From Desulfarculus sp. (GTDB lineage: Bacteria > Desulfobacterota > Desulfarculia > Desulfarculales > Desulfarculaceae), in the NCBI GenBank assembly GCA_016218705.1, contig JACRDC010000068.1, forward strand, positions 1 to 44,124: a DNA stretch of 44,124 nt, written 5' to 3'. Both the position numbers and the translations under genes were made by a program. Below are positions 1 to 44,124 of the stretch, piece after piece (position 1 is the stretch's first letter; each line of letters starts with the position of its first letter). The notes beneath the pieces are model-generated. The model was given only the letters and a program-made list of their open reading frames with translations, searched no databases and was not told where the DNA came from.

Positions 1-198
1 GCCCTGGCGTGGGCAGGGGCCGCAGGTATCCCGTATTCTTTGCCGGGTTGGATCATAGCCGCCCCCTGCCGGTGCCCTAGGAATGGCCGGGCTAAGAGCG
101 GGACACGGGGCTTGGGCGGCCAGAAAACCAAAGCTCGCCGGCCAGGGGATGCCCGGATCAAGAGCCAACAACCTAATACTGTATGATTGTCATTAAAT
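1..198 (+). repeat. Dispersed ~366-bp element, copy A (partial)
   Basis: This is the right-hand half of a dispersed repeat cut by the window start. It aligns closely, with scattered substitutions, to 39425-39622 (same strand) and to the reverse complement of 9381-9580. It carries the right arm of the element's inner stem, ATGGCCGGGC then AGCGGGACAC. It ends in an AT-rich tail near CCTAATACTGTATGATTGT. No frame is maintained between copies: a one-base difference around position 49-52 breaks the only candidate reading frame. I therefore treat it as non-coding. Confidence 0.8.
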
Positions 199-348
199 TG
201 GATTAAACCTGGAGTTTCCGGCCCCCGTGGTCAGGCCGCGGGCATGGCGGGGGATGGCCGGGGCGCGGGGCAAGGCGGGGCCTGGGCGCCAAGATCATGG
301 CCTGGCGCTGGCGGCGGGCACCCGGGGGTGCGCGGCGGGGCCGGGACT

Positions 349-519
349 CTAGGACGAGGCCTTTTCCTTGCCCGCGCAGGGCACGCAGCGGTTGTACTCG
401 TCAATGCACTGCTGGCAGTGGGCGCGGTGGCAGATGCGGCACTCGGCCACCTGGATGTTGACATCGCCAGGGTATTCCTTACCGCAGGCGGGGCAGACGA
501 ATTTTTCCTTCTCGGCCAT
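349..519 (-). CDS. Small zinc-finger-like protein (56 aa)
   Basis: This 56-residue ORF starts at ATG 519, preceded by a strong ribosome binding site (AGGAGG, 5 nt before the ATG). It has eight Cys and two adjacent His in four paired knuckles: C9xxC12, C27xxC30-H31, H34-C35xxC38 and C45xxC48. That spacing resembles treble-clef, RING or B-box type two-zinc modules. The chain starts MAEKEKFVCPAC and is otherwise polar, so it is probably cytoplasmic and binds two Zn ions. No catalytic motif is visible. It stands alone between a repeat and the aroF-like gene. The function is unknown; a protein- or RNA-binding adaptor is inference only. Confidence 0.75.
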   Translation of the reverse strand: MAEKEKFVCPACGKEYPGDVNIQVAECRICHRAHCQQCIDEYNRCVPCAGKEKASS

Positions 520-682
520 GGTTGCCTCCTGAGGTCACGTTGCCTTTGGGGATTGCTTAAATTATGAGGCCAGGCCGCTGGGAAAGGAAAGCATCTTTAC
601 AGGTCCGGGGGCCGGACCCAGCCGGCGGGGGCGATGACGCGCCCCCCGGCCTGGCGGGCTGGCCGGGGGGCGCGGCCCTGGC

Positions 683-1720
683 CTAGGCCCGGACGGTGGC
701 GGCCGGCCTTCTCAGGTCATAGATGGCCCGTGCTTGGGGCACCAGGTCCTTGAACTCGCGGCAGAGGCTCTGGGCGCCGTCGCACAGGGCCTTCTCGGGG
801 TTGTAGTGCACCTCCACCATCAGGCCGTCGGCCCCGGCGGCGATGCCGGCCAGGCCCAGGTCGGGCACCAGCTTGCGCACGCCCGAGCCGTGGCTGGGGT
901 CCACGATCACGGGCAGGTGGTAGTTCTGCTTGAGGTAGGCCACGTTGTTGAGGTTGAGCACGTTGCGGTGGATGCGGTCGGGGGTCTTGTCGCCGCGCTC
1001 GCAGAGGATCACCTGGGGGTTGCCCTCGTAGAGGCGCAAGGCCGCTCCCAAAAACTCCTCCATCAAGACGTGGTCGCCACGCTTGAGCATCACCGGCCGG
1101 GGGTTCTTGACCTGGCTCAGGGCGTCCAGAAAGGAGTAGTTGAGGCAGTTGCGCGCCCCCACCTGCCAGATATCCACGCCGTATTTCTCGAACAGGGGGA
1201 TGTCGGAGGCGTCCATGATCTCGGAGATCACCGGCAGGCCCAGGGCCTGGCGCGTCTCGTCCAGGTACTTGAGTCCCTCCTCGCCCAGGCCCTGAAAGCT
1301 GCGGTGCAGGGTGCGCGGCTTGAAGGCCCCCCCCCGGATGACGTTGGCCCCGGCCTCGGCGGCCAGCTTGGCGCTCTTCAGGAGCTGCTGCTGGGTCTCG
1401 ATGGCGCAGGGTCCGCCGATGATGGTCAGCTCGGCGCCCACGCGGTGACCACCGGCCAGGCGGATGACGGAGTTCTTGGGGTGAAACTGGCGCGACAGCT
1501 CCTTGAAGGGGTCGGAGATGCGGTGCACGTCCAGCACGTAGGACAGGGCCCGGTACTGGTCCTGGTTGAGCCGGCTGGCGTCGCCCTTGATGCCCACCAG
1601 GGTGTAGGTGTCGCCGGAATAGATGTCCAGGCGCTCGCGGCCGATGCCGTCGCGTTCCAGGTGCTTGATGAGCCGGTCCAGGTAGTTCTGGCCCGCGTGG
1701 GCCTTGAGCTGGATAATCAT
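683..1720 (-). CDS. aroF: 3-deoxy-7-phosphoheptulonate synthase (DAHP synthase)
   Basis: This is a 345-aa DAHP synthase. It condenses phosphoenolpyruvate with erythrose 4-phosphate in the first step of the shikimate pathway to aromatic amino acids. Residues ~1-70 form an N-terminal ferredoxin-like regulatory domain, as in the Thermotoga-type (AroA I-beta) enzymes, where it mediates feedback inhibition. The TIM-barrel follows, with GGPCAIE at 102-108 (Cys105 expected to be a metal ligand), RGGAFKPRT near 130 and the DPSHGSG motif near the end of the barrel. The length is normal for the N-terminally extended class. The start at ATG 1720 has only a weak purine stretch upstream. No other aromatic-pathway gene adjoins it. 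Confidence 0.93.
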
Positions 1721-2054
1721 GGCTTAAGCCTTTCGCCTGCTGGTTGCGCGCGCGAATAGGGCCTGGCCGCGCCAAGGCCCCCCGCCTGGGGGGATATCCT
1801 ACTCCTGGCCGCGTGGTTTGGCCATAGGCGGTATGGGCCAGGCTGGCGGCCTGGGGGCTGGTCCGCCCGCGGCTGGGGCTTGAGGCCCCCGGGGCCAGTC
1901 CCCGGCGGGAGCCAACGGGGCCGGCTTGAACCACGGCCTCGTCCGATCCGCCCATGCCCGCCCGGGGTTTGGGGCGCCCCCTCACCCCGCCCTCTCCCCC
2001 GGTGGGGGAGAGGGTTAAGACACGGCCCATGCCAGGCGCGTCGCGGTACTTGCC
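1721..2054. other. Intergenic stretch with a REP-like palindrome, no gene
   Basis: Very GC-rich DNA without a credible gene on either strand. The only clear structure is the palindrome at 1990-2014, listed separately. The long overlapping open frames here have no recognisable domain and merely continue through neighbouring genes, as expected at this base composition. Confidence 0.5.
1975..2018. repeat. REP-like palindrome of the CCCTCACCCC/CCCTCTCCCC type
   Basis: CCCTCTCCCCC (1990-2000) pairs with GGGGGAGAGGG (2004-2014) across a GGT loop, an 11-bp perfect stem preceded by CCCCTCACCCCG. The same unit occurs twice, head to head, at 12218-12310. It is a common intergenic palindrome type in proteobacteria. 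Confidence 0.75.
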
Positions 2055-2177
2055 TTGCGCGGCGAGTTCTCGACGGGAGCCGCCGGCCTGGGCCAAGGCG
2101 ACAGCCTCGACCCGACCCGTTTATGGGGGTCGAGGCACTCGACCCGACCCGTTTTTGCCCCGTGGGGGGCACCCCAC
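2055..2177 (-). repeat. Stop-codon-proximal structured repeat, copy 1
   Basis: In the direction of the upstream minus-strand gene, this element begins directly after the stop codon at 2178. It starts with a hairpin TGCCCC/GGGGCA, then contains a 17-bp direct repeat (2106-2122 and 2138-2154), a GTCGAG-tgc-CTCGAC palindrome and a terminal GGCTCCCGTCGA. The last part can pair with the ACGGG copies near the front. Related elements sit at 9145-9216, 12366-12445 and 28925-28997, each next to a stop codon. There is no T-tract here. Confidence 0.6.
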
Positions 2178-2459
2178 CTAAAAGTGGAACCACTCCTGGA
2201 GCTTGGCGATGAGTGCCGGGGCGGTCTTCTCGGTGAGATTGATGGCGTCCTTCTTGCGAAAGGTGCCCTGCCATTTCTGGTAGCGGCGCAAGCCCGCCTT
2301 GGGCGGGCCGAACTCGCCGGTCTTGGGGTCGCGCTCGCGGTAAAGGAACAGGATGGTGGTCCAGGCCCCCCGGAAGAGTATCTCCTTGGCTAGTTCCTCC
2401 ACCACCACCTGGCCGTCTTCCTCATACTGTATGGTGATCTCGTCTATGTCGCTGGCCAT
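2178..2459 (-). CDS. Conserved-looking small hypothetical protein (93 aa)
   Basis: A 93-aa soluble, charged protein starting MASDIDEITIQYEEDGQ. I prefer the ATG at 2459 because GGAG lies 9 nt upstream; an in-frame ATG at 2474 would add five residues (METGP) but has no ribosome binding site. The N-terminus is acidic. The centre holds a hydrophobic helix-like segment (EILFRGAWTTILFLYRERD), followed by a basic stretch with GLRRYQKWQGTFRKKDAINL. There is no signal peptide, membrane helix or metal motif. I cannot assign it to a named family. It appears to be a stand-alone gene, and a structured repeat begins at its stop codon. Confidence 0.65.
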   Translation of the reverse strand: MASDIDEITIQYEEDGQVVVEELAKEILFRGAWTTILFLYRERDPKTGEFGPPKAGLRRYQKWQGTFRKKDAINLTEKTAPALIAKLQEWFHF

Positions 2460-2661
2460 GGGGCCTGTCTCCATCTGATGGTCAGGGTTGAATGGCCGGG
2501 CGGCCGGCGGTGGGCGGCCCGGGTCGCCTAGCGGTCGTGCTCATTATGGCCCTTGCGGCTGGCTTTGACCAGGGTGGGCAGGCCGCCGGCCCGCGCGATG
2601 CCGATGATCCATGGGGCTCGGCCATCACGGTCTTGGGCCTGGCCCGTCCCGGCGGGTAGCC

Positions 2662-3237
2662 TCAGGCCTGGCCTTTGAGCTTTCCAAGCAGCGCCGCCGC
2701 GTCCTCGCCAATGAATACTAATAGCGACTTTTGATTGTTAACCACGAAATAATTGCCGAGCGGACGAAAATCATCCAATGTCCATTGGGAGACGTGGGCC
2801 TCAAGGGGATTCCCAAAGGTCCCCTCCCGCATGATGGTGTCCTTGGGGGTGGAGATAATCATGTTCTTGCCCAGGCGCTGGCATTGCTTGAGGATGGCCC
2901 GGCCCTCCTCCTTGGTGAAATGCTCTATGACGTCTATCAACAGGATCAAGTCATAGCGGAACTGCAGGGTGGGTAGGACTGCCTGGGCGTTGCCCAGGTA
3001 GATATTGTTGTAAATCAGCCGCTGCAAGCTGGTGATGTATTCCGCGCAGCCCTCCACGCCGTCTATGCGCCGGCGCCACTCCAAATACTTTTCGCGGCCG
3101 TCCCAAAGCTCCAGGTACTCCCGGGCCAGAAAGCCGTATTTCCCAAAACCCACCCCAATGTCCAGCAGGCTGAGCGGGTCAAGGGTCTTGACGAGCATGA
3201 CGATTTCATGAATTTGAAATGGATGGCTGCTTGGCAT
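2662..3237 (-). CDS. Class I SAM-dependent methyltransferase-like protein
   Basis: This 191-aa protein has a Rossmann methyltransferase core. Motif I is LDIGVGFGKYG at 25-35 (glycine-rich SAM loop). A post-motif strand and the segment YDLILLIDVIEHFTKEEG correspond to the motif IV region of the Methyltransf_11/23 type families. It is short for the superfamily and lacks an obvious substrate domain, so the substrate is unknown. Similar stand-alone enzymes occur in polysaccharide and lipid modification clusters, but nothing nearby supports that here. Base composition is clearly less GC-rich than in the neighbours, which may indicate recent acquisition. The start at ATG 3237 is uncertain because no strong ribosome binding site is visible. 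Confidence 0.75.
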   Translation of the reverse strand: MPSSHPFQIHEIVMLVKTLDPLSLLDIGVGFGKYGFLAREYLELWDGREKYLEWRRRIDGVEGCAEYITSLQRLIYNNIYLGNAQAVLPTLQFRYDLILLIDVIEHFTKEEGRAILKQCQRLGKNMIISTPKDTIMREGTFGNPLEAHVSQWTLDDFRPLGNYFVVNNQKSLLVFIGEDAAALLGKLKGQA

Positions 3238-3320
3238 GGCACATTAATCCTATTTAAGTGATCGGCGGGGACGCGGCAGGTGCCGCCCTGCCTGGCCTAT
3301 ATATACCACCACATGGTTAG

Positions 3321-4505
3321 TTATTTCTTCCCTACTTCATCATGCCCCGTGGGGGTATCTTGGCCCAGTACGGCCAGGCCGCCAGCCCGGCGCAGGGCGT
3401 CTTGGCCGAAGCGCTGGCAGACCAGGTCCTCGGCGCGGCCCAGGGCCTGGGCCTTGGCCTGTTCCTGGCGGTCGAAAAGCCCTCCCTGGCCGCCGCCCGC
3501 CGGCTCCAGGCCGGAGACGGCCAGGCCGATGAGGCGAAAGGGGCCTCGGGGGGCGTAGGCCACGAGCAGCTCCCGGGCGGCCTGGTAGATCTCCTGGGTG
3601 ACGTCGCTGGGCTGGGGCAGGCTTTGGCGGCGGGTGACCAGGCGAAAGTCCTGGTGCCTGAGCTTGAGCGTCACCGTGCGGCCGGCCAGGCCGTAGCGCC
3701 TCAGGCGGCGGCTCACCTTCTCGGCGAGATTCAGCAGGTGGGCGGCCAGGGCGGCGCGGTCGGCGATGTCCCGGGCAAAGGTCTCCTCGTGGCTCACGGA
3801 CTTTATCTCGCGCTCCAGCTCCACGCCGGCCGGGTCGCGGCCGTGGGCCAGGTCCCACAGGCGAAGGCCGAAGGCCCCCAGGAGGCGCTCCAGGCGCTCC
3901 CTGCCCAGGGCGCGCAGCTCGATGAGCCGGCCCAGGCCCAGGGCGCCCAGGCGCTCGCGGGCCTTGGCCCCGCAGCCCGGTACTTCCTTGAGGGTAACGG
4001 TGGCCAGGAAGGCCTCCACGTCGGCCACCACGGTCAGGCCGTCGGGCTTGTCGCGGTCGCTGGCGATCTTGGCCAGGTAGCGCAGGGGCGCCAGGCCCAC
4101 CGAGCAGGTCAGCCCGGTGGCCGTGGCCACGGCCTCTTTGATGGCCGCGCCGGCGGCGGCTGGGCCGGCCTTAAGCACCGGGGTGCCCCTGAGGTCCAGG
4201 TAGGCCTCGTCCACCGAGACCTGCTCCAGCAAGGGTGAAAAGCCCCCCAGCACCTCCATGACCCGCCGGCTCATCTGGCGGTAGCGCTCCATGCGCACGG
4301 GCACGAAGATGCCCTGGGGGCAGCGGCGCCTGGCCTCGAACAGGGGCATGGCCGAGCGCACCCCAAAGGCCCGCGCCGGGTAGGAGGCGGCCGAAACCAC
4401 ACCCCTGGCCCCGCCGCCCACGATCACCGGCGCTCCGGCCAACTCGGGGCGGTCCAGCACCTCCACGGCGGCATAGAAGGCGTCCATGTCCACGTGGGCC
4501 AGCAA
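3321..4505 (-). CDS. dinB: DNA polymerase IV (Y-family translesion polymerase)
   Basis: This 394-aa Y-family polymerase performs error-prone bypass of damaged template. The catalytic carboxylates are visible in HVDMDAFYAAVE (Asp6, start of the palm) and SVDEAYLD (Asp99, Glu100). The helix-hairpin-helix thumb region (EVPGCGAKARERLGALG) follows near 174-190. A little-finger domain runs from about residue 235, beginning IKSVSHEETFARD. QGGLF at 340-344 fits a beta-clamp binding motif, though it lies about 50 residues before the C-terminus rather than at it. The length is slightly above the usual ~350 because of that C-terminal tail. No LexA-like box was recognised upstream. Confidence 0.95.
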   Translation of the reverse strand: MLAHVDMDAFYAAVEVLDRPELAGAPVIVGGGARGVVSAASYPARAFGVRSAMPLFEARRRCPQGIFVPVRMERYRQMSRRVMEVLGGFSPLLEQVSVDEAYLDLRGTPVLKAGPAAAGAAIKEAVATATGLTCSVGLAPLRYLAKIASDRDKPDGLTVVADVEAFLATVTLKEVPGCGAKARERLGALGLGRLIELRALGRERLERLLGAFGLRLWDLAHGRDPAGVELEREIKSVSHEETFARDIADRAALAAHLLNLAEKVSRRLRRYGLAGRTVTLKLRHQDFRLVTRRQSLPQPSDVTQEIYQAARELLVAYAPRGPFRLIGLAVSGLEPAGGGQGGLFDRQEQAKAQALGRAEDLVCQRFGQDALRRAGGLAVLGQDTPTGHDEVGKK

Positions 4506-4582
4506 GGCTTGGTTCCCTCCGGGGGCCGGGGGCGTGGGTATTAATGGCCCGGCCAGTCAGGATAAATTATCGGGCGCGGCGC

Positions 4583-4611
4583 TTGCGCACAAGTGTAAAA
4601 CGTGCTAGCCT
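4583..4611 (+). promoter_or_regulatory. Candidate sigma-70 promoter for the 73-aa Cys protein
   Basis: TTGCGC at 4583-4588 and TAGCCT at 4606-4611 are separated by 17 nt. Transcription would start about 36 nt before the ATG at 4654. The surrounding ~60 bp are AT-richer than the flanks, fitting a divergent promoter region shared with dinB. Confidence 0.4.
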
Positions 4612-4653
4612 GCCACCCGTTCGTCAACCAGTACTGCCCCCCAGCGAGGCCGC

Positions 4654-4875
4654 ATGCTGAATTTGCCCGACGACGCCAACCCGGTTAGCAAGCCAGGGGA
4701 CCGCAACCTGCAATGCCCCTATTACGTGCTGTGCCTGGACATAGCCGCGGCCAACATGTGGCCGGATTTCACCTGCGACCTGTGCTTCTACCGCAAGACC
4801 AAGGAGGCCACCCGCATCGAGGAGATGGACCTCTGCGCCCCCGGCTGGGAGGACATCTGGGGCGGCAGCGGCTAG
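4654..4875 (+). CDS. Small Cys-containing hypothetical protein (73 aa)
   Basis: A 73-aa protein with Cys at 21, 27, 41, 44 and 61. The core reads CPYYVLCLDIAAANMW then FTCDLCFYRK, giving Cx5C...CxxC. This pattern, with an aromatic pair after the first Cys and a Trp/Phe before the CxxC, resembles small putative metal-binding proteins common in Desulfobacterota. The family role is not known to me. It has no signal peptide or membrane segment. A plausible promoter lies upstream; the ribosome binding site (GCGAGG) is weak. It stands alone between dinB (divergent) and the phosphatase gene (convergent). Zinc or iron binding is inference from the cysteines. Confidence 0.7.
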   Translation: MLNLPDDANPVSKPGDRNLQCPYYVLCLDIAAANMWPDFTCDLCFYRKTKEATRIEEMDLCAPGWEDIWGGSG

Positions 4876-4930
4876 GCAGGCGGCGGGCGGCGTCCTGACG
4901 CCAATTTCAGGCCGCCCCTATGGCGTTGCG

Positions 4931-4965
4931 CAAGAACAAATGCCGGGCGGGGTTTACCCCCGCCC
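4931..4965 (-). terminator. Candidate intrinsic terminator after the phosphatase gene
   Basis: On the minus strand GGGCGGGG/CCCCGCCC (4945-4965) forms an 8-bp stem with a 5-nt loop, followed by a T-rich stretch (ATTTGTTCTT, 4931-4940). It lies ~65 nt after the stop of the gene at 5029. A similar but imperfect sequence occurs at 39716-39742, so it may also belong to a small repeat family. Confidence 0.5.
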
Positions 4966-5028
4966 GTCTTGCCTGTGCCATGCACACCATGCCTAGCTTC
5001 ATGCGAGCATGAGTCACCCAGGCCGGCA

Positions 5029-5847
5029 TCATCCGTTGGGAAAGAAGCGTCCGCAGGCCTGTTGCATCAGGCCGTGCAGGGCCGGGACGGCGGCCACCAC
5101 GTCGCCCCGCCACAGGGTTTCCTGGCCGCCGGCGAAGTCGCTGACCTTTCCGCCGGCCTCCTCCACCAACAGGATACCGGCGGCCAGGTCCCAGGGCTTG
5201 AGCCCCATCTCCCAGAAGCCCTCGGCCCGGCCGGCGGCCACATAGGCCAGGTCCAGGGCGGCGGCCCCGGCCCGGCGCACGCCGGCCACCTGCATGAACA
5301 GCTCCCTGAACAGCTCCAGGTAGGGGCCGATGCGCCCCTTGTCGCGGAAGGGAAAGCCGGTCAGCAGGAGCGAGTCCGCCGGGTCCCGCCGCTGGCTGAC
5401 GGTCAGGGGCTGGCCATCCAGCCAGGCGCCGCCGCCTTGGACCGCGTGGAACTCCTCGCCCCGGGTTACGTCGCGCACCACGCCGGCCACGGGCAGGCCG
5501 TCCACCAGCGCGGCCACGCTCACGGCCACGTGGGGGAAGCCGTGGATGTAGTTGGTGGTGCCGTCCAGGGGGTCCACCACCCACAGCACGCCGGAGCGCG
5601 CCTGGGGCGGGGGATAGGCCCCGGCGTCCTCCTCGGCCAGGATGGCCGTGCCGGGGTGGCGCTCCCTTATGACGCCCAGCACGGCGGCCTGGCTTTGCAG
5701 GTCGGCCTGGGTCACAAAGTCAAAGGCCTGTTTCTGCTCTACTTTTATCTGGCGGCCCCACATGGCCTCCAACACCCGCGCCCCGGCGGCCGCCGCGGCC
5801 CGGGCGCTTGACAGCAAATTGTCTTTCACAGCTTGCTCCCTGTGCAT
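5029..5847 (-). CDS. Inositol monophosphatase family protein (SuhB-like)
   Basis: This 272-aa protein is a Mg-dependent phosphatase of the IMPase/FBPase superfamily. The metal-binding motifs are in order: DFVTQAD (43-49), EED (72-74), WVVDPLDGTTNY (89-100) and a C-terminal WDLAAGILLVEEAGG. The substrate cannot be told from sequence. In this family it may be myo-inositol 1-phosphate, fructose 1,6-bisphosphate, NADP or, for SuhB, an added role in rRNA transcription complexes. The start at ATG 5847 has a poorly spaced AGGG. A GTG at 5829, with GGGAG six nt upstream, is a good alternative start and would remove six residues. It is divergent from the poly(A) polymerase gene across an AT-rich promoter gap. 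Confidence 0.9.
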   Translation of the reverse strand: MHREQAVKDNLLSSARAAAAAGARVLEAMWGRQIKVEQKQAFDFVTQADLQSQAAVLGVIRERHPGTAILAEEDAGAYPPPQARSGVLWVVDPLDGTTNYIHGFPHVAVSVAALVDGLPVAGVVRDVTRGEEFHAVQGGGAWLDGQPLTVSQRRDPADSLLLTGFPFRDKGRIGPYLELFRELFMQVAGVRRAGAAALDLAYVAAGRAEGFWEMGLKPWDLAAGILLVEEAGGKVSDFAGGQETLWRGDVVAAVPALHGLMQQACGRFFPNG

Positions 5848-5910
5848 AACCCTTTATTTCTTCAATCCTTTACTGGTGTACTTTTTGGCTTGGGTAATAT
5901 AAGATAACCC

Positions 5911-7227
5911 ATGTTCGTCCCCGGTACACCCCCGAGCCTTGCGGTAGCTGCATTGGACCAGGTCATCAATCCACCCCAGCCCGACGATCTGCCCGAGCCG
6001 CGCATCATCCCCCGGTCGGAGCATGGCATCAGCCGGCAGAACATAGACCCCGACGCCCTCAAGGTGCTCTACCGGCTGCAACGCCACGGCTTTTTGGCCT
6101 ACCTGGTGGGCGGCAGCGTGCGCGACCTGCTCTTGGGCAAGAAGCCCAAGGACTTCGACGTGGGCACCGACGCCCACCCCAGCCAGGTGCACCGCCTGTT
6201 CCGCAACAGCCGCGTCATAGGCCGGCGCTTCCGCCTGGTGCAGGTGTTTTTCTCGCGCGACAAGCTGGTGGAGGTCAGCACCTTCCGCAAGCTCTCCGAC
6301 CAGACCGACGACGCGGTCCTGCAGGCCAACAACACCTTCGGCACCCCGGCCGAGGACGCGCTCAGGCGCGACCTGACCATCAACGCCCTGTTCTACAACA
6401 TCGCCGACTTCAGCGTGGTGGACTACGTGGGCGGCCTGGCCGACCTCAAGGCCGGGCTGATCCGCTCGGTGGGCGAGGCCGAGGTGCGCTTCCACCGCGA
6501 CCCCGTGCGGGTGCTGCGCGCCGTGCGCCACGCCGCGCGCACCGGCTTCACGCTCACCCCCGACACCCTGGCCGCCGTGGAGCACCACCGGGGCGAGCTG
6601 GCGGTCTGCCCCGAGAGCCGCATTCGCGACGAGCTTTTGCGCGACCTCAAGGGCGGGGCCTCGGCCCCCTGGCTGGAGTTGGCCCACCGCACCAAGGTGC
6701 TCTACAGCCTGTTGCCAAACCTGGAGCCCATCTACGGCCTGGAGGACAGCCCGGAGCGGGCCTGGGCGGCGCGCATGCTGGCCCAGGTGGACCAACAGAT
6801 GGCCCAGGGCCAGGCCCCCGACGAGGCCATCATCATGGCCGCCCTGTTGTGGCCGGCCCTGGAGGCCCTGGCCAACCGCGAGGAATTCACCCCTGGCCGG
6901 CCCGGGCGGGTGCAGTGGGCCCTGTTCACGCGGGAGGCCTTGCCCCGCCTGGGCCAGCCCGTGGCCTTCGCCAAGCGGGTGGTGGAGCGCGCCTGCCAGG
7001 CCGCGGCCCTGATGGCCTTTGTGCGCCAGCCCCTGGAGGGCGCGCGGTTGCCCAAGAAGATCGCCCAGAAGGGCTACTTCGTGGACGCCTGCCGCCTGGC
7101 CAACCTCCTGGGCCACGACCTGAACGCCCTGGCCGGCACGCGGCCCCCGGCCGCCGAGCCCGCCCGGCGCCGCCGCCCCCGCCGAAGGCGCCGGCGCCGG
7201 CCGCCCCAGACCACGCCTCAGCCCTGA
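5911..7227 (+). CDS. pcnB: Poly(A) polymerase I / tRNA nucleotidyltransferase family
   Basis: This 438-aa class II nucleotidyltransferase adds 3' poly(A) tails to RNA and promotes decay. The RIIPRSEHGISRQNID segment at 31-46 is characteristic of the poly(A) polymerase branch rather than of CCA-adding enzymes. LVGGSVRDLLLG (65-76) and DFDVGT (81-86) supply the catalytic GGS and the paired Asp residues. RRDLTINALFYN follows near 152, and the RNA-binding helical domain comes after it. The C-terminus ends in a very basic Arg-rich tail (about 20 residues, mostly Arg and Pro), as in E. coli PcnB, likely for RNA binding. No ribosome binding site precedes the ATG, and the start could lie slightly downstream. 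Confidence 0.88.
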   Translation: MFVPGTPPSLAVAALDQVINPPQPDDLPEPRIIPRSEHGISRQNIDPDALKVLYRLQRHGFLAYLVGGSVRDLLLGKKPKDFDVGTDAHPSQVHRLFRNSRVIGRRFRLVQVFFSRDKLVEVSTFRKLSDQTDDAVLQANNTFGTPAEDALRRDLTINALFYNIADFSVVDYVGGLADLKAGLIRSVGEAEVRFHRDPVRVLRAVRHAARTGFTLTPDTLAAVEHHRGELAVCPESRIRDELLRDLKGGASAPWLELAHRTKVLYSLLPNLEPIYGLEDSPERAWAARMLAQVDQQMAQGQAPDEAIIMAALLWPALEALANREEFTPGRPGRVQWALFTREALPRLGQPVAFAKRVVERACQAAALMAFVRQPLEGARLPKKIAQKGYFVDACRLANLLGHDLNALAGTRPPAAEPARRRRPRRRRRRRPPQTTPQP

Positions 7228-7311
7228 TAACCCCCACGGCGGCCCGAGGCCGGCCCGCGCCCCTGGCGCCTAGGCCCGCGCGGGCCTTCCAGCCCCCCAG
7301 CGAGGGAATCC

Positions 7312-9144
7312 ATGGCAGATCATTCAGCAAAGCATTCATCCCCCGCCCGGACCATACCCCAGTTGCTCATGGAGCGCTCGGCCCAATTGGGGCCGCGCAC
7401 GGCCATGCGGGTCAAGGAGATGGGCCTGTGGCAAGACATCTCCTGGGAGGCCTACGGCCGTTACGCCCGCCAGGCGGCCATGGGCTTCGTGGCCCTGGGC
7501 CTGGAGCCCGGCCAGACCGTGGCCATCATCGGCGAAAACTGCCCCCAGTGGCTCTACGGCGACCTGGGGGCCATGGCCGCCGGCGGGGTGAGCGTGGGCA
7601 TCTACACCACCAACGCCGCCGAGGAGTGCGCCTACATCCTGGAGCACGCCGAGGCGCGCATATACGTGGTGGAGAACGAGGAGCAACTGGACAAGGCCTT
7701 GCAGGTCCGCGGCCAGTGCCCGCTCCTGACCAAGATCGTGGTCATAGACACCGAGGGCCTGCGCCATTTCCACGACCCCATGGTCATTGATTTCGAGGAA
7801 CTCCTGGAACTGGGGCGCGCCCACGATCAGGCCCATCCAGGTCTCTTCGAGGAGCGCCTGGCCTGCCGGGGGGCCGAGGACCTGGCCATTCTGATCTACA
7901 CCAGCGGCACCACCGGCCCGCCCAAGGGGGCCATGCTCAGCCACCAGAACGTCTTGTGGACCACCCTGGCCCTCAAGCAGGCGGTGCCGGTCTTCGACAG
8001 CGACGAGTTGCTCTCCTTCCTGCCCCTGTCGCACATCGCCGAGCGCATGTTCAGCGTGTACATGCATTTGCAGTTCGGCTACACCATCAACTTCATCGAG
8101 AACACCGACACCGTCACCGACAACGTGGTGGAGATCTCGCCCACGGTCTTTTTTGCCGTGCCGCGCATCTGGGAGAAGTACCACAGCTCCATCTTCATCA
8201 AGATGCGCGACGCCACCTGGCTCAAACGCCTGGTCTTCGGCCTGGCCTTGCAGGTGGGCAAGAAGCGCGCCCTGGCCCGCTTGAGCCCCCAGGGCGTGGG
8301 GCCGGTCTTGAAGCTGGCCTTCGCCGTGGCCCACCGGGCCGTCTTCACCAAGCTCAAGGAGCGCCTGGGCATGGAGCGCGTGCGCCTGGCCATCAGCGGC
8401 GCCGCCCCCATCAGCCCCGACGTGCTGCGCTTCTACCACGCCATCGGCGTGCCCTTGCGCCAGGTCTACGGCCAGACCGAGGACACCGGCCCCACCAGCA
8501 TCCACCAGGGCGCGGTGATCGAGGCCGACAACGTGGGGCCGGCCATCCCGGGCGTGGAGATCAAGATAAACGGCGACGGCGAGATACTGGTCAAGGGCCC
8601 CAACGTCTTCATGGGCTACTTCAAGAACCCCACGGCCACCGCCGAGACCCTGGAGGACGGCTGGCTGCACTCCGGCGACGTGGGTGAGTTGGACGGGCGC
8701 GGCTTCCTCAAGATCACCGACCGCAAGAAGGACCTCATCATCACCAGCGGCGGCAAGAACATCGCCCCCCAGAACATCGAGAACCAGCTCAAGTTCAGCC
8801 CCTACATCAACGACGCCGTGGTCATCGGCGACGCCCGCAAGTACCTCACCGCGCTGATCTTCATTGACGAGGACAACGTGGTCAAATACGCCCAGGAGCA
8901 CAAGATACCCTTCACCACCTACGCCAGCCTCACCCAGGACCAAGAGGTGCGCGAGCTCATCAGCCAGGAGGTGGAGCGGGTCAACGCGACGCTAGCCCGG
9001 GTGGAGACCATCAAGAAGTTCACCATCCTGCCCAAGAAGCTCCTGGAAGAGGACGGCGAGGTCACGCCCACCATGAAGATCAAGCGCAAGTTCATCAACC
9101 AGGCCTACAAGGACCTGATCGAAAAGATGTACAAGGGGGCGTAA
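7312..9144 (+). CDS. Long-chain fatty acid-CoA ligase (AMP-forming)
   Basis: This 610-aa ANL-superfamily enzyme activates a fatty acid as acyl-AMP and transfers it to CoA. The P-loop YTSGTTGPPKGA lies at 196-207. YGQTEDTGP is a variant of the usual YG(x)TE motif. GWLHSGDVGELDGRGFLKITDRKKDLI is the hinge region with the adenylate-binding Asp, and TPTMKIKRK near the C-terminus holds the catalytic Lys. The insertion with PRIWEKYHSSIFIKM is typical of the long-chain (FadD15/ACSBG-like) branch. It follows pcnB by 84 nt on the same strand. It may feed fatty acids into beta-oxidation or lipid synthesis. A structured repeat begins at its stop codon. Confidence 0.92.
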   Translation: MADHSAKHSSPARTIPQLLMERSAQLGPRTAMRVKEMGLWQDISWEAYGRYARQAAMGFVALGLEPGQTVAIIGENCPQWLYGDLGAMAAGGVSVGIYTTNAAEECAYILEHAEARIYVVENEEQLDKALQVRGQCPLLTKIVVIDTEGLRHFHDPMVIDFEELLELGRAHDQAHPGLFEERLACRGAEDLAILIYTSGTTGPPKGAMLSHQNVLWTTLALKQAVPVFDSDELLSFLPLSHIAERMFSVYMHLQFGYTINFIENTDTVTDNVVEISPTVFFAVPRIWEKYHSSIFIKMRDATWLKRLVFGLALQVGKKRALARLSPQGVGPVLKLAFAVAHRAVFTKLKERLGMERVRLAISGAAPISPDVLRFYHAIGVPLRQVYGQTEDTGPTSIHQGAVIEADNVGPAIPGVEIKINGDGEILVKGPNVFMGYFKNPTATAETLEDGWLHSGDVGELDGRGFLKITDRKKDLIITSGGKNIAPQNIENQLKFSPYINDAVVIGDARKYLTALIFIDEDNVVKYAQEHKIPFTTYASLTQDQEVRELISQEVERVNATLARVETIKKFTILPKKLLEEDGEVTPTMKIKRKFINQAYKDLIEKMYKGA

Positions 9145-9216
9145 GCCGGGTGCCCCCGGCGGGGCATATACGAGTCGAGGGGGTTGGCTTGGTTGACGGA
9201 GGCTGGCGGCTCCCGT
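9145..9216 (+). repeat. Stop-codon-proximal structured repeat, copy 2
   Basis: The element starts directly after the TAA at 9142-9144. It opens with hairpin TGCCCC-cggc-GGGGCA and ends with GGCGGCTCCCGTTGAG. The gene-sense order and ends match the copies at 2055-2177 and 12366-12445; the middle differs. Confidence 0.55.
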
Positions 9217-9325
9217 TGAGAGGGCTTCGCCAACCCCTTACGCGCGCTGTCCCCCGAGGATAACGCCTGGTGAGGGGGCATCCAGAAAACGATGCGGCGA
9301 AGCAATCCACCAAATTTGTCTTTTG

Positions 9326-9844
9326 GGTGGCCTGGACAATTTATTGTCCAGGCCGCGCAGCGACAAGAGGTTTTCATACTATTTCAACAACCATCGTATA
9401 GTATTAGGTTGTTGGCTCTTGATCCGGGCATCCTCTGGCCAGCGGGTTTTGATTTTTGGCCGCCCAAGCCCCGTGTCCCGCTCTTAGCCCGGCCATTCTT
9501 AGGGCACCGGCAGGGGGCTACAATGATCCACCCGGCAAAGAATACGGGATACCTGCGGCCCCTGCCCACGCCAGGGCGGAGAGTCCACCCCGCGCCGGCA
9601 CCCGCATCGGCAAAGCAAGTATGGCCGGGCGGCTGAGCGGGACACAAAAAGAAACCGTTTAGGCTTTCTTGGGCCGCCGAAACGGTAAGGGTTGTACCCA
9701 GAGGAAATATGCCGAAAAACTATGCGTCTGATCTGAAATGCGTATCAGGAATCACTGACTGACGACCTGCCGCTGCCCTACTGCGGGCGGGGGAATAAAC
9801 CTCTTGTGCCTTCGGCACCCGGACAACAAGATGTCCGGGCCACC
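9326..9844. mobile_element. Possible MITE-like unit with 48-bp imperfect terminal inverted repeats
   Basis: The arms are 9326-9373 and the reverse complement of 9797-9844. Both start GGTGGCC, contain an inner palindrome and finish with ACAAGAGGTTT, the last 11 bases being identical. The inner palindrome is GGCCTGGACAA-TTTA-TTGTCCAGGCC on the left and CCCGGACA-acaaga-TGTCCGGG on the right, so the two arms differ by paired substitutions. No transposase is present and no target-site duplication was established. The ~420 bp interior is mostly dispersed element copy B. Confidence 0.45.
9381..9747 (-). repeat. Dispersed ~366-bp element, copy B (complete)
   Basis: A full-length copy in reverse orientation relative to the copies at 1 and 39257. 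Its ends are ATGCGTCTGATCTGAAATGC... (right) and the AT-rich ...CGTATAGTATTAGG (left). The inner stem arms are GTGTCCCGCT + GCCCGGCCAT and ATGGCCGGGC + AGCGGGACAC. Small open frames within it are not conserved between copies. Confidence 0.85.
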
Positions 9845-10081
9845 CGCGCGGGGTGAGGGGGCCTCAAGAAAATGATGTCATTGCGAGGAGCATCTCCGCA
9901 GAGATGCGACGCGGCAATCCACCCTACTGACCAAATGCTTTTCGCGGTACGAGGTAAATCATGACTAGCCTGGCCGGTCGGCCATTCTGGCTAGCTGCCA
10001 CCTTCCCCTTGCCCGCGCGCTTATTTTTCCATCCGTTCCTGGATCTCTGACCTCATCTCAACATTGGGGGGATAAGCTGCC

Positions 10082-10498
10082 ATGGATGTCATCATTGAGT
10101 TGATCTTGTGCTGGATATTTGGTTTGTTGGAGGGGCTTGGCGAGGCGTTATTTCAACTTGTCATAGAGTTATTGGCTGAAGGGGTTCAGCGCATCGTTTC
10201 GGCAACATACCAAAGCCGCAAGCCAGTAAACCATGCCCTAGCCTTTGTTGGTTATATAATTTATGGAGCTTTGGCGGGATTTATCAGCCTGCTGTTTGTC
10301 CCTCATCTATTCATTAAAAATGAGACATTACGCATGGCCAATCTGTTGGTTACCCCTGTGGCTTGTGGCTTAATGATGGTTGCCATAGGTATCGTGCGCA
10401 AGCGAAGAGGACAAGCACTAGTCGGACTTGACACCTTTATAAATGGTACCGCATTTGCGCTTGCTATGGCCTTAGTCAGGTATATATGGCGGGGGTGA
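10082..10498 (+). CDS. Small integral membrane protein, function unknown (138 aa)
   Basis: A 138-aa hydrophobic protein. Residues 3-40 form a long hydrophobic or amphipathic N-terminal segment. Predicted membrane helices lie at about 52-76, 84-105 and 118-135. Basic residues (RKRRG at ~106-110) sit in a likely cytoplasmic loop. The pattern of a YxxxGALAGFISLL helix, a loop with PHLFIKN and a C-terminal ALAMALVRY helix resembles uncharacterised ~130-aa membrane proteins in many proteobacteria. I know no function for them. The gene is visibly less GC-rich than its surroundings and is bordered upstream by a repeat cluster, so horizontal acquisition is plausible. GGGGGATAAGCTGCC lies before the ATG, giving a usable ribosome binding site. 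Confidence 0.7.
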   Translation: MDVIIELILCWIFGLLEGLGEALFQLVIELLAEGVQRIVSATYQSRKPVNHALAFVGYIIYGALAGFISLLFVPHLFIKNETLRMANLLVTPVACGLMMVAIGIVRKRRGQALVGLDTFINGTAFALAMALVRYIWRG

Positions 10499-10668
10499 AT
10501 GGTATTTTTGTCTGCGAAGATATTTTATTGCCTGGCTTGTGCCCTCAATACAAACCCACGGGCATTGCATCCCACGGGACATGGCCATGTCCTTCGCCCT
10601 GTTCTGAGACACGGCCTGTCCCCTTGCCGCGCTGTTTCCTTCCCACCCTCGCCCGGAGCCTCTAGCCC

Positions 10669-10977
10669 ATGACCCCTGAAGAGATCGCCGCCGCCGCCCC
10701 GCGCGAGGGCCTCATCCCCGTGACCGGCGGCAAGGTGTGGTACCGCGTGCTGGGAGCCGACCGCCCCGGCGCGCCGCTGTTGGTGCTGCACGGCGGCCCC
10801 GGCGCGCCCCACGACTACCTGGAGCCCCTGGCGGCCCTGGCCGGCGAGAGGCCGGTGGTCTTCTACGACCAACTGGGCTGCGGCAACTCAGAGCGCCCCG
10901 GCGACGCCGCCCTGTGGACCCTGGAGCGCTTCGTGGCGGAGCTGGCCCAGGCCGCCAGGGAGCGCCTGCCGGCCTGA
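10669..10977 (+). pseudogene. Truncated proline iminopeptidase / alpha-beta hydrolase N-terminus
   Basis: The 102-aa frame matches only the N-terminal third of a proline iminopeptidase-type alpha/beta hydrolase. HGGPG at 41-45 (oxyanion hole) and DQLGCGNSERP at 67-77 are diagnostic of the family (usual length ~300 aa). The frame then stops just after LWTLERFVAELAQ, before the nucleophile elbow (GxSxGG) and the remaining Asp and His of the triad. No hydrolase sequence continues downstream in another frame within the next 300 bp, so this looks like a deletion remnant rather than a simple frameshift. A retained short role cannot be excluded because the remaining codons are intact. Confidence 0.7.
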
Positions 10978-10984
10978 GACAGCC

Positions 10985-11071
10985 CTAGTAGGGCCGGTAT
11001 ATCAGCCAGCCCAGGAACCAGCCCACCAGGGACCCCAGGAAGCAGCCCGCCATCACAAACATCAGGTCCAT
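10985..11071 (-). CDS. 28-aa single-span membrane peptide with a glycine zipper
   Basis: A 28-codon ORF beginning MDLMFVMAGCF and ending WLIYRPY. The whole centre is hydrophobic, and Gly residues fall at 9, 13, 17 and 21, giving three overlapping GxxxG motifs on one helix face. The ribosome binding site is strong: AGGGGAG lies 7 nt before ATG 11071. It lies 190 nt after the end of the superoxide dismutase gene on the same strand, with a hairpin between them. Such peptides may oligomerise in the inner membrane; small regulatory peptides and type I toxins look similar. No antisense RNA was identified. It is too short for standard gene calling, so homologues may be unannotated. Confidence 0.55.
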   Translation of the reverse strand: MDLMFVMAGCFLGSLVGWFLGWLIYRPY

Positions 11072-11191
11072 GTCCCCGCTCCCCTCTTGGCGGCTGGCCT
11101 GGCCGCCGTTGCGCGCGTGATGATGGGGACAAGCCTAGCGCGGCCTTGTTAAGGCGAGGCAACGGCCAGGTTAAGGTTTGGTGACAAATGG

Positions 11192-11223
11192 GCGCGGGCC
11201 CAGGGTCGCCCCCGGGCCCGCGC
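11192..11223 (-). terminator. Hairpin after the superoxide dismutase gene
   Basis: GCGCGGGCCC (11192-11201) pairs perfectly with GGGCCCGCGC (11214-11223) over a 12-nt loop. It lies ~40 nt past the dismutase stop. On the minus strand it is followed only by CCATTTGTC, so termination may be incomplete and allow read-through to the 28-aa peptide. Confidence 0.5.
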
Positions 11224-11260
11224 GTCTTCCTCGCTTTTACCTTCGCTGATATCTTCTCTT

Positions 11261-11977
11261 CTACCCCTTGAGGTTCTGGGCGGCGAAGTCCCAGTTGACC
11301 AGCTTGTCCAGCCAGGCGGCGATGTAGTCGGCGCGGCGGTTCTGCCAGTCCAGGTAGTAGGCGTGCTCCCACACGTCAATGGTGATGAGCGGCTTGGCGG
11401 CCATGGCCAGGGGCGTCTCGGCGTTGGGGGTCTTCATCACCTTGAGCTTGCCGTCCACCAGGGCCAGCCAGGCCCAGCCCGAGCCGAACTGGGTCAGCGC
11501 CGCCTGGCTGAAGTCCTCCTTGAACTTGTCGAAGCCGCCCAGGTCGGCGTTGATCTTGGCCAGCAGGTCGCCGCCGGGCGCCCCGCCGCCGCCGGGTTTC
11601 ATGCTCTTCCAATAGAAGGTGTGGTTCCAGACTTGGGCGGCGTTGTTGAAGACGCCCACCTTGTCCTTGTCGCCAAAGGTGGTCTTGACCATCTCCTCCA
11701 GGGTCATCTGGGCCAGGTCGGTGCCGGCCACCAGCTTGTTGACGTTGGCCACGTAGGCGGCGTGATGCTTGCCGTAATGGAAGCCGATGGTCTTGGCGCT
11801 GATGACCGGCTCCAGGGCGTTGTCGGCATAGGGCAGGGCGGGCAGGCTGATGGCCTCGGCGGCCTGGGCAGATGCGCTCATGAACATACCTCCCATGTGC
11901 AGCGCGGCGACACCCGCCGCGGCGGTGAATAGAAACTGGCGGCGGTCCATGACCGCTCCCGGGACCTGGGTTTTCAT
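11261..11977 (-). CDS. sodB: Exported superoxide dismutase, Fe type
   Basis: This Fe/Mn-family superoxide dismutase (238 aa from ATG 11977) converts superoxide to O2 and H2O2. It has an N-terminal export signal with a twin-arginine-like motif (MDRRQFLFTAAAG) and hydrophobic core ending ASAQAAEA, so the mature enzyme is probably periplasmic. Metal ligands are seen in GFHYGKHHAAYV (His), QVWNHTFYW (His) and IDVWEHAYYLDW (Asp, His). The FNNAAQVWNHTFYW form, with Gln at this position, is typical of iron enzymes. The start is ambiguous: TTG 12004 (GGAGG upstream), ATG 11977 (GAGGT upstream, chosen) and ATG 11950 (GGGAG upstream) all have ribosome binding sites. An exported, Tat-like SOD fits an anaerobe defending its envelope. 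Confidence 0.9.
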   Translation of the reverse strand: MKTQVPGAVMDRRQFLFTAAAGVAALHMGGMFMSASAQAAEAISLPALPYADNALEPVISAKTIGFHYGKHHAAYVANVNKLVAGTDLAQMTLEEMVKTTFGDKDKVGVFNNAAQVWNHTFYWKSMKPGGGGAPGGDLLAKINADLGGFDKFKEDFSQAALTQFGSGWAWLALVDGKLKVMKTPNAETPLAMAAKPLITIDVWEHAYYLDWQNRRADYIAAWLDKLVNWDFAAQNLKG

Positions 11978-12365
11978 GGCCTTACCTCGTCTGGCGGAAA
12001 ACAAGGCGTCTCCTCCCTGCTGGAGGGCCGGTGTCTGTCATTCATGATGCGGATTGATACTAACTAGGCTAAGGCCTGGCCCCGGCGGATGCAACACCTA
12101 AAGCAGGACGGGAGGGCCGGACAGGCGGCGGCCTTGGCCCTGGTTGTCAGGGTGGCCCCACCGGGGAGGCTAGCATATCAGGTTGACATCAAAATTGCGG
12201 TATCGGATGGTTTTGTTCCCTCTCCCCCCACCGGGGGGAGAGGGTCAGGGTGAGGGGGGGCAAGGAACCCCCTCACCCCGCCCTCTCCCCCATGGGAATG
12301 GGGGAGAGGGGGAAGATGGCGCTCCCGTGCTGAACCACGTGTAAAACTCTACGCATGACCTGAAA
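11978..12365. other. Intergenic region with a paired palindrome, no gene
   Basis: Contains the leader and promoter area of the dismutase gene, the double REP-like unit at 12218-12310, and at about 12343-12374 a degenerate match to the outer end of the 366-bp dispersed element (AAAACTCTACGCATGACCTG against AAAACTATGCGTCTGATCTG). No open frame looks real. Confidence 0.5.
12218..12310. repeat. Head-to-head pair of REP-like palindromes (BIME-like)
   Basis: Stem 1 is CCCTCTCCCCCC/GGGGGGAGAGGG (12218-12244, 12 bp, loop ACC). Stem 2 is CCCTCTCCCCC/GGGGGAGAGGG (12281-12310, 11 bp). Between them GGGTGAGGGGG and CCCCCTCACCC are also complementary, so the whole 93 bp can fold as one large palindrome. 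The unit matches 1975-2018. Confidence 0.8.
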
Positions 12366-12445
12366 TTGCATTCAACGGGAGCCCGGTTGGCAGGCCAGGA
12401 GAGGGCGTCTCACGGCCCGTTTACGCCCCGCGGCGGGCACGCCGC
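12366..12445 (-). repeat. Stop-codon-proximal structured repeat, copy 3
   Basis: In gene sense it begins directly after the stop of the TtcA-like gene (12446). It reads GCGGCGTGCCCGCCGCGGGG, then TAAACGGG, and ends GGGCTCCCGTTGAATG. AACGGG near the front and CCCGTT at the end are complementary and would close the element as a large stem. Confidence 0.55.
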
Positions 12446-13237
12446 TCAGGACTCGCCGCGGCCCTTGCTCTTGGCGCGGCTTTTTCGTTGGGTGGTGGGC
12501 GGGGTGGGCAGCATGGGCAGACCGGCGCTGGTGATGGCGTGCCAGAAGCTGGAGCGCACCTTTTTGTTCTCCTGGTGGCGCTCCTCCAGCCACGAGCGCA
12601 TCACGGCGCGGTGGCCCAGGCTGGCCGAGGGGCAGCAGGCCGGCTGCACCGGCAGGTCCAGGTGGGCGCTGAAGCGGCGGGTCAGGTCGGCCGGGCACAG
12701 GGCCAGGGGCCTGATGACCACGATCTCGCCGCCGAAGAAGGGCTGCACCGGCAGCATGGTGGAGAGGTTGCCGGCGTAGAGCAGGTTGAGCAGGAAGGTC
12801 TCGAAGATGTCGTCCTGGTGGTGGGCCAGGGCTAGCTTGCGGCAGCCTTGGGCGGCGGCCAGTTGGAACAGCTCGCGGCGGCGGTGCATGGCGCAGAAGA
12901 AGCAGGGGCTGTTCTCGCGGTTCTCGGGACTGTGGGCGCGGGGGCCGTAGTCGGTCTCCACGGTCATGAACTCCACCCCCAGGTCGCCGCAGAGGCGGGC
13001 CAGGGCCTGGTGGTCCACGCTGTGGAAGCCCATCTCCACGTGCACGGCCAGGATGTCGAAGTCAATGGGCACCCGCCGCCGGCGCTCGGCCAACAGCCAC
13101 AGCAGGCTAAGGGAGTCCTTGCCACCGGAGAGGCCAAGGGCCACGCGGTCGCCGTGCTCGATCATCATCCAGCCGTGCACGGCCTTGCCGCACAGGCTGA
13201 TGGCCTGGCGTTGCACATAGGGCACGCCCCGGCCCAC
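12446..13237 (-). CDS. TtcA-like PP-loop ATPase (tRNA thiolation family)
   Basis: This 263-aa member of the TtcA/TilS adenosine nucleotide alpha-hydrolase family adenylates a target so sulfur can be inserted; TtcA makes 2-thiocytidine at tRNA position 32. The PP-loop is SGGKDS at 37-42. A CxxC pair follows (C112-C115, in PCFFCAMHRRRE), then HHQDDIFETFLLNLLY (139-154), and vicinal cysteines at 201-202. TtcA enzymes bind a 4Fe-4S cluster through three Cys, compatible with C112, C115 and one of 201/202. The C-terminal tail is very basic. It starts with GTG, 3 nt after the MBL gene stop, and is the last gene of a four-gene operon that begins with a TrmO-like tRNA methyltransferase. Confidence 0.82.
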   Translation of the reverse strand: MGRGVPYVQRQAISLCGKAVHGWMMIEHGDRVALGLSGGKDSLSLLWLLAERRRRVPIDFDILAVHVEMGFHSVDHQALARLCGDLGVEFMTVETDYGPRAHSPENRENSPCFFCAMHRRRELFQLAAAQGCRKLALAHHQDDIFETFLLNLLYAGNLSTMLPVQPFFGGEIVVIRPLALCPADLTRRFSAHLDLPVQPACCPSASLGHRAVMRSWLEERHQENKKVRSSFWHAITSAGLPMLPTPPTTQRKSRAKSKGRGES

Positions 13238-13240
13238 GGG

Positions 13241-14074
13241 CTAGAACTCCAGGCGCAGGCCCAGGCTTAAGGGGGTCAGGCGCGCCCCCAGGGCCTGGGC
13301 CAGCGCGGCCTGGGAGCGGGGGCCGGTGCAGTGGCCCACGGCCAGGCGCAGGCCCTGGCGGTTGACTAGGTAGGCCAGGCTGTTCTGGCGGTGCAGGGGG
13401 GTGGCGGTGTCCAGGTGCAGGCCGCCGATGAGCCAGGCCACCGGCGCGGCCATGACCTGGCGCACGTGCTCCAGGATGTTGGCCGGCCCGGCATGGGCGC
13501 AGGCCGTGAGCACCAGGGGGCCGGAGCCGCTCTGGATGACCACCACCAGGTCCTCGGTCACGGGGTCGGGCACCACCGCCGGCCCCAGCAGGGTGACCAG
13601 GCCGGGGGCCGGCTCCTCGTGGGAGACGACACGGGGGATGGGGGCCAAGAGGTGCACCCCCGGCCAAGGGTGGGCGTAGACGTCCACGAACTTGAAGTGC
13701 GCGCCCAGGTCCTCGTAGGGGGCGCGGCCGCCCAAGGGGGGGCCGATGTCCTTGAGACTGCCGTCCGCCTCTTGCTTGTAGTGGGCCTCGAAGGTGCCCA
13801 CGTGGCACCAGACCGGCAGGGGCTCTCCCCCCCGGGCCTGGAGCAGGGGGCCCAGGCCGCCCATGTGGTCCAGGTGGCCGTGGCTGATGACCACCGCCGC
13901 TAGCCGGGCCGGGTCCAGGCCCAGGGCGGCCAGGTTGGGCAACAGGGCCGGCCCCATGCCGGTGTCGTAGAGGATGGCCTGGTCCTGGTGCTCGATCCAC
14001 AGGGCCAGGCCCCACTCCGGGGTCAGGCCCTCCAGGCCGGGCTGGTTGTCCACCACCACGGTGATGCTGGTCAT
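13241..14074 (-). CDS. MBL-fold metallo-hydrolase, methanopterin-synthase-like subfamily
   Basis: This 277-aa metallo-beta-lactamase-fold protein has the metal motif SHGHLDHMGG at 64-73. ACAHAGPANIL and IGGLHLDTATP supply further metal-site His residues, and a final GHCTG follows. This arrangement matches the subfamily annotated as dihydropterin ribofuranosyl-aminobenzene phosphate synthase-like hydrolases, widespread in anaerobes. In bacteria the substrate is generally unknown, and the methanopterin annotation should not be taken literally. It overlaps the upstream Cys-rich gene by 4 nt (ATGA) and precedes the TtcA-like gene by 3 nt. Co-translation with two tRNA-modification-type enzymes suggests a linked role, which is inference. 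Confidence 0.83.
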   Translation of the reverse strand: MTSITVVVDNQPGLEGLTPEWGLALWIEHQDQAILYDTGMGPALLPNLAALGLDPARLAAVVISHGHLDHMGGLGPLLQARGGEPLPVWCHVGTFEAHYKQEADGSLKDIGPPLGGRAPYEDLGAHFKFVDVYAHPWPGVHLLAPIPRVVSHEEPAPGLVTLLGPAVVPDPVTEDLVVVIQSGSGPLVLTACAHAGPANILEHVRQVMAAPVAWLIGGLHLDTATPLHRQNSLAYLVNRQGLRLAVGHCTGPRSQAALAQALGARLTPLSLGLRLEF

Positions 14075-14361
14075 TGGTCTTCATCCTCCCCGGCGGCGGA
14101 GGGTTGATTGGCCTGGGCCAGGGCGTCGGCCACCCTTTGCAGGCGGCTGGGGGGCGGGGCCAAAAAGCGCGCCCGCTCCTCGGGGGTGTAGTGGGCCTCC
14201 AGAAAGGCCTCCACGTCCAGGCGCCCGGCGAAGCAGGTGGTGACGCGGGAGCAGGGCAGGCCCTCCTGGGCGCGGCGGCAGTAGCCGAATTGCAGGGGCT
14301 GGCCCAGCATGGGGCACCAGAAGTGGGTCAGGCCGTCGTGGGCCTCGATGGGCTGGCTCAT
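14071..14361 (-). CDS. Cys-rich small protein (96 aa) in the tRNA-modification operon
   Basis: This 96-aa protein begins at ATG 14361, with GGAGGAG immediately upstream. It carries four cysteines (16, 28, 37, 43) within HFWCPMLG, FGYCRR, LPCSRV and TTCFAG. The spacing could hold a zinc ion or an iron-sulfur cluster. The remainder is a helical stretch (VEAFLEAHYTPEERARFL) and an acidic tail (GEDEDQ). Similar small proteins with a CPMLG...YCR...PC...C layout occur in Desulfobacterota, but I know no function. The start overlaps the trmO-like stop by 4 nt and its own stop overlaps the MBL gene start by 4 nt, so expression is probably tightly co-ordinated. Confidence 0.75.
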   Translation of the reverse strand: MSQPIEAHDGLTHFWCPMLGQPLQFGYCRRAQEGLPCSRVTTCFAGRLDVEAFLEAHYTPEERARFLAPPPSRLQRVADALAQANQPSAAGEDEDQ

Positions 14362-14786
14362 GGCTCCTCCAGGGGCGCCGGCTGGTCCAGGCCGGGCACA
14401 TAGGGCTTGATGTCCAGCACTGGCGTGCCGTCCAGGGCCTCCAGGCCGCGCACGGTCAGCCGGCCCTCCTCCACCTGGAGCAGGCGCACCAGGGTCAGGC
14501 CCAGATGGGCCGGCCGCTTGGGGGAGCGGGTGTTGAAGACGCCGGTCAGCGCCCGGGCCGGGTCGTGCCGGGGGTGCGCCAGCAGGGCCGTGGCCTCGGC
14601 CTGGTGGAAGTGATAGATCACCCACAGGTCGCGCCCCGGAGCCAGGCCGGTCAGCCCCTGGCGCCAGGCCGGGGCGATCTCGATGACCGACACCAGGCCA
14701 GCCTCCGGCCCCTGCTTGGGGGCCTGGCCGGTGGTGGTCAGGGCCGAGCGCACCACCCCGATGGGTTGAAGACCGATGGGCTCCAT
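14358..14786 (-). CDS. trmO: TrmO-like tRNA m6t6A37 methyltransferase (UPF0066/YaeB)
   Basis: This 142-aa single-domain TsaA/TrmO-type protein uses SAM to N6-methylate threonylcarbamoyladenosine at tRNA position 37. Diagnostic motifs are the N-terminal LQPIGVVRS, GVFNTRSPKRPAHLGLTLVRLL (82-103) and the C-terminal LDGTPVLDIKPYVP (118-131). The chain is shorter than E. coli TrmO (~235 aa) and corresponds to the minimal catalytic domain found in many archaea and anaerobes. Some short homologues have unknown substrates, so the precise reaction is likely rather than certain. It is the first gene of a four-gene minus-strand operon, and its stop overlaps the next start. Confidence 0.82.
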   Translation of the reverse strand: MEPIGLQPIGVVRSALTTTGQAPKQGPEAGLVSVIEIAPAWRQGLTGLAPGRDLWVIYHFHQAEATALLAHPRHDPARALTGVFNTRSPKRPAHLGLTLVRLLQVEEGRLTVRGLEALDGTPVLDIKPYVPGLDQPAPLEEP

Positions 14787-14822
14787 GGGCCGCTCCCCGC
14801 CGAGGGTTGCCCAAAAGTGAGG

Positions 14823-14850
14823 TCATTGCGAGCGCGGCGAAACAATCGCT
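14823..14850. repeat. TCATTGCGAG...CAATCG-type short intergenic repeat
   Basis: TCATTGCGAGCGCGGCGAAA followed by CAATCG matches the unit at 9878-9923 (TCATTGCGAG ... GCGGCAATCC). It is a common short intergenic repeat type in bacterial genomes. It lies between the trmO-like operon and the PpiD-like gene. Confidence 0.5.
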
Positions 14851-14962
14851 TGAAGTTATTTAAAGAGCTTGCTTCGCCGCTTCCACCTCAACCAGGCCGC
14901 GCCTGGCTGGGGACCCCTGGCGCTCCCCGCAAGGACCAAGGAATAGAACTACCGAGGCGACC

Positions 14963-16840
14963 CTACAGCTTGGACAATAGCCGGATGTCGGCCTTGGCCC
15001 GCAGGTCGGCCACGAAGGTCTCCTGCAACTGGCGCTGGCGCTGGGCCAAAAGCGCCTGGCTGAACTCCTGGCGCTTCTCCTCCTTGGCCTGGGGGCTGGG
15101 CGCCTGCTTGCCGCTCAAGGCCGCCACCAGGAAGCCCTGCTCGGTCGGCACCGGCTCGGCCACCAGGGGCCGGACCTCGGGGCGCAGGAACAGGGCCTTG
15201 ACCAGGGCCGGCGAGGAGGCCAGGCCCTCCACGGTGTCTTCCTCGCCCAGCCAGGCGGTGCGCTTGGCGCCGGGCTTCTTGGCCAAAGCGGCGGCGGGGT
15301 CCTTCTCCGGGGCCAGGGTGGCGATGAGCTTGGCCGCCTCCTGGCGGGCCAGCTCCTGGGCCTTGGCCGCCAGCACCGCCAGGCGCACCTCCTCGCGCAC
15401 CTGCTCCAGGGGGCGCACCTGCTCGGGCAGGCGCTCCTCCAGCACCGCCAACACGCTGCCGTTCTCAAAGGAGAAGACCGGCGCGGCCTGGCCGGGGGTC
15501 AGGCCCTCGAAGGCCTCGAACAGGCCCTTGACGCCGCTCAGGCCGGGTATGGGCTGGTCGGAGGAGACCGCCGGGGATTTGGTGACCGAGAGCTTGTGCT
15601 TGGCGGCCAGGTCGGCCAGGGTCTGGCCGCGGTTGGCCTGGTTGAAGGCCGCCTCGGCCGCCACCTCGGCCCGCTCGCGGGCCTGGGCCTCCACCAGGCG
15701 GGCCTTGAGCTCGCCGCGCACCTTCTCCAGGGGCGTGACGCTGGCCTGGCGGCGCTCCTCGGCCTTGATGACGTGCCAGCCAAAGGGCGAGCGCACCAGG
15801 CCCACCTGGCCGGGTTCCAGGGCGAAGGCCGCTTCCTCGAAGGGGGCCACGGTCTGGCCGCGCTGGATGAAGCCCAGGTCGCCGTTCTCCAGGTCCTTGC
15901 CGCCGGCCTGCTTGGCCAGGGCCAGGAAGGGCTCCTTGGACTGCTTGGCCTTGGCCAACAGCTCCTCGGCCTTCTGCTTGGCCGCCGCCTCCTCGGTGGG
16001 GCCGGCGGGGTCGCTTAAGCGCACCAGGATGTGGCTGACCCGCACCGCCTCGGCCTGCACGTAGCGGGCGTAGTCGCGCTCGTAGGCGTCGGCCACGTCC
16101 TCGTCGCTGATCCGCGCCTGGTCGCGGTAATTGGCCAGGGGGAAGACCAGGTAGCTGAAGCTGATCTTCTCGGGCACCAGGTAGTCGCGCTTGTGCTGCT
16201 GGTAATAGGCCTCCAGCTCCTCGGGCGTGGCCTGGGCCTTGGCCAGTTGGCTGTCGTTGGTCACCAGGAGGTAGGCTCCCCGCACCTTGGTCAGGCCGTC
16301 GGAGAGCGCCTGCTCCAGCTCCAGGGGGCTCAAGGCGGCGGCGCCGGCCACCAGGCTGCTGAGCTTCTCCAGGGTGAGCTGGCCGCGCAGGGAGGACTCG
16401 AAGGATTCGGGCGTCATGCGGTTCTGGGCCAAAGCGCGCTGGTAGCGCTTGAAGTCGAACTGGCCGCCGGCCTGAAAGTTGGGGATGGCCAGCAGGCGCC
16501 GGCGGATCTCCTGGTCGCTGACCGTTACCCCCATCTCGCGGGCGGCCTGGAAGAGCAGGGTGCGCTCCACCAGACGCTGCAAGGCCCGTTCCTTGAGGTT
16601 GAGCAGGGGGGCGATGCGGTCGTACTGGGCGCCGAACTGCCGGCGGCTCTCCTCGGTGAGGTTGTTCAGTTCCTCCTGCAACTGGGCCATGGTGATGGGC
16701 TCCTGGTTGACCTTCACCGCCACTTGCTGCTGGGAGTAATAGGAGCTGACGCCCCAGGAGAGGGCAAAGGCCAGGGCGATGGCCCCCAGCAGGATCTTGA
16801 TGACCCAGCTACCCGCGTGCTTGCGCATCAACTCCAGCAT
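14963..16840 (-). CDS. PpiD-like periplasmic peptidyl-prolyl isomerase/chaperone
   Basis: This 625-aa membrane-anchored foldase was taken from ATG 16840, which has AGGAAAGG 8 nt upstream and opens MLELMRKHAGSWVIKILLG; an upstream extension to 16987 is unsupported. A single N-terminal membrane helix (about residues 12-32) is followed by a SurA_N-like chaperone region. A parvulin rotamase domain starts at VSHILV (268-273) and runs through GDLGFIQRG to FGWHVIKAEE. A long helical C-terminal half follows, as in PpiD. PpiD helps outer-membrane and periplasmic proteins fold as they leave the Sec translocon. The gene is single and divergent from the 17.2 kb operon. Confidence 0.88.
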   Translation of the reverse strand: MLELMRKHAGSWVIKILLGAIALAFALSWGVSSYYSQQQVAVKVNQEPITMAQLQEELNNLTEESRRQFGAQYDRIAPLLNLKERALQRLVERTLLFQAAREMGVTVSDQEIRRRLLAIPNFQAGGQFDFKRYQRALAQNRMTPESFESSLRGQLTLEKLSSLVAGAAALSPLELEQALSDGLTKVRGAYLLVTNDSQLAKAQATPEELEAYYQQHKRDYLVPEKISFSYLVFPLANYRDQARISDEDVADAYERDYARYVQAEAVRVSHILVRLSDPAGPTEEAAAKQKAEELLAKAKQSKEPFLALAKQAGGKDLENGDLGFIQRGQTVAPFEEAAFALEPGQVGLVRSPFGWHVIKAEERRQASVTPLEKVRGELKARLVEAQARERAEVAAEAAFNQANRGQTLADLAAKHKLSVTKSPAVSSDQPIPGLSGVKGLFEAFEGLTPGQAAPVFSFENGSVLAVLEERLPEQVRPLEQVREEVRLAVLAAKAQELARQEAAKLIATLAPEKDPAAALAKKPGAKRTAWLGEEDTVEGLASSPALVKALFLRPEVRPLVAEPVPTEQGFLVAALSGKQAPSPQAKEEKRQEFSQALLAQRQRQLQETFVADLRAKADIRLLSKL

Positions 16841-17162
16841 CTTGCGAACCTTTCCTGTCCGCCCGGGGGCGGGACGGCGCCCATTGGGCGCCGGTTGGGC
16901 CTTGCCTTGGGGCCGCCCCGGCCCAGGGCAAAAAAGCCGTGGACGCCTTTTCGGGCGGACTGATAGATTAGAGGCCAAGGCTAGCATGCCGGCCCGGGCA
17001 AGTCAATCGCGCCCCCGGCGCGCGCGGCGGGCCACCGCCAGCCATGGCCAGGTATTTTAAGGCGTTAGGCCGGGGGCTCCCGCGGCCTGACGGGGCGGCC
17101 CCGGGATGGCCCCGGGGGGACGCCGCGGGTGTTCTTACCGCACGGCGGGGGATGCAATAAGT
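16841..17162. other. Intergenic region between divergent genes, no gene seen
   Basis: About 320 bp of GC-rich sequence with short palindromic runs but no convincing reading frame. It must hold the divergent promoters of the PpiD-like gene and of the operon starting at 17163; no clear -35/-10 pair was identified. Confidence 0.4.
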
Positions 17163-17558
17163 ATGTTCGCCCAACGGCCCAGCGACTGGCGCATCATCGG
17201 CCAGGCCGGCCTGCGCATGGTGGCCCTGGATGATGCAAGGCCGCTCACCTCCCAGGTCAAGGTGGGCGTCAACGCCATCAACAAGAAAGGGGCGGTACTC
17301 ATCCTGGATTCGCCCTTCATAGACGGTTCCCATGTGCTCATGGACGTGCACAACATCATACCCAAGCTGGCCCAGGTGGCCCCCTGGGGTGAGCAGCAGG
17401 AGGGCGGCCCGGCCTTGAGCGGCGAGGTGGTGCGCTTCGACCGCCTGGAGCTGCCCGATGGCGTGCGTTTTTTGGTGGAGCTGCTATGGACCGGCGGCAG
17501 CAGTGAGCAGCGGCAGCAGGCCTTGAAGCGCCTGCAGCAAGCCGAGGCCCTGCGATGA
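17163..17558 (+). CDS. Hypothetical protein, possibly PilZ-like (131 aa)
   Basis: First gene of a four-gene coupled operon. The 131-aa protein begins MFAQRPSDWRIIGQAG; the start is uncertain because only GGGGGAT precedes ATG 17163. The middle alternates strands (VGVNAINKKGAVLILDSPFI) and ends in GEVVRFDRLELPDGVRFLVELL, which recalls the beta-barrel order of PilZ domains. The canonical RxxxR and DxSxxG cyclic-di-GMP motifs are not evident, so if it is PilZ-like it is probably degenerate. The C-terminal 25 residues are a charged helix (SSEQRQQALKRLQQAEAL). It has no signal peptide. The last codon overlaps the next gene's ATG (ATGA, 17555-17558). The PilZ relation is inference. Confidence 0.6.
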   Translation: MFAQRPSDWRIIGQAGLRMVALDDARPLTSQVKVGVNAINKKGAVLILDSPFIDGSHVLMDVHNIIPKLAQVAPWGEQQEGGPALSGEVVRFDRLELPDGVRFLVELLWTGGSSEQRQQALKRLQQAEALR

Positions 17559-18535
17559 AGGCCAGGTGCGCGGCCTGGCTGCTGGCCGGCCTTGGCCTGG
17601 CCCTGGCGGCCTGCGCGGCCCCGCCGCCCCCGGGCCTGCCCGAGCCGCCGCCGTCCATGGTGCAACCCCTGGCCCTGCGGGTGCTGGACCAGAACGACCG
17701 CCCCCTGGCCGGCGCGCGCGCCACCATCACCCCCCTGCTGGGCCGGCCCCAGGAGCCAGGCCCCTATGTCAGCGACGCCCGCGGCCTGATCGAGCTGCCC
17801 TGGCTGACCCACAACCAGAACCAGCGCGCGGGCACCCCCACCCAGGACCAGGTCTATGCCCTCCTGAGCCGGCTGGACTACCAGTTGGAGGCCGAGGGCT
17901 ACCTGCCCGCCCAGGGCCGCCTGGAGGCCGAGGGGCACCACCGCCAGTTGGCGCGCCCCGAGCTGAGGGGCATAGACACCCCGGCCAAGCTGGGCCGGCG
18001 GATGCAGACCGTGGTACTGCACAAGTTGACCGATTTGTTGGGTCCAGGGCTCCAGGAGCGCCCCGCCGGCGACCCCCTGGCCCGGCGCTGCCTGGAATTC
18101 CACGACAAGAACCGCGCGGTGGCCCAGGGCCTTAACGCCGAGTTCGCCTGGCCCTCCTTCATCGTGCAGGGCGACCTGTTGCGGGTGCGCCTGGACTGGC
18201 GGGGGGCGGCCTGGAGCATGCTGGGCCGCATACCCCTGGCCGGCCAGGTGAGCCTTTCCAGTGGCCTGCCCCTGGCCATCTTGGTGGGCGAGGACCTGCT
18301 GCCCGCCCCGGGGGTGGACAGGGTCTCGGTGGAGTTGCTCAGCGAGATATCGCCCAAGGAGGCCGACCGCCACGCCCCGCCGGTGCGCGCCCGCGTGGAA
18401 ATCCTGGCCCCGGCGGCGGCCCTGCAGGGACTGGCCAGCGGCCGGACCACGCCCGAGGCCTTCCTTCTCAAATACCCGCCCAAGCTGGTGCACGAAGGCC
18501 CCCTGGCGGCCACCCCCTTTGGAGACCCGCGATGA
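17555..18535 (+). CDS. Predicted lipoprotein of unknown function (326 aa)
   Basis: This 326-aa protein has a lipoprotein signal peptide: a hydrophobic core up to LALAAC with lipobox Leu17-Ala18-Ala19-Cys20, followed by a Pro-rich linker (~20-36). Residues ~38-85 (LALRVLDQNDRPLAGARATI to SDARGLIELPWL) resemble the carboxypeptidase-regulatory or transthyretin-like beta-sandwich used for extracytoplasmic binding. The remaining ~240 residues match nothing I recognise; a strand-rich segment lies at ~205-260. It is probably anchored to the inner or outer membrane facing the periplasm. It overlaps both neighbours by 4 nt (ATGA junctions), so the operon couples a cytoplasmic first protein with an envelope lipoprotein. 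Confidence 0.7.
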   Translation: MKARCAAWLLAGLGLALAACAAPPPPGLPEPPPSMVQPLALRVLDQNDRPLAGARATITPLLGRPQEPGPYVSDARGLIELPWLTHNQNQRAGTPTQDQVYALLSRLDYQLEAEGYLPAQGRLEAEGHHRQLARPELRGIDTPAKLGRRMQTVVLHKLTDLLGPGLQERPAGDPLARRCLEFHDKNRAVAQGLNAEFAWPSFIVQGDLLRVRLDWRGAAWSMLGRIPLAGQVSLSSGLPLAILVGEDLLPAPGVDRVSVELLSEISPKEADRHAPPVRARVEILAPAAALQGLASGRTTPEAFLLKYPPKLVHEGPLAATPFGDPR

Positions 18536-18927
18536 AGTGGCTTCGCGACCGCCTCAAGAAGGCCCCGCCCCCGGCGGCGGCCCCCCTGACCATGGCCGAC
18601 TTCCTGGCCCAGGCGGGAGGGGAGATCGCCCGGGAGATGGCCCAGGACCCGGACTGGTTTCGGCACCTGCCCTACCAGGGGGGCATGAGCCAGGACCAGG
18701 CCCGGGACTTTGAGATCGAAAAGCGGGCCATGTGGCGCCGGGTGATCCACGACGCCGGCCGCGGCGAGATCTGGGGCCTGATGTGGACCACCCGTGGCGA
18801 CGCCAAGGTCTGCCCCACCTGCCGGGAGCAGGAGGGCCGGCGCTTCGCCAAGGACCAGCTCGACCAGTTGGCGGCCCAGCCGGTGCACCTGGGCTGCCGC
18901 TGCGAGCTGGTGCCGGTGCGGCCGTGA
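18532..18927 (+). CDS. Phage head-morphogenesis-like Cys/His motif protein (131 aa)
   Basis: A 131-aa protein. The C-terminal part, from WGLMWTTRGDAKVCPTC, resembles the end of phage Mu gpF/SPP1 gp7-type minor head proteins (W-D-CPxC-x-G ... H-xx-CRC). Putative metal ligands are Cys94, Cys97, His119, Cys122 and Cys124. The N-terminal ~80 residues are helical and polar, with no head-protein body, and no other phage gene is nearby. The motif may therefore be reused in a cellular protein. It has no signal peptide. It overlaps the lipoprotein gene by 4 nt (ATGA) and the next gene by 4 nt (GTGA). The role is unknown; the phage relation rests on motif recognition by eye. Confidence 0.65.
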   Translation: MKWLRDRLKKAPPPAAAPLTMADFLAQAGGEIAREMAQDPDWFRHLPYQGGMSQDQARDFEIEKRAMWRRVIHDAGRGEIWGLMWTTRGDAKVCPTCREQEGRRFAKDQLDQLAAQPVHLGCRCELVPVRP

Positions 18928-19202
18928 GCCGGGATATCCTGGAGCGCGCCCACCGCCTCTACGAGGTTCAGGGCCATGACCTGGAGCGCCTGCTCAGCCA
19001 GGAGCCGGCCTACGCCGCCCTGGCCGCCCGCCTGGCGCTGGCCGAGGCCCACCTCTTGGCCGGCGGCCCCCGCGACCCCGGCCAGGCCCAGGCCGCCGCC
19101 GAGGCCCGGCGCCTGCTCATGGAGATCAGCCGCGAGGCCGCCTTCAAGCTGGGCTACCTGATGGCCCATAGCCACCCCCCGGACGAGCAGGACGGCGCCT
19201 GA
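18924..19202 (+). CDS. Small helical hypothetical protein (92 aa)
   Basis: Last gene of the coupled operon. It starts at GTG 18924, overlapping the previous stop (GTGA). The 92-aa product begins MSRDILERAHRLYEVQGHDL and is almost entirely helical and Ala/Leu-rich, with a central break (GGPRDPG), resembling a pair of TPR-like helical hairpins. It ends in a charged tail (HPPDEQDGA). It has no signal peptide, membrane segment or Cys. I do not recognise the family. Position and coupling indicate that it acts with the three upstream proteins. Confidence 0.6.
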   Translation: MSRDILERAHRLYEVQGHDLERLLSQEPAYAALAARLALAEAHLLAGGPRDPGQAQAAAEARRLLMEISREAAFKLGYLMAHSHPPDEQDGA

Positions 19203-19215
19203 GCGCGGTGGCCCC

Positions 19216-20469
19216 TCAGCGGCCCCGGGGCCGGCGGTCGGGCAGGAACAGGTACACCGCCCCCGCCAAGGCCAGGCCGCCGGCCATGAGCCACCAGGCC
19301 GGCCAGTAGCCGGCCGGGTCGGCCAGGCCGCCGGGGCCGCCGGCTCCTCCCTCCATCACCAGACCCACCGCCTGCATCACCACCGCCGGACCCAACATGG
19401 TAAAGAGATTGATGCCGGTCATGGCCAGGCCCTGGCGCTCCGGGGGCGCCAGCTCCTTTACGTGGGCGTACATGATCTGCCCCGGCGCGGCGGCCAGCCC
19501 GATGAGCGTGAACACGGCCCCCACCAGCCAAGGGGAGGCCTGCACGCCCGGCAGGCCCAGGGCCAGGGTCAAGAGGGCCGAGGCGAACAGGGAGGGCGCG
19601 ATGGCCCATTTGCGGCTGTTAAGCCAGGTGTCGGAGATATAGCCAGACAAGGGCAGGGCCAGGATGTGCCCCACCGACAGGGCCAACAGCACGTTGCCCG
19701 CCCCCACCTCGCCCAGGCTCAGGGCGGTGATTAGGTAGGGTCCGGCCCACAGGCCCGTCAGGGCCATGAAGCAGCCGTAGCGGAAGAAGCTGCCCAGGCA
19801 GATGCCCCAGAAGGCCGGCCTTAGGAGCACCTCCCCCAGGCCGGCGAAGGGGCTCTTGGCCAGGCGCGCCGGGCACCCCCGGCCGGCGGGCTGGTCGCGC
19901 ACCACCAGCCAGAAGGCAGCCACCTGCAAGACGTTGAGCCCGGCCACCGCCAAAAAGGCCCATCGCCAGCCCCAGGCCTGGGTCATAAGGGCCAGGGGCG
20001 TGGCCGCCAGCAGGTTGCCCACATAGCCCAGGCTGACCAAGAGCCCGCTCAGGGTGGCGAAGAGCCCCGGCGGGAACCAGGCCGCCAACAGGGCCAGGGC
20101 GCCCATGAGGTTGCAGCTCATGCCCACGCCCAACAGCGCCCGGCCGGCCAGGGCCTGGCCCAGGCCCTGGGCGCCGGCGAAGAGCGCGGCCCCGGCCAGG
20201 CCCGCCAGGGACAAGGCCGCCACCGCCCGCCTGGCCCCCACGCGGTCCAGGAACAGGCCCAGCGGTATCTGGCTCAGGGCGAAGGCATAGAAAAAGGCCG
20301 CCGACAGGGTGCCCAGGCCACTTACGTCCAGGCCCAGGTCCTGGCTGAGCTGGGGGCTGATGACCGTGGCCGAGACCCGGTAGAACTGCGACAGCAGAAA
20401 CCCCAGGCTGGCCACCGCGAAGATGGCCCAGCCCCGAGCCCCCGGCCCCTGGCGGTCCCTGGATGGCAT
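19216..20469 (-). CDS. Major facilitator superfamily transporter
   Basis: This 417-aa transporter of about 12 membrane helices was taken from ATG 20469, which has GGGGAG 5 nt upstream and opens MPSRDRQGPGARGWAIF; an upstream ATG at 20505 has weaker support. The loop 2-3 signature GLFLDRVGARRAV fits the MFS pattern, followed by alternating hydrophobic helices. The second half carries GYISDTWLNSRKW. The substrate cannot be inferred; sequences of this type are often annotated as organic acid or nitrate/nitrite-like transporters. It converges with the unknown operon (14 bp between stops) and diverges from the CoA-transferase operon, so it could import an organic acid used there. That is speculation. 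Confidence 0.85.
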   Translation of the reverse strand: MPSRDRQGPGARGWAIFAVASLGFLLSQFYRVSATVISPQLSQDLGLDVSGLGTLSAAFFYAFALSQIPLGLFLDRVGARRAVAALSLAGLAGAALFAGAQGLGQALAGRALLGVGMSCNLMGALALLAAWFPPGLFATLSGLLVSLGYVGNLLAATPLALMTQAWGWRWAFLAVAGLNVLQVAAFWLVVRDQPAGRGCPARLAKSPFAGLGEVLLRPAFWGICLGSFFRYGCFMALTGLWAGPYLITALSLGEVGAGNVLLALSVGHILALPLSGYISDTWLNSRKWAIAPSLFASALLTLALGLPGVQASPWLVGAVFTLIGLAAAPGQIMYAHVKELAPPERQGLAMTGINLFTMLGPAVVMQAVGLVMEGGAGGPGGLADPAGYWPAWWLMAGGLALAGAVYLFLPDRRPRGR

Positions 20470-20573
20470 GGCTTCTCCCCAGCGCTGGCTGCCCCATGGT
20501 AGCACCAGGGCTGGGCATTAGCCAGGGCCGGCGGCTTGGGAGGGGACCAGGCCCTCCCAGGCGGCGCCTGGCT

Positions 20574-20602
20574 CTGCAAGAAATAGAGGGTTTGGGTATA
20601 CT
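20574..20602 (+). promoter_or_regulatory. Weak promoter candidate for the CoA-transferase operon
   Basis: TATACT at 20597-20602 is a good -10 box. CTGCAA at 20574-20579 is a poor -35 with 17-nt spacing. It lies ~87 nt before the first start codon. Confidence 0.3.
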
Positions 20603-20688
20603 GGGGCCATCGGCGTTTCGCGCAAAGCCAGGGGGCGGCGCGGCGGGCCGGGGAAGGCGGCCACGACCGGACGGCGAGGTGAGCGGCC

Positions 20689-21666
20689 ATGAAGGTGGGC
20701 GAGGGCCTGGGCGGCAAGCTGATGAGCGCCAGCGAGGCCGTGGAGCGCCTGGTCAAGGACGGCGACCTGGTGGCCCTGGGCGGCTTCACGGTCAGCCGCA
20801 ACCCCATGCTGCTGGCGCGCGAGATCATCCGCCAGGGACGCAGGGACCTGCACCTGGCCGTGCACTCCCAGGGCCAGGCCCTGGACCTTTTGGTGGGGGC
20901 CGGCTGCGTGGCCCGCCTGGAGCTGGCCTACGCCGGCACCGGCCGCTTCGCGCCCACGGCCATCCGCTTCCGGCGGGCCGTGGAGCAGGGGCTCCTCCAG
21001 GTGGAGGACTACTCCAATCAGCACATGAGCCTGCGCTTTCTGGCCGGGGCCTTGGGCCTGCCCTTCATGCCCTGCCGCTCGGGGCTGGGCAGCGATGTGC
21101 TGAACAAGCAGGGCTTCGGCCCCGAACTGCGTGGCCAAGGGCATATCCCTCTCCATAAGGCCATCGTCGGCCAGAACCCCTTCAGCCGGGAGGAGGACCC
21201 GGTGGTGCTCCTGCCGGCGCTGACCCCGGACGTGACCCTGCTGCACGCCCAGTACGTGGGCGACGACGGCACCGTGCGCATCAAGGGGCTGACCTTCCTG
21301 GACCTGGAGCAGGCCCGCGCCGCCAGCCGGGTCATCGTCTCCTGCGAGGAGATCGTGCCCGCGGCCCGCCTGCGCGCCGACCCGGACCAGAACTCCCTGC
21401 CGCCCTTTCTGGTGGACGCCGTGGTGCACGCCCCCTACGGCGCCCACCCCACGGCCTGCCATTACTTCTACGACTACGACCCCCGGCACTTGAGCCTCTA
21501 CCGCCAGGCGGCCCAGTCCGACCAGTCCTTCGGCGAATATCTGCGCCAGTGGGTGCTGGATACACCCGGCCAACAGGCCTACCTGGCCCAGGTGGGGGCC
21601 ACGGACCTCATGCGCATCAAGGCCAACAGCACCCTGGGCTACGCCCCCGGCCTGGACCGGCGCTAG
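20689..21666 (+). CDS. Family I CoA-transferase subunit A (glutaconate type)
   Basis: This 325-aa alpha subunit belongs to the family I (glutaconate or 3-oxoacid type) CoA-transferases. It has the N-terminal glycine-rich VKDGDLVALGGFTVSRNP, the LPFMPCRSGLGSDV segment and a C-terminal part with HAPYGAHPTACHYFYDYD and a YLAQVG-type ending, as in glutaconate CoA-transferase GctA and related IpdA-type proteins. It should form a heterodimer or heterotetramer with the next gene and move CoA between a dicarboxylic acyl-CoA and a short acid. GAGGTGAGCGGCC before ATG 20689 gives a good ribosome binding site. It is the first gene of a run with subunit B, a gamma-CA-like protein and an L-2-hydroxyglutarate oxidase-like protein. 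Confidence 0.87.
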   Translation: MKVGEGLGGKLMSASEAVERLVKDGDLVALGGFTVSRNPMLLAREIIRQGRRDLHLAVHSQGQALDLLVGAGCVARLELAYAGTGRFAPTAIRFRRAVEQGLLQVEDYSNQHMSLRFLAGALGLPFMPCRSGLGSDVLNKQGFGPELRGQGHIPLHKAIVGQNPFSREEDPVVLLPALTPDVTLLHAQYVGDDGTVRIKGLTFLDLEQARAASRVIVSCEEIVPAARLRADPDQNSLPPFLVDAVVHAPYGAHPTACHYFYDYDPRHLSLYRQAAQSDQSFGEYLRQWVLDTPGQQAYLAQVGATDLMRIKANSTLGYAPGLDRR

Positions 21667-21675
21667 GAGGACGGC

Positions 21676-22452
21676 ATGGGCGAGCGCTACACCAGCAAGG
21701 AGATGATGGCCCTGGCCGCTGGGCGGTTGGTCAAGGACGGCGACGTATTGTTCGCGGGCACCGGCCTGTCCATGCTGGCGGCCACCGTGGCCCGGCGGGT
21801 GCACGCCCCCCGGGCGCATGTCTTCTTCGAGACCGGCGGCATAGACCCCTCCCTGGAGGAACTGCCCCTGGCCGTGGCCGACCCCCGGGTCATGGTGGGC
21901 ACGGCCATGAACTCGGGCCTGATTGACGCCTTCTCGCTCTTGGCCCACCGCCGGCTCCACACCATCGCCTTTTTGGGCGCCGCCCAGATAGACCCTTACG
22001 GCAACATCAACTCCACCTGCCTGGGCGACTACCACCACCCCAAGGTGCGTCTGCCCGGCTGCGGCGGGGCCTGCGACGCCGCCTCCCTGGCCGCGGGGGT
22101 GATCCTGTTCATGCAGCACGACCGCCGGCGCTTCGTGGAGAAGGTGGACTACATCTCCAGCGTGGGCTGGCTGACCGGCGGAGACTCCCGCCGGCGGGTG
22201 GGGCTCAAGCGCGGCGGACCCATGGCCGTGGTCACCAACCTGGGGGTGCTGCGCTTCGACGAGACGAGCAGGCGCATGTACCTGGCCGAGCACTACCCCG
22301 GGGTGACGCCGGCCCAGGTGGCCGAGCACACCGGCTTCGCCCTGGACACCAGCCGTAGCCGCGAGGCCGCCCCGCCCAGCCAGCGCGAGCTGGACACCCT
22401 GCGCCAGGAGGTGGACCCCGACCGCCTGATCCTGGGGCCGTTGCCGGCCTGA
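21676..22452 (+). CDS. Family I CoA-transferase subunit B (glutaconate type)
   Basis: A 258-aa beta subunit 9 nt after subunit A. VLFAGTGLSMLAATVARRVH forms the N-terminal fold. VFFETGGIDPSLEEL contains a Glu where family I enzymes carry the catalytic carboxylate. LPGCGGACDAASLA is the conserved glycine-rich loop, and YISSVGWLTGGDSRR with VTNLGVLRFD are typical of GctB/IpdB-like proteins. IpdAB homologues in steroid-ring degradation are hydrolases that lack the Glu, so its presence here favours true CoA transfer, though the alignment was made by eye. The actual substrate is not known; a C5 dicarboxylate would fit the hydroxyglutarate-oxidase neighbour. Confidence 0.85.
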   Translation: MGERYTSKEMMALAAGRLVKDGDVLFAGTGLSMLAATVARRVHAPRAHVFFETGGIDPSLEELPLAVADPRVMVGTAMNSGLIDAFSLLAHRRLHTIAFLGAAQIDPYGNINSTCLGDYHHPKVRLPGCGGACDAASLAAGVILFMQHDRRRFVEKVDYISSVGWLTGGDSRRRVGLKRGGPMAVVTNLGVLRFDETSRRMYLAEHYPGVTPAQVAEHTGFALDTSRSREAAPPSQRELDTLRQEVDPDRLILGPLPA

Positions 22453-22478
22453 GAACCCACCAGCAAGGAAACACCAGC

Positions 22479-23024
22479 ATGGAACCGCGCCGTCAGCCCT
22501 CGCCCCTCATCAGCCCCTTTGGCGGGCACCATCCCCGGATCCACGCCCAGGCCTGGGTGGACGTCTCGGCCCGGGTCATCGGCAAGGTGCGCCTGGCGGC
22601 TGGCGTGACCGTGTGGCCGGGGGCGGTGTTGCGGGCCGACGACGAGGAGATAAGCATCGGCCCGGGCAGCGCGGTGCTGGACCTGTGCCTGCTGGAGTCG
22701 CCCCAGGGCCATCCGGTGCTGGTGGAGGCGGGCGCCCTGATAAGCCACCAGGCCTGCCTGCACGGGGCCACGGTGGAGGCCGGCGCCCTGGTGGGCATCG
22801 GGGCCATGGTGCTGGACGGGGCCGTGGTGGGGGCCGGCGCCCTGGTGGGGGCAGGGGCCCTGGTGCCGCCGGGCATGCGGGTGCCAGCGGGTGTGCTGGT
22901 GCTGGGGCAGCCGGCCCGGGTGGCCCGGGAGCTAAGGCCGGCGGAGCGGGACCTGGTGGCCCGGCAGCTAGGGGAGCTGGCCCGCAAGGCCGCCCTGTAC
23001 CAGGCCCAGCAACGGCAAGACTGA
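22479..23024 (+). CDS. Gamma-carbonic-anhydrase-like left-handed beta-helix protein
   Basis: This 181-aa hexapeptide-repeat protein is built of a left-handed beta-helix (many G-A-x-V repeats from ~30 to 145) and a C-terminal helix. In the gamma-CA/YrdA family three His bind the metal. ISHQACLHG retains two of them, but the position of the first His (usually in VVH) is occupied by Glu in DLCLLESPQGHP. It may therefore be a non-canonical metal site or have lost carbonic anhydrase activity. Homologues are often found beside acyl-CoA metabolism genes. It lies 26 nt after the CoA-transferase B gene and 18 nt before the oxidase, suggesting the same transcript. Confidence 0.8.
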   Translation: MEPRRQPSPLISPFGGHHPRIHAQAWVDVSARVIGKVRLAAGVTVWPGAVLRADDEEISIGPGSAVLDLCLLESPQGHPVLVEAGALISHQACLHGATVEAGALVGIGAMVLDGAVVGAGALVGAGALVPPGMRVPAGVLVLGQPARVARELRPAERDLVARQLGELARKAALYQAQQRQD

Positions 23025-23042
23025 CCGGCAAGGAGCAGCGCG

Positions 23043-24200
23043 GTGGAGCGCCTGGAGATCGTCATCGTGGGGGCCGGGGCCGTGGGCACGGCCATGGCCC
23101 GGGAGCTGGCCCAAGCGGGGCGCCAGGTGCTGGTGCTGGAGCAGAACCCCGGCGTGAGCCGGGGCGAGAACCAGTCCACGCGCAACTCGGGCGTGATCCA
23201 CGCCGGGCTGTACTACGACCCCCAGACCCGGCCCCTCAAGGCCCGCCTGTGCCCGGCCGGGGTGGGGCTGCTCTACGCCTTCTGCACCCAGTACGGGGTG
23301 CCGGCGCTCAACTGCGGCAAGCTGGTGGTGGCCACCAGCGAGCAGGAGCGGCCCATCCTGCAAGAATACCTGGAGCGCGCCCGGGTCAACGGCGTGCCGG
23401 CCCATCTTCTCAGTGGCGACCAGGCCCGCCAGATGGAGCCCCAGGTGCGCGCCCTGGCCGCCCTGCATTTGCCCACCTCGGGCATCATTGACGCGGCGGC
23501 CCTGGTGCATAAGCTCTACGCCCTGGCCAGCAACGCCGGGGCCATCTTCCTCACCGGCACCAAGCTGGTGGGCGTCACCCCGCGCCCCGAGGGCCTGGAG
23601 CTGGCCGTGACCTATCCCGACGGCGCCGGCGACCGCTTCCTGGCCGGGCGCCTAATCAACTGCGCCGGACTCTACAGCGACCAGGTGGCCCGCCTGGTGG
23701 ACCCGGCCTCGCCCTTTCGGGTGGACCCGGTGCGCGGCGAGGCCTACAAGTTCTACCGGGGCAAGCGGCCAGAGCTTGCCTTGCGCGGCATGAACGTCTA
23801 CCCCACGCCCCAGCGGGTGGTCACGGCCCAGGGCAGCTACTTCACGGTGGGCGTGCACCTCACCCCCACCCTGGAGCCCGGCCCCGGCGGCCAGGCCCAA
23901 CTGGGGCCGATCGTCACCGTGGGTCCCCTGAACCGGGGGGTGGACTCCAAGGAGGACCTGGGCGGCGAGTACCTGCCCGCCGGCCAGTTCCACCAGCGGG
24001 TCAGGGAGTTCTTCCCCGGCCTGAAGCAGGAGGACCTGGAGCCCTTCCAAGCCGGCATCCAGGCCCGGCTGGTGGGGCACCAGGACTGGGTCATCGAAAA
24101 GAGCCCCCAGGAGCCCCGCTGCCTCAACCTGTTGGGCATAGACAGCCCCGGGCTCACCGCCTGCCTGGCCCTGGCCAGAGAGGCGGCGGCCCGCCTGTAG
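23043..24200 (+). CDS. lhgO: L-2-hydroxyglutarate oxidase/dehydrogenase-like FAD enzyme
   Basis: This 385-aa DAO-family flavoprotein starts with GTG. The Rossmann FAD motif is VIVGAGAVGTAMARELAQAG, with LEQNPGVSRGENQSTRNSG and the family-typical GVIHAGLYY. A C-terminal GIDSPGLTACLALA closes the FAD site. These motifs place it in the LhgO (YgaF) group, which oxidises L-2-hydroxyglutarate to 2-oxoglutarate with electrons going to quinone or O2. The length is close to the usual ~400 aa. It is probably the last gene of the CoA-transferase operon, a context that fits C5 dicarboxylate or amino-acid (glutamate/lysine-derived) breakdown. Confidence 0.85.
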   Translation: MERLEIVIVGAGAVGTAMARELAQAGRQVLVLEQNPGVSRGENQSTRNSGVIHAGLYYDPQTRPLKARLCPAGVGLLYAFCTQYGVPALNCGKLVVATSEQERPILQEYLERARVNGVPAHLLSGDQARQMEPQVRALAALHLPTSGIIDAAALVHKLYALASNAGAIFLTGTKLVGVTPRPEGLELAVTYPDGAGDRFLAGRLINCAGLYSDQVARLVDPASPFRVDPVRGEAYKFYRGKRPELALRGMNVYPTPQRVVTAQGSYFTVGVHLTPTLEPGPGGQAQLGPIVTVGPLNRGVDSKEDLGGEYLPAGQFHQRVREFFPGLKQEDLEPFQAGIQARLVGHQDWVIEKSPQEPRCLNLLGIDSPGLTACLALAREAAARL

Positions 24201-24241
24201 GCCGGCGCCCGGCGGGCCTAGCCACTGCATGGGAGCGTGTC

Positions 24242-24847
24242 ATGTCTGAACCAGCCCTGACCCGCTGCCCCTGGCCCGGTGGCGACCCCCTGTACCAGGC
24301 CTATCACGACCAGGAGTGGGGCGTGCCGGTGCACGACGACCGCCGGCTCTTCGAGTTCCTGGTGCTGGAGGGCGCCCAGGCCGGGCTGTCCTGGCTGACC
24401 ATCCTGCGCAAGCGCCCGGCCTATTGGGCGGCCTTGGCCGGCTTCGACCCCCAGGCCGTGGCCCGCTTCGGCCCCCAGGATGTGGAGCGGCTTTTGGCCG
24501 ACCCGGGCATCGTGCGCAACCGCCGCAAGGTGGAGTCGGCCATAAACAATGCCCGCGCCTTTTTGCGCGTGCAAGAGGAGTTCGGCTCCTTCGCCGCCTA
24601 CCAGTGGCGCTTCGTGGAGGGCCGGCCCCTGCAAAACGCCTGGCCGAGCATCAGCCACATCCCCGCCAGCACCCCCGTGGCCGAGGCCTTCAGCCGCGAC
24701 CTCAAGCAGCGCGGCTTCAGCTTCGTGGGACCCACCATCGTCTACGCCCACATGCAGGCCGTGGGCATGGTCAACGACCATGTGGTGGACTGCTTCCGCT
24801 GGCTTGAGCTGGGTGGCCGGCGACCCCGGCGGGGCACGGCCAAATGA
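24242..24847 (+). CDS. tag: DNA-3-methyladenine glycosylase I
   Basis: This 201-aa base-excision-repair glycosylase removes 3-methyladenine from DNA. CPWPGGDPLYQAYHDQEWG at 9-27 contains the conserved Cys and His of the structural zinc site. LFEFLVLEGAQAGLSWLTILRKR is the helix with the substrate-pocket Glu and Trp. FVGPTIVYAHMQAVGMVNDH closes the fold and carries the second His; a C-terminal Cys follows (VVDCFRW). GGGAG precedes the ATG. It follows the LhgO-like gene by 41 nt and may be on the same transcript, although it is functionally unrelated. Confidence 0.93.
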   Translation: MSEPALTRCPWPGGDPLYQAYHDQEWGVPVHDDRRLFEFLVLEGAQAGLSWLTILRKRPAYWAALAGFDPQAVARFGPQDVERLLADPGIVRNRRKVESAINNARAFLRVQEEFGSFAAYQWRFVEGRPLQNAWPSISHIPASTPVAEAFSRDLKQRGFSFVGPTIVYAHMQAVGMVNDHVVDCFRWLELGGRRPRRGTAK

Positions 24848-24901
24848 TTTATACTGGTGTCATCCGTCCTCACGCCAATTTTTGACGCAAGGAGGCAACC
24901 C

Positions 24902-25633
24902 ATGGCCATCACGCGCCCGCGTTGGCTAGCCCTGTTCTTGGTCCTGGGCCTGCTGGCGGCCCTGGCCGCCCCCGGCGCCATGGCCGGCGAGCGCCAGCCG
25001 GGCCTGGCCGTAAGCGGCCGGGCCAGCCAGGACTTCACCCCCGACCAGGGCCGCCTGGTGGTGGGCGCCATCACCCTGGCCCCCACCTCGGCCGAGGCCG
25101 CCCGCTTGAACGCCGCGCTCATGGAGAAGATCAGCGCCGCGGTCAAGGCCAAGCTGGGCGGCCAGGACCGCCTGAAGAGCGTGGGCTACAGCCTCTACCC
25201 CCGCACCGAGTGGGACCAGGCCACCCGCCGGGCCAAGCGCGTGGGCTACGAGGCCAGCAACCGCCTGGAGGTCACCTCCCGCGATCCCCAGGCCCTGGGC
25301 GCCATCCTGGACGCCGCCGTGGCCGCCGGGGCCAACAGCGTCTCCGGCCCGGCCTGGTCCCTGGCCGACCCGGCGGCGGCCCGCCGCCAGGTGCAGGCCC
25401 TGGCCCTGGCCGACGCTTTAACCCAGGCCGAGGCCCTGGCCAAGGCCGCCGGCCTGAAGCTGGGGGCCATCCTGGCCCTGGAGGTGGACGGCGCCACGCC
25501 GCCGCTGCACGCGGCCAAGATGGCCATGGCCGCCCCCCCGGGCGCGCCCGCCCCGGAGACCACCCTGGAGCCGGGCCTGATCGCGGTGCAGGCCACGGTG
25601 CGCTGCCTGTTCGCCATCAGCCCCCAGCCCTGA
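24902..25633 (+). CDS. SIMPL-domain (DUF541) exported protein
   Basis: A 243-aa protein starting at ATG 24902, with AGGAGG 6 nt upstream. A Sec signal peptide (hydrophobic residues ~8-26, cleavage after AMA-G) is followed by one SIMPL/DUF541 domain: LAVSGRASQDFTPDQGRL, VKAKLGGQDRLKSVGYSLYP, YEASNRLEVTSRDP and AAGANSVSGPAWSL are the usual landmarks. It ends with a short Pro/Ala-rich tail. Family members are periplasmic and often form oligomeric rings; the bacterial function is poorly known (oxidative stress has been suggested for some). The GT9 gene follows after 15 nt. Confidence 0.88.
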   Translation: MAITRPRWLALFLVLGLLAALAAPGAMAGERQPGLAVSGRASQDFTPDQGRLVVGAITLAPTSAEAARLNAALMEKISAAVKAKLGGQDRLKSVGYSLYPRTEWDQATRRAKRVGYEASNRLEVTSRDPQALGAILDAAVAAGANSVSGPAWSLADPAAARRQVQALALADALTQAEALAKAAGLKLGAILALEVDGATPPLHAAKMAMAAPPGAPAPETTLEPGLIAVQATVRCLFAISPQP

Positions 25634-25648
25634 GCCGCCCGCCCCGGC

Positions 25649-26524
25649 GTGGAGACCCTGGCCCTGCACCTGGGCGCCCTGGGCGACTTCGTGCTCTCCT
25701 GGCCGGCCCTGGGGCTCTTGGCCGCCGGGCCGCCGGCCAGCCGCCTGGGCCTCCTGGGCCAGCCCGCCTGGGGGCGGCTGCTCCTGCCGGGCGAGAGGGT
25801 ATTCGACCGCGAGGCTGGCCGCTTCGCCGGCCTGTTCAGCCCTGCGCCGGGGCCGGAGCTGCGGCGCTGGCTGCGAGACTTTGACCGCGCCGTGGTCTTT
25901 GCCCACCGCCCCGACCCCCTGCTCCTGGCCAACCTGCGCGGCTGGGTGCCCCAGGTCTGGGCGGTGCCCACCCGCCCCGCCCCAGGGGAGCGCCGCCACG
26001 CTAGCGATGTGCAGGTGGCGGCCCTGCGCGGTCTGGGTCTGACCGGCCCGGCCCAGCCCTTGCCGGTGCTACCGCTTGGCCAAGAGGGGGCCGCGCCCCC
26101 AACAGGGGCGCCGGTGCTGGCCCCAGGCTCGGGTGGGCGGGCCAAGCGTCTGGCCCCGGAGCTGGCGGGCAAGCTGGCAAGAGAGATGACCAGGCATTGG
26201 GGGCCGCCGCTGGTGCTGCTGGGGCCAGCCGAGGACGGGGCCTACCGGCATGAGTTGACCCAGGCGGTGGGGGAGGACGCAGGCGGCTGGCTAAGCGACC
26301 CGGAGATGCCCGCCCTGGCGGCTGCCCTCAGGGCCGCGCCGGCCTATGTGGGCGCTGACAGCGGGGTGAGCCACCTGGCGGCGGCCCTGGGGGCGCCGGC
26401 GCTGGCGGTGTTCCAGGCCAGCGATCCCCAGGTGTGGGCACCCCGGGGGGCGCGGGCCCGCGGGTTGGCGGAGTTGGAGCAGGCCCTGGCCAAGCAGGGG
26501 GGCCTTGCGGGCTTGCTACCCTAG
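25649..26524 (+). CDS. Glycosyltransferase family 9 (heptosyltransferase-like)
   Basis: This 291-aa GT-B fold protein starts with GTG. The N-terminal LALHLGALGDFVLSWPAL is the acceptor-domain start typical of ADP-heptose transferases. LAPGSGGRAKRLAPE is the nucleotide-sugar loop, and AYVGADSGVSHLAAALGAPALAVF is the diagnostic GT9 donor motif, followed by DPQVWAPRG. It is somewhat shorter than WaaC/WaaF (~320-350 aa). It probably acts in the cytoplasm on lipopolysaccharide core assembly, but no other LPS gene is in the window. The missing ribosome binding site and 15-nt gap suggest translational coupling to the SIMPL gene. Confidence 0.85.
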   Translation: METLALHLGALGDFVLSWPALGLLAAGPPASRLGLLGQPAWGRLLLPGERVFDREAGRFAGLFSPAPGPELRRWLRDFDRAVVFAHRPDPLLLANLRGWVPQVWAVPTRPAPGERRHASDVQVAALRGLGLTGPAQPLPVLPLGQEGAAPPTGAPVLAPGSGGRAKRLAPELAGKLAREMTRHWGPPLVLLGPAEDGAYRHELTQAVGEDAGGWLSDPEMPALAAALRAAPAYVGADSGVSHLAAALGAPALAVFQASDPQVWAPRGARARGLAELEQALAKQGGLAGLLP

Positions 26525-26589
26525 AACGAAGGCAACTGTTTTCCCAAGCCTTGACGAACCAAGATGGCGAGGCTAACCCAGACCCCACA

Positions 26590-26625
26590 TTGAGAAAAAG
26601 GCAAAGGCCTTAGCGGCCTCGAGGC
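26590..26625 (-). terminator. Candidate terminator hairpin for ahbD
   Basis: The perfect 16-bp palindrome GCGGCCTCGAGGCCGC lies 16 nt past the ahbD stop. On the minus strand it is followed by TAAGGCCTTTGCCTTTTTCT, which ends in a T-run. The T-run is offset by ~13 nt, so efficiency is uncertain. Confidence 0.45.
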
Positions 26626-26640
26626 CGCCCGCGTATTCGC

Positions 26641-27792
26641 CTATCCCGCCCAGCCGGCGGGCCGGTACAGGCACAGGGGCTCCTGGGCCATCTCGTCGCC
26701 GCTGACCTCGAAGGCCCGGGCGCGGCAGCCGCCGCAGACCCGGCGGTACTCGCAGGCCCCGCACTTGCCCTTTAGCTGGTCGGCGTCGCGCAGGCGGATG
26801 AACAGCTCGGATTCCCGCCATATCTGGCTGAAGGGCCGCTGGTGTACGTTGCCCGCCGACAGCTCCAGGTAGCCGCAGGGCTGCACCTGGCCCACGTGGC
26901 TAACAAAGGCGAAGCCCTGGCCGCCCAGGCAGCCCTTGGTCACGGCGTCCAGGCCGTGGGTCTCGAAGGATAGCTTCTGGCCGCGCTTCTTGGCCTCCTG
27001 GCGGATGATGCGGTAGAAGTGGGGCGCGCAGGTGGCCTTGAGCTCCAGGGGCGGGCCGCTGAACTTCTGCTCCGCGAACCAGTGCAGCACCTCCTCGTAC
27101 TCCTGGGCGCTGATGATCTCATCGGTGAGCGCCCGGCCGCGCCCCGTGGGCACCAATAGGAAGATATGGTGGGCCACGGCCCCCAGCTCCACGGCCAACT
27201 GGTACAGGCGCTCGATCCAGGGCAGGTTGCCCCGGGTGACCGTGGTGTTGATCTGGAAGTCCAGGCCCACCTGGCGGGCGGCGGCCATGCCGCTCAGCGC
27301 GCCCGCGAAGGCCCCGGGCTGGCCCCGGAACTGGTCGTGGCTCACCGCGTCGGGGCCGTCCAGGGAGATGGACAGGCGCTGGATGCCCGCGTCCTTGAGC
27401 CGTTGGGCGATCTCGGGGGTGAGCAGGGTGCCGTTGACGGCCATGACCATGCGCAGGCCCAAGCCGTGGCCGAAGCTGGCCAGGTGAAAGATGTCATCGC
27501 GCAAGAGCGGCTCGCCGCCGGTGAGGATTATCACCGGCTGGCCCAGGGTACGCAGGTCGGTGAGCAGGGCCTCGCCCTCTTGCGTGGTCAGCTCGCCGGG
27601 GTAGTGCTGGTCCATGGCCCCGGCCCGGCAATGCACACAGGAGAGGTTGCAGCGCCGCGTTGTTTCCCAGGCCAGCAGGCGCAGGGCGGGGGTGCCGTCG
27701 GGCAGGACGCCAGGCGGCGGCCCGCCGGGGTGGCCGGGCCGGCCCGGGCCGGGGGCGTGGGGGTGCTGGCCGTGGGGGTGGCTGGGGTGCAT
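26641..27792 (-). CDS. ahbD: AhbD-type radical SAM haem b synthase
   Basis: This 383-aa radical SAM enzyme with a SPASM-like C-terminus belongs to the alternative (siroheme-dependent) haem pathway. It converts Fe-coproporphyrin III to haem b by oxidative decarboxylation of two propionates. The radical SAM cluster motif is CNLSCVHC (Cys48, 52, 55), followed by LTGGEPLLRDD. Family-typical segments are FQINTTVTRGNL, GAVAHHIFLLVPTGRGRAL, LKATCAPHFYRI, GCLGGQGFAFVSHVGQVQPCGYLEL and a C-terminal CGACEYRRVCGGCRAR that binds auxiliary clusters. The first ~28 residues are His/Pro/Gly-rich. AGGAG precedes the ATG. The related AhbC/NirJ types are the main alternative. Siroheme decarboxylase genes (ahbA/B) are not in the window. 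Confidence 0.87.
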   Translation of the reverse strand: MHPSHPHGQHPHAPGPGRPGHPGGPPPGVLPDGTPALRLLAWETTRRCNLSCVHCRAGAMDQHYPGELTTQEGEALLTDLRTLGQPVIILTGGEPLLRDDIFHLASFGHGLGLRMVMAVNGTLLTPEIAQRLKDAGIQRLSISLDGPDAVSHDQFRGQPGAFAGALSGMAAARQVGLDFQINTTVTRGNLPWIERLYQLAVELGAVAHHIFLLVPTGRGRALTDEIISAQEYEEVLHWFAEQKFSGPPLELKATCAPHFYRIIRQEAKKRGQKLSFETHGLDAVTKGCLGGQGFAFVSHVGQVQPCGYLELSAGNVHQRPFSQIWRESELFIRLRDADQLKGKCGACEYRRVCGGCRARAFEVSGDEMAQEPLCLYRPAGWAG

Positions 27793-27867
27793 GGGGCGCT
27801 CCTGGGTGGTGGTCAGGCTAAAGTCTAACCAGGAGGGGGGGTGGGCGCAAGGCGCGAGGCCCGGCCC

Positions 27868-28839
27868 CTACCTGAAGGCCTCCCGCAACACCCCCAGGAC
27901 ATTCTCAAAGACTTGTTGCCGGGCCACGGGGTTTCCGCCGAAGGTCGCCCCCCGCGAGCCGCACTTCCTGTTGTAGGCCATCACCTCCGCTTCACTGGAG
28001 AGCGTCTGGCCGGTGGCCAGAACCTTCCAGGTGAGGGTATCCAGATCGCCCTCCACCAGGCAGCCACGGCCAGTGGCCGCCGAGGCCAACCATCTGGGCT
28101 CGGTGGGCAGGTCGAAGCCATGGCCGGCGCCGGGATAAACCGTGGCCGAGGCGGGCACCCCCTTGGATTGGAACCATTGGGCGTAGTCCAGGCAGGGCGC
28201 TGCCGGCGTGTAGTCGTCGGTTTCGCCCAGGTGCATGGATAGGGGGGCCCCAGTGGGCTGGTTGGATATGTAGCGGAGATTGCAGGAGGGATACAGCGGC
28301 ACATGGATGGCGAACCTGAGGGGAGGCGGGACCATGACGCGCACAATGGGCTCCAGGGCCGTGAGCAGGACCACCCGGCCCCCCCGCGAGAAGCCCATGA
28401 TGCCGATCTTGTTGGGGTCTATGCGGCTGTCGGCGGCCAGTACCCGCAAGGCGGCCAGGGCGTCGGCCACGTTGGCCCAGATGGAGAGCTTGCCCTGATT
28501 CGTGGCGGTATCGCCTATGCCGCGCGGCCGGAAGCTGTCAATGACCAAGGCGGCTATCCCTGCCTGGTTGAGCCGGCGCGCCCACTCTCCCTCCCGCCTG
28601 TCGGTCACCCCGCCGCTGCCATGCACGATGACCATGGCCGGGACCTTGCCACTGGCATTGCCGGGCAGGGACAGGTCGCCGGTGATGGTGACCTGCGGCC
28701 TGGCGGAATTGGCGTCCAGGAACTGCGCCAGGTCGCGGGGGGTGTGGCTGGATATCTGGAGCATCTCGGCGGCCAGGGCCTGGCTGGCCAGGACCAGCCC
28801 CGCCACGATCAATAACAGGGCCAACCTAAAGCGCTGCAT
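27868..28839 (-). CDS. Exported dienelactone-hydrolase-family protein
   Basis: A 323-aa alpha/beta hydrolase, taken from ATG 28839 after GGGGGGAAA; an in-frame upstream ATG at 28863 is less likely. A Sec signal peptide (hydrophobic ~5-22, ending SQALAAE) indicates periplasmic location. Catalytic features are VIVHGSGG (oxyanion hole), GIMGFSRGG (nucleophile Ser in GxSxGG), an Asp in the HLGETDDYTP region and GAGHGFD (His). A dienelactone-hydrolase core has Cys as nucleophile in the classical enzyme, whereas this one has Ser. The substrate is unknown. Cysteines near the C-terminus (GRGCLVEGD, NRKCGS) could form a disulfide. Confidence 0.85.
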   Translation of the reverse strand: MQRFRLALLLIVAGLVLASQALAAEMLQISSHTPRDLAQFLDANSARPQVTITGDLSLPGNASGKVPAMVIVHGSGGVTDRREGEWARRLNQAGIAALVIDSFRPRGIGDTATNQGKLSIWANVADALAALRVLAADSRIDPNKIGIMGFSRGGRVVLLTALEPIVRVMVPPPLRFAIHVPLYPSCNLRYISNQPTGAPLSMHLGETDDYTPAAPCLDYAQWFQSKGVPASATVYPGAGHGFDLPTEPRWLASAATGRGCLVEGDLDTLTWKVLATGQTLSSEAEVMAYNRKCGSRGATFGGNPVARQQVFENVLGVLREAFR

Positions 28840-28924
28840 TTTCCCCCCCCGTGCTGGATGCAAGCCTTTCTCGCAGACGGGCGCCGGTCAACCGGCCCCG
28901 GCTCCAGTATATGACCAAAAAAGC

Positions 28925-28997
28925 TTCAACGGGAGCCGGACCGGCCGGCCTGGGCATGGCGCCGCCCGGCCCGTCAATGGGAGCCGAGGCACTCGGC
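28925..28997 (-). repeat. Stop-codon-proximal structured repeat, copy 4
   Basis: In gene sense it begins directly after the TAG of the GGDEF gene. It has GCCGAG-tgc-CTCGGC, then CCCATTGACGGGCC, and ends CCGGCTCCCGTTGAAGC followed by TTTTTT (28916-28921). The first palindrome matches copy 1 with a T-A to C-G paired change. Here the T-run makes it look like an intrinsic terminator. Confidence 0.6.
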
Positions 28998-29900
28998 CTA
29001 CCCCAGCGTCACCTGGTCCCGCCCGTTTTTCTTGCTCTGGTACATGAACTGGTCGGCGCGGGCCAGCAGGGAGTCCAGGGTATCGCCGGGCTGGGCCAGG
29101 GTGGCGCCCAGGGAGATGGTGGCGCGCAGGGGCTCATGGTCACGGTACAGGGCGCAGTTGGCCGCCAGCATGCGGTAGCGCTGGGCCACCGTGCCTAGGG
29201 CCTTCTGGTCCACAGTGGGGATGACGGCCAAAAACTCCTCGCCGCCCCAGCGCCCCACCAGGTCAAAGGGGCGCGAGCTGAGCTCCAGGGCGCGGCTGAC
29301 CATGACCAGCACCTGGTCGCCGGCCTCGTGGCCGTGTCTGTCGTTGATGGCCTTGAAGTGGTCCAGGTCCATGAAGATGACGCCGAAGGGCCAGCCCTGG
29401 CGGGTCAGCTCGGCCAGGCGGGCCTCCACCTGGCGCTCCAGGTAGCGGCGGTTGGGCAGCTTGGTCAGGGGGTCCAGCATGGCCAACTGCTCCAGCTCCT
29501 TGAGGCGCTGGTTGGCCTCCAGGCGGGTGGAGTTGTCGGCGAAGACCTCCAGGGCGCCGGCCAGGTTGCCCTGGCCGTCATACAGGGGCGAGACCCGCAC
29601 GAGGACCGGCAGGCGGTGGCCGTCCTTATGGTGCAAGAAGACCTCGGCCTCGCGGGCCTGGCCGTCGGCCAGGGTGAGCGCCACCGGGCAGCCACTCTCG
29701 CAGAGGTTGTCGCCCAGGTCGTTGACGTGCACCAGGATGTTGTCGGCGCAACTGCGGCCCAGCACCTCGCCGGCCCGGTAGCCGGTGAGCTTCTCGGCGG
29801 CGCTGTTCCAATAGGTGATACGGCGCCGGGGGTCCAGAAAGTAGACGCCGTCGTAAAGGTCGTCCAAGACCCTCACTGGTATGGTGCCCTCGTGAACCAT
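28998..29900 (-). CDS. PAS-GGDEF diguanylate cyclase
   Basis: A 300-aa cytoplasmic protein taken from ATG 29900 (MVHEGTIPVRVLDDLYDGVY); an upstream ATG at 29948 is possible. Residues ~8-125 form a PAS domain (GVYFLDPRRRITYWNSAAEKLTGY), with two Cys in the middle (LCESGCPVAL). A short coiled linker (LEANQRLKELEQLAMLDPLT) leads into a GGDEF domain. The active site is GGEEF (intact), with RPFD exactly five residues upstream, which fits the RxxD product-inhibition site. DLDHFKAINDRHGHEAGD is also canonical. It should make cyclic di-GMP in response to a PAS-sensed signal. It is divergent from the TetR operon. Confidence 0.92.
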   Translation of the reverse strand: MVHEGTIPVRVLDDLYDGVYFLDPRRRITYWNSAAEKLTGYRAGEVLGRSCADNILVHVNDLGDNLCESGCPVALTLADGQAREAEVFLHHKDGHRLPVLVRVSPLYDGQGNLAGALEVFADNSTRLEANQRLKELEQLAMLDPLTKLPNRRYLERQVEARLAELTRQGWPFGVIFMDLDHFKAINDRHGHEAGDQVLVMVSRALELSSRPFDLVGRWGGEEFLAVIPTVDQKALGTVAQRYRMLAANCALYRDHEPLRATISLGATLAQPGDTLDSLLARADQFMYQSKKNGRDQVTLG

Positions 29901-30030
29901 CAGACACACCCCGTGACTAAAGCTGTGAGTAACCCGCCAAGCTCCCAAATATAGCCCAGGCCGGGCCGGTTTCCCAGTATTGGTTGGCGATAATCAGGGC
30001 CGGCGGCGGGGCGGGACACCGCAAAAAATC

Positions 30031-30060
30031 TTGACAGGCCCCGGGTCATGGCTGTAATGT
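30031..30060 (+). promoter_or_regulatory. Sigma-70 promoter of the TetR-icmF operon
   Basis: TTGACA (30031-30036), 18-nt spacer, TAATGT (30055-30060). The expected start is ~30067, about 50 nt before the first ATG and within the palindromic operator. Confidence 0.6.
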
Positions 30061-30065
30061 AGTTT

Positions 30066-30084
30066 CCGAGCGAGCGCTCAGTCA
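30066..30084. promoter_or_regulatory. Putative TetR operator
   Basis: CCGAGCGAGCGCTCAGTCA is centred on GAGCGCTC (30072-30079), with partly symmetrical outer bases (GA ... TC). It overlaps the predicted transcription start. The GAGCGCTC core flanked by TGA/TCA-like arms is typical of TetR/FadR-type repressor sites, and a TetR gene is second in this operon. Confidence 0.55.
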
Positions 30085-30115
30085 AATACCCGCGCGCCCC
30101 AGACAGGAGAGGCCC

Positions 30116-30562
30116 ATGAGCCAAGACGACGTCCTGGCCCGCTACGCCGCCCATGTGGGCTATTCCCCCCAGGACCTGGCCCATATCCCGCCCGGCGACC
30201 CCCGCGCCCGCCACATCCGCCGCCTGGCCGCCGCCGCGCCCCTGCACAGCATCAAGGCCGAGGTGATCGAGGCCCGCCACTGCAACTCCGGCTACCGGGT
30301 GGGCGACAGCTTTTTGCTGGACGTGGACGGCAACTTCATCGCCAAGCACTGCCCCAAGCGTCTGTGCGTGTACCTGATGTCCCAACTGGTGGTGCCGGTG
30401 GCGCTGATCAACGAGCGGCTCTCCGAGGGCCTGGAGCCGGGGGCCATTCATTTCATGCGCGAGCTGAGCTGCCCCGACGTGGGCGTGGAGTGCCAGGGCT
30501 ACGGCCAGGTGCGCCTCAAGGTCGCGGTGGTGCCCCGCGCCGCGCCGGCGAGCCGGCCGTGA
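30116..30562 (+). CDS. TIGR04076-like conserved hypothetical protein (148 aa)
   Basis: A 148-aa soluble protein. The C-terminal ~100 residues (SIKAEVIEARHCNSGYRVGDSF, then LDVDGNFIAKHCPKRLCVYLM, ending CQGYGQVRLKVAV) resemble the small family TIGR04076: strand, Cys, GYKVGD and a conserved C-terminal strand. Cysteines at several positions (RHCNSG, KHCPKRLC, LSCPDVGVEC) could bind metal. The N-terminal ~40 residues are helical. The function of the family is unknown. The AGGAGAGGCCC before the ATG is a good ribosome binding site, and the stop overlaps the tetR start by 4 nt (GTGA). The family call is by eye. Confidence 0.62.
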   Translation: MSQDDVLARYAAHVGYSPQDLAHIPPGDPRARHIRRLAAAAPLHSIKAEVIEARHCNSGYRVGDSFLLDVDGNFIAKHCPKRLCVYLMSQLVVPVALINERLSEGLEPGAIHFMRELSCPDVGVECQGYGQVRLKVAVVPRAAPASRP

Positions 30563-31230
30563 GCACGCTCGCCGGCGGCCGTACCCGGCTCAAGGCCCTC
30601 AAACCAGCCGAGCCCACCCGCGACATCCCCACGGCGGTCAAGGACCCGGCGCTGGTGGCCAAGCGCCGGCGCCAGATCGTGGACGCCACGGTGCAGCTTT
30701 TCATCAAGAAGGGCTTCCACAAGACCACCACCCGCGAGATGGCCCAGGCCGCCGGCTTTTCCATTGGCACCTTGTACGAGTACGTGGCCAGCAAGGAGGA
30801 CGTGCTCTACCTGGTCTGCCAGGCCATCCACGACGAGATGGAGGACCGCCTGCGCCAGCGCATCCGTCACGCCGGCTCGGGCGCCCAGGCCCTGGCCGCG
30901 GCCATTGAGGCCTATTTCTCGGTCTGCGACCAGATGAGCGACCACATCCTCCTGATCTACCAGGAGACCAAGTCCCTGCCCCCGGAGTCCATGCGCTTCG
31001 TGCTGGCCCATGAGGAGCGCATCACCCAGGTCTTCGCCGAGCTCTTGGACAGGGGCGTGGGCGATTATTCGCTCAGGCCCTTGAACCGGGCCGAGATCGA
31101 GTTGATGGCCCACAACATCGCGGTGCTGGGGCACATGTGGACCTTCCGCCGCTGGAGCCTGAGGCCCCGCTTCAGCCTGGAGCAGTACATCGCCCTGCAA
31201 AGCGAGCTGATACTGGGGCAGTTGCGTTGA
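30559..31230 (+). CDS. TetR/AcrR family transcriptional regulator
   Basis: A 223-aa repressor starting at GTG 30559, overlapping the upstream stop. An N-terminal extension of ~35 residues precedes the TetR_N helix-turn-helix: RRRQIVDATVQLFIKKGFHKTTTREMAQAAGFSIGTLYEYVASKEDVLYLV (residues ~38-88), with GTLYEYVASKE as the canonical recognition helix end. The helical C-terminal ligand domain follows; acyl-CoA ligands are common among such regulators placed beside acyl-CoA genes. It probably autoregulates through the palindrome at 30066-30084 and controls icmF, which is 112 nt downstream on the same strand. Confidence 0.9.
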   Translation: MSTLAGGRTRLKALKPAEPTRDIPTAVKDPALVAKRRRQIVDATVQLFIKKGFHKTTTREMAQAAGFSIGTLYEYVASKEDVLYLVCQAIHDEMEDRLRQRIRHAGSGAQALAAAIEAYFSVCDQMSDHILLIYQETKSLPPESMRFVLAHEERITQVFAELLDRGVGDYSLRPLNRAEIELMAHNIAVLGHMWTFRRWSLRPRFSLEQYIALQSELILGQLR

Positions 31231-31264
31231 GAAAAGAAGCCGGAGGTTGTTTCGTCGCTACCGT

Positions 31265-31286
31265 TCCCCGCAATAACCAGCGGGGA
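31265..31286 (+). other. Hairpin between tetR and icmF
   Basis: TCCCCGC (31265-31271) and GCGGGGA (31280-31286) form a 7-bp stem with an 8-nt loop, with no T-run. A second short stem, GGCCAG/CTGGCC, follows at ~31303-31325. They may stabilise processed ends or modulate icmF expression; no known riboswitch class was recognised. Confidence 0.35.
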
Positions 31287-31342
31287 CGTGAACCGATACC
31301 AGGCCAGATCAGATGAACCCTGGCCGTTCCGGGGAGGACAAC

Positions 31343-34300
31343 ATGACCGTGGAGACCGAGCCCTATCTACCCAAGAACCCCGTGCGCTGCGTCACCGCGG
31401 CCTCCCTCTTCGACGGCCACGACGCGGCCATCAACATCATCCGCCGCATCTTGCAGGCCACCGGCGTGGAGGTGATCCACCTGGGGCACAACCGTTCGGT
31501 GGCCGAGTGCGTGGAGGCCGCCATCCAGGAGGACGCCCACGCCATCAATGTGAGCTGCTACCAGGGCGGCCACATGGAGTTCTTCAAGTACACCGTGGAC
31601 CTCTTGAAGGAGCACCGCGCCCCGCACATCAAGGTCTTTGGCGGCGGCGGCGGGGTGATCGTGCCCGAGGAGATCGCCGAGCTGCACGACTACGGCGTCA
31701 CCCGCATCTACTCCCCCGAGGACGGCCGGGTCATGGGGTTGCAGGGCATCATCAACCATCAAGTGCGCCTCTTGGACTACCCCCTGGGCGGCGAGCACGA
31801 CCTTTCGCTACTCAAGGACCTGGACCCCGAGCACCCCGAGGTGGTGGCCCGGGTCATCACCAGCGTGGAGCGGGCCGCCCTGGGCCAGGACGGCGACATC
31901 GCCGCCTGGCGCCAGGCGCTCAAGGCCAGGGCCTCGGACTACAAGGTGCCGGTGCTGGGCATCACCGGCACCGGCGGGGCCGGCAAAAGTAGCCTCACCG
32001 ACGAGGTGCTGTTGCGCTTCGCGCACGACTTCCCCGAAAAGCGCGTGGCCATCCTCTCGGTGGACCCCACCCGTCGCAAGAGCGGCGGCGCGCTCTTGGG
32101 CGACCGCATCCGCATGAACTCCCTGGACTCGCCCAAGCTCTACCTGCGTTCCCTGGCCACCCGGGGCAGCGGCATGGAGATCAGCCAGGGCCTGGGCGAC
32201 GTCATCGCCGTGGCCGTGGCCGCCGGGTATGACCTGGTGGTGGTGGAGACCGCCGGCATCGGCCAGGGCGACGCCGCCGTGGTGGACCTGGTGGACCTTA
32301 GCCTCTACGTCATGACATCCGACTTCGGCGCGGCCAGCCAGCTCGAAAAGATTGACATGCTGGATTTTGCCGACCTGGTGGCCATCAACAAGTTCGACCG
32401 CCGGGGGGCCGACGACGCTTTACGCGACGTGCGCAAGCAGATGCAGCGCAACCGGGGCCTGTGGCACACCCCGCCCGAGGAGATGCCGGTCTACGGCACC
32501 ATCGCCAGCAAGTTCAACGACCCAGGCGTCACGGCCCTGTACCTGGCCCTCTTGGAGGCCATCGCCCAAAAAACCGGCGTGGTCTTTGACAGCCCCCGGC
32601 CCAAGACGGCCCTGCGCTGCTCCCAGGACAAGACCATCATCGTGCCGGCCGAGCGCTCGCGCTATCTGGCCGAGATCGCCGACGCGGTGCGCGGCTACCA
32701 CGCCCAGACCAATGAGCAGGCGGCCATCGTGCGCCGGGTGTGGCAGATGAAGAACACCCACGACGCCCTGGCCGAGGCTTGGGCTGGCGACGCCGGCCTG
32801 GTGCGCGCCCTGGACAAGCTAAGGGCCGAGGTGCACAAGCAGGAGGAAGGCTACACCGAGGAGACCCATCGGCTCCTGGCCCAGTGGCCGCTGATGCAGA
32901 AGGCCTACGCGGGCAGCGAGTACGTCTACAAGGTGCGCGACCGCGAGTTCAGGGTGCCCTTGACCACCCGCTCGCTGGCCGGCAACGAGATACCCAAGGT
33001 CTGCCTGCCCAAGTGGCGGGACCCGGCCGAGGTCTACGCCTGGATGCGCGCGGAGAACCTGCCTGGCAACTTCCCCTACACCGCCGGCGTGTTTCCCTTC
33101 AAGCGCACCGACGAGGACCCCACGCGCATGTTCGCCGGCGAGGGCGACCCCTTCCGCACCAACCGCCGCTTCAAGCTGCTAAGCCGCGACGCCAAGGCCG
33201 CGCGGCTCAGCACAGCCTTCGACTCGGTGACCCTCTACGGCTGGGACCCGGACCTGCGCCCCGACATCTACGGCAAGGTGGGCAACTCCGGGGTTTCCAT
33301 CTGCACCTACGAGGACATGAAGGTGCTCTACGACGGCTTCGACCTGGTAAGCCCCAACACCAGCGTCAGCATGACCGTCAACGGCCCGGCCCCCATCATG
33401 CTGGCCTTCTTCCTCAACACCGCCCTGGACCAGCAAATGGCCAATTTCGAGGCCGAGAACAAGCGCCCGCCCGAGCCCGAGGAGCGGGCGCGCATCAAGG
33501 CCCTGGTGCTGAAAAACGTGCGCGGCACCGTGCAGGCCGACATACTCAAGGAGGACCAGGGGCAGAACACCTGCATCTTCAGCATAGACTTCGCCCTGCG
33601 CATGATGGGCGACATCCAGCAGTACTTCATTGACCACGACGTGCGTAACTTCTACAGCGTCTCCATCAGCGGCTACCACATCGCCGAGGCCGGGGCCAAC
33701 CCCATCAGCCAGTTGGCCTTCACCCTGGCCAACGGCTTCACCTACGCCGAGTACTACCTCTCGCGGGGCATGAAGATAGATGAGTTCGCCCCCAACCTGA
33801 GCTTCTTCTTCTCTAACGGCATGGACCCCGAGTTCACGGTCATCGGCCGGGTGGCCCGGCGCATCTGGTCGGTGGCCATGCGCGAGAAGTACAAGGCCGA
33901 GGCCCGCAGCCAGATGCTCAAATACCACATCCAGACCTCGGGGCGCTCCCTGCACTCCCAGGAGATACAGTTCAACGACGTGCGCACCACCCTACAGGCC
34001 CTGTGCGCGGTCTACGACAACTGCAACAGCCTGCACACCAACGCCTACGACGAGGCCATCACCACCCCCACCGAGGAATCGGTGCGCCGCGCTTTAGCCA
34101 TCCAACTCATCATCAACCGCGAGTGGGGGCTATCCAAGAACCAGAACCCCCTGCAAGGGGCCTTCATAGTCAACGAGCTGACCGACCTGGTGGAGGAGGC
34201 GGTGCTGGACGAGTTCTACCGCATCACCGCCCGGGGCGGGGTGCTGGGGGCCATGGAGACCGGCTACCAGCGCTCCAAGATCCAGGAGGAGTCGCTGTAC

Positions 34301-34621
34301 TACGAGACCCTCAAGCACACCGGCGAGCTGCCCATCATGGGCGTCAACACCTTCCTCAACCCCAATGCCGAGGAGATCGTCTGCCGGGTGGAGCTGGCCC
34401 GGGCCACCGAGGAGGAGAAAGAGAGCCAGTTGGGGCGCCTCAAGGACTTCCAGGCCCGCAACGCCGACGAGGCCCCGGCGGCCCTCTTGCGCCTGCAAGA
34501 GGTGGCGCTGACCGGCGGCAACGTCTTCGCCGAGCTGATGGACACCGTGCGCGTCTGCTCCATGGGCCAGATCACCAAGGCCCTCTACAGCGTGGGCGGG
34601 CAGTACCGGCGGGGCATGTAG
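31343..34621 (+). CDS. icmF: Fused isobutyryl-CoA mutase (IcmF)
   Basis: This 1092-aa fusion starts at ATG 31343 (GGGGAGG upstream; an ATG at 31313 lacks one). The order is: an N-terminal cobalamin-binding domain with DGHD (24-27; His26 is the lower axial ligand) and VEVIHLG; a MeaI-type G-protein chaperone domain with Walker A GITGTGGAGKSS (206-217) and an NKFD base motif; a linker; and the mutase TIM barrel (YTAGVFPFKRTDEDPTRMFAGEGDP, HIQTSGRSLHSQEIQFNDVRTT, SLHTNAYDEAI). This order is specific to IcmF. It interconverts isobutyryl-CoA and n-butyryl-CoA using adenosylcobalamin, and some relatives act on pivalyl-CoA or isovaleryl-CoA. The built-in GTPase protects and loads the cofactor. It lies downstream of tetR and is probably repressed by it. 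Confidence 0.95.
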   Translation: MTVETEPYLPKNPVRCVTAASLFDGHDAAINIIRRILQATGVEVIHLGHNRSVAECVEAAIQEDAHAINVSCYQGGHMEFFKYTVDLLKEHRAPHIKVFGGGGGVIVPEEIAELHDYGVTRIYSPEDGRVMGLQGIINHQVRLLDYPLGGEHDLSLLKDLDPEHPEVVARVITSVERAALGQDGDIAAWRQALKARASDYKVPVLGITGTGGAGKSSLTDEVLLRFAHDFPEKRVAILSVDPTRRKSGGALLGDRIRMNSLDSPKLYLRSLATRGSGMEISQGLGDVIAVAVAAGYDLVVVETAGIGQGDAAVVDLVDLSLYVMTSDFGAASQLEKIDMLDFADLVAINKFDRRGADDALRDVRKQMQRNRGLWHTPPEEMPVYGTIASKFNDPGVTALYLALLEAIAQKTGVVFDSPRPKTALRCSQDKTIIVPAERSRYLAEIADAVRGYHAQTNEQAAIVRRVWQMKNTHDALAEAWAGDAGLVRALDKLRAEVHKQEEGYTEETHRLLAQWPLMQKAYAGSEYVYKVRDREFRVPLTTRSLAGNEIPKVCLPKWRDPAEVYAWMRAENLPGNFPYTAGVFPFKRTDEDPTRMFAGEGDPFRTNRRFKLLSRDAKAARLSTAFDSVTLYGWDPDLRPDIYGKVGNSGVSICTYEDMKVLYDGFDLVSPNTSVSMTVNGPAPIMLAFFLNTALDQQMANFEAENKRPPEPEERARIKALVLKNVRGTVQADILKEDQGQNTCIFSIDFALRMMGDIQQYFIDHDVRNFYSVSISGYHIAEAGANPISQLAFTLANGFTYAEYYLSRGMKIDEFAPNLSFFFSNGMDPEFTVIGRVARRIWSVAMREKYKAEARSQMLKYHIQTSGRSLHSQEIQFNDVRTTLQALCAVYDNCNSLHTNAYDEAITTPTEESVRRALAIQLIINREWGLSKNQNPLQGAFIVNELTDLVEEAVLDEFYRITARGGVLGAMETGYQRSKIQEESLYYETLKHTGELPIMGVNTFLNPNAEEIVCRVELARATEEEKESQLGRLKDFQARNADEAPAALLRLQEVALTGGNVFAELMDTVRVCSMGQITKALYSVGGQYRRGM

Positions 34622-34631
34622 GAGAACGATA

Positions 34632-34661
34632 GGGCAGGAGCCCCGCCAAGGGCCCCTGCCC
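34632..34661. terminator. Bidirectional hairpin between convergent genes
   Basis: GGGCAGG-a-GCCC ... GGGC-c-CCTGCCC forms an 11-bp stem with one mismatch and a 6-nt loop, 10 nt after the icmF stop and 20 nt before the end of the convergent gene. It lacks a T-run on either side, so it could be a transcript-end stabiliser rather than a strict intrinsic terminator. Confidence 0.45.
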
Positions 34662-34680
34662 AACCCGGCGGTCCCGGCTC

Positions 34681-35580
34681 CTAGAGAGCCTTGCGGCAGG
34701 TGTCAACCAACGAATCCAGCAGGGCGTCCAGGGCGTCCACTTGGGCCTCGAACACTGCGATTGTTGAAGGAGCGAGGGTATTGTGGTCGGCGGCGGAGAT
34801 CAGATCCCGCGCGGTGGACTGCATGGTCCCCTTGGACGTCAAGATGTCCTGATAGGTCTTGGCCGCCGCGGGCCCGTAGATACCGGACAGAAAATCAGCC
34901 GGCAGGGCGGCGGCCAGCTTGTCGAACTCATCCATGCGCGCCAGGAAATCGGTCTTGGCCTGCGCCTTCATTATCACCGGGTAGCACATGGCCTCGCCCG
35001 CGCCGCGCATAACCGTGGATTGTATTCTGAGGACCTGCAAAGCGGCCCGCAGTTTTGGGCCCTTATAGGCGGACATTTTGGCTTGAGTGGGGGTGGAAGG
35101 CTCGCCCTTGGCCATTAACTGGTCTTGGTTTGCGGCCATGAGGTCTTTCAGACAGGCGTCAGTGGCGTCAAGGGCCTCGATCACCTTTACCTTGAAATCG
35201 AGCAGTGCCTTGGACGGCAGCTTGCGAAAGTCGCCCCCGGCCTTTAACGCGTCGAAGAGTCTCTGGAAATGAATGAACATGTCGTGTTTGGCGTTAATCA
35301 TCTTGCCCCGGCAGGCTAGATCGCCTCTCTTGGGGAAGAGCTTTTTCAGCTCCGCCGCGCGCGCGTCAAACTCTTGCATGCGGTCCATGAAGTCCTGCTT
35401 CTCGCTGACTTCACTGCTCAATAGGTATGCCCAGGCCTCCTCTACGGCTTCGTCCAGGATGGCCTGCATTTGGGCCACCAACACCAGCCCCTTCTGCTGG
35501 GCCACCGTCGCGGCCGGGGCTGGCCCCGCCAGACCCAGTCCCAGAGCTAAAACGATAATCGGCCACCACACCTTTTTCAT
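34681..35580 (-). CDS. Exported helical protein with internal duplication (299 aa)
   Basis: A 299-aa protein with a Sec signal peptide (MKKVWWPIIVLALGLGLAG, cleavage near PAPAA). The mature part is all-helical and consists of two similar halves. SEKQDFMDRMQEFDARAAEL (~57-76) in the first half matches QAKTDFLARMDEFDKLAAAL in the second, and each half ends in a similar ALDATDACLKDLM / ALDALLDSLVDT helix. Each half may be a four-helix bundle, as in sensor-type 4HB domains, but no membrane anchor or signalling domain follows. Each half has a conserved-looking Cys pair (for example LACRGK and DACLKD in half 1). GGGGAG precedes the ATG. I do not recognise the family; a periplasmic binding or scaffold role is a guess. 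Confidence 0.75.
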   Translation of the reverse strand: MKKVWWPIIVLALGLGLAGPAPAATVAQQKGLVLVAQMQAILDEAVEEAWAYLLSSEVSEKQDFMDRMQEFDARAAELKKLFPKRGDLACRGKMINAKHDMFIHFQRLFDALKAGGDFRKLPSKALLDFKVKVIEALDATDACLKDLMAANQDQLMAKGEPSTPTQAKMSAYKGPKLRAALQVLRIQSTVMRGAGEAMCYPVIMKAQAKTDFLARMDEFDKLAAALPADFLSGIYGPAAAKTYQDILTSKGTMQSTARDLISAADHNTLAPSTIAVFEAQVDALDALLDSLVDTCRKAL

Positions 35581-35774
35581 GGCGACATCTCCCCTGCCGG
35601 GTACCGGCCCGGCTAAATAAATTTTGACGGGGCAGGATATAGGAGGCGGCCAGGCCGACCGGCCTCGGACGGCGAGTTCCCCCTGAATACTAAGATAACA
35701 TAGAGACTCGGGCTTGATGCAATCCCGGCCAGCCCTAGAAGCTTAACCTTTCTCCAATGGCGGGAGGACTGCCG

Positions 35775-37007
35775 ATGCGGACCCTGAGCCAGAAACAGCC
35801 ACCCCTCAACCCTCCGCCAGGGCGTGCCACCTTCGACAACACCAGGCGCTTGACTGCCTTGCAGGGGTCCTTGCGCGAGAACAACCTCGCCGGCGCCGTG
35901 CTGGCCTTTTCCCGCGACGTGTACTACTACACCGGCCTGGCCCTGCCGGCCTGGCTCATGGTGCGCCCTGACGATTGGCGCCTGTTTTTGCGCCGGGGCC
36001 TGGAGACCCTGCCCGGCGACTGCCCCGTGGAGAATGGACGCATCACGGCTGGCCTGGATCTGGCAGGAGCCTGCGCCCAATTCTTCCCCGGCTTGGGGGC
36101 TGGCGAGAAGGTCGGCCTGGAGCTGGACATGCTCTCCATGCTGGAAGGCCGGCGCTACCAAAAGGCCCTGGGCGCACGCGAGTTGGTCAACGTCTCGCCA
36201 CTGGTCATGGACATGCGCCTGGTCAAGGACTTGGGCGAGGTGGCCAGCCTGGAGCGGGCCTGCGCGGCCCTGGCCGCCGGGCACCAGGCGGCGCTAATGG
36301 CCTTGCACGAGGGCGTCACGGAACTAGAATGGGCGGCGGCCATCGAGAACGCCCAGCGCCTGGCCGGGCACCAGGGGGTCTTCTTCTTCCGCCAGCCCGA
36401 TGTGCTCATGGGCCGGGGGCCGGTGGCCAGCGGCCCCCATCTGACCCGCACCACGGGCACCGTCTTCACGGCCACTGGCGCGGGCCTGCACCCCAGCCTG
36501 CCCGCCGGACCTTCCGCAAGGACCCTGGAGCCCGGCGATCTGGTGCTGGCCGACATCCCCGCCTGCCTGGAGGGCTACCACGCCGACATGAGCCGCATGC
36601 ACGCCCTGGGCGAGCCGCCGGCCGGGGCCGCCGAGCTGTGCGACGCCTTGCGCCAGATCAGCGACGGCTGGCTGGCCGGGCTGCGGCCGGGCATGACCTG
36701 CCAGGAGGCCTGCCAAATCGCCCACGATCTGGCCGCCGGCCTGGGCCTGGCCGATGCCTTTCAGCGCCTGCCCTCGGGGGCCATCATCCCCTACGTCGGC
36801 CATGGCGTGGGCCTGGAGCTGAACGAGCCGCCGCTCATCACCCCCAGGAACCCCGCCCGCCTGGCCGCCGGCATGACCCTGGCCCTGGAGCTGCACCTCT
36901 TGCACCCCGGAGGCTTTTTGCTCAAGCTGGAGGACACCCTGCACCTGACGGAGCGGGGTGGACGCCTGCTGACCCGGGAAGGCCGGGGGCTCAATCTGGT
37001 GGGCTAG
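35775..37007 (+). CDS. M24 family metallopeptidase (Xaa-Pro peptidase-like)
   Basis: This 410-aa pita-bread-fold protein was taken from ATG 35775, with GGAGG 7 nt upstream; ATG 35757 has none. Residues ~20-145 form a creatinase-type N-terminal domain (LRENNLAGAVLAFSRDVYYYTG). The catalytic domain keeps all five metal ligands: Asp in LVLADIPACLEGYHADMSR (two Asp), His in YVGHGVGLELNEPP, Glu in LALELHLLHPGG and Glu in LLKLEDTLHLT. It is probably an aminopeptidase P- or prolidase-like enzyme, or another creatinase-fold hydrolase, in the cytoplasm. The promoter is probably in the AT-richer 190-bp gap shared with the divergent exported protein. Confidence 0.9.
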   Translation: MRTLSQKQPPLNPPPGRATFDNTRRLTALQGSLRENNLAGAVLAFSRDVYYYTGLALPAWLMVRPDDWRLFLRRGLETLPGDCPVENGRITAGLDLAGACAQFFPGLGAGEKVGLELDMLSMLEGRRYQKALGARELVNVSPLVMDMRLVKDLGEVASLERACAALAAGHQAALMALHEGVTELEWAAAIENAQRLAGHQGVFFFRQPDVLMGRGPVASGPHLTRTTGTVFTATGAGLHPSLPAGPSARTLEPGDLVLADIPACLEGYHADMSRMHALGEPPAGAAELCDALRQISDGWLAGLRPGMTCQEACQIAHDLAAGLGLADAFQRLPSGAIIPYVGHGVGLELNEPPLITPRNPARLAAGMTLALELHLLHPGGFLLKLEDTLHLTERGGRLLTREGRGLNLVG

Positions 37008-37077
37008 CGCCGGCCCGCTCCGCCGCGCTATATTTGGGGCAGCGATTGTTGACACCCCAGCCCAAGGAACCAACGCC

Positions 37078-37371
37078 ATGAGCCATTGTTGCAAAGGCGC
37101 GCCGGGCGGCGGCCCTGGCCCCCGGCGGCCCCTGTTCCGCGACGACCCCGAAACCATGGACCAGATCAAGGCCCTGGAGGCCGAGATCGCCGACCTCAAT
37201 GCCCAGCAACAGGCCTGTGACCAAGAGGTCAAGGATTTGGCCCAACGGGAGATGGCCGGCGAGGGACCCTTCGCGGCCCAGATACACGCCCTCAAGCAGC
37301 GCAAGATGGTGCTGGTCACCGAGGCCCAGCACAAGAAAGTGCGCATCAACGCCCTGCTGGCCACCTGGTAG
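37078..37371 (+). CDS. Small coiled-coil hypothetical protein (97 aa)
   Basis: A 97-aa protein. It starts MSHCCKGAPGGGPGPRRP, a Cys-Cys pair then a Gly/Pro-rich flexible segment. A long amphipathic helix follows (QIKALEAEIADLNAQQQACDQEVKDL) and a second, basic helix (IHALKQRKMVLVTEAQHKKV). This suggests a two-stranded coiled-coil hairpin. It has no signal peptide. AAGGA precedes the ATG. It lies 19 nt upstream of the universal stress protein gene and is probably co-transcribed with it. I do not know the family. Confidence 0.65.
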   Translation: MSHCCKGAPGGGPGPRRPLFRDDPETMDQIKALEAEIADLNAQQQACDQEVKDLAQREMAGEGPFAAQIHALKQRKMVLVTEAQHKKVRINALLATW

Positions 37372-37390
37372 GGTTTGGCCGGGAATCGCC

Positions 37391-38326
37391 ATGAAAAAAA
37401 AGATACTCATCGCCGTGGACGCCTCGCCCTCCACCCAGCGGGCCGTGGACTACGTGGGGCTCATGGAGGGCGCCCGCATCGCGGAGCTCAATGTCACCCT
37501 GTTCCACGTCATGCCCGGGGTGCCGGATTTTTTGCGCCGCGAGGCCCAGGCCGATCCCCAGGCCTACCGCCGCCTGCGCGCCCTGGAGGACAGGAACCAC
37601 CAGGAGGCCCACCGGGTGCTGCTCAAGGCCCGCGAGCGCCTGCTGGGGCACGGTCTGCAAGAGGAGCAGGTGGAGGTCAAGGCCCTGCCCCGCCTGGCCG
37701 ACGCCGCCCACGACATCCTCTTCGAGGCCGAGCGCGGCCTCTACGACGCCGTGGTGCTGGGCCGGCGCGGCCTGACCAAGACCCAGGAGCTGTTCGCGGG
37801 CAGCGTCACCCACCAGGTGGTGCAGCACGCCCAGCGCACGCCGGTGTGGGTGGTGGGCGGCCGGGTCAGCAGCCTTAAGGTGCTCTGCGCCGTGGACGGC
37901 TCCGAGGGCTCGCTCAAGGCCGTGGACCACATGGCCTTCATGCTGGGCGGCAACCCCGAGTGCCGGGTCACCATCTTCCACGTGGGCGCCAGCTTCAAGA
38001 ACTACTGCCCCGTGGACTTCGGCCCCGAGGCCCTGGCCGGCCTGCAGGAGGACCTGAAGCGCAGCGACGAGCGCTGCATGAAGGATTTTCTGGTGCAGGC
38101 CCGCCAGGCGCTCCAGGAAGGCGGCCTGGAGCCGGACCAGGTGGACTACCTGTCAAGAGACAGCGCCCTGTCGGTTTCGGGCGCGGTGCTGGAGGCGGCC
38201 CGGGCCGGCGACTACGGCAGCGTGGTGCTGGGGCGCTCCGGCCAGGAGCGCGCCAAGTTCCTGGGCCACGTCAGCGACAAGGTCATGGCCGCCGGCGAGG
38301 ACCTGGCGGTGTGGGTCGTGGGCTGA
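37391..38326 (+). CDS. Tandem universal stress protein
   Basis: A 311-aa protein of two fused UspA domains. Domain 1 (1-~152) starts KILIAVDASPSTQRAVDYV and ends with VVLGRRG followed after nine residues by GS, a complete G-x2-G-x9-G(S/T) ATP-binding motif. Domain 2 (~160-311) starts VLCAVDGSEGSLKAVDHM and has VVLGRSG, but the final Gly is replaced by Val (LGHVS), so its nucleotide site may be weakened. Such fusions are common in sulfate reducers and bind ATP or cyclic nucleotides under stress. It ends TGATG: the downstream MBL gene's ATG overlaps the stop, giving translational coupling. Confidence 0.9.
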   Translation: MKKKILIAVDASPSTQRAVDYVGLMEGARIAELNVTLFHVMPGVPDFLRREAQADPQAYRRLRALEDRNHQEAHRVLLKARERLLGHGLQEEQVEVKALPRLADAAHDILFEAERGLYDAVVLGRRGLTKTQELFAGSVTHQVVQHAQRTPVWVVGGRVSSLKVLCAVDGSEGSLKAVDHMAFMLGGNPECRVTIFHVGASFKNYCPVDFGPEALAGLQEDLKRSDERCMKDFLVQARQALQEGGLEPDQVDYLSRDSALSVSGAVLEAARAGDYGSVVLGRSGQERAKFLGHVSDKVMAAGEDLAVWVVG

Positions 38327-39259
38327 TGGAGCCACGGCGCCTGAGCGAGCGCGTCTGGCGGCTGGGCTCCTACCACAGCGCCGTGTACTTGTTGCGCGGG
38401 GAAGGCCGGGCGGCCCTGTTCGAGGCGGGGGTGGCCGCCGTGGCGCCCCTGGTGCTGGCCCAATTGGAGCGCCTGGGGGTGCGGCGGGAGGAGGTGGAGT
38501 ACCTGGTCATCTCCCACGCCCACGCCGACCACGCAGCCGGCCAGGCCGCGCTCAGGGCCGGACTGCCCCGGGCGCGGCTGCTCCTGACCACGGACTCCCG
38601 CCAATTCCTGGCCAAACCGGCCACGGCCCAGCGCTTCGCCCAGGAGGAGGCCTTCACCAGCGCCCAGGTGGCCCAGAAGGACGGTCTGGCCCTGCCCTGC
38701 CCCGCCTGCCTGCCTGCCCCTGTTGCCCCCGCCCCTGGAGGAGGTACTCCCCGGCGAGGTCATGAACCTGGGCGGCCTGGAGGCGGTGCTCCTGGAGGCC
38801 CCGGGGCACGCTCCCGGCGGGCTGATCTGCCAGGTGCCCCAGGAGGGCGTGGTGCTGGCCGCCGACTCCGCCGGCTTCTGCACCCGGGGGCGCCCCGGCT
38901 TCCCCCTGTACTTCGTCTCCTACCGCCAGTACCAAAGCTACCTGGCGGCCATCGCCGCCCGCCAGCCGGCGGCCCTGGGCCTGGGGCATCAGGACTGCTT
39001 CAGCGGCGCGGCGGCCATCGCCTACCTGGCGGCCACCCGCGAGAACCTTCAGCGCGAGCACCAGGCCATCCTGGGGGGCCTGGCCCAGGGCGCCGCCCCC
39101 GAGGCCCTGGCCCAAGCCATCTTCGGCCGCTACTACCAGGACGAGCTCACGGCCTACCCGGCTGACTCAATCATGAACTGCTGCCGCCTGTTGGTGCGGC
39201 GCTCGCGGGAGGCTGGGCCGGGAGAGGGTGCCCACGCGGTCCCAGCCTCGACCGTGTGA
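38326..39259 (+). pseudogene. MBL-fold metallohydrolase interrupted by a frameshift
   Basis: The first part (from ATG 38326, overlapping the USP stop) encodes an MBL N-terminus with HAHADHAAGQAA (metal motif). The frame is lost near 38700-38725. The next frame continues without a gap as LLPPPLEEVLPGEVMNLGG, then LEAPGHAPGGLICQVP, ADSAGFCTRGRPGFPLYFVSYR and LGHQDCFSG to TGA 39259. The break lies in a short tandem run of CCTG/TGCC units (38703-38717). Removing one 4-nt unit, or one base, restores a ~310-aa protein. It may be a true pseudogene, a phase-variable gene or a sequence error. The stop codon coincides with the start of dispersed element copy C, so the natural C-terminus may have been altered. 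Confidence 0.75.
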
Positions 39260-39622
39260 TACGCATTTCAGATCAGACGCATACATTTTCGGCATATTTC
39301 CTCTGTGTATAACCCTACCGTTTCGGCGGCCCAAGAAAACCTAAGCGGTTTCTTTTTGTGTCCCGCTAGAGCCGCCCGGCCATACTGTCTTTGCCAATGC
39401 GGGTGCCGGCACGGGGTGGACTCTCCGCCCTGGCATGGGCAGGGGCCGCGGGTATCCCGTATTCTTTGCCGGGTTGGATCATTGCAGCCCCCTGCCGGTG
39501 CCCTAAGAATGGCCGGGCTAAGAGCGGGACACGGGGCTTGGGCGGCCAAAAACCAAAGCCCGCCGGCCAGAGGATGCCCGGATAAAGGGCCAACAGCCTA
39601 ATACTATTGTATTGTTGTTAAA
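39257..39622 (+). repeat. Dispersed ~366-bp element, copy C (complete)
   Basis: A full copy starting TGATACGCATTTCAGATC and ending in an AT-rich ATACTATTGTATTGTTG. The inner stem is GTGTCCCGCT (39358-39367) with GCCCGGCCAT (39374-39383) on the left, and ATGGCCGGGC (39509-39518) with AGCGGGACAC (39523-39532) on the right: two 10-bp perfect helices. A T-run (CTTTTTG) precedes the left arm. It is highly similar to copies A and B. Confidence 0.88.
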
Positions 39623-39782
39623 CTGGCATGAGCTCCATCAAAATGCCAAATCGCGGGTGGGAATAACCCCCGTCCCTACATTAAGAGTACGATTTCGCGG
39701 TAATATTCTTTATGTGAGGGCAGGGTTGATCCCCGCCCGTCTTGCCTCCTAGCAAAGCATCAAGAACAGCTTTCAACGGCCA
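39623..39782. other. Short intergenic region with GGGCGGGG/CCCCGCCC-like repeats
   Basis: Contains an imperfect hairpin GGGCAGGG-ttgat-CCCCGCCC (~39719-39739), whose flank CCCCGCCCGTCTTGCC is identical to that at 4958-4973, and a GGGTGGGAATAACCCCCG stretch. No gene is seen. Confidence 0.5.
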
Positions 39783-41564
39783 TCACGCCCCGCCGCCAGC
39801 CGCCGGCTGGAAGCGCGCCAAAAAGGCCAGGGCCTTGAGCCAACTACCCTCCACCGTGATCTTGCCGGCGGCGTGCAGTGCCAATGGCCCCTGGAATCCC
39901 AGGACCATTTGGCGCAAATCGTTGGAGTCCATGCTCAGGGTGGCCAATGGCCCCGGGGTGCCGGGCAGGGCCTCCCCGGCGATCACCTCGGCCACCCCCC
40001 GGCGCTGGGTGATAACGTAGCGCCGCCCCAGATCGGGCAGCACCAGCACCAGGGACTGATGCACCTCCAGGCTGGCCGTGGGGTCCAGGTTGGCGGCCAT
40101 CTGCTCCAGCAAAAACTCCACGGGTATCTGGCGGGCCGTGCGCGCAGGCATGCGCGGCTTGGGCAAGGGCTCCAGGCCCTGCCTGAGTTCCTGGGCCGAC
40201 TCCAGCAGATAGGCCCGGCCGTTGGTGTTGGCGGTCTGCCGGGCCAGGGCTTCCAGGGCCGCGGCCTGGGCCTCTTGCCAGGGGCCGGCCAGGGCGCCAG
40301 TGGCCAGGCCGGCGTCCTGGAGCTTGGCCAAGAGGTGGGCCGCCCAGCGGGGGTCGTCCTGGGCCAGCCCCTGGCGGGCCAGTTCCAGCACGCGCCCGGC
40401 CCCGCCCAGCAGTTCCACCTCGCGGGCCGCGGCCTCCCGTGCCTCCAGGGGGTAGAGCCGCTGGGGCCGGCCGTCGAACCAGCCAAGATTGTTGACGTAG
40501 ATGGCCTTGGCCGACCAGTCCACCTGGCCGTAGGTCTCCTGCAGGTAGGGCTTGCCGGCCAGGTGGGGCGGCAGCTTGACCTCCCGGGCGATGGTATCAA
40601 TATCCTGGCCCTGGTTGGCCCGGCGCACCACCTGGTCCCGCACCCACTGGATGGCGTCGCGGTAGTCGGTGAGCGCCTGATTGATGGCCTCGGCCCCGTG
40701 AAGGGCCTTGGTGTGGCAGGGAATGAGGTGCTCGGGGGCGCGGGCGCGCATGGCGTCCAGGCTCTTTATCCACTGGTCCACGGGCCGGGGGCTGGCCCCG
40801 CGTATGGTGTAGAGGTTGGGGAAGGTCCAGTAGAAGTCATCACCGGCGATGAGGGTGCGCTCGCCGGGCAGCCACACGAAGAGATGGTCGTGGGTCTCGC
40901 CCGGGGCCTCCACCAACACTATCTCCAGGCCACCGATGTTCAGCGCGTGGGTGCCGCTGAAGGCGTGGTCGGGCAGCAAGAGGCCCACCTCGCCCTTCCG
41001 GTCCAGGTCGGCGCGGCGGCCCAGGGCCGAACAGGGCAGGAGTTCCTGCGGCACCCGCAGGCCGAGCTGGCGGCTGCCACGCACCACCTCGGCCTGCTTG
41101 AAGCGGCCATACTGCTTGAGCAGGTGGGCGCTGGTTTCGGCGGTGCCCCAGATGGGCGTGCCTTCCGGCGCCCATACCGTGGCCCCACCGATGTGGTCCA
41201 TGTGGCTGTGGGTGTAGACCAGGGCCTTGACCGGCCCCCAGGGCACCACCTGTCTGAGGGCCGCCATGGTCTCCCGGGCGCGGGCCGGGGTCATGCCGGC
41301 GTCCACCACCACCAGCCCCTCGGAAGTGCTGATGACCACGGTGTTGGCGATGTCATAACCGATGGCCGCCCACACGTGCTCGGAGATGCGCTCCACCCGG
41401 GGCGGCCCCGCGTTCTCGGCGCACAGGCCCTCCAGGCCGGTGGGCGCCGGAGACCCAAGGCGCCCCGCCTCCTGGCTGGGGGGCTGGGAGGCGCAGGCCA
41501 GGGCCAGCAGATAAGGCAGCAGGCACAGGCAGCGGGATACCAGTCGGCGTGGCGAGATGGGCAT
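39783..41564 (-). CDS. Alkylsulfatase-like MBL lipoprotein
   Basis: A 593-aa metallo-beta-lactamase-fold hydrolase of the SdsA1/BDS1 alkyl (aryl) sulfatase group. The hydrophobic N-terminus ends LLALACAS, a probable lipobox with Cys24, so the enzyme is likely membrane-anchored in the periplasm. The metal motif is THSHMDHIGG (His118, His120, Asp122, His123). GETHDHLFVW, LIAGDDFYWTFPNLYTIRG and LIPCHTKAL are typical of the sulfatase group. A helical dimerisation domain (~370-500) and a C-terminal SCP2-like domain (ending SWLKALAFLARF) complete the usual architecture. It is expected to release sulfate from alkyl sulfate esters. It is somewhat shorter than SdsA1 (~660 aa). Confidence 0.87.
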   Translation of the reverse strand: MPISPRRLVSRCLCLLPYLLALACASQPPSQEAGRLGSPAPTGLEGLCAENAGPPRVERISEHVWAAIGYDIANTVVISTSEGLVVVDAGMTPARARETMAALRQVVPWGPVKALVYTHSHMDHIGGATVWAPEGTPIWGTAETSAHLLKQYGRFKQAEVVRGSRQLGLRVPQELLPCSALGRRADLDRKGEVGLLLPDHAFSGTHALNIGGLEIVLVEAPGETHDHLFVWLPGERTLIAGDDFYWTFPNLYTIRGASPRPVDQWIKSLDAMRARAPEHLIPCHTKALHGAEAINQALTDYRDAIQWVRDQVVRRANQGQDIDTIAREVKLPPHLAGKPYLQETYGQVDWSAKAIYVNNLGWFDGRPQRLYPLEAREAAAREVELLGGAGRVLELARQGLAQDDPRWAAHLLAKLQDAGLATGALAGPWQEAQAAALEALARQTANTNGRAYLLESAQELRQGLEPLPKPRMPARTARQIPVEFLLEQMAANLDPTASLEVHQSLVLVLPDLGRRYVITQRRGVAEVIAGEALPGTPGPLATLSMDSNDLRQMVLGFQGPLALHAAGKITVEGSWLKALAFLARFQPAAGGGA

Positions 41565-41661
41565 GGGCTCGGCCTTTCGCGGCTAAAGGTGGCAGCAGGG
41601 TGCTGGTCTGAATCTAGGCCATGGCCCGGGGGTTGGTCAAGGCGCGGCGGGCGGGCCTTGG

Positions 41662-41690
41662 TTGACACGCCAGAAGCCCTGGGCTAGATT
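41662..41690 (+). promoter_or_regulatory. Sigma-70 promoter of rph-rdgB
   Basis: A perfect TTGACA (41662-41667), 17-nt spacer and TAGATT (41685-41690). The expected start is ~41697, about 20 nt before the rph ATG. Confidence 0.65.
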
Positions 41691-41717
41691 TACTTGCCTT
41701 TCCAGGAGGGTTGACCC

Positions 41718-42413
41718 ATGACGCGGGCGGACGGCAGGCAGGATGGCCAGATGCGGCCGGTGCGCATTGAGGCCGGGGTGAACCCCTACGCCGAGGGCAG
41801 CGCCCTATGCTGTTTCGGGGCCACGAGAGTGCTGTGCACCGCCAGCCTGGAAAAGGGCGCCCCGGCCTGGCTGGGGCCGGAGGCGGCCCAAGGCTGGGTC
41901 ACCGCCGAGTACGCCATGCTGCCCCGGGCCACCCACACCCGCACCAGCCGCGAGCACCGCACCGGCGGCCGCGCCCAGGAGATCAGCCGGCTCATAGGCC
42001 GGGCCTTGCGGGCAGCGGTTGACCTGCGCGAGTTGGCCGGCTACACGGTGCGCGTGGACTGCGACGTGCTGGTGGCCGACGGCGGCACCCGCACGGCGGC
42101 CATCAGCGGTGGCTGGCTGGCCCTGGCCCTGGCCCTCAAGGGCCTGGATATCAAGCCGGCCTGGCCGGTGGCGGGCCTGAGCCTGGGCAAGGTTCAGGGC
42201 CGGCTCCTGCTGGATTTGTGCTACGCCGAGGACTCGGCGGCCCAGGTGGACCTGAACCTGGTGCTGGCCCCGGGCGGGCGGCTGATCGAGGTGCAGGCCA
42301 CCGGCGAGCGGGATTTCCTCAGCCCCCGGGAGATGCAGGCCATGCTGGAGATGGGCATGCCCGCCGCCGAGCAGGTCTTCGCGGCCCAGCGGGCGGCCCT
42401 GGGGGAGAATTAG
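41718..42413 (+). CDS. rph: Ribonuclease PH
   Basis: This 231-aa phosphorolytic 3'-5' exoribonuclease trims tRNA 3' ends. It has the core motifs RPVRIEAGVNPYAEGSAL, SREHRTGGRAQEISRLIGRALRAAVD (phosphate-binding Arg residues) and DGGTRTAAISGGWLAL. AGGAGGG lies before the ATG and a consensus promoter upstream. The length is typical (~238 aa). It is the first gene of an rph-rdgB pair, a common bacterial arrangement. It is interesting that a tRNA gene with multiple 3' ends lies 740 bp downstream, but the link may be coincidental. Confidence 0.95.
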   Translation: MTRADGRQDGQMRPVRIEAGVNPYAEGSALCCFGATRVLCTASLEKGAPAWLGPEAAQGWVTAEYAMLPRATHTRTSREHRTGGRAQEISRLIGRALRAAVDLRELAGYTVRVDCDVLVADGGTRTAAISGGWLALALALKGLDIKPAWPVAGLSLGKVQGRLLLDLCYAEDSAAQVDLNLVLAPGGRLIEVQATGERDFLSPREMQAMLEMGMPAAEQVFAAQRAALGEN

Positions 42414-42416
42414 GCC

Positions 42417-43013
42417 ATGCGCCTGGTGCTGGCCAGCACCAACCCCGGCAAGCGCCGGGAGATCGAGGCCCTGCTCAATCCCCTGGGCATTGAGGTGGCC
42501 ACGGCGGCGGAGCTGGGCTTCGGCGAGGAGATCGCCGAGACCGGCGCCACCTTTGCCGAGAACGCCCAGTTGAAGGCCTGCGCCGTGGCCCGGGCCTTGA
42601 ACCTGCCGGCCCTGGCCGACGACTCGGGGCTGACCGTGCAGGCCCTGGGCGGGGCGCCGGGGGTGTTTTCGGCCCGCTACGCTGGCGGCGGCGGCGATGC
42701 GGCCAACAACGCCAAGCTGCTCAGCGAGATGGCCGGCCTGCCCCTGGAGAAGCGGGGCGCGGCCTTTGTCTGCGTGATGCTCTGCTGCCGGCCCGACGGG
42801 CTCATGCTGGTCACCCAGGGCCGGCTGGAGGGGCGCATCGCCCTGGCCGCCGACGGCGAGGGCGGCTTCGGCTATGACCCGGTCTTCGAGCTGCCAGACC
42901 AGGGACTGACCGTGGCCCGGCTCAGCACCGGGCAGAAGAACGCCATCAGCCACCGGGGCCAGGCCCTCAGGGACATGGTGGCGCAGATAGGGGAGTTTCT
43001 GCGGGAGGCCTAG
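42417..43013 (+). CDS. rdgB: RdgB/HAM1 XTP/dITP pyrophosphatase
   Basis: This 198-aa house-cleaning nucleotidase hydrolyses dITP, XTP and related purine nucleotides to monophosphates, keeping them out of DNA. The motifs are STNPGKRREI (10-20 region), ALADDSGL (catalytic Asp), GVFSARYAG, GGFGYDPVF and SHRGQAL. It starts 3 nt after the rph stop and is surely co-transcribed. The stop is followed directly by the leader of the tRNA-Pro region. Confidence 0.95.
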   Translation: MRLVLASTNPGKRREIEALLNPLGIEVATAAELGFGEEIAETGATFAENAQLKACAVARALNLPALADDSGLTVQALGGAPGVFSARYAGGGGDAANNAKLLSEMAGLPLEKRGAAFVCVMLCCRPDGLMLVTQGRLEGRIALAADGEGGFGYDPVFELPDQGLTVARLSTGQKNAISHRGQALRDMVAQIGEFLREA

Positions 43014-43032
43014 GGCTTCTCGCTGTAGATAA

Positions 43033-43150
43033 GCGGGCCAGGACGGCCCGCCCGGCGAGGCCCTTGGGCCGAGCCGTGGCCTTGGCCGGACTTGCTCCGG
43101 CCGAGGCCGTGGGGTGCCGAGGCAGGAGCCGAGGCACCAGGAGAAAAAGT
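43033..43150 (+). repeat. Structured spacer unit S0 (5' of tRNA-Pro)
   Basis: It has four consecutive hairpins: H1 GCGGGCC/GGCCCGC, H2 CGGC..GCCC/GGGC..GCCG, H3 GGCCGGA-cttgc-TCCGGCC inside GGCC/GGCC, and H4 GGTGCC/GGCACC. It ends CCAGGAGAAA just before the tRNA. The same order of hairpins recurs at ~43303-43420, 43495-43613 and 43688-43806 with paired base changes. Confidence 0.75.
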
Positions 43151-43227
43151 CGGGGCGTAGCGCAGCATGGTAGCGCACCTGCCTTGGGCGCAGGGGGTCG
43201 GCGGTTCAAATCCGCCCGCCCCGACCA
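43151..43227 (+). tRNA. tRNA-Pro (TGG)
   Basis: A complete 77-nt cloverleaf. The acceptor stem is CGGGGCG/CGCCCCG, the D-arm is GCGC-agcatggta-GCGC, and the anticodon stem CCTGC/GCAGG carries loop CTTGGGC (anticodon TGG). The T-arm is GGCGG-TTCAAAT-CCGCC, with discriminator A and an encoded CCA (43225-43227). The initial C and Pro anticodon are typical of bacterial tRNA-Pro. Confidence 0.95.
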
Positions 43228-43236
43228 CTAATGATA

Positions 43237-43271
43237 GAGGGGCCGGGCGAGAGCCTGGCCCCTCGGGTTTT
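43237..43271 (+). terminator. Intrinsic terminator of tRNA-Pro
   Basis: GAGGGGCCGGGC-gaga-GCCTGGCCCCTC forms a 12-position stem with one G-T wobble, followed by GGGTTTT. Near-identical terminators end each array unit (43460-43494, 43653-43687, 43847-43884). Confidence 0.8.
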
Positions 43272-43302
43272 CCGGGGCGGGAGCCGAGGCAACAGGAGCC
43301 AA

Positions 43303-43494
43303 GCGGGGCAGGAGCCCCGCCCGGCGAGGCCCTTGGCCCTCGCCGTGGCCGAGCCTGGACTTGCTCCAGGCGAGGCCGTGGGGCGGCGAGGCAGGACGCC
43401 GAGCCGCCAGGAGAAATACCGGTCGGCGGTTCAAATCCGCCCGCCCCGACCAACAGATAGAGGGGCCGGGCGAGAGCCTAGCCCCTCGTGTTTT
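43303..43494 (+). repeat. tRNA-Pro 3'-end array, unit 1
   Basis: Spacer S1 (H1 is GCGGGGC/GCCCCGC here) is followed by a perfect copy of the last 32 nt of tRNA-Pro at 43421-43452: T-arm, acceptor 3' strand, A and CCA. An intrinsic terminator follows at 43460-43494. The 5' 45 nt of the tRNA are missing. An extra ~32 bp (43272-43303) precedes it compared with later units. Confidence 0.85.
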
Positions 43495-43687
43495 GCGGGC
43501 CAGGACGGCCCGCCCGGCGAGGCCCTAGGCCCTCGCCGTGGCCGAGCCTGGACTTGCTCCAGGCGAGGCCGTGGGGCGGTGAGGCAGGACGCCGAGCCGC
43601 CAGGAGAAATACCGGTCGGCGGTTCAAATCCGCCCGCCCCGACCAACAGATAGAGGGGCCGGGCGAGAGCCTGGCCCCTCGTGTTTT
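43495..43687 (+). repeat. tRNA-Pro 3'-end array, unit 2
   Basis: Spacer S2, a perfect tRNA 3' fragment (43614-43645) and terminator (43653-43687). The offset from unit 1 is exactly 193 bp, with only a few substitutions, one of which changes a C-G pair to a T-G wobble in H4. Confidence 0.85.
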
Positions 43688-43884
43688 GCGGGCCAGGACG
43701 GCCCGCCCGGCGAGGCCCTAGGCCCTCGCCGTGGCCGAGCCTGGACTTGTTCCAGGCGAGGCCGTGGGGCGGCGAGGCAGGACGCCGAGCCGCTAGGAGA
43801 AATACCGGTCGGCGGTTCAATTCCGCCCGCCTCGACCAAACAATATAGAGGGGTCAGGCGAGTTGCCTGGCCTCTCGTGTTTTT
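43688..43884 (+). repeat. tRNA-Pro 3'-end array, unit 3
   Basis: Spacer S3, tRNA 3' fragment (43807-43838) with two substitutions (one in the T-loop, one in the acceptor strand), and a diverged terminator stem ending in TTTTT (43847-43884). The offset is again 193 bp. It is the most degenerate unit and closes the array. Confidence 0.82.
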
Positions 43885-43909
43885 GACCTGGACTGCCCAT
43901 CACCGGCCA

Positions 43910-44124
43910 GAAGCTTTTGCCTTCTGGCTTCAACAGGCCCCGTGTCCCGCTCCTTAGGCCGGCCATTCTTGATCGCCCGGATTGCGGCGGCGGTATTACG
44001 CATGGCCCTGGCGGCGTGAGGCCCAGCCGCGCGCAAGAACCCCAAAGACCAGGCCGCCTCGGTGGGGCCTGCGCAACGCGAGGGCGCCGTATGGCCGGGC
44101 GTGGGAGCGTGGACACAAAAAAAC
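43910..44124 (+). repeat. Diverged relative of the 366-bp element (copy D, partial)
   Basis: It shares the framework of the dispersed element, CCCCGTGTCCCGCTCC, GGCCGGCCATTCTT and, ~125 nt later, ATGGCCGGGCGTGGGAGCG, GGACACAAAAAA, but its interior is unrelated. The arms still pair: GTGTCC/GGACAC, CGCTCC/GGAGCG and CCGGCCAT/ATGGCCGG. The window ends within it. Confidence 0.6.

Follow-up and report, generated by a model that had tools for sequence, protein, structure and literature searches.

Organization of the tRNA-Pro locus

The stretch of DNA analysed here (the window) is the whole of contig C34, 44,124 nt in length, of a 4.2-Mb Desulfarculus genome (G000). Towards the contig end at position 44124, the forward strand carries rph, encoding RNase PH (41718-42413, Pfam RNase_PH), rdgB, encoding a Ham1-like NTP pyrophosphatase (42417-43013, Pfam Ham1p_like), and one intact tRNA-Pro (TGG) gene (43151-43227), which was found by both ARAGORN and Rfam. 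The tRNA gene is followed by a tandem array with a period of 193 bp (43303-43883; 3.0 copies with 95% matches in TRF), in which the 3'-terminal 32 nt of tRNA-Pro recur behind a hairpin-rich spacer, designated element E, and are followed by a terminator. The order of the locus is rdgB, a first copy of E (E0), tRNA-Pro, its terminator, a partial E, and three units of E, tRNA end and terminator. Three near-exact copies of a 193-bp repeat are well past chance.

All parts of the array lie on the forward strand. E0 (43033-43150) directly precedes the intact tRNA and scores 111 bits with a covariance model of E (R1). The gene-attached duplicated end, r0 (43196-43271), consists of the 32 nt at the 3' end of the tRNA gene itself and the terminator and was delimited by direct repeats; behind it lies the partial E (43272-43302), which contains only hairpin 4 and the tail (repeat family D5, 89% identical to 43117-43143). 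Three complete spacers follow, E1 (43303-43420, 97.8 bits), E2 (43495-43613, 100.2 bits) and E3 (43688-43806, 99.9 bits), each with its own end copy: r1 (43421-43494) with an exact tRNA end at 43421-43452 and r2 (43614-43687) with an exact one at 43614-43645, both delineated by repeat comparison and r2 also by the terminator scan, and r3 (43807-43880), whose tRNA end has two substitutions. Behind every tRNA-Pro end copy stands a hairpin that resembles a terminator and has a T-rich tail (two pass the consensus scan), and the 5' 45 nt of the tRNA are missing from all three copies behind the gene. The original prediction, made from the letters of the window alone, had described the tandem tRNA ends, their positions and period, the perfect match of the first two, the terminator of each and the absent 5' part, and all of this is borne out; the copy of E upstream of the tRNA had not been recorded. 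The prediction had also remarked that RNase PH is encoded just upstream: rph is indeed there, simply as part of a gene order, rph-rdgB-tRNA-Pro, that is also found in the sister species.

The tRNA-Pro locus in related genomes

The array is not limited to a single assembly. It is also present in the sister species G003 (a Desulfarculus sp. MAG), in an independent assembly, where rph, rdgB, E and tRNA-Pro come first and E-containing units with three or more tRNA ends lie behind them, spread over two contigs. The two species have diverged modestly (dS of about 0.19-0.23 for rph and rdgB). In G002, of the same genus, the rdgB stop codon abuts tRNA-Pro, and neither E nor end copies are present; E0 is thus missing between the two genes. 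A search of 63 genomes of the class found clustered copies of the tRNA end with its terminator in G000 and G003 only, and a spacer-pattern scan of a sequence collection gave, within this lineage, only records of G003 and, elsewhere, scattered single matches in other phyla.

In both species the array ends in orthologous DNA, which in G003 is preceded by additional repeats: the array of the window stops at 43880, and the DNA from 43881 to the contig end at 44124 aligns with G003 L036:1160-1402 (local score of 144, where shuffled sequences reach 18 at most). The outermost copy r3, which abuts this native downstream DNA, is probably the displaced native end of tRNA-Pro, judging from its position, this being a locus without a close E-free relative to prove r3 native. 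Behind the array of G003, an extra tandem duplication of about 375 bp (L036:530-1100) was noted that is missing at the G000 locus.

An assembly artefact is hardly credible as the source of the array, because the sister species carries the same one: the locus does lie near a contig end and the G003 contig breaks inside the array, but the two independent assemblies contain different copies, and comparable structures at other loci lie inside contigs.

Structure and abundance of element E

Element E is a non-coding sequence of about 112-127 bp that forms four hairpins, with loops of AGGA(C/T), variable, YTYRC-like and AGGA sequence, giving two AGGA-loop hairpins per element. Its right end is fixed and sharp, nearly all joints reading CC immediately before r1, with a conserved tail of about GGAGNAATAGCC, while its left end is ragged (hairpin 1 lies 0-79 nt behind r0). 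In an alignment of 12 spacers from six loci, which includes copies from shared lineages, 97% of the cells in the stems are paired and 9 of 17 pairs have changed on both sides, a result reached by none of 500 shuffles; the AGGA(C/T) and YTYRC loops and the tail GGAGNAATAGCC are conserved while the stems covary. Within 1.45 Mb of the genome of the window, the covariance model R1 recovered nine strong copies, distributed over five loci; a further strong copy lies on contig C1, and weaker relatives with ATGGAC loops were also found. About 2.17 of the 4.2 Mb of this genome were read in all. Of the hairpin core GGCCAGGACGGCC there are 29 copies in the genome, against one for a reversed control, and all six genomes of the genus show enrichment for it.

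Other hairpin-rich repeats were seen in the same genome. A MITE-like family with five hairpins (TAATACCAAGTTGCGATCAAAC ... GCGGGCCATGGACGGCCCGC ... GCAATCAAAGCCATGGATGGCTTTGATTGC) has copies scattered over the genome in either orientation (L058:9450-9610, L065:18390-18580, L183:16400-16570 and others). A family of the form GGTGCCC...CATAACGGGTCG...GGCTCCCG begins at or behind stop codons, often in tandem (L188:1508-1887, L203:19497-19822, L204:4254-4455, and L176 after rny), and short tandem arrays of one 99-bp hairpin-rich unit are found at three separate intergenic sites (L050:9179-9484, L154:4261-4446 and L200:1-191). The hairpin repeat GGGCGGGG-(A)TAAA-CCCCGCCC is very abundant, at G000:C16:14281-14369 and some 80 other places, and most members of the genus have tens of copies each.

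Gene-end copies flanking E

Across four species of the genus, eight genes have E enclosed by two copies of one of their ends. Apart from tRNA-Pro with its terminator (G000 and G003), these are the genes for a LuxR-type response regulator (G000 and G003), mreB (G000, G003 and G002), gatB (G003), a pyrK-like DHODB Fe-S subunit (contig C54), a second DHODB-type subunit (contig C1, with a shorter flanking repeat of about 20 nt), rny for RNase Y (G001 and G003), and murC (G001), at which the duplicated sequence is the 5' end and E is antisense. The gene body lies to the left of E in all eight genes. Direct repeats of 42-106 nt flank 13 of the 16 strong E matches examined, and such repeats were found at none of ten matches of the related ATGGAC-loop families. 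Three copies of E have no flanking repeat: those upstream of tRNA-Pro and of tRNA-Ser, and the outer copy at the response regulator. When 1045 predicted genes and 29 tRNAs were surveyed, only mreB, tRNA-Pro and the response regulator showed exact 3'-end repeats, a count that is a lower bound because the more diverged pair on C54 was missed. The tRNA is not special, and the tRNA-Pro array is one case of E lying between gene-end copies.

At tRNA-Ser, E is present upstream in G000 and absent at the G003 gene. Directly 3' of this tRNA-Ser (CGA) gene in G000 (L006:900-1300, G000:C74) lies an ORF that by eye resembles an integrase N-terminus.

Insertion or duplication

In the following, r0 denotes the copy attached to the gene and r1 or r2 the copies behind it. 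The gatB locus is arranged in G003 as r0-E-r1-E-r2 and in G000 is free of E. The outermost copy r2 and everything downstream of it match the E-free gatB of G000, while r0 and r1 represent another allele. Since the outermost copy and its downstream DNA are the native end in the sister species, E and a gene end were inserted. Over the in-frame pairs of r0 and outer copy, 27 codon differences are synonymous and 4 nonsynonymous, where a synonymous share of about 0.25 would be expected without constraint (P of about 4e-13, a count that pools loci not fully independent and possibly of common history). Because the differences between r0 and r1 are mostly synonymous, both copies must have evolved as working gene ends, which would place the divergence of r0 and r1 in separate strains or lineages. 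The arrangement of end copies at mreB is common to three species and E itself to four, with E absent in G004 and G005. Here r0 and r1 carry each other's species-specific changes, so that gene conversion or repeated formation is needed to account for them.

These observations bear directly on a reading in which nothing mobile is involved, in which hairpin DNA would stall replication, the polymerase would slip back as far as the end of the gene, and local amplification of the block would follow, with the tRNA end as a passive passenger. Arrays of intergenic hairpins are common in the genome (about 11 in 1.45 Mb), microhomology of 1-3 nt is seen at several E/r1 joints, and the response-regulator array of G000 ends in E, as plain duplication predicts. 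The gatB locus speaks against such local duplication, with its E-free counterpart in the sister species and an outermost copy that is the native end; coding-type differences between r0 and r1 are not expected of a duplicated non-coding fragment, and one and the same E recurs at eight genes. We regard local tandem duplication as unlikely, while still giving it appreciable weight. A variant in which the full tRNA unit was duplicated in tandem and 45 nt were then deleted was set aside because unrelated genes have an identical E tail in front of r1.

Origin of the array

We consider it likely that E belongs to the non-autonomous interspersed elements, that gene ends are duplicated as it spreads, and that it was multiplied in tandem at tRNA-Pro. 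This reading builds on direct observations, namely the E family with its covarying stems, the gene-end copies at eight genes, the displaced native end at gatB and the differences of coding type between r0 and r1. The order is a gene-attached end copy r0, then E, then a displaced second copy r1, and the gene keeps a complete end. E would arrive by insertion or template switch, its fixed right end rejoining the target inside the gene, at a distance of between 20 and about 170 bp. Alleles bearing E may then have spread among strains through homologous recombination, and r0 and r1 would for that reason be different alleles. At tRNA-Pro, unequal exchange between copies could have given the threefold unit of end and E, which agrees with the satellite that the original prediction had offered as one of its readings, and no effect on the function of tRNA-Pro would be required.

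A functional small RNA of the kind found at tyrT/rtT of E. coli, with units co-transcribed with the tRNA that would act in trans or decoy the enzymes processing tRNA 3' ends, appears improbable. The layout is as in tyrT/rtT, every unit has its own terminator, and the 32-nt tRNA end is perfect in four of six copies from two species, against differences of about 8-13% between the spacers. Gene conversion can maintain tRNA identity equally, however, and the folding of the 32-nt end, taken with its immediate context, is not unusually good (z of -1.2). The decoy idea, which had been part of the original prediction, loses further force because most loci of E are protein genes, with E antisense at murC.

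It is also quite improbable that E acts as a CsrA/RsmA-binding RNA, either as a CsrB-like sponge or as a 3'-UTR element. A csrA gene is present in the genome, the loops of hairpins 1 and 4 have the form C-AGGA(C/T)-G, which resembles the repeats of CsrB, and these loops are conserved while the stems covary. Related dispersed families with GGA loops, however, occur in both orientations relative to genes, and E is antisense at murC; both facts are more in keeping with mobile DNA than with a signal in a 3'-UTR. A role of GGA-loop hairpins in general as 3'-UTR signals was rejected on the same lack of orientation bias in the related families.

The 3' ends of tRNAs and other genes are classic targets of elements with tyrosine recombinases, and the original prediction had accordingly raised a stack of attachment-site remnants, comparable to the tandem scars of CIMEs. 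Part of this stands in outline: the gene is reconstituted, the units are in tandem, the native end of gatB has been displaced, and the differences between r0 and r1 are mostly synonymous. Classical integrase sites, already disfavoured, are very unlikely, since a single element is found at eight unrelated target genes, the duplications range in length between about 20 and more than 90 nt, a 5' end is among the targets, and no integrase was seen beside the array nor any recombinase in a Pfam scan of nine neighbouring ORFs of the window and G003.

Returning to E as an interspersed element, we tentatively propose a further step, that E may represent an undescribed class of insertion element with one fixed end, which makes or carries a spare gene-end copy at each insertion and leaves essential genes (mreB, gatB, rny, murC and tRNA-Pro) intact, rtT possibly being the convergent product of a like process. 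To our knowledge, the tandem tRNA 3' ends at tyrT/rtT have so far been a solitary enterobacterial curiosity. A layout of this type is now seen in another phylum, where neighbouring species give the states before and after, and at the protein-gene loci the codon positions serve as a clock showing that both copies were working gene ends. With E at the ends of protein genes and with the before and after states at hand, the origin of such arrays therefore becomes testable. The findings suggest a general route by which tiny elements could settle harmlessly in essential genes.

Comparison with known systems

The original prediction knew of no described element with this layout, a claim that does not stand: the layout is not without precedent, because the tyrT/tyrV locus of E. 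coli has 178-bp tandem units behind an intact tRNA, each hairpin-rich and with an exact tRNA-Tyr 3' end, and gives four strong matches to Rfam RF00391 (RtT). Both systems thus consist of tandem units behind a tRNA, each with a tRNA 3' end. They are unrelated in sequence, the array here containing tRNA-Pro and rtT tRNA-Tyr, and E, unlike rtT, is also found between end copies of protein genes. RF00391 had no match in the window at the gathering threshold or up to an E-value of 5, and sub-threshold Rfam matches (BjrC68 and others) were rejected as chance, their consensus not being a tRNA end. According to PMC4986893, which cites Bosl and Kersten (1991), rtT is processed out of the tRNA transcript; rtT-like sequences are part of interspersed mosaic elements (PMC2965389), and rtT varies in length among Salmonella serovars as a 175-bp VNTR (PMC2658671).

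E is like repeats of the REP/BIME/MITE type in being short, non-coding, intergenic, multi-hairpin, lineage-specific and dispersed. This class includes the GTAG REPs with their RAYT transposases and the RU/ERIC elements. E differs in being flanked by gene-end copies of 20-106 nt and not by a short MITE-type target-site duplication, and neither a terminal inverted repeat nor a GTAG-type tag was seen in it. As a candidate for an enzyme that moves E, or for a cognate Y1 transposase such as REPs have in RAYT, only a degraded, broken Y1_Tnp fragment and no intact RAYT was found in the genome.

With CsrB-like sponge RNAs, E shares the possession of several GGA-loop hairpins, two with AGGA loops in each copy. 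With CIMEs and integrative elements, it shares a carried-in copy that rebuilds the gene end, a native end that is pushed outward, and accretion in tandem; reconstitution and displacement are seen at gatB in the comparison of G003 with G000 and would hold at tRNA-Pro as well. E differs from CIMEs in having no recombinase nearby, a unit of only about 200 bp, many unrelated targets and no common att core. No description of E was found in the openly licensed literature. The layout is thus already known for a tRNA; what would be new, as far as found, is this family of sequences, its host group and its occurrence at the ends of protein genes.
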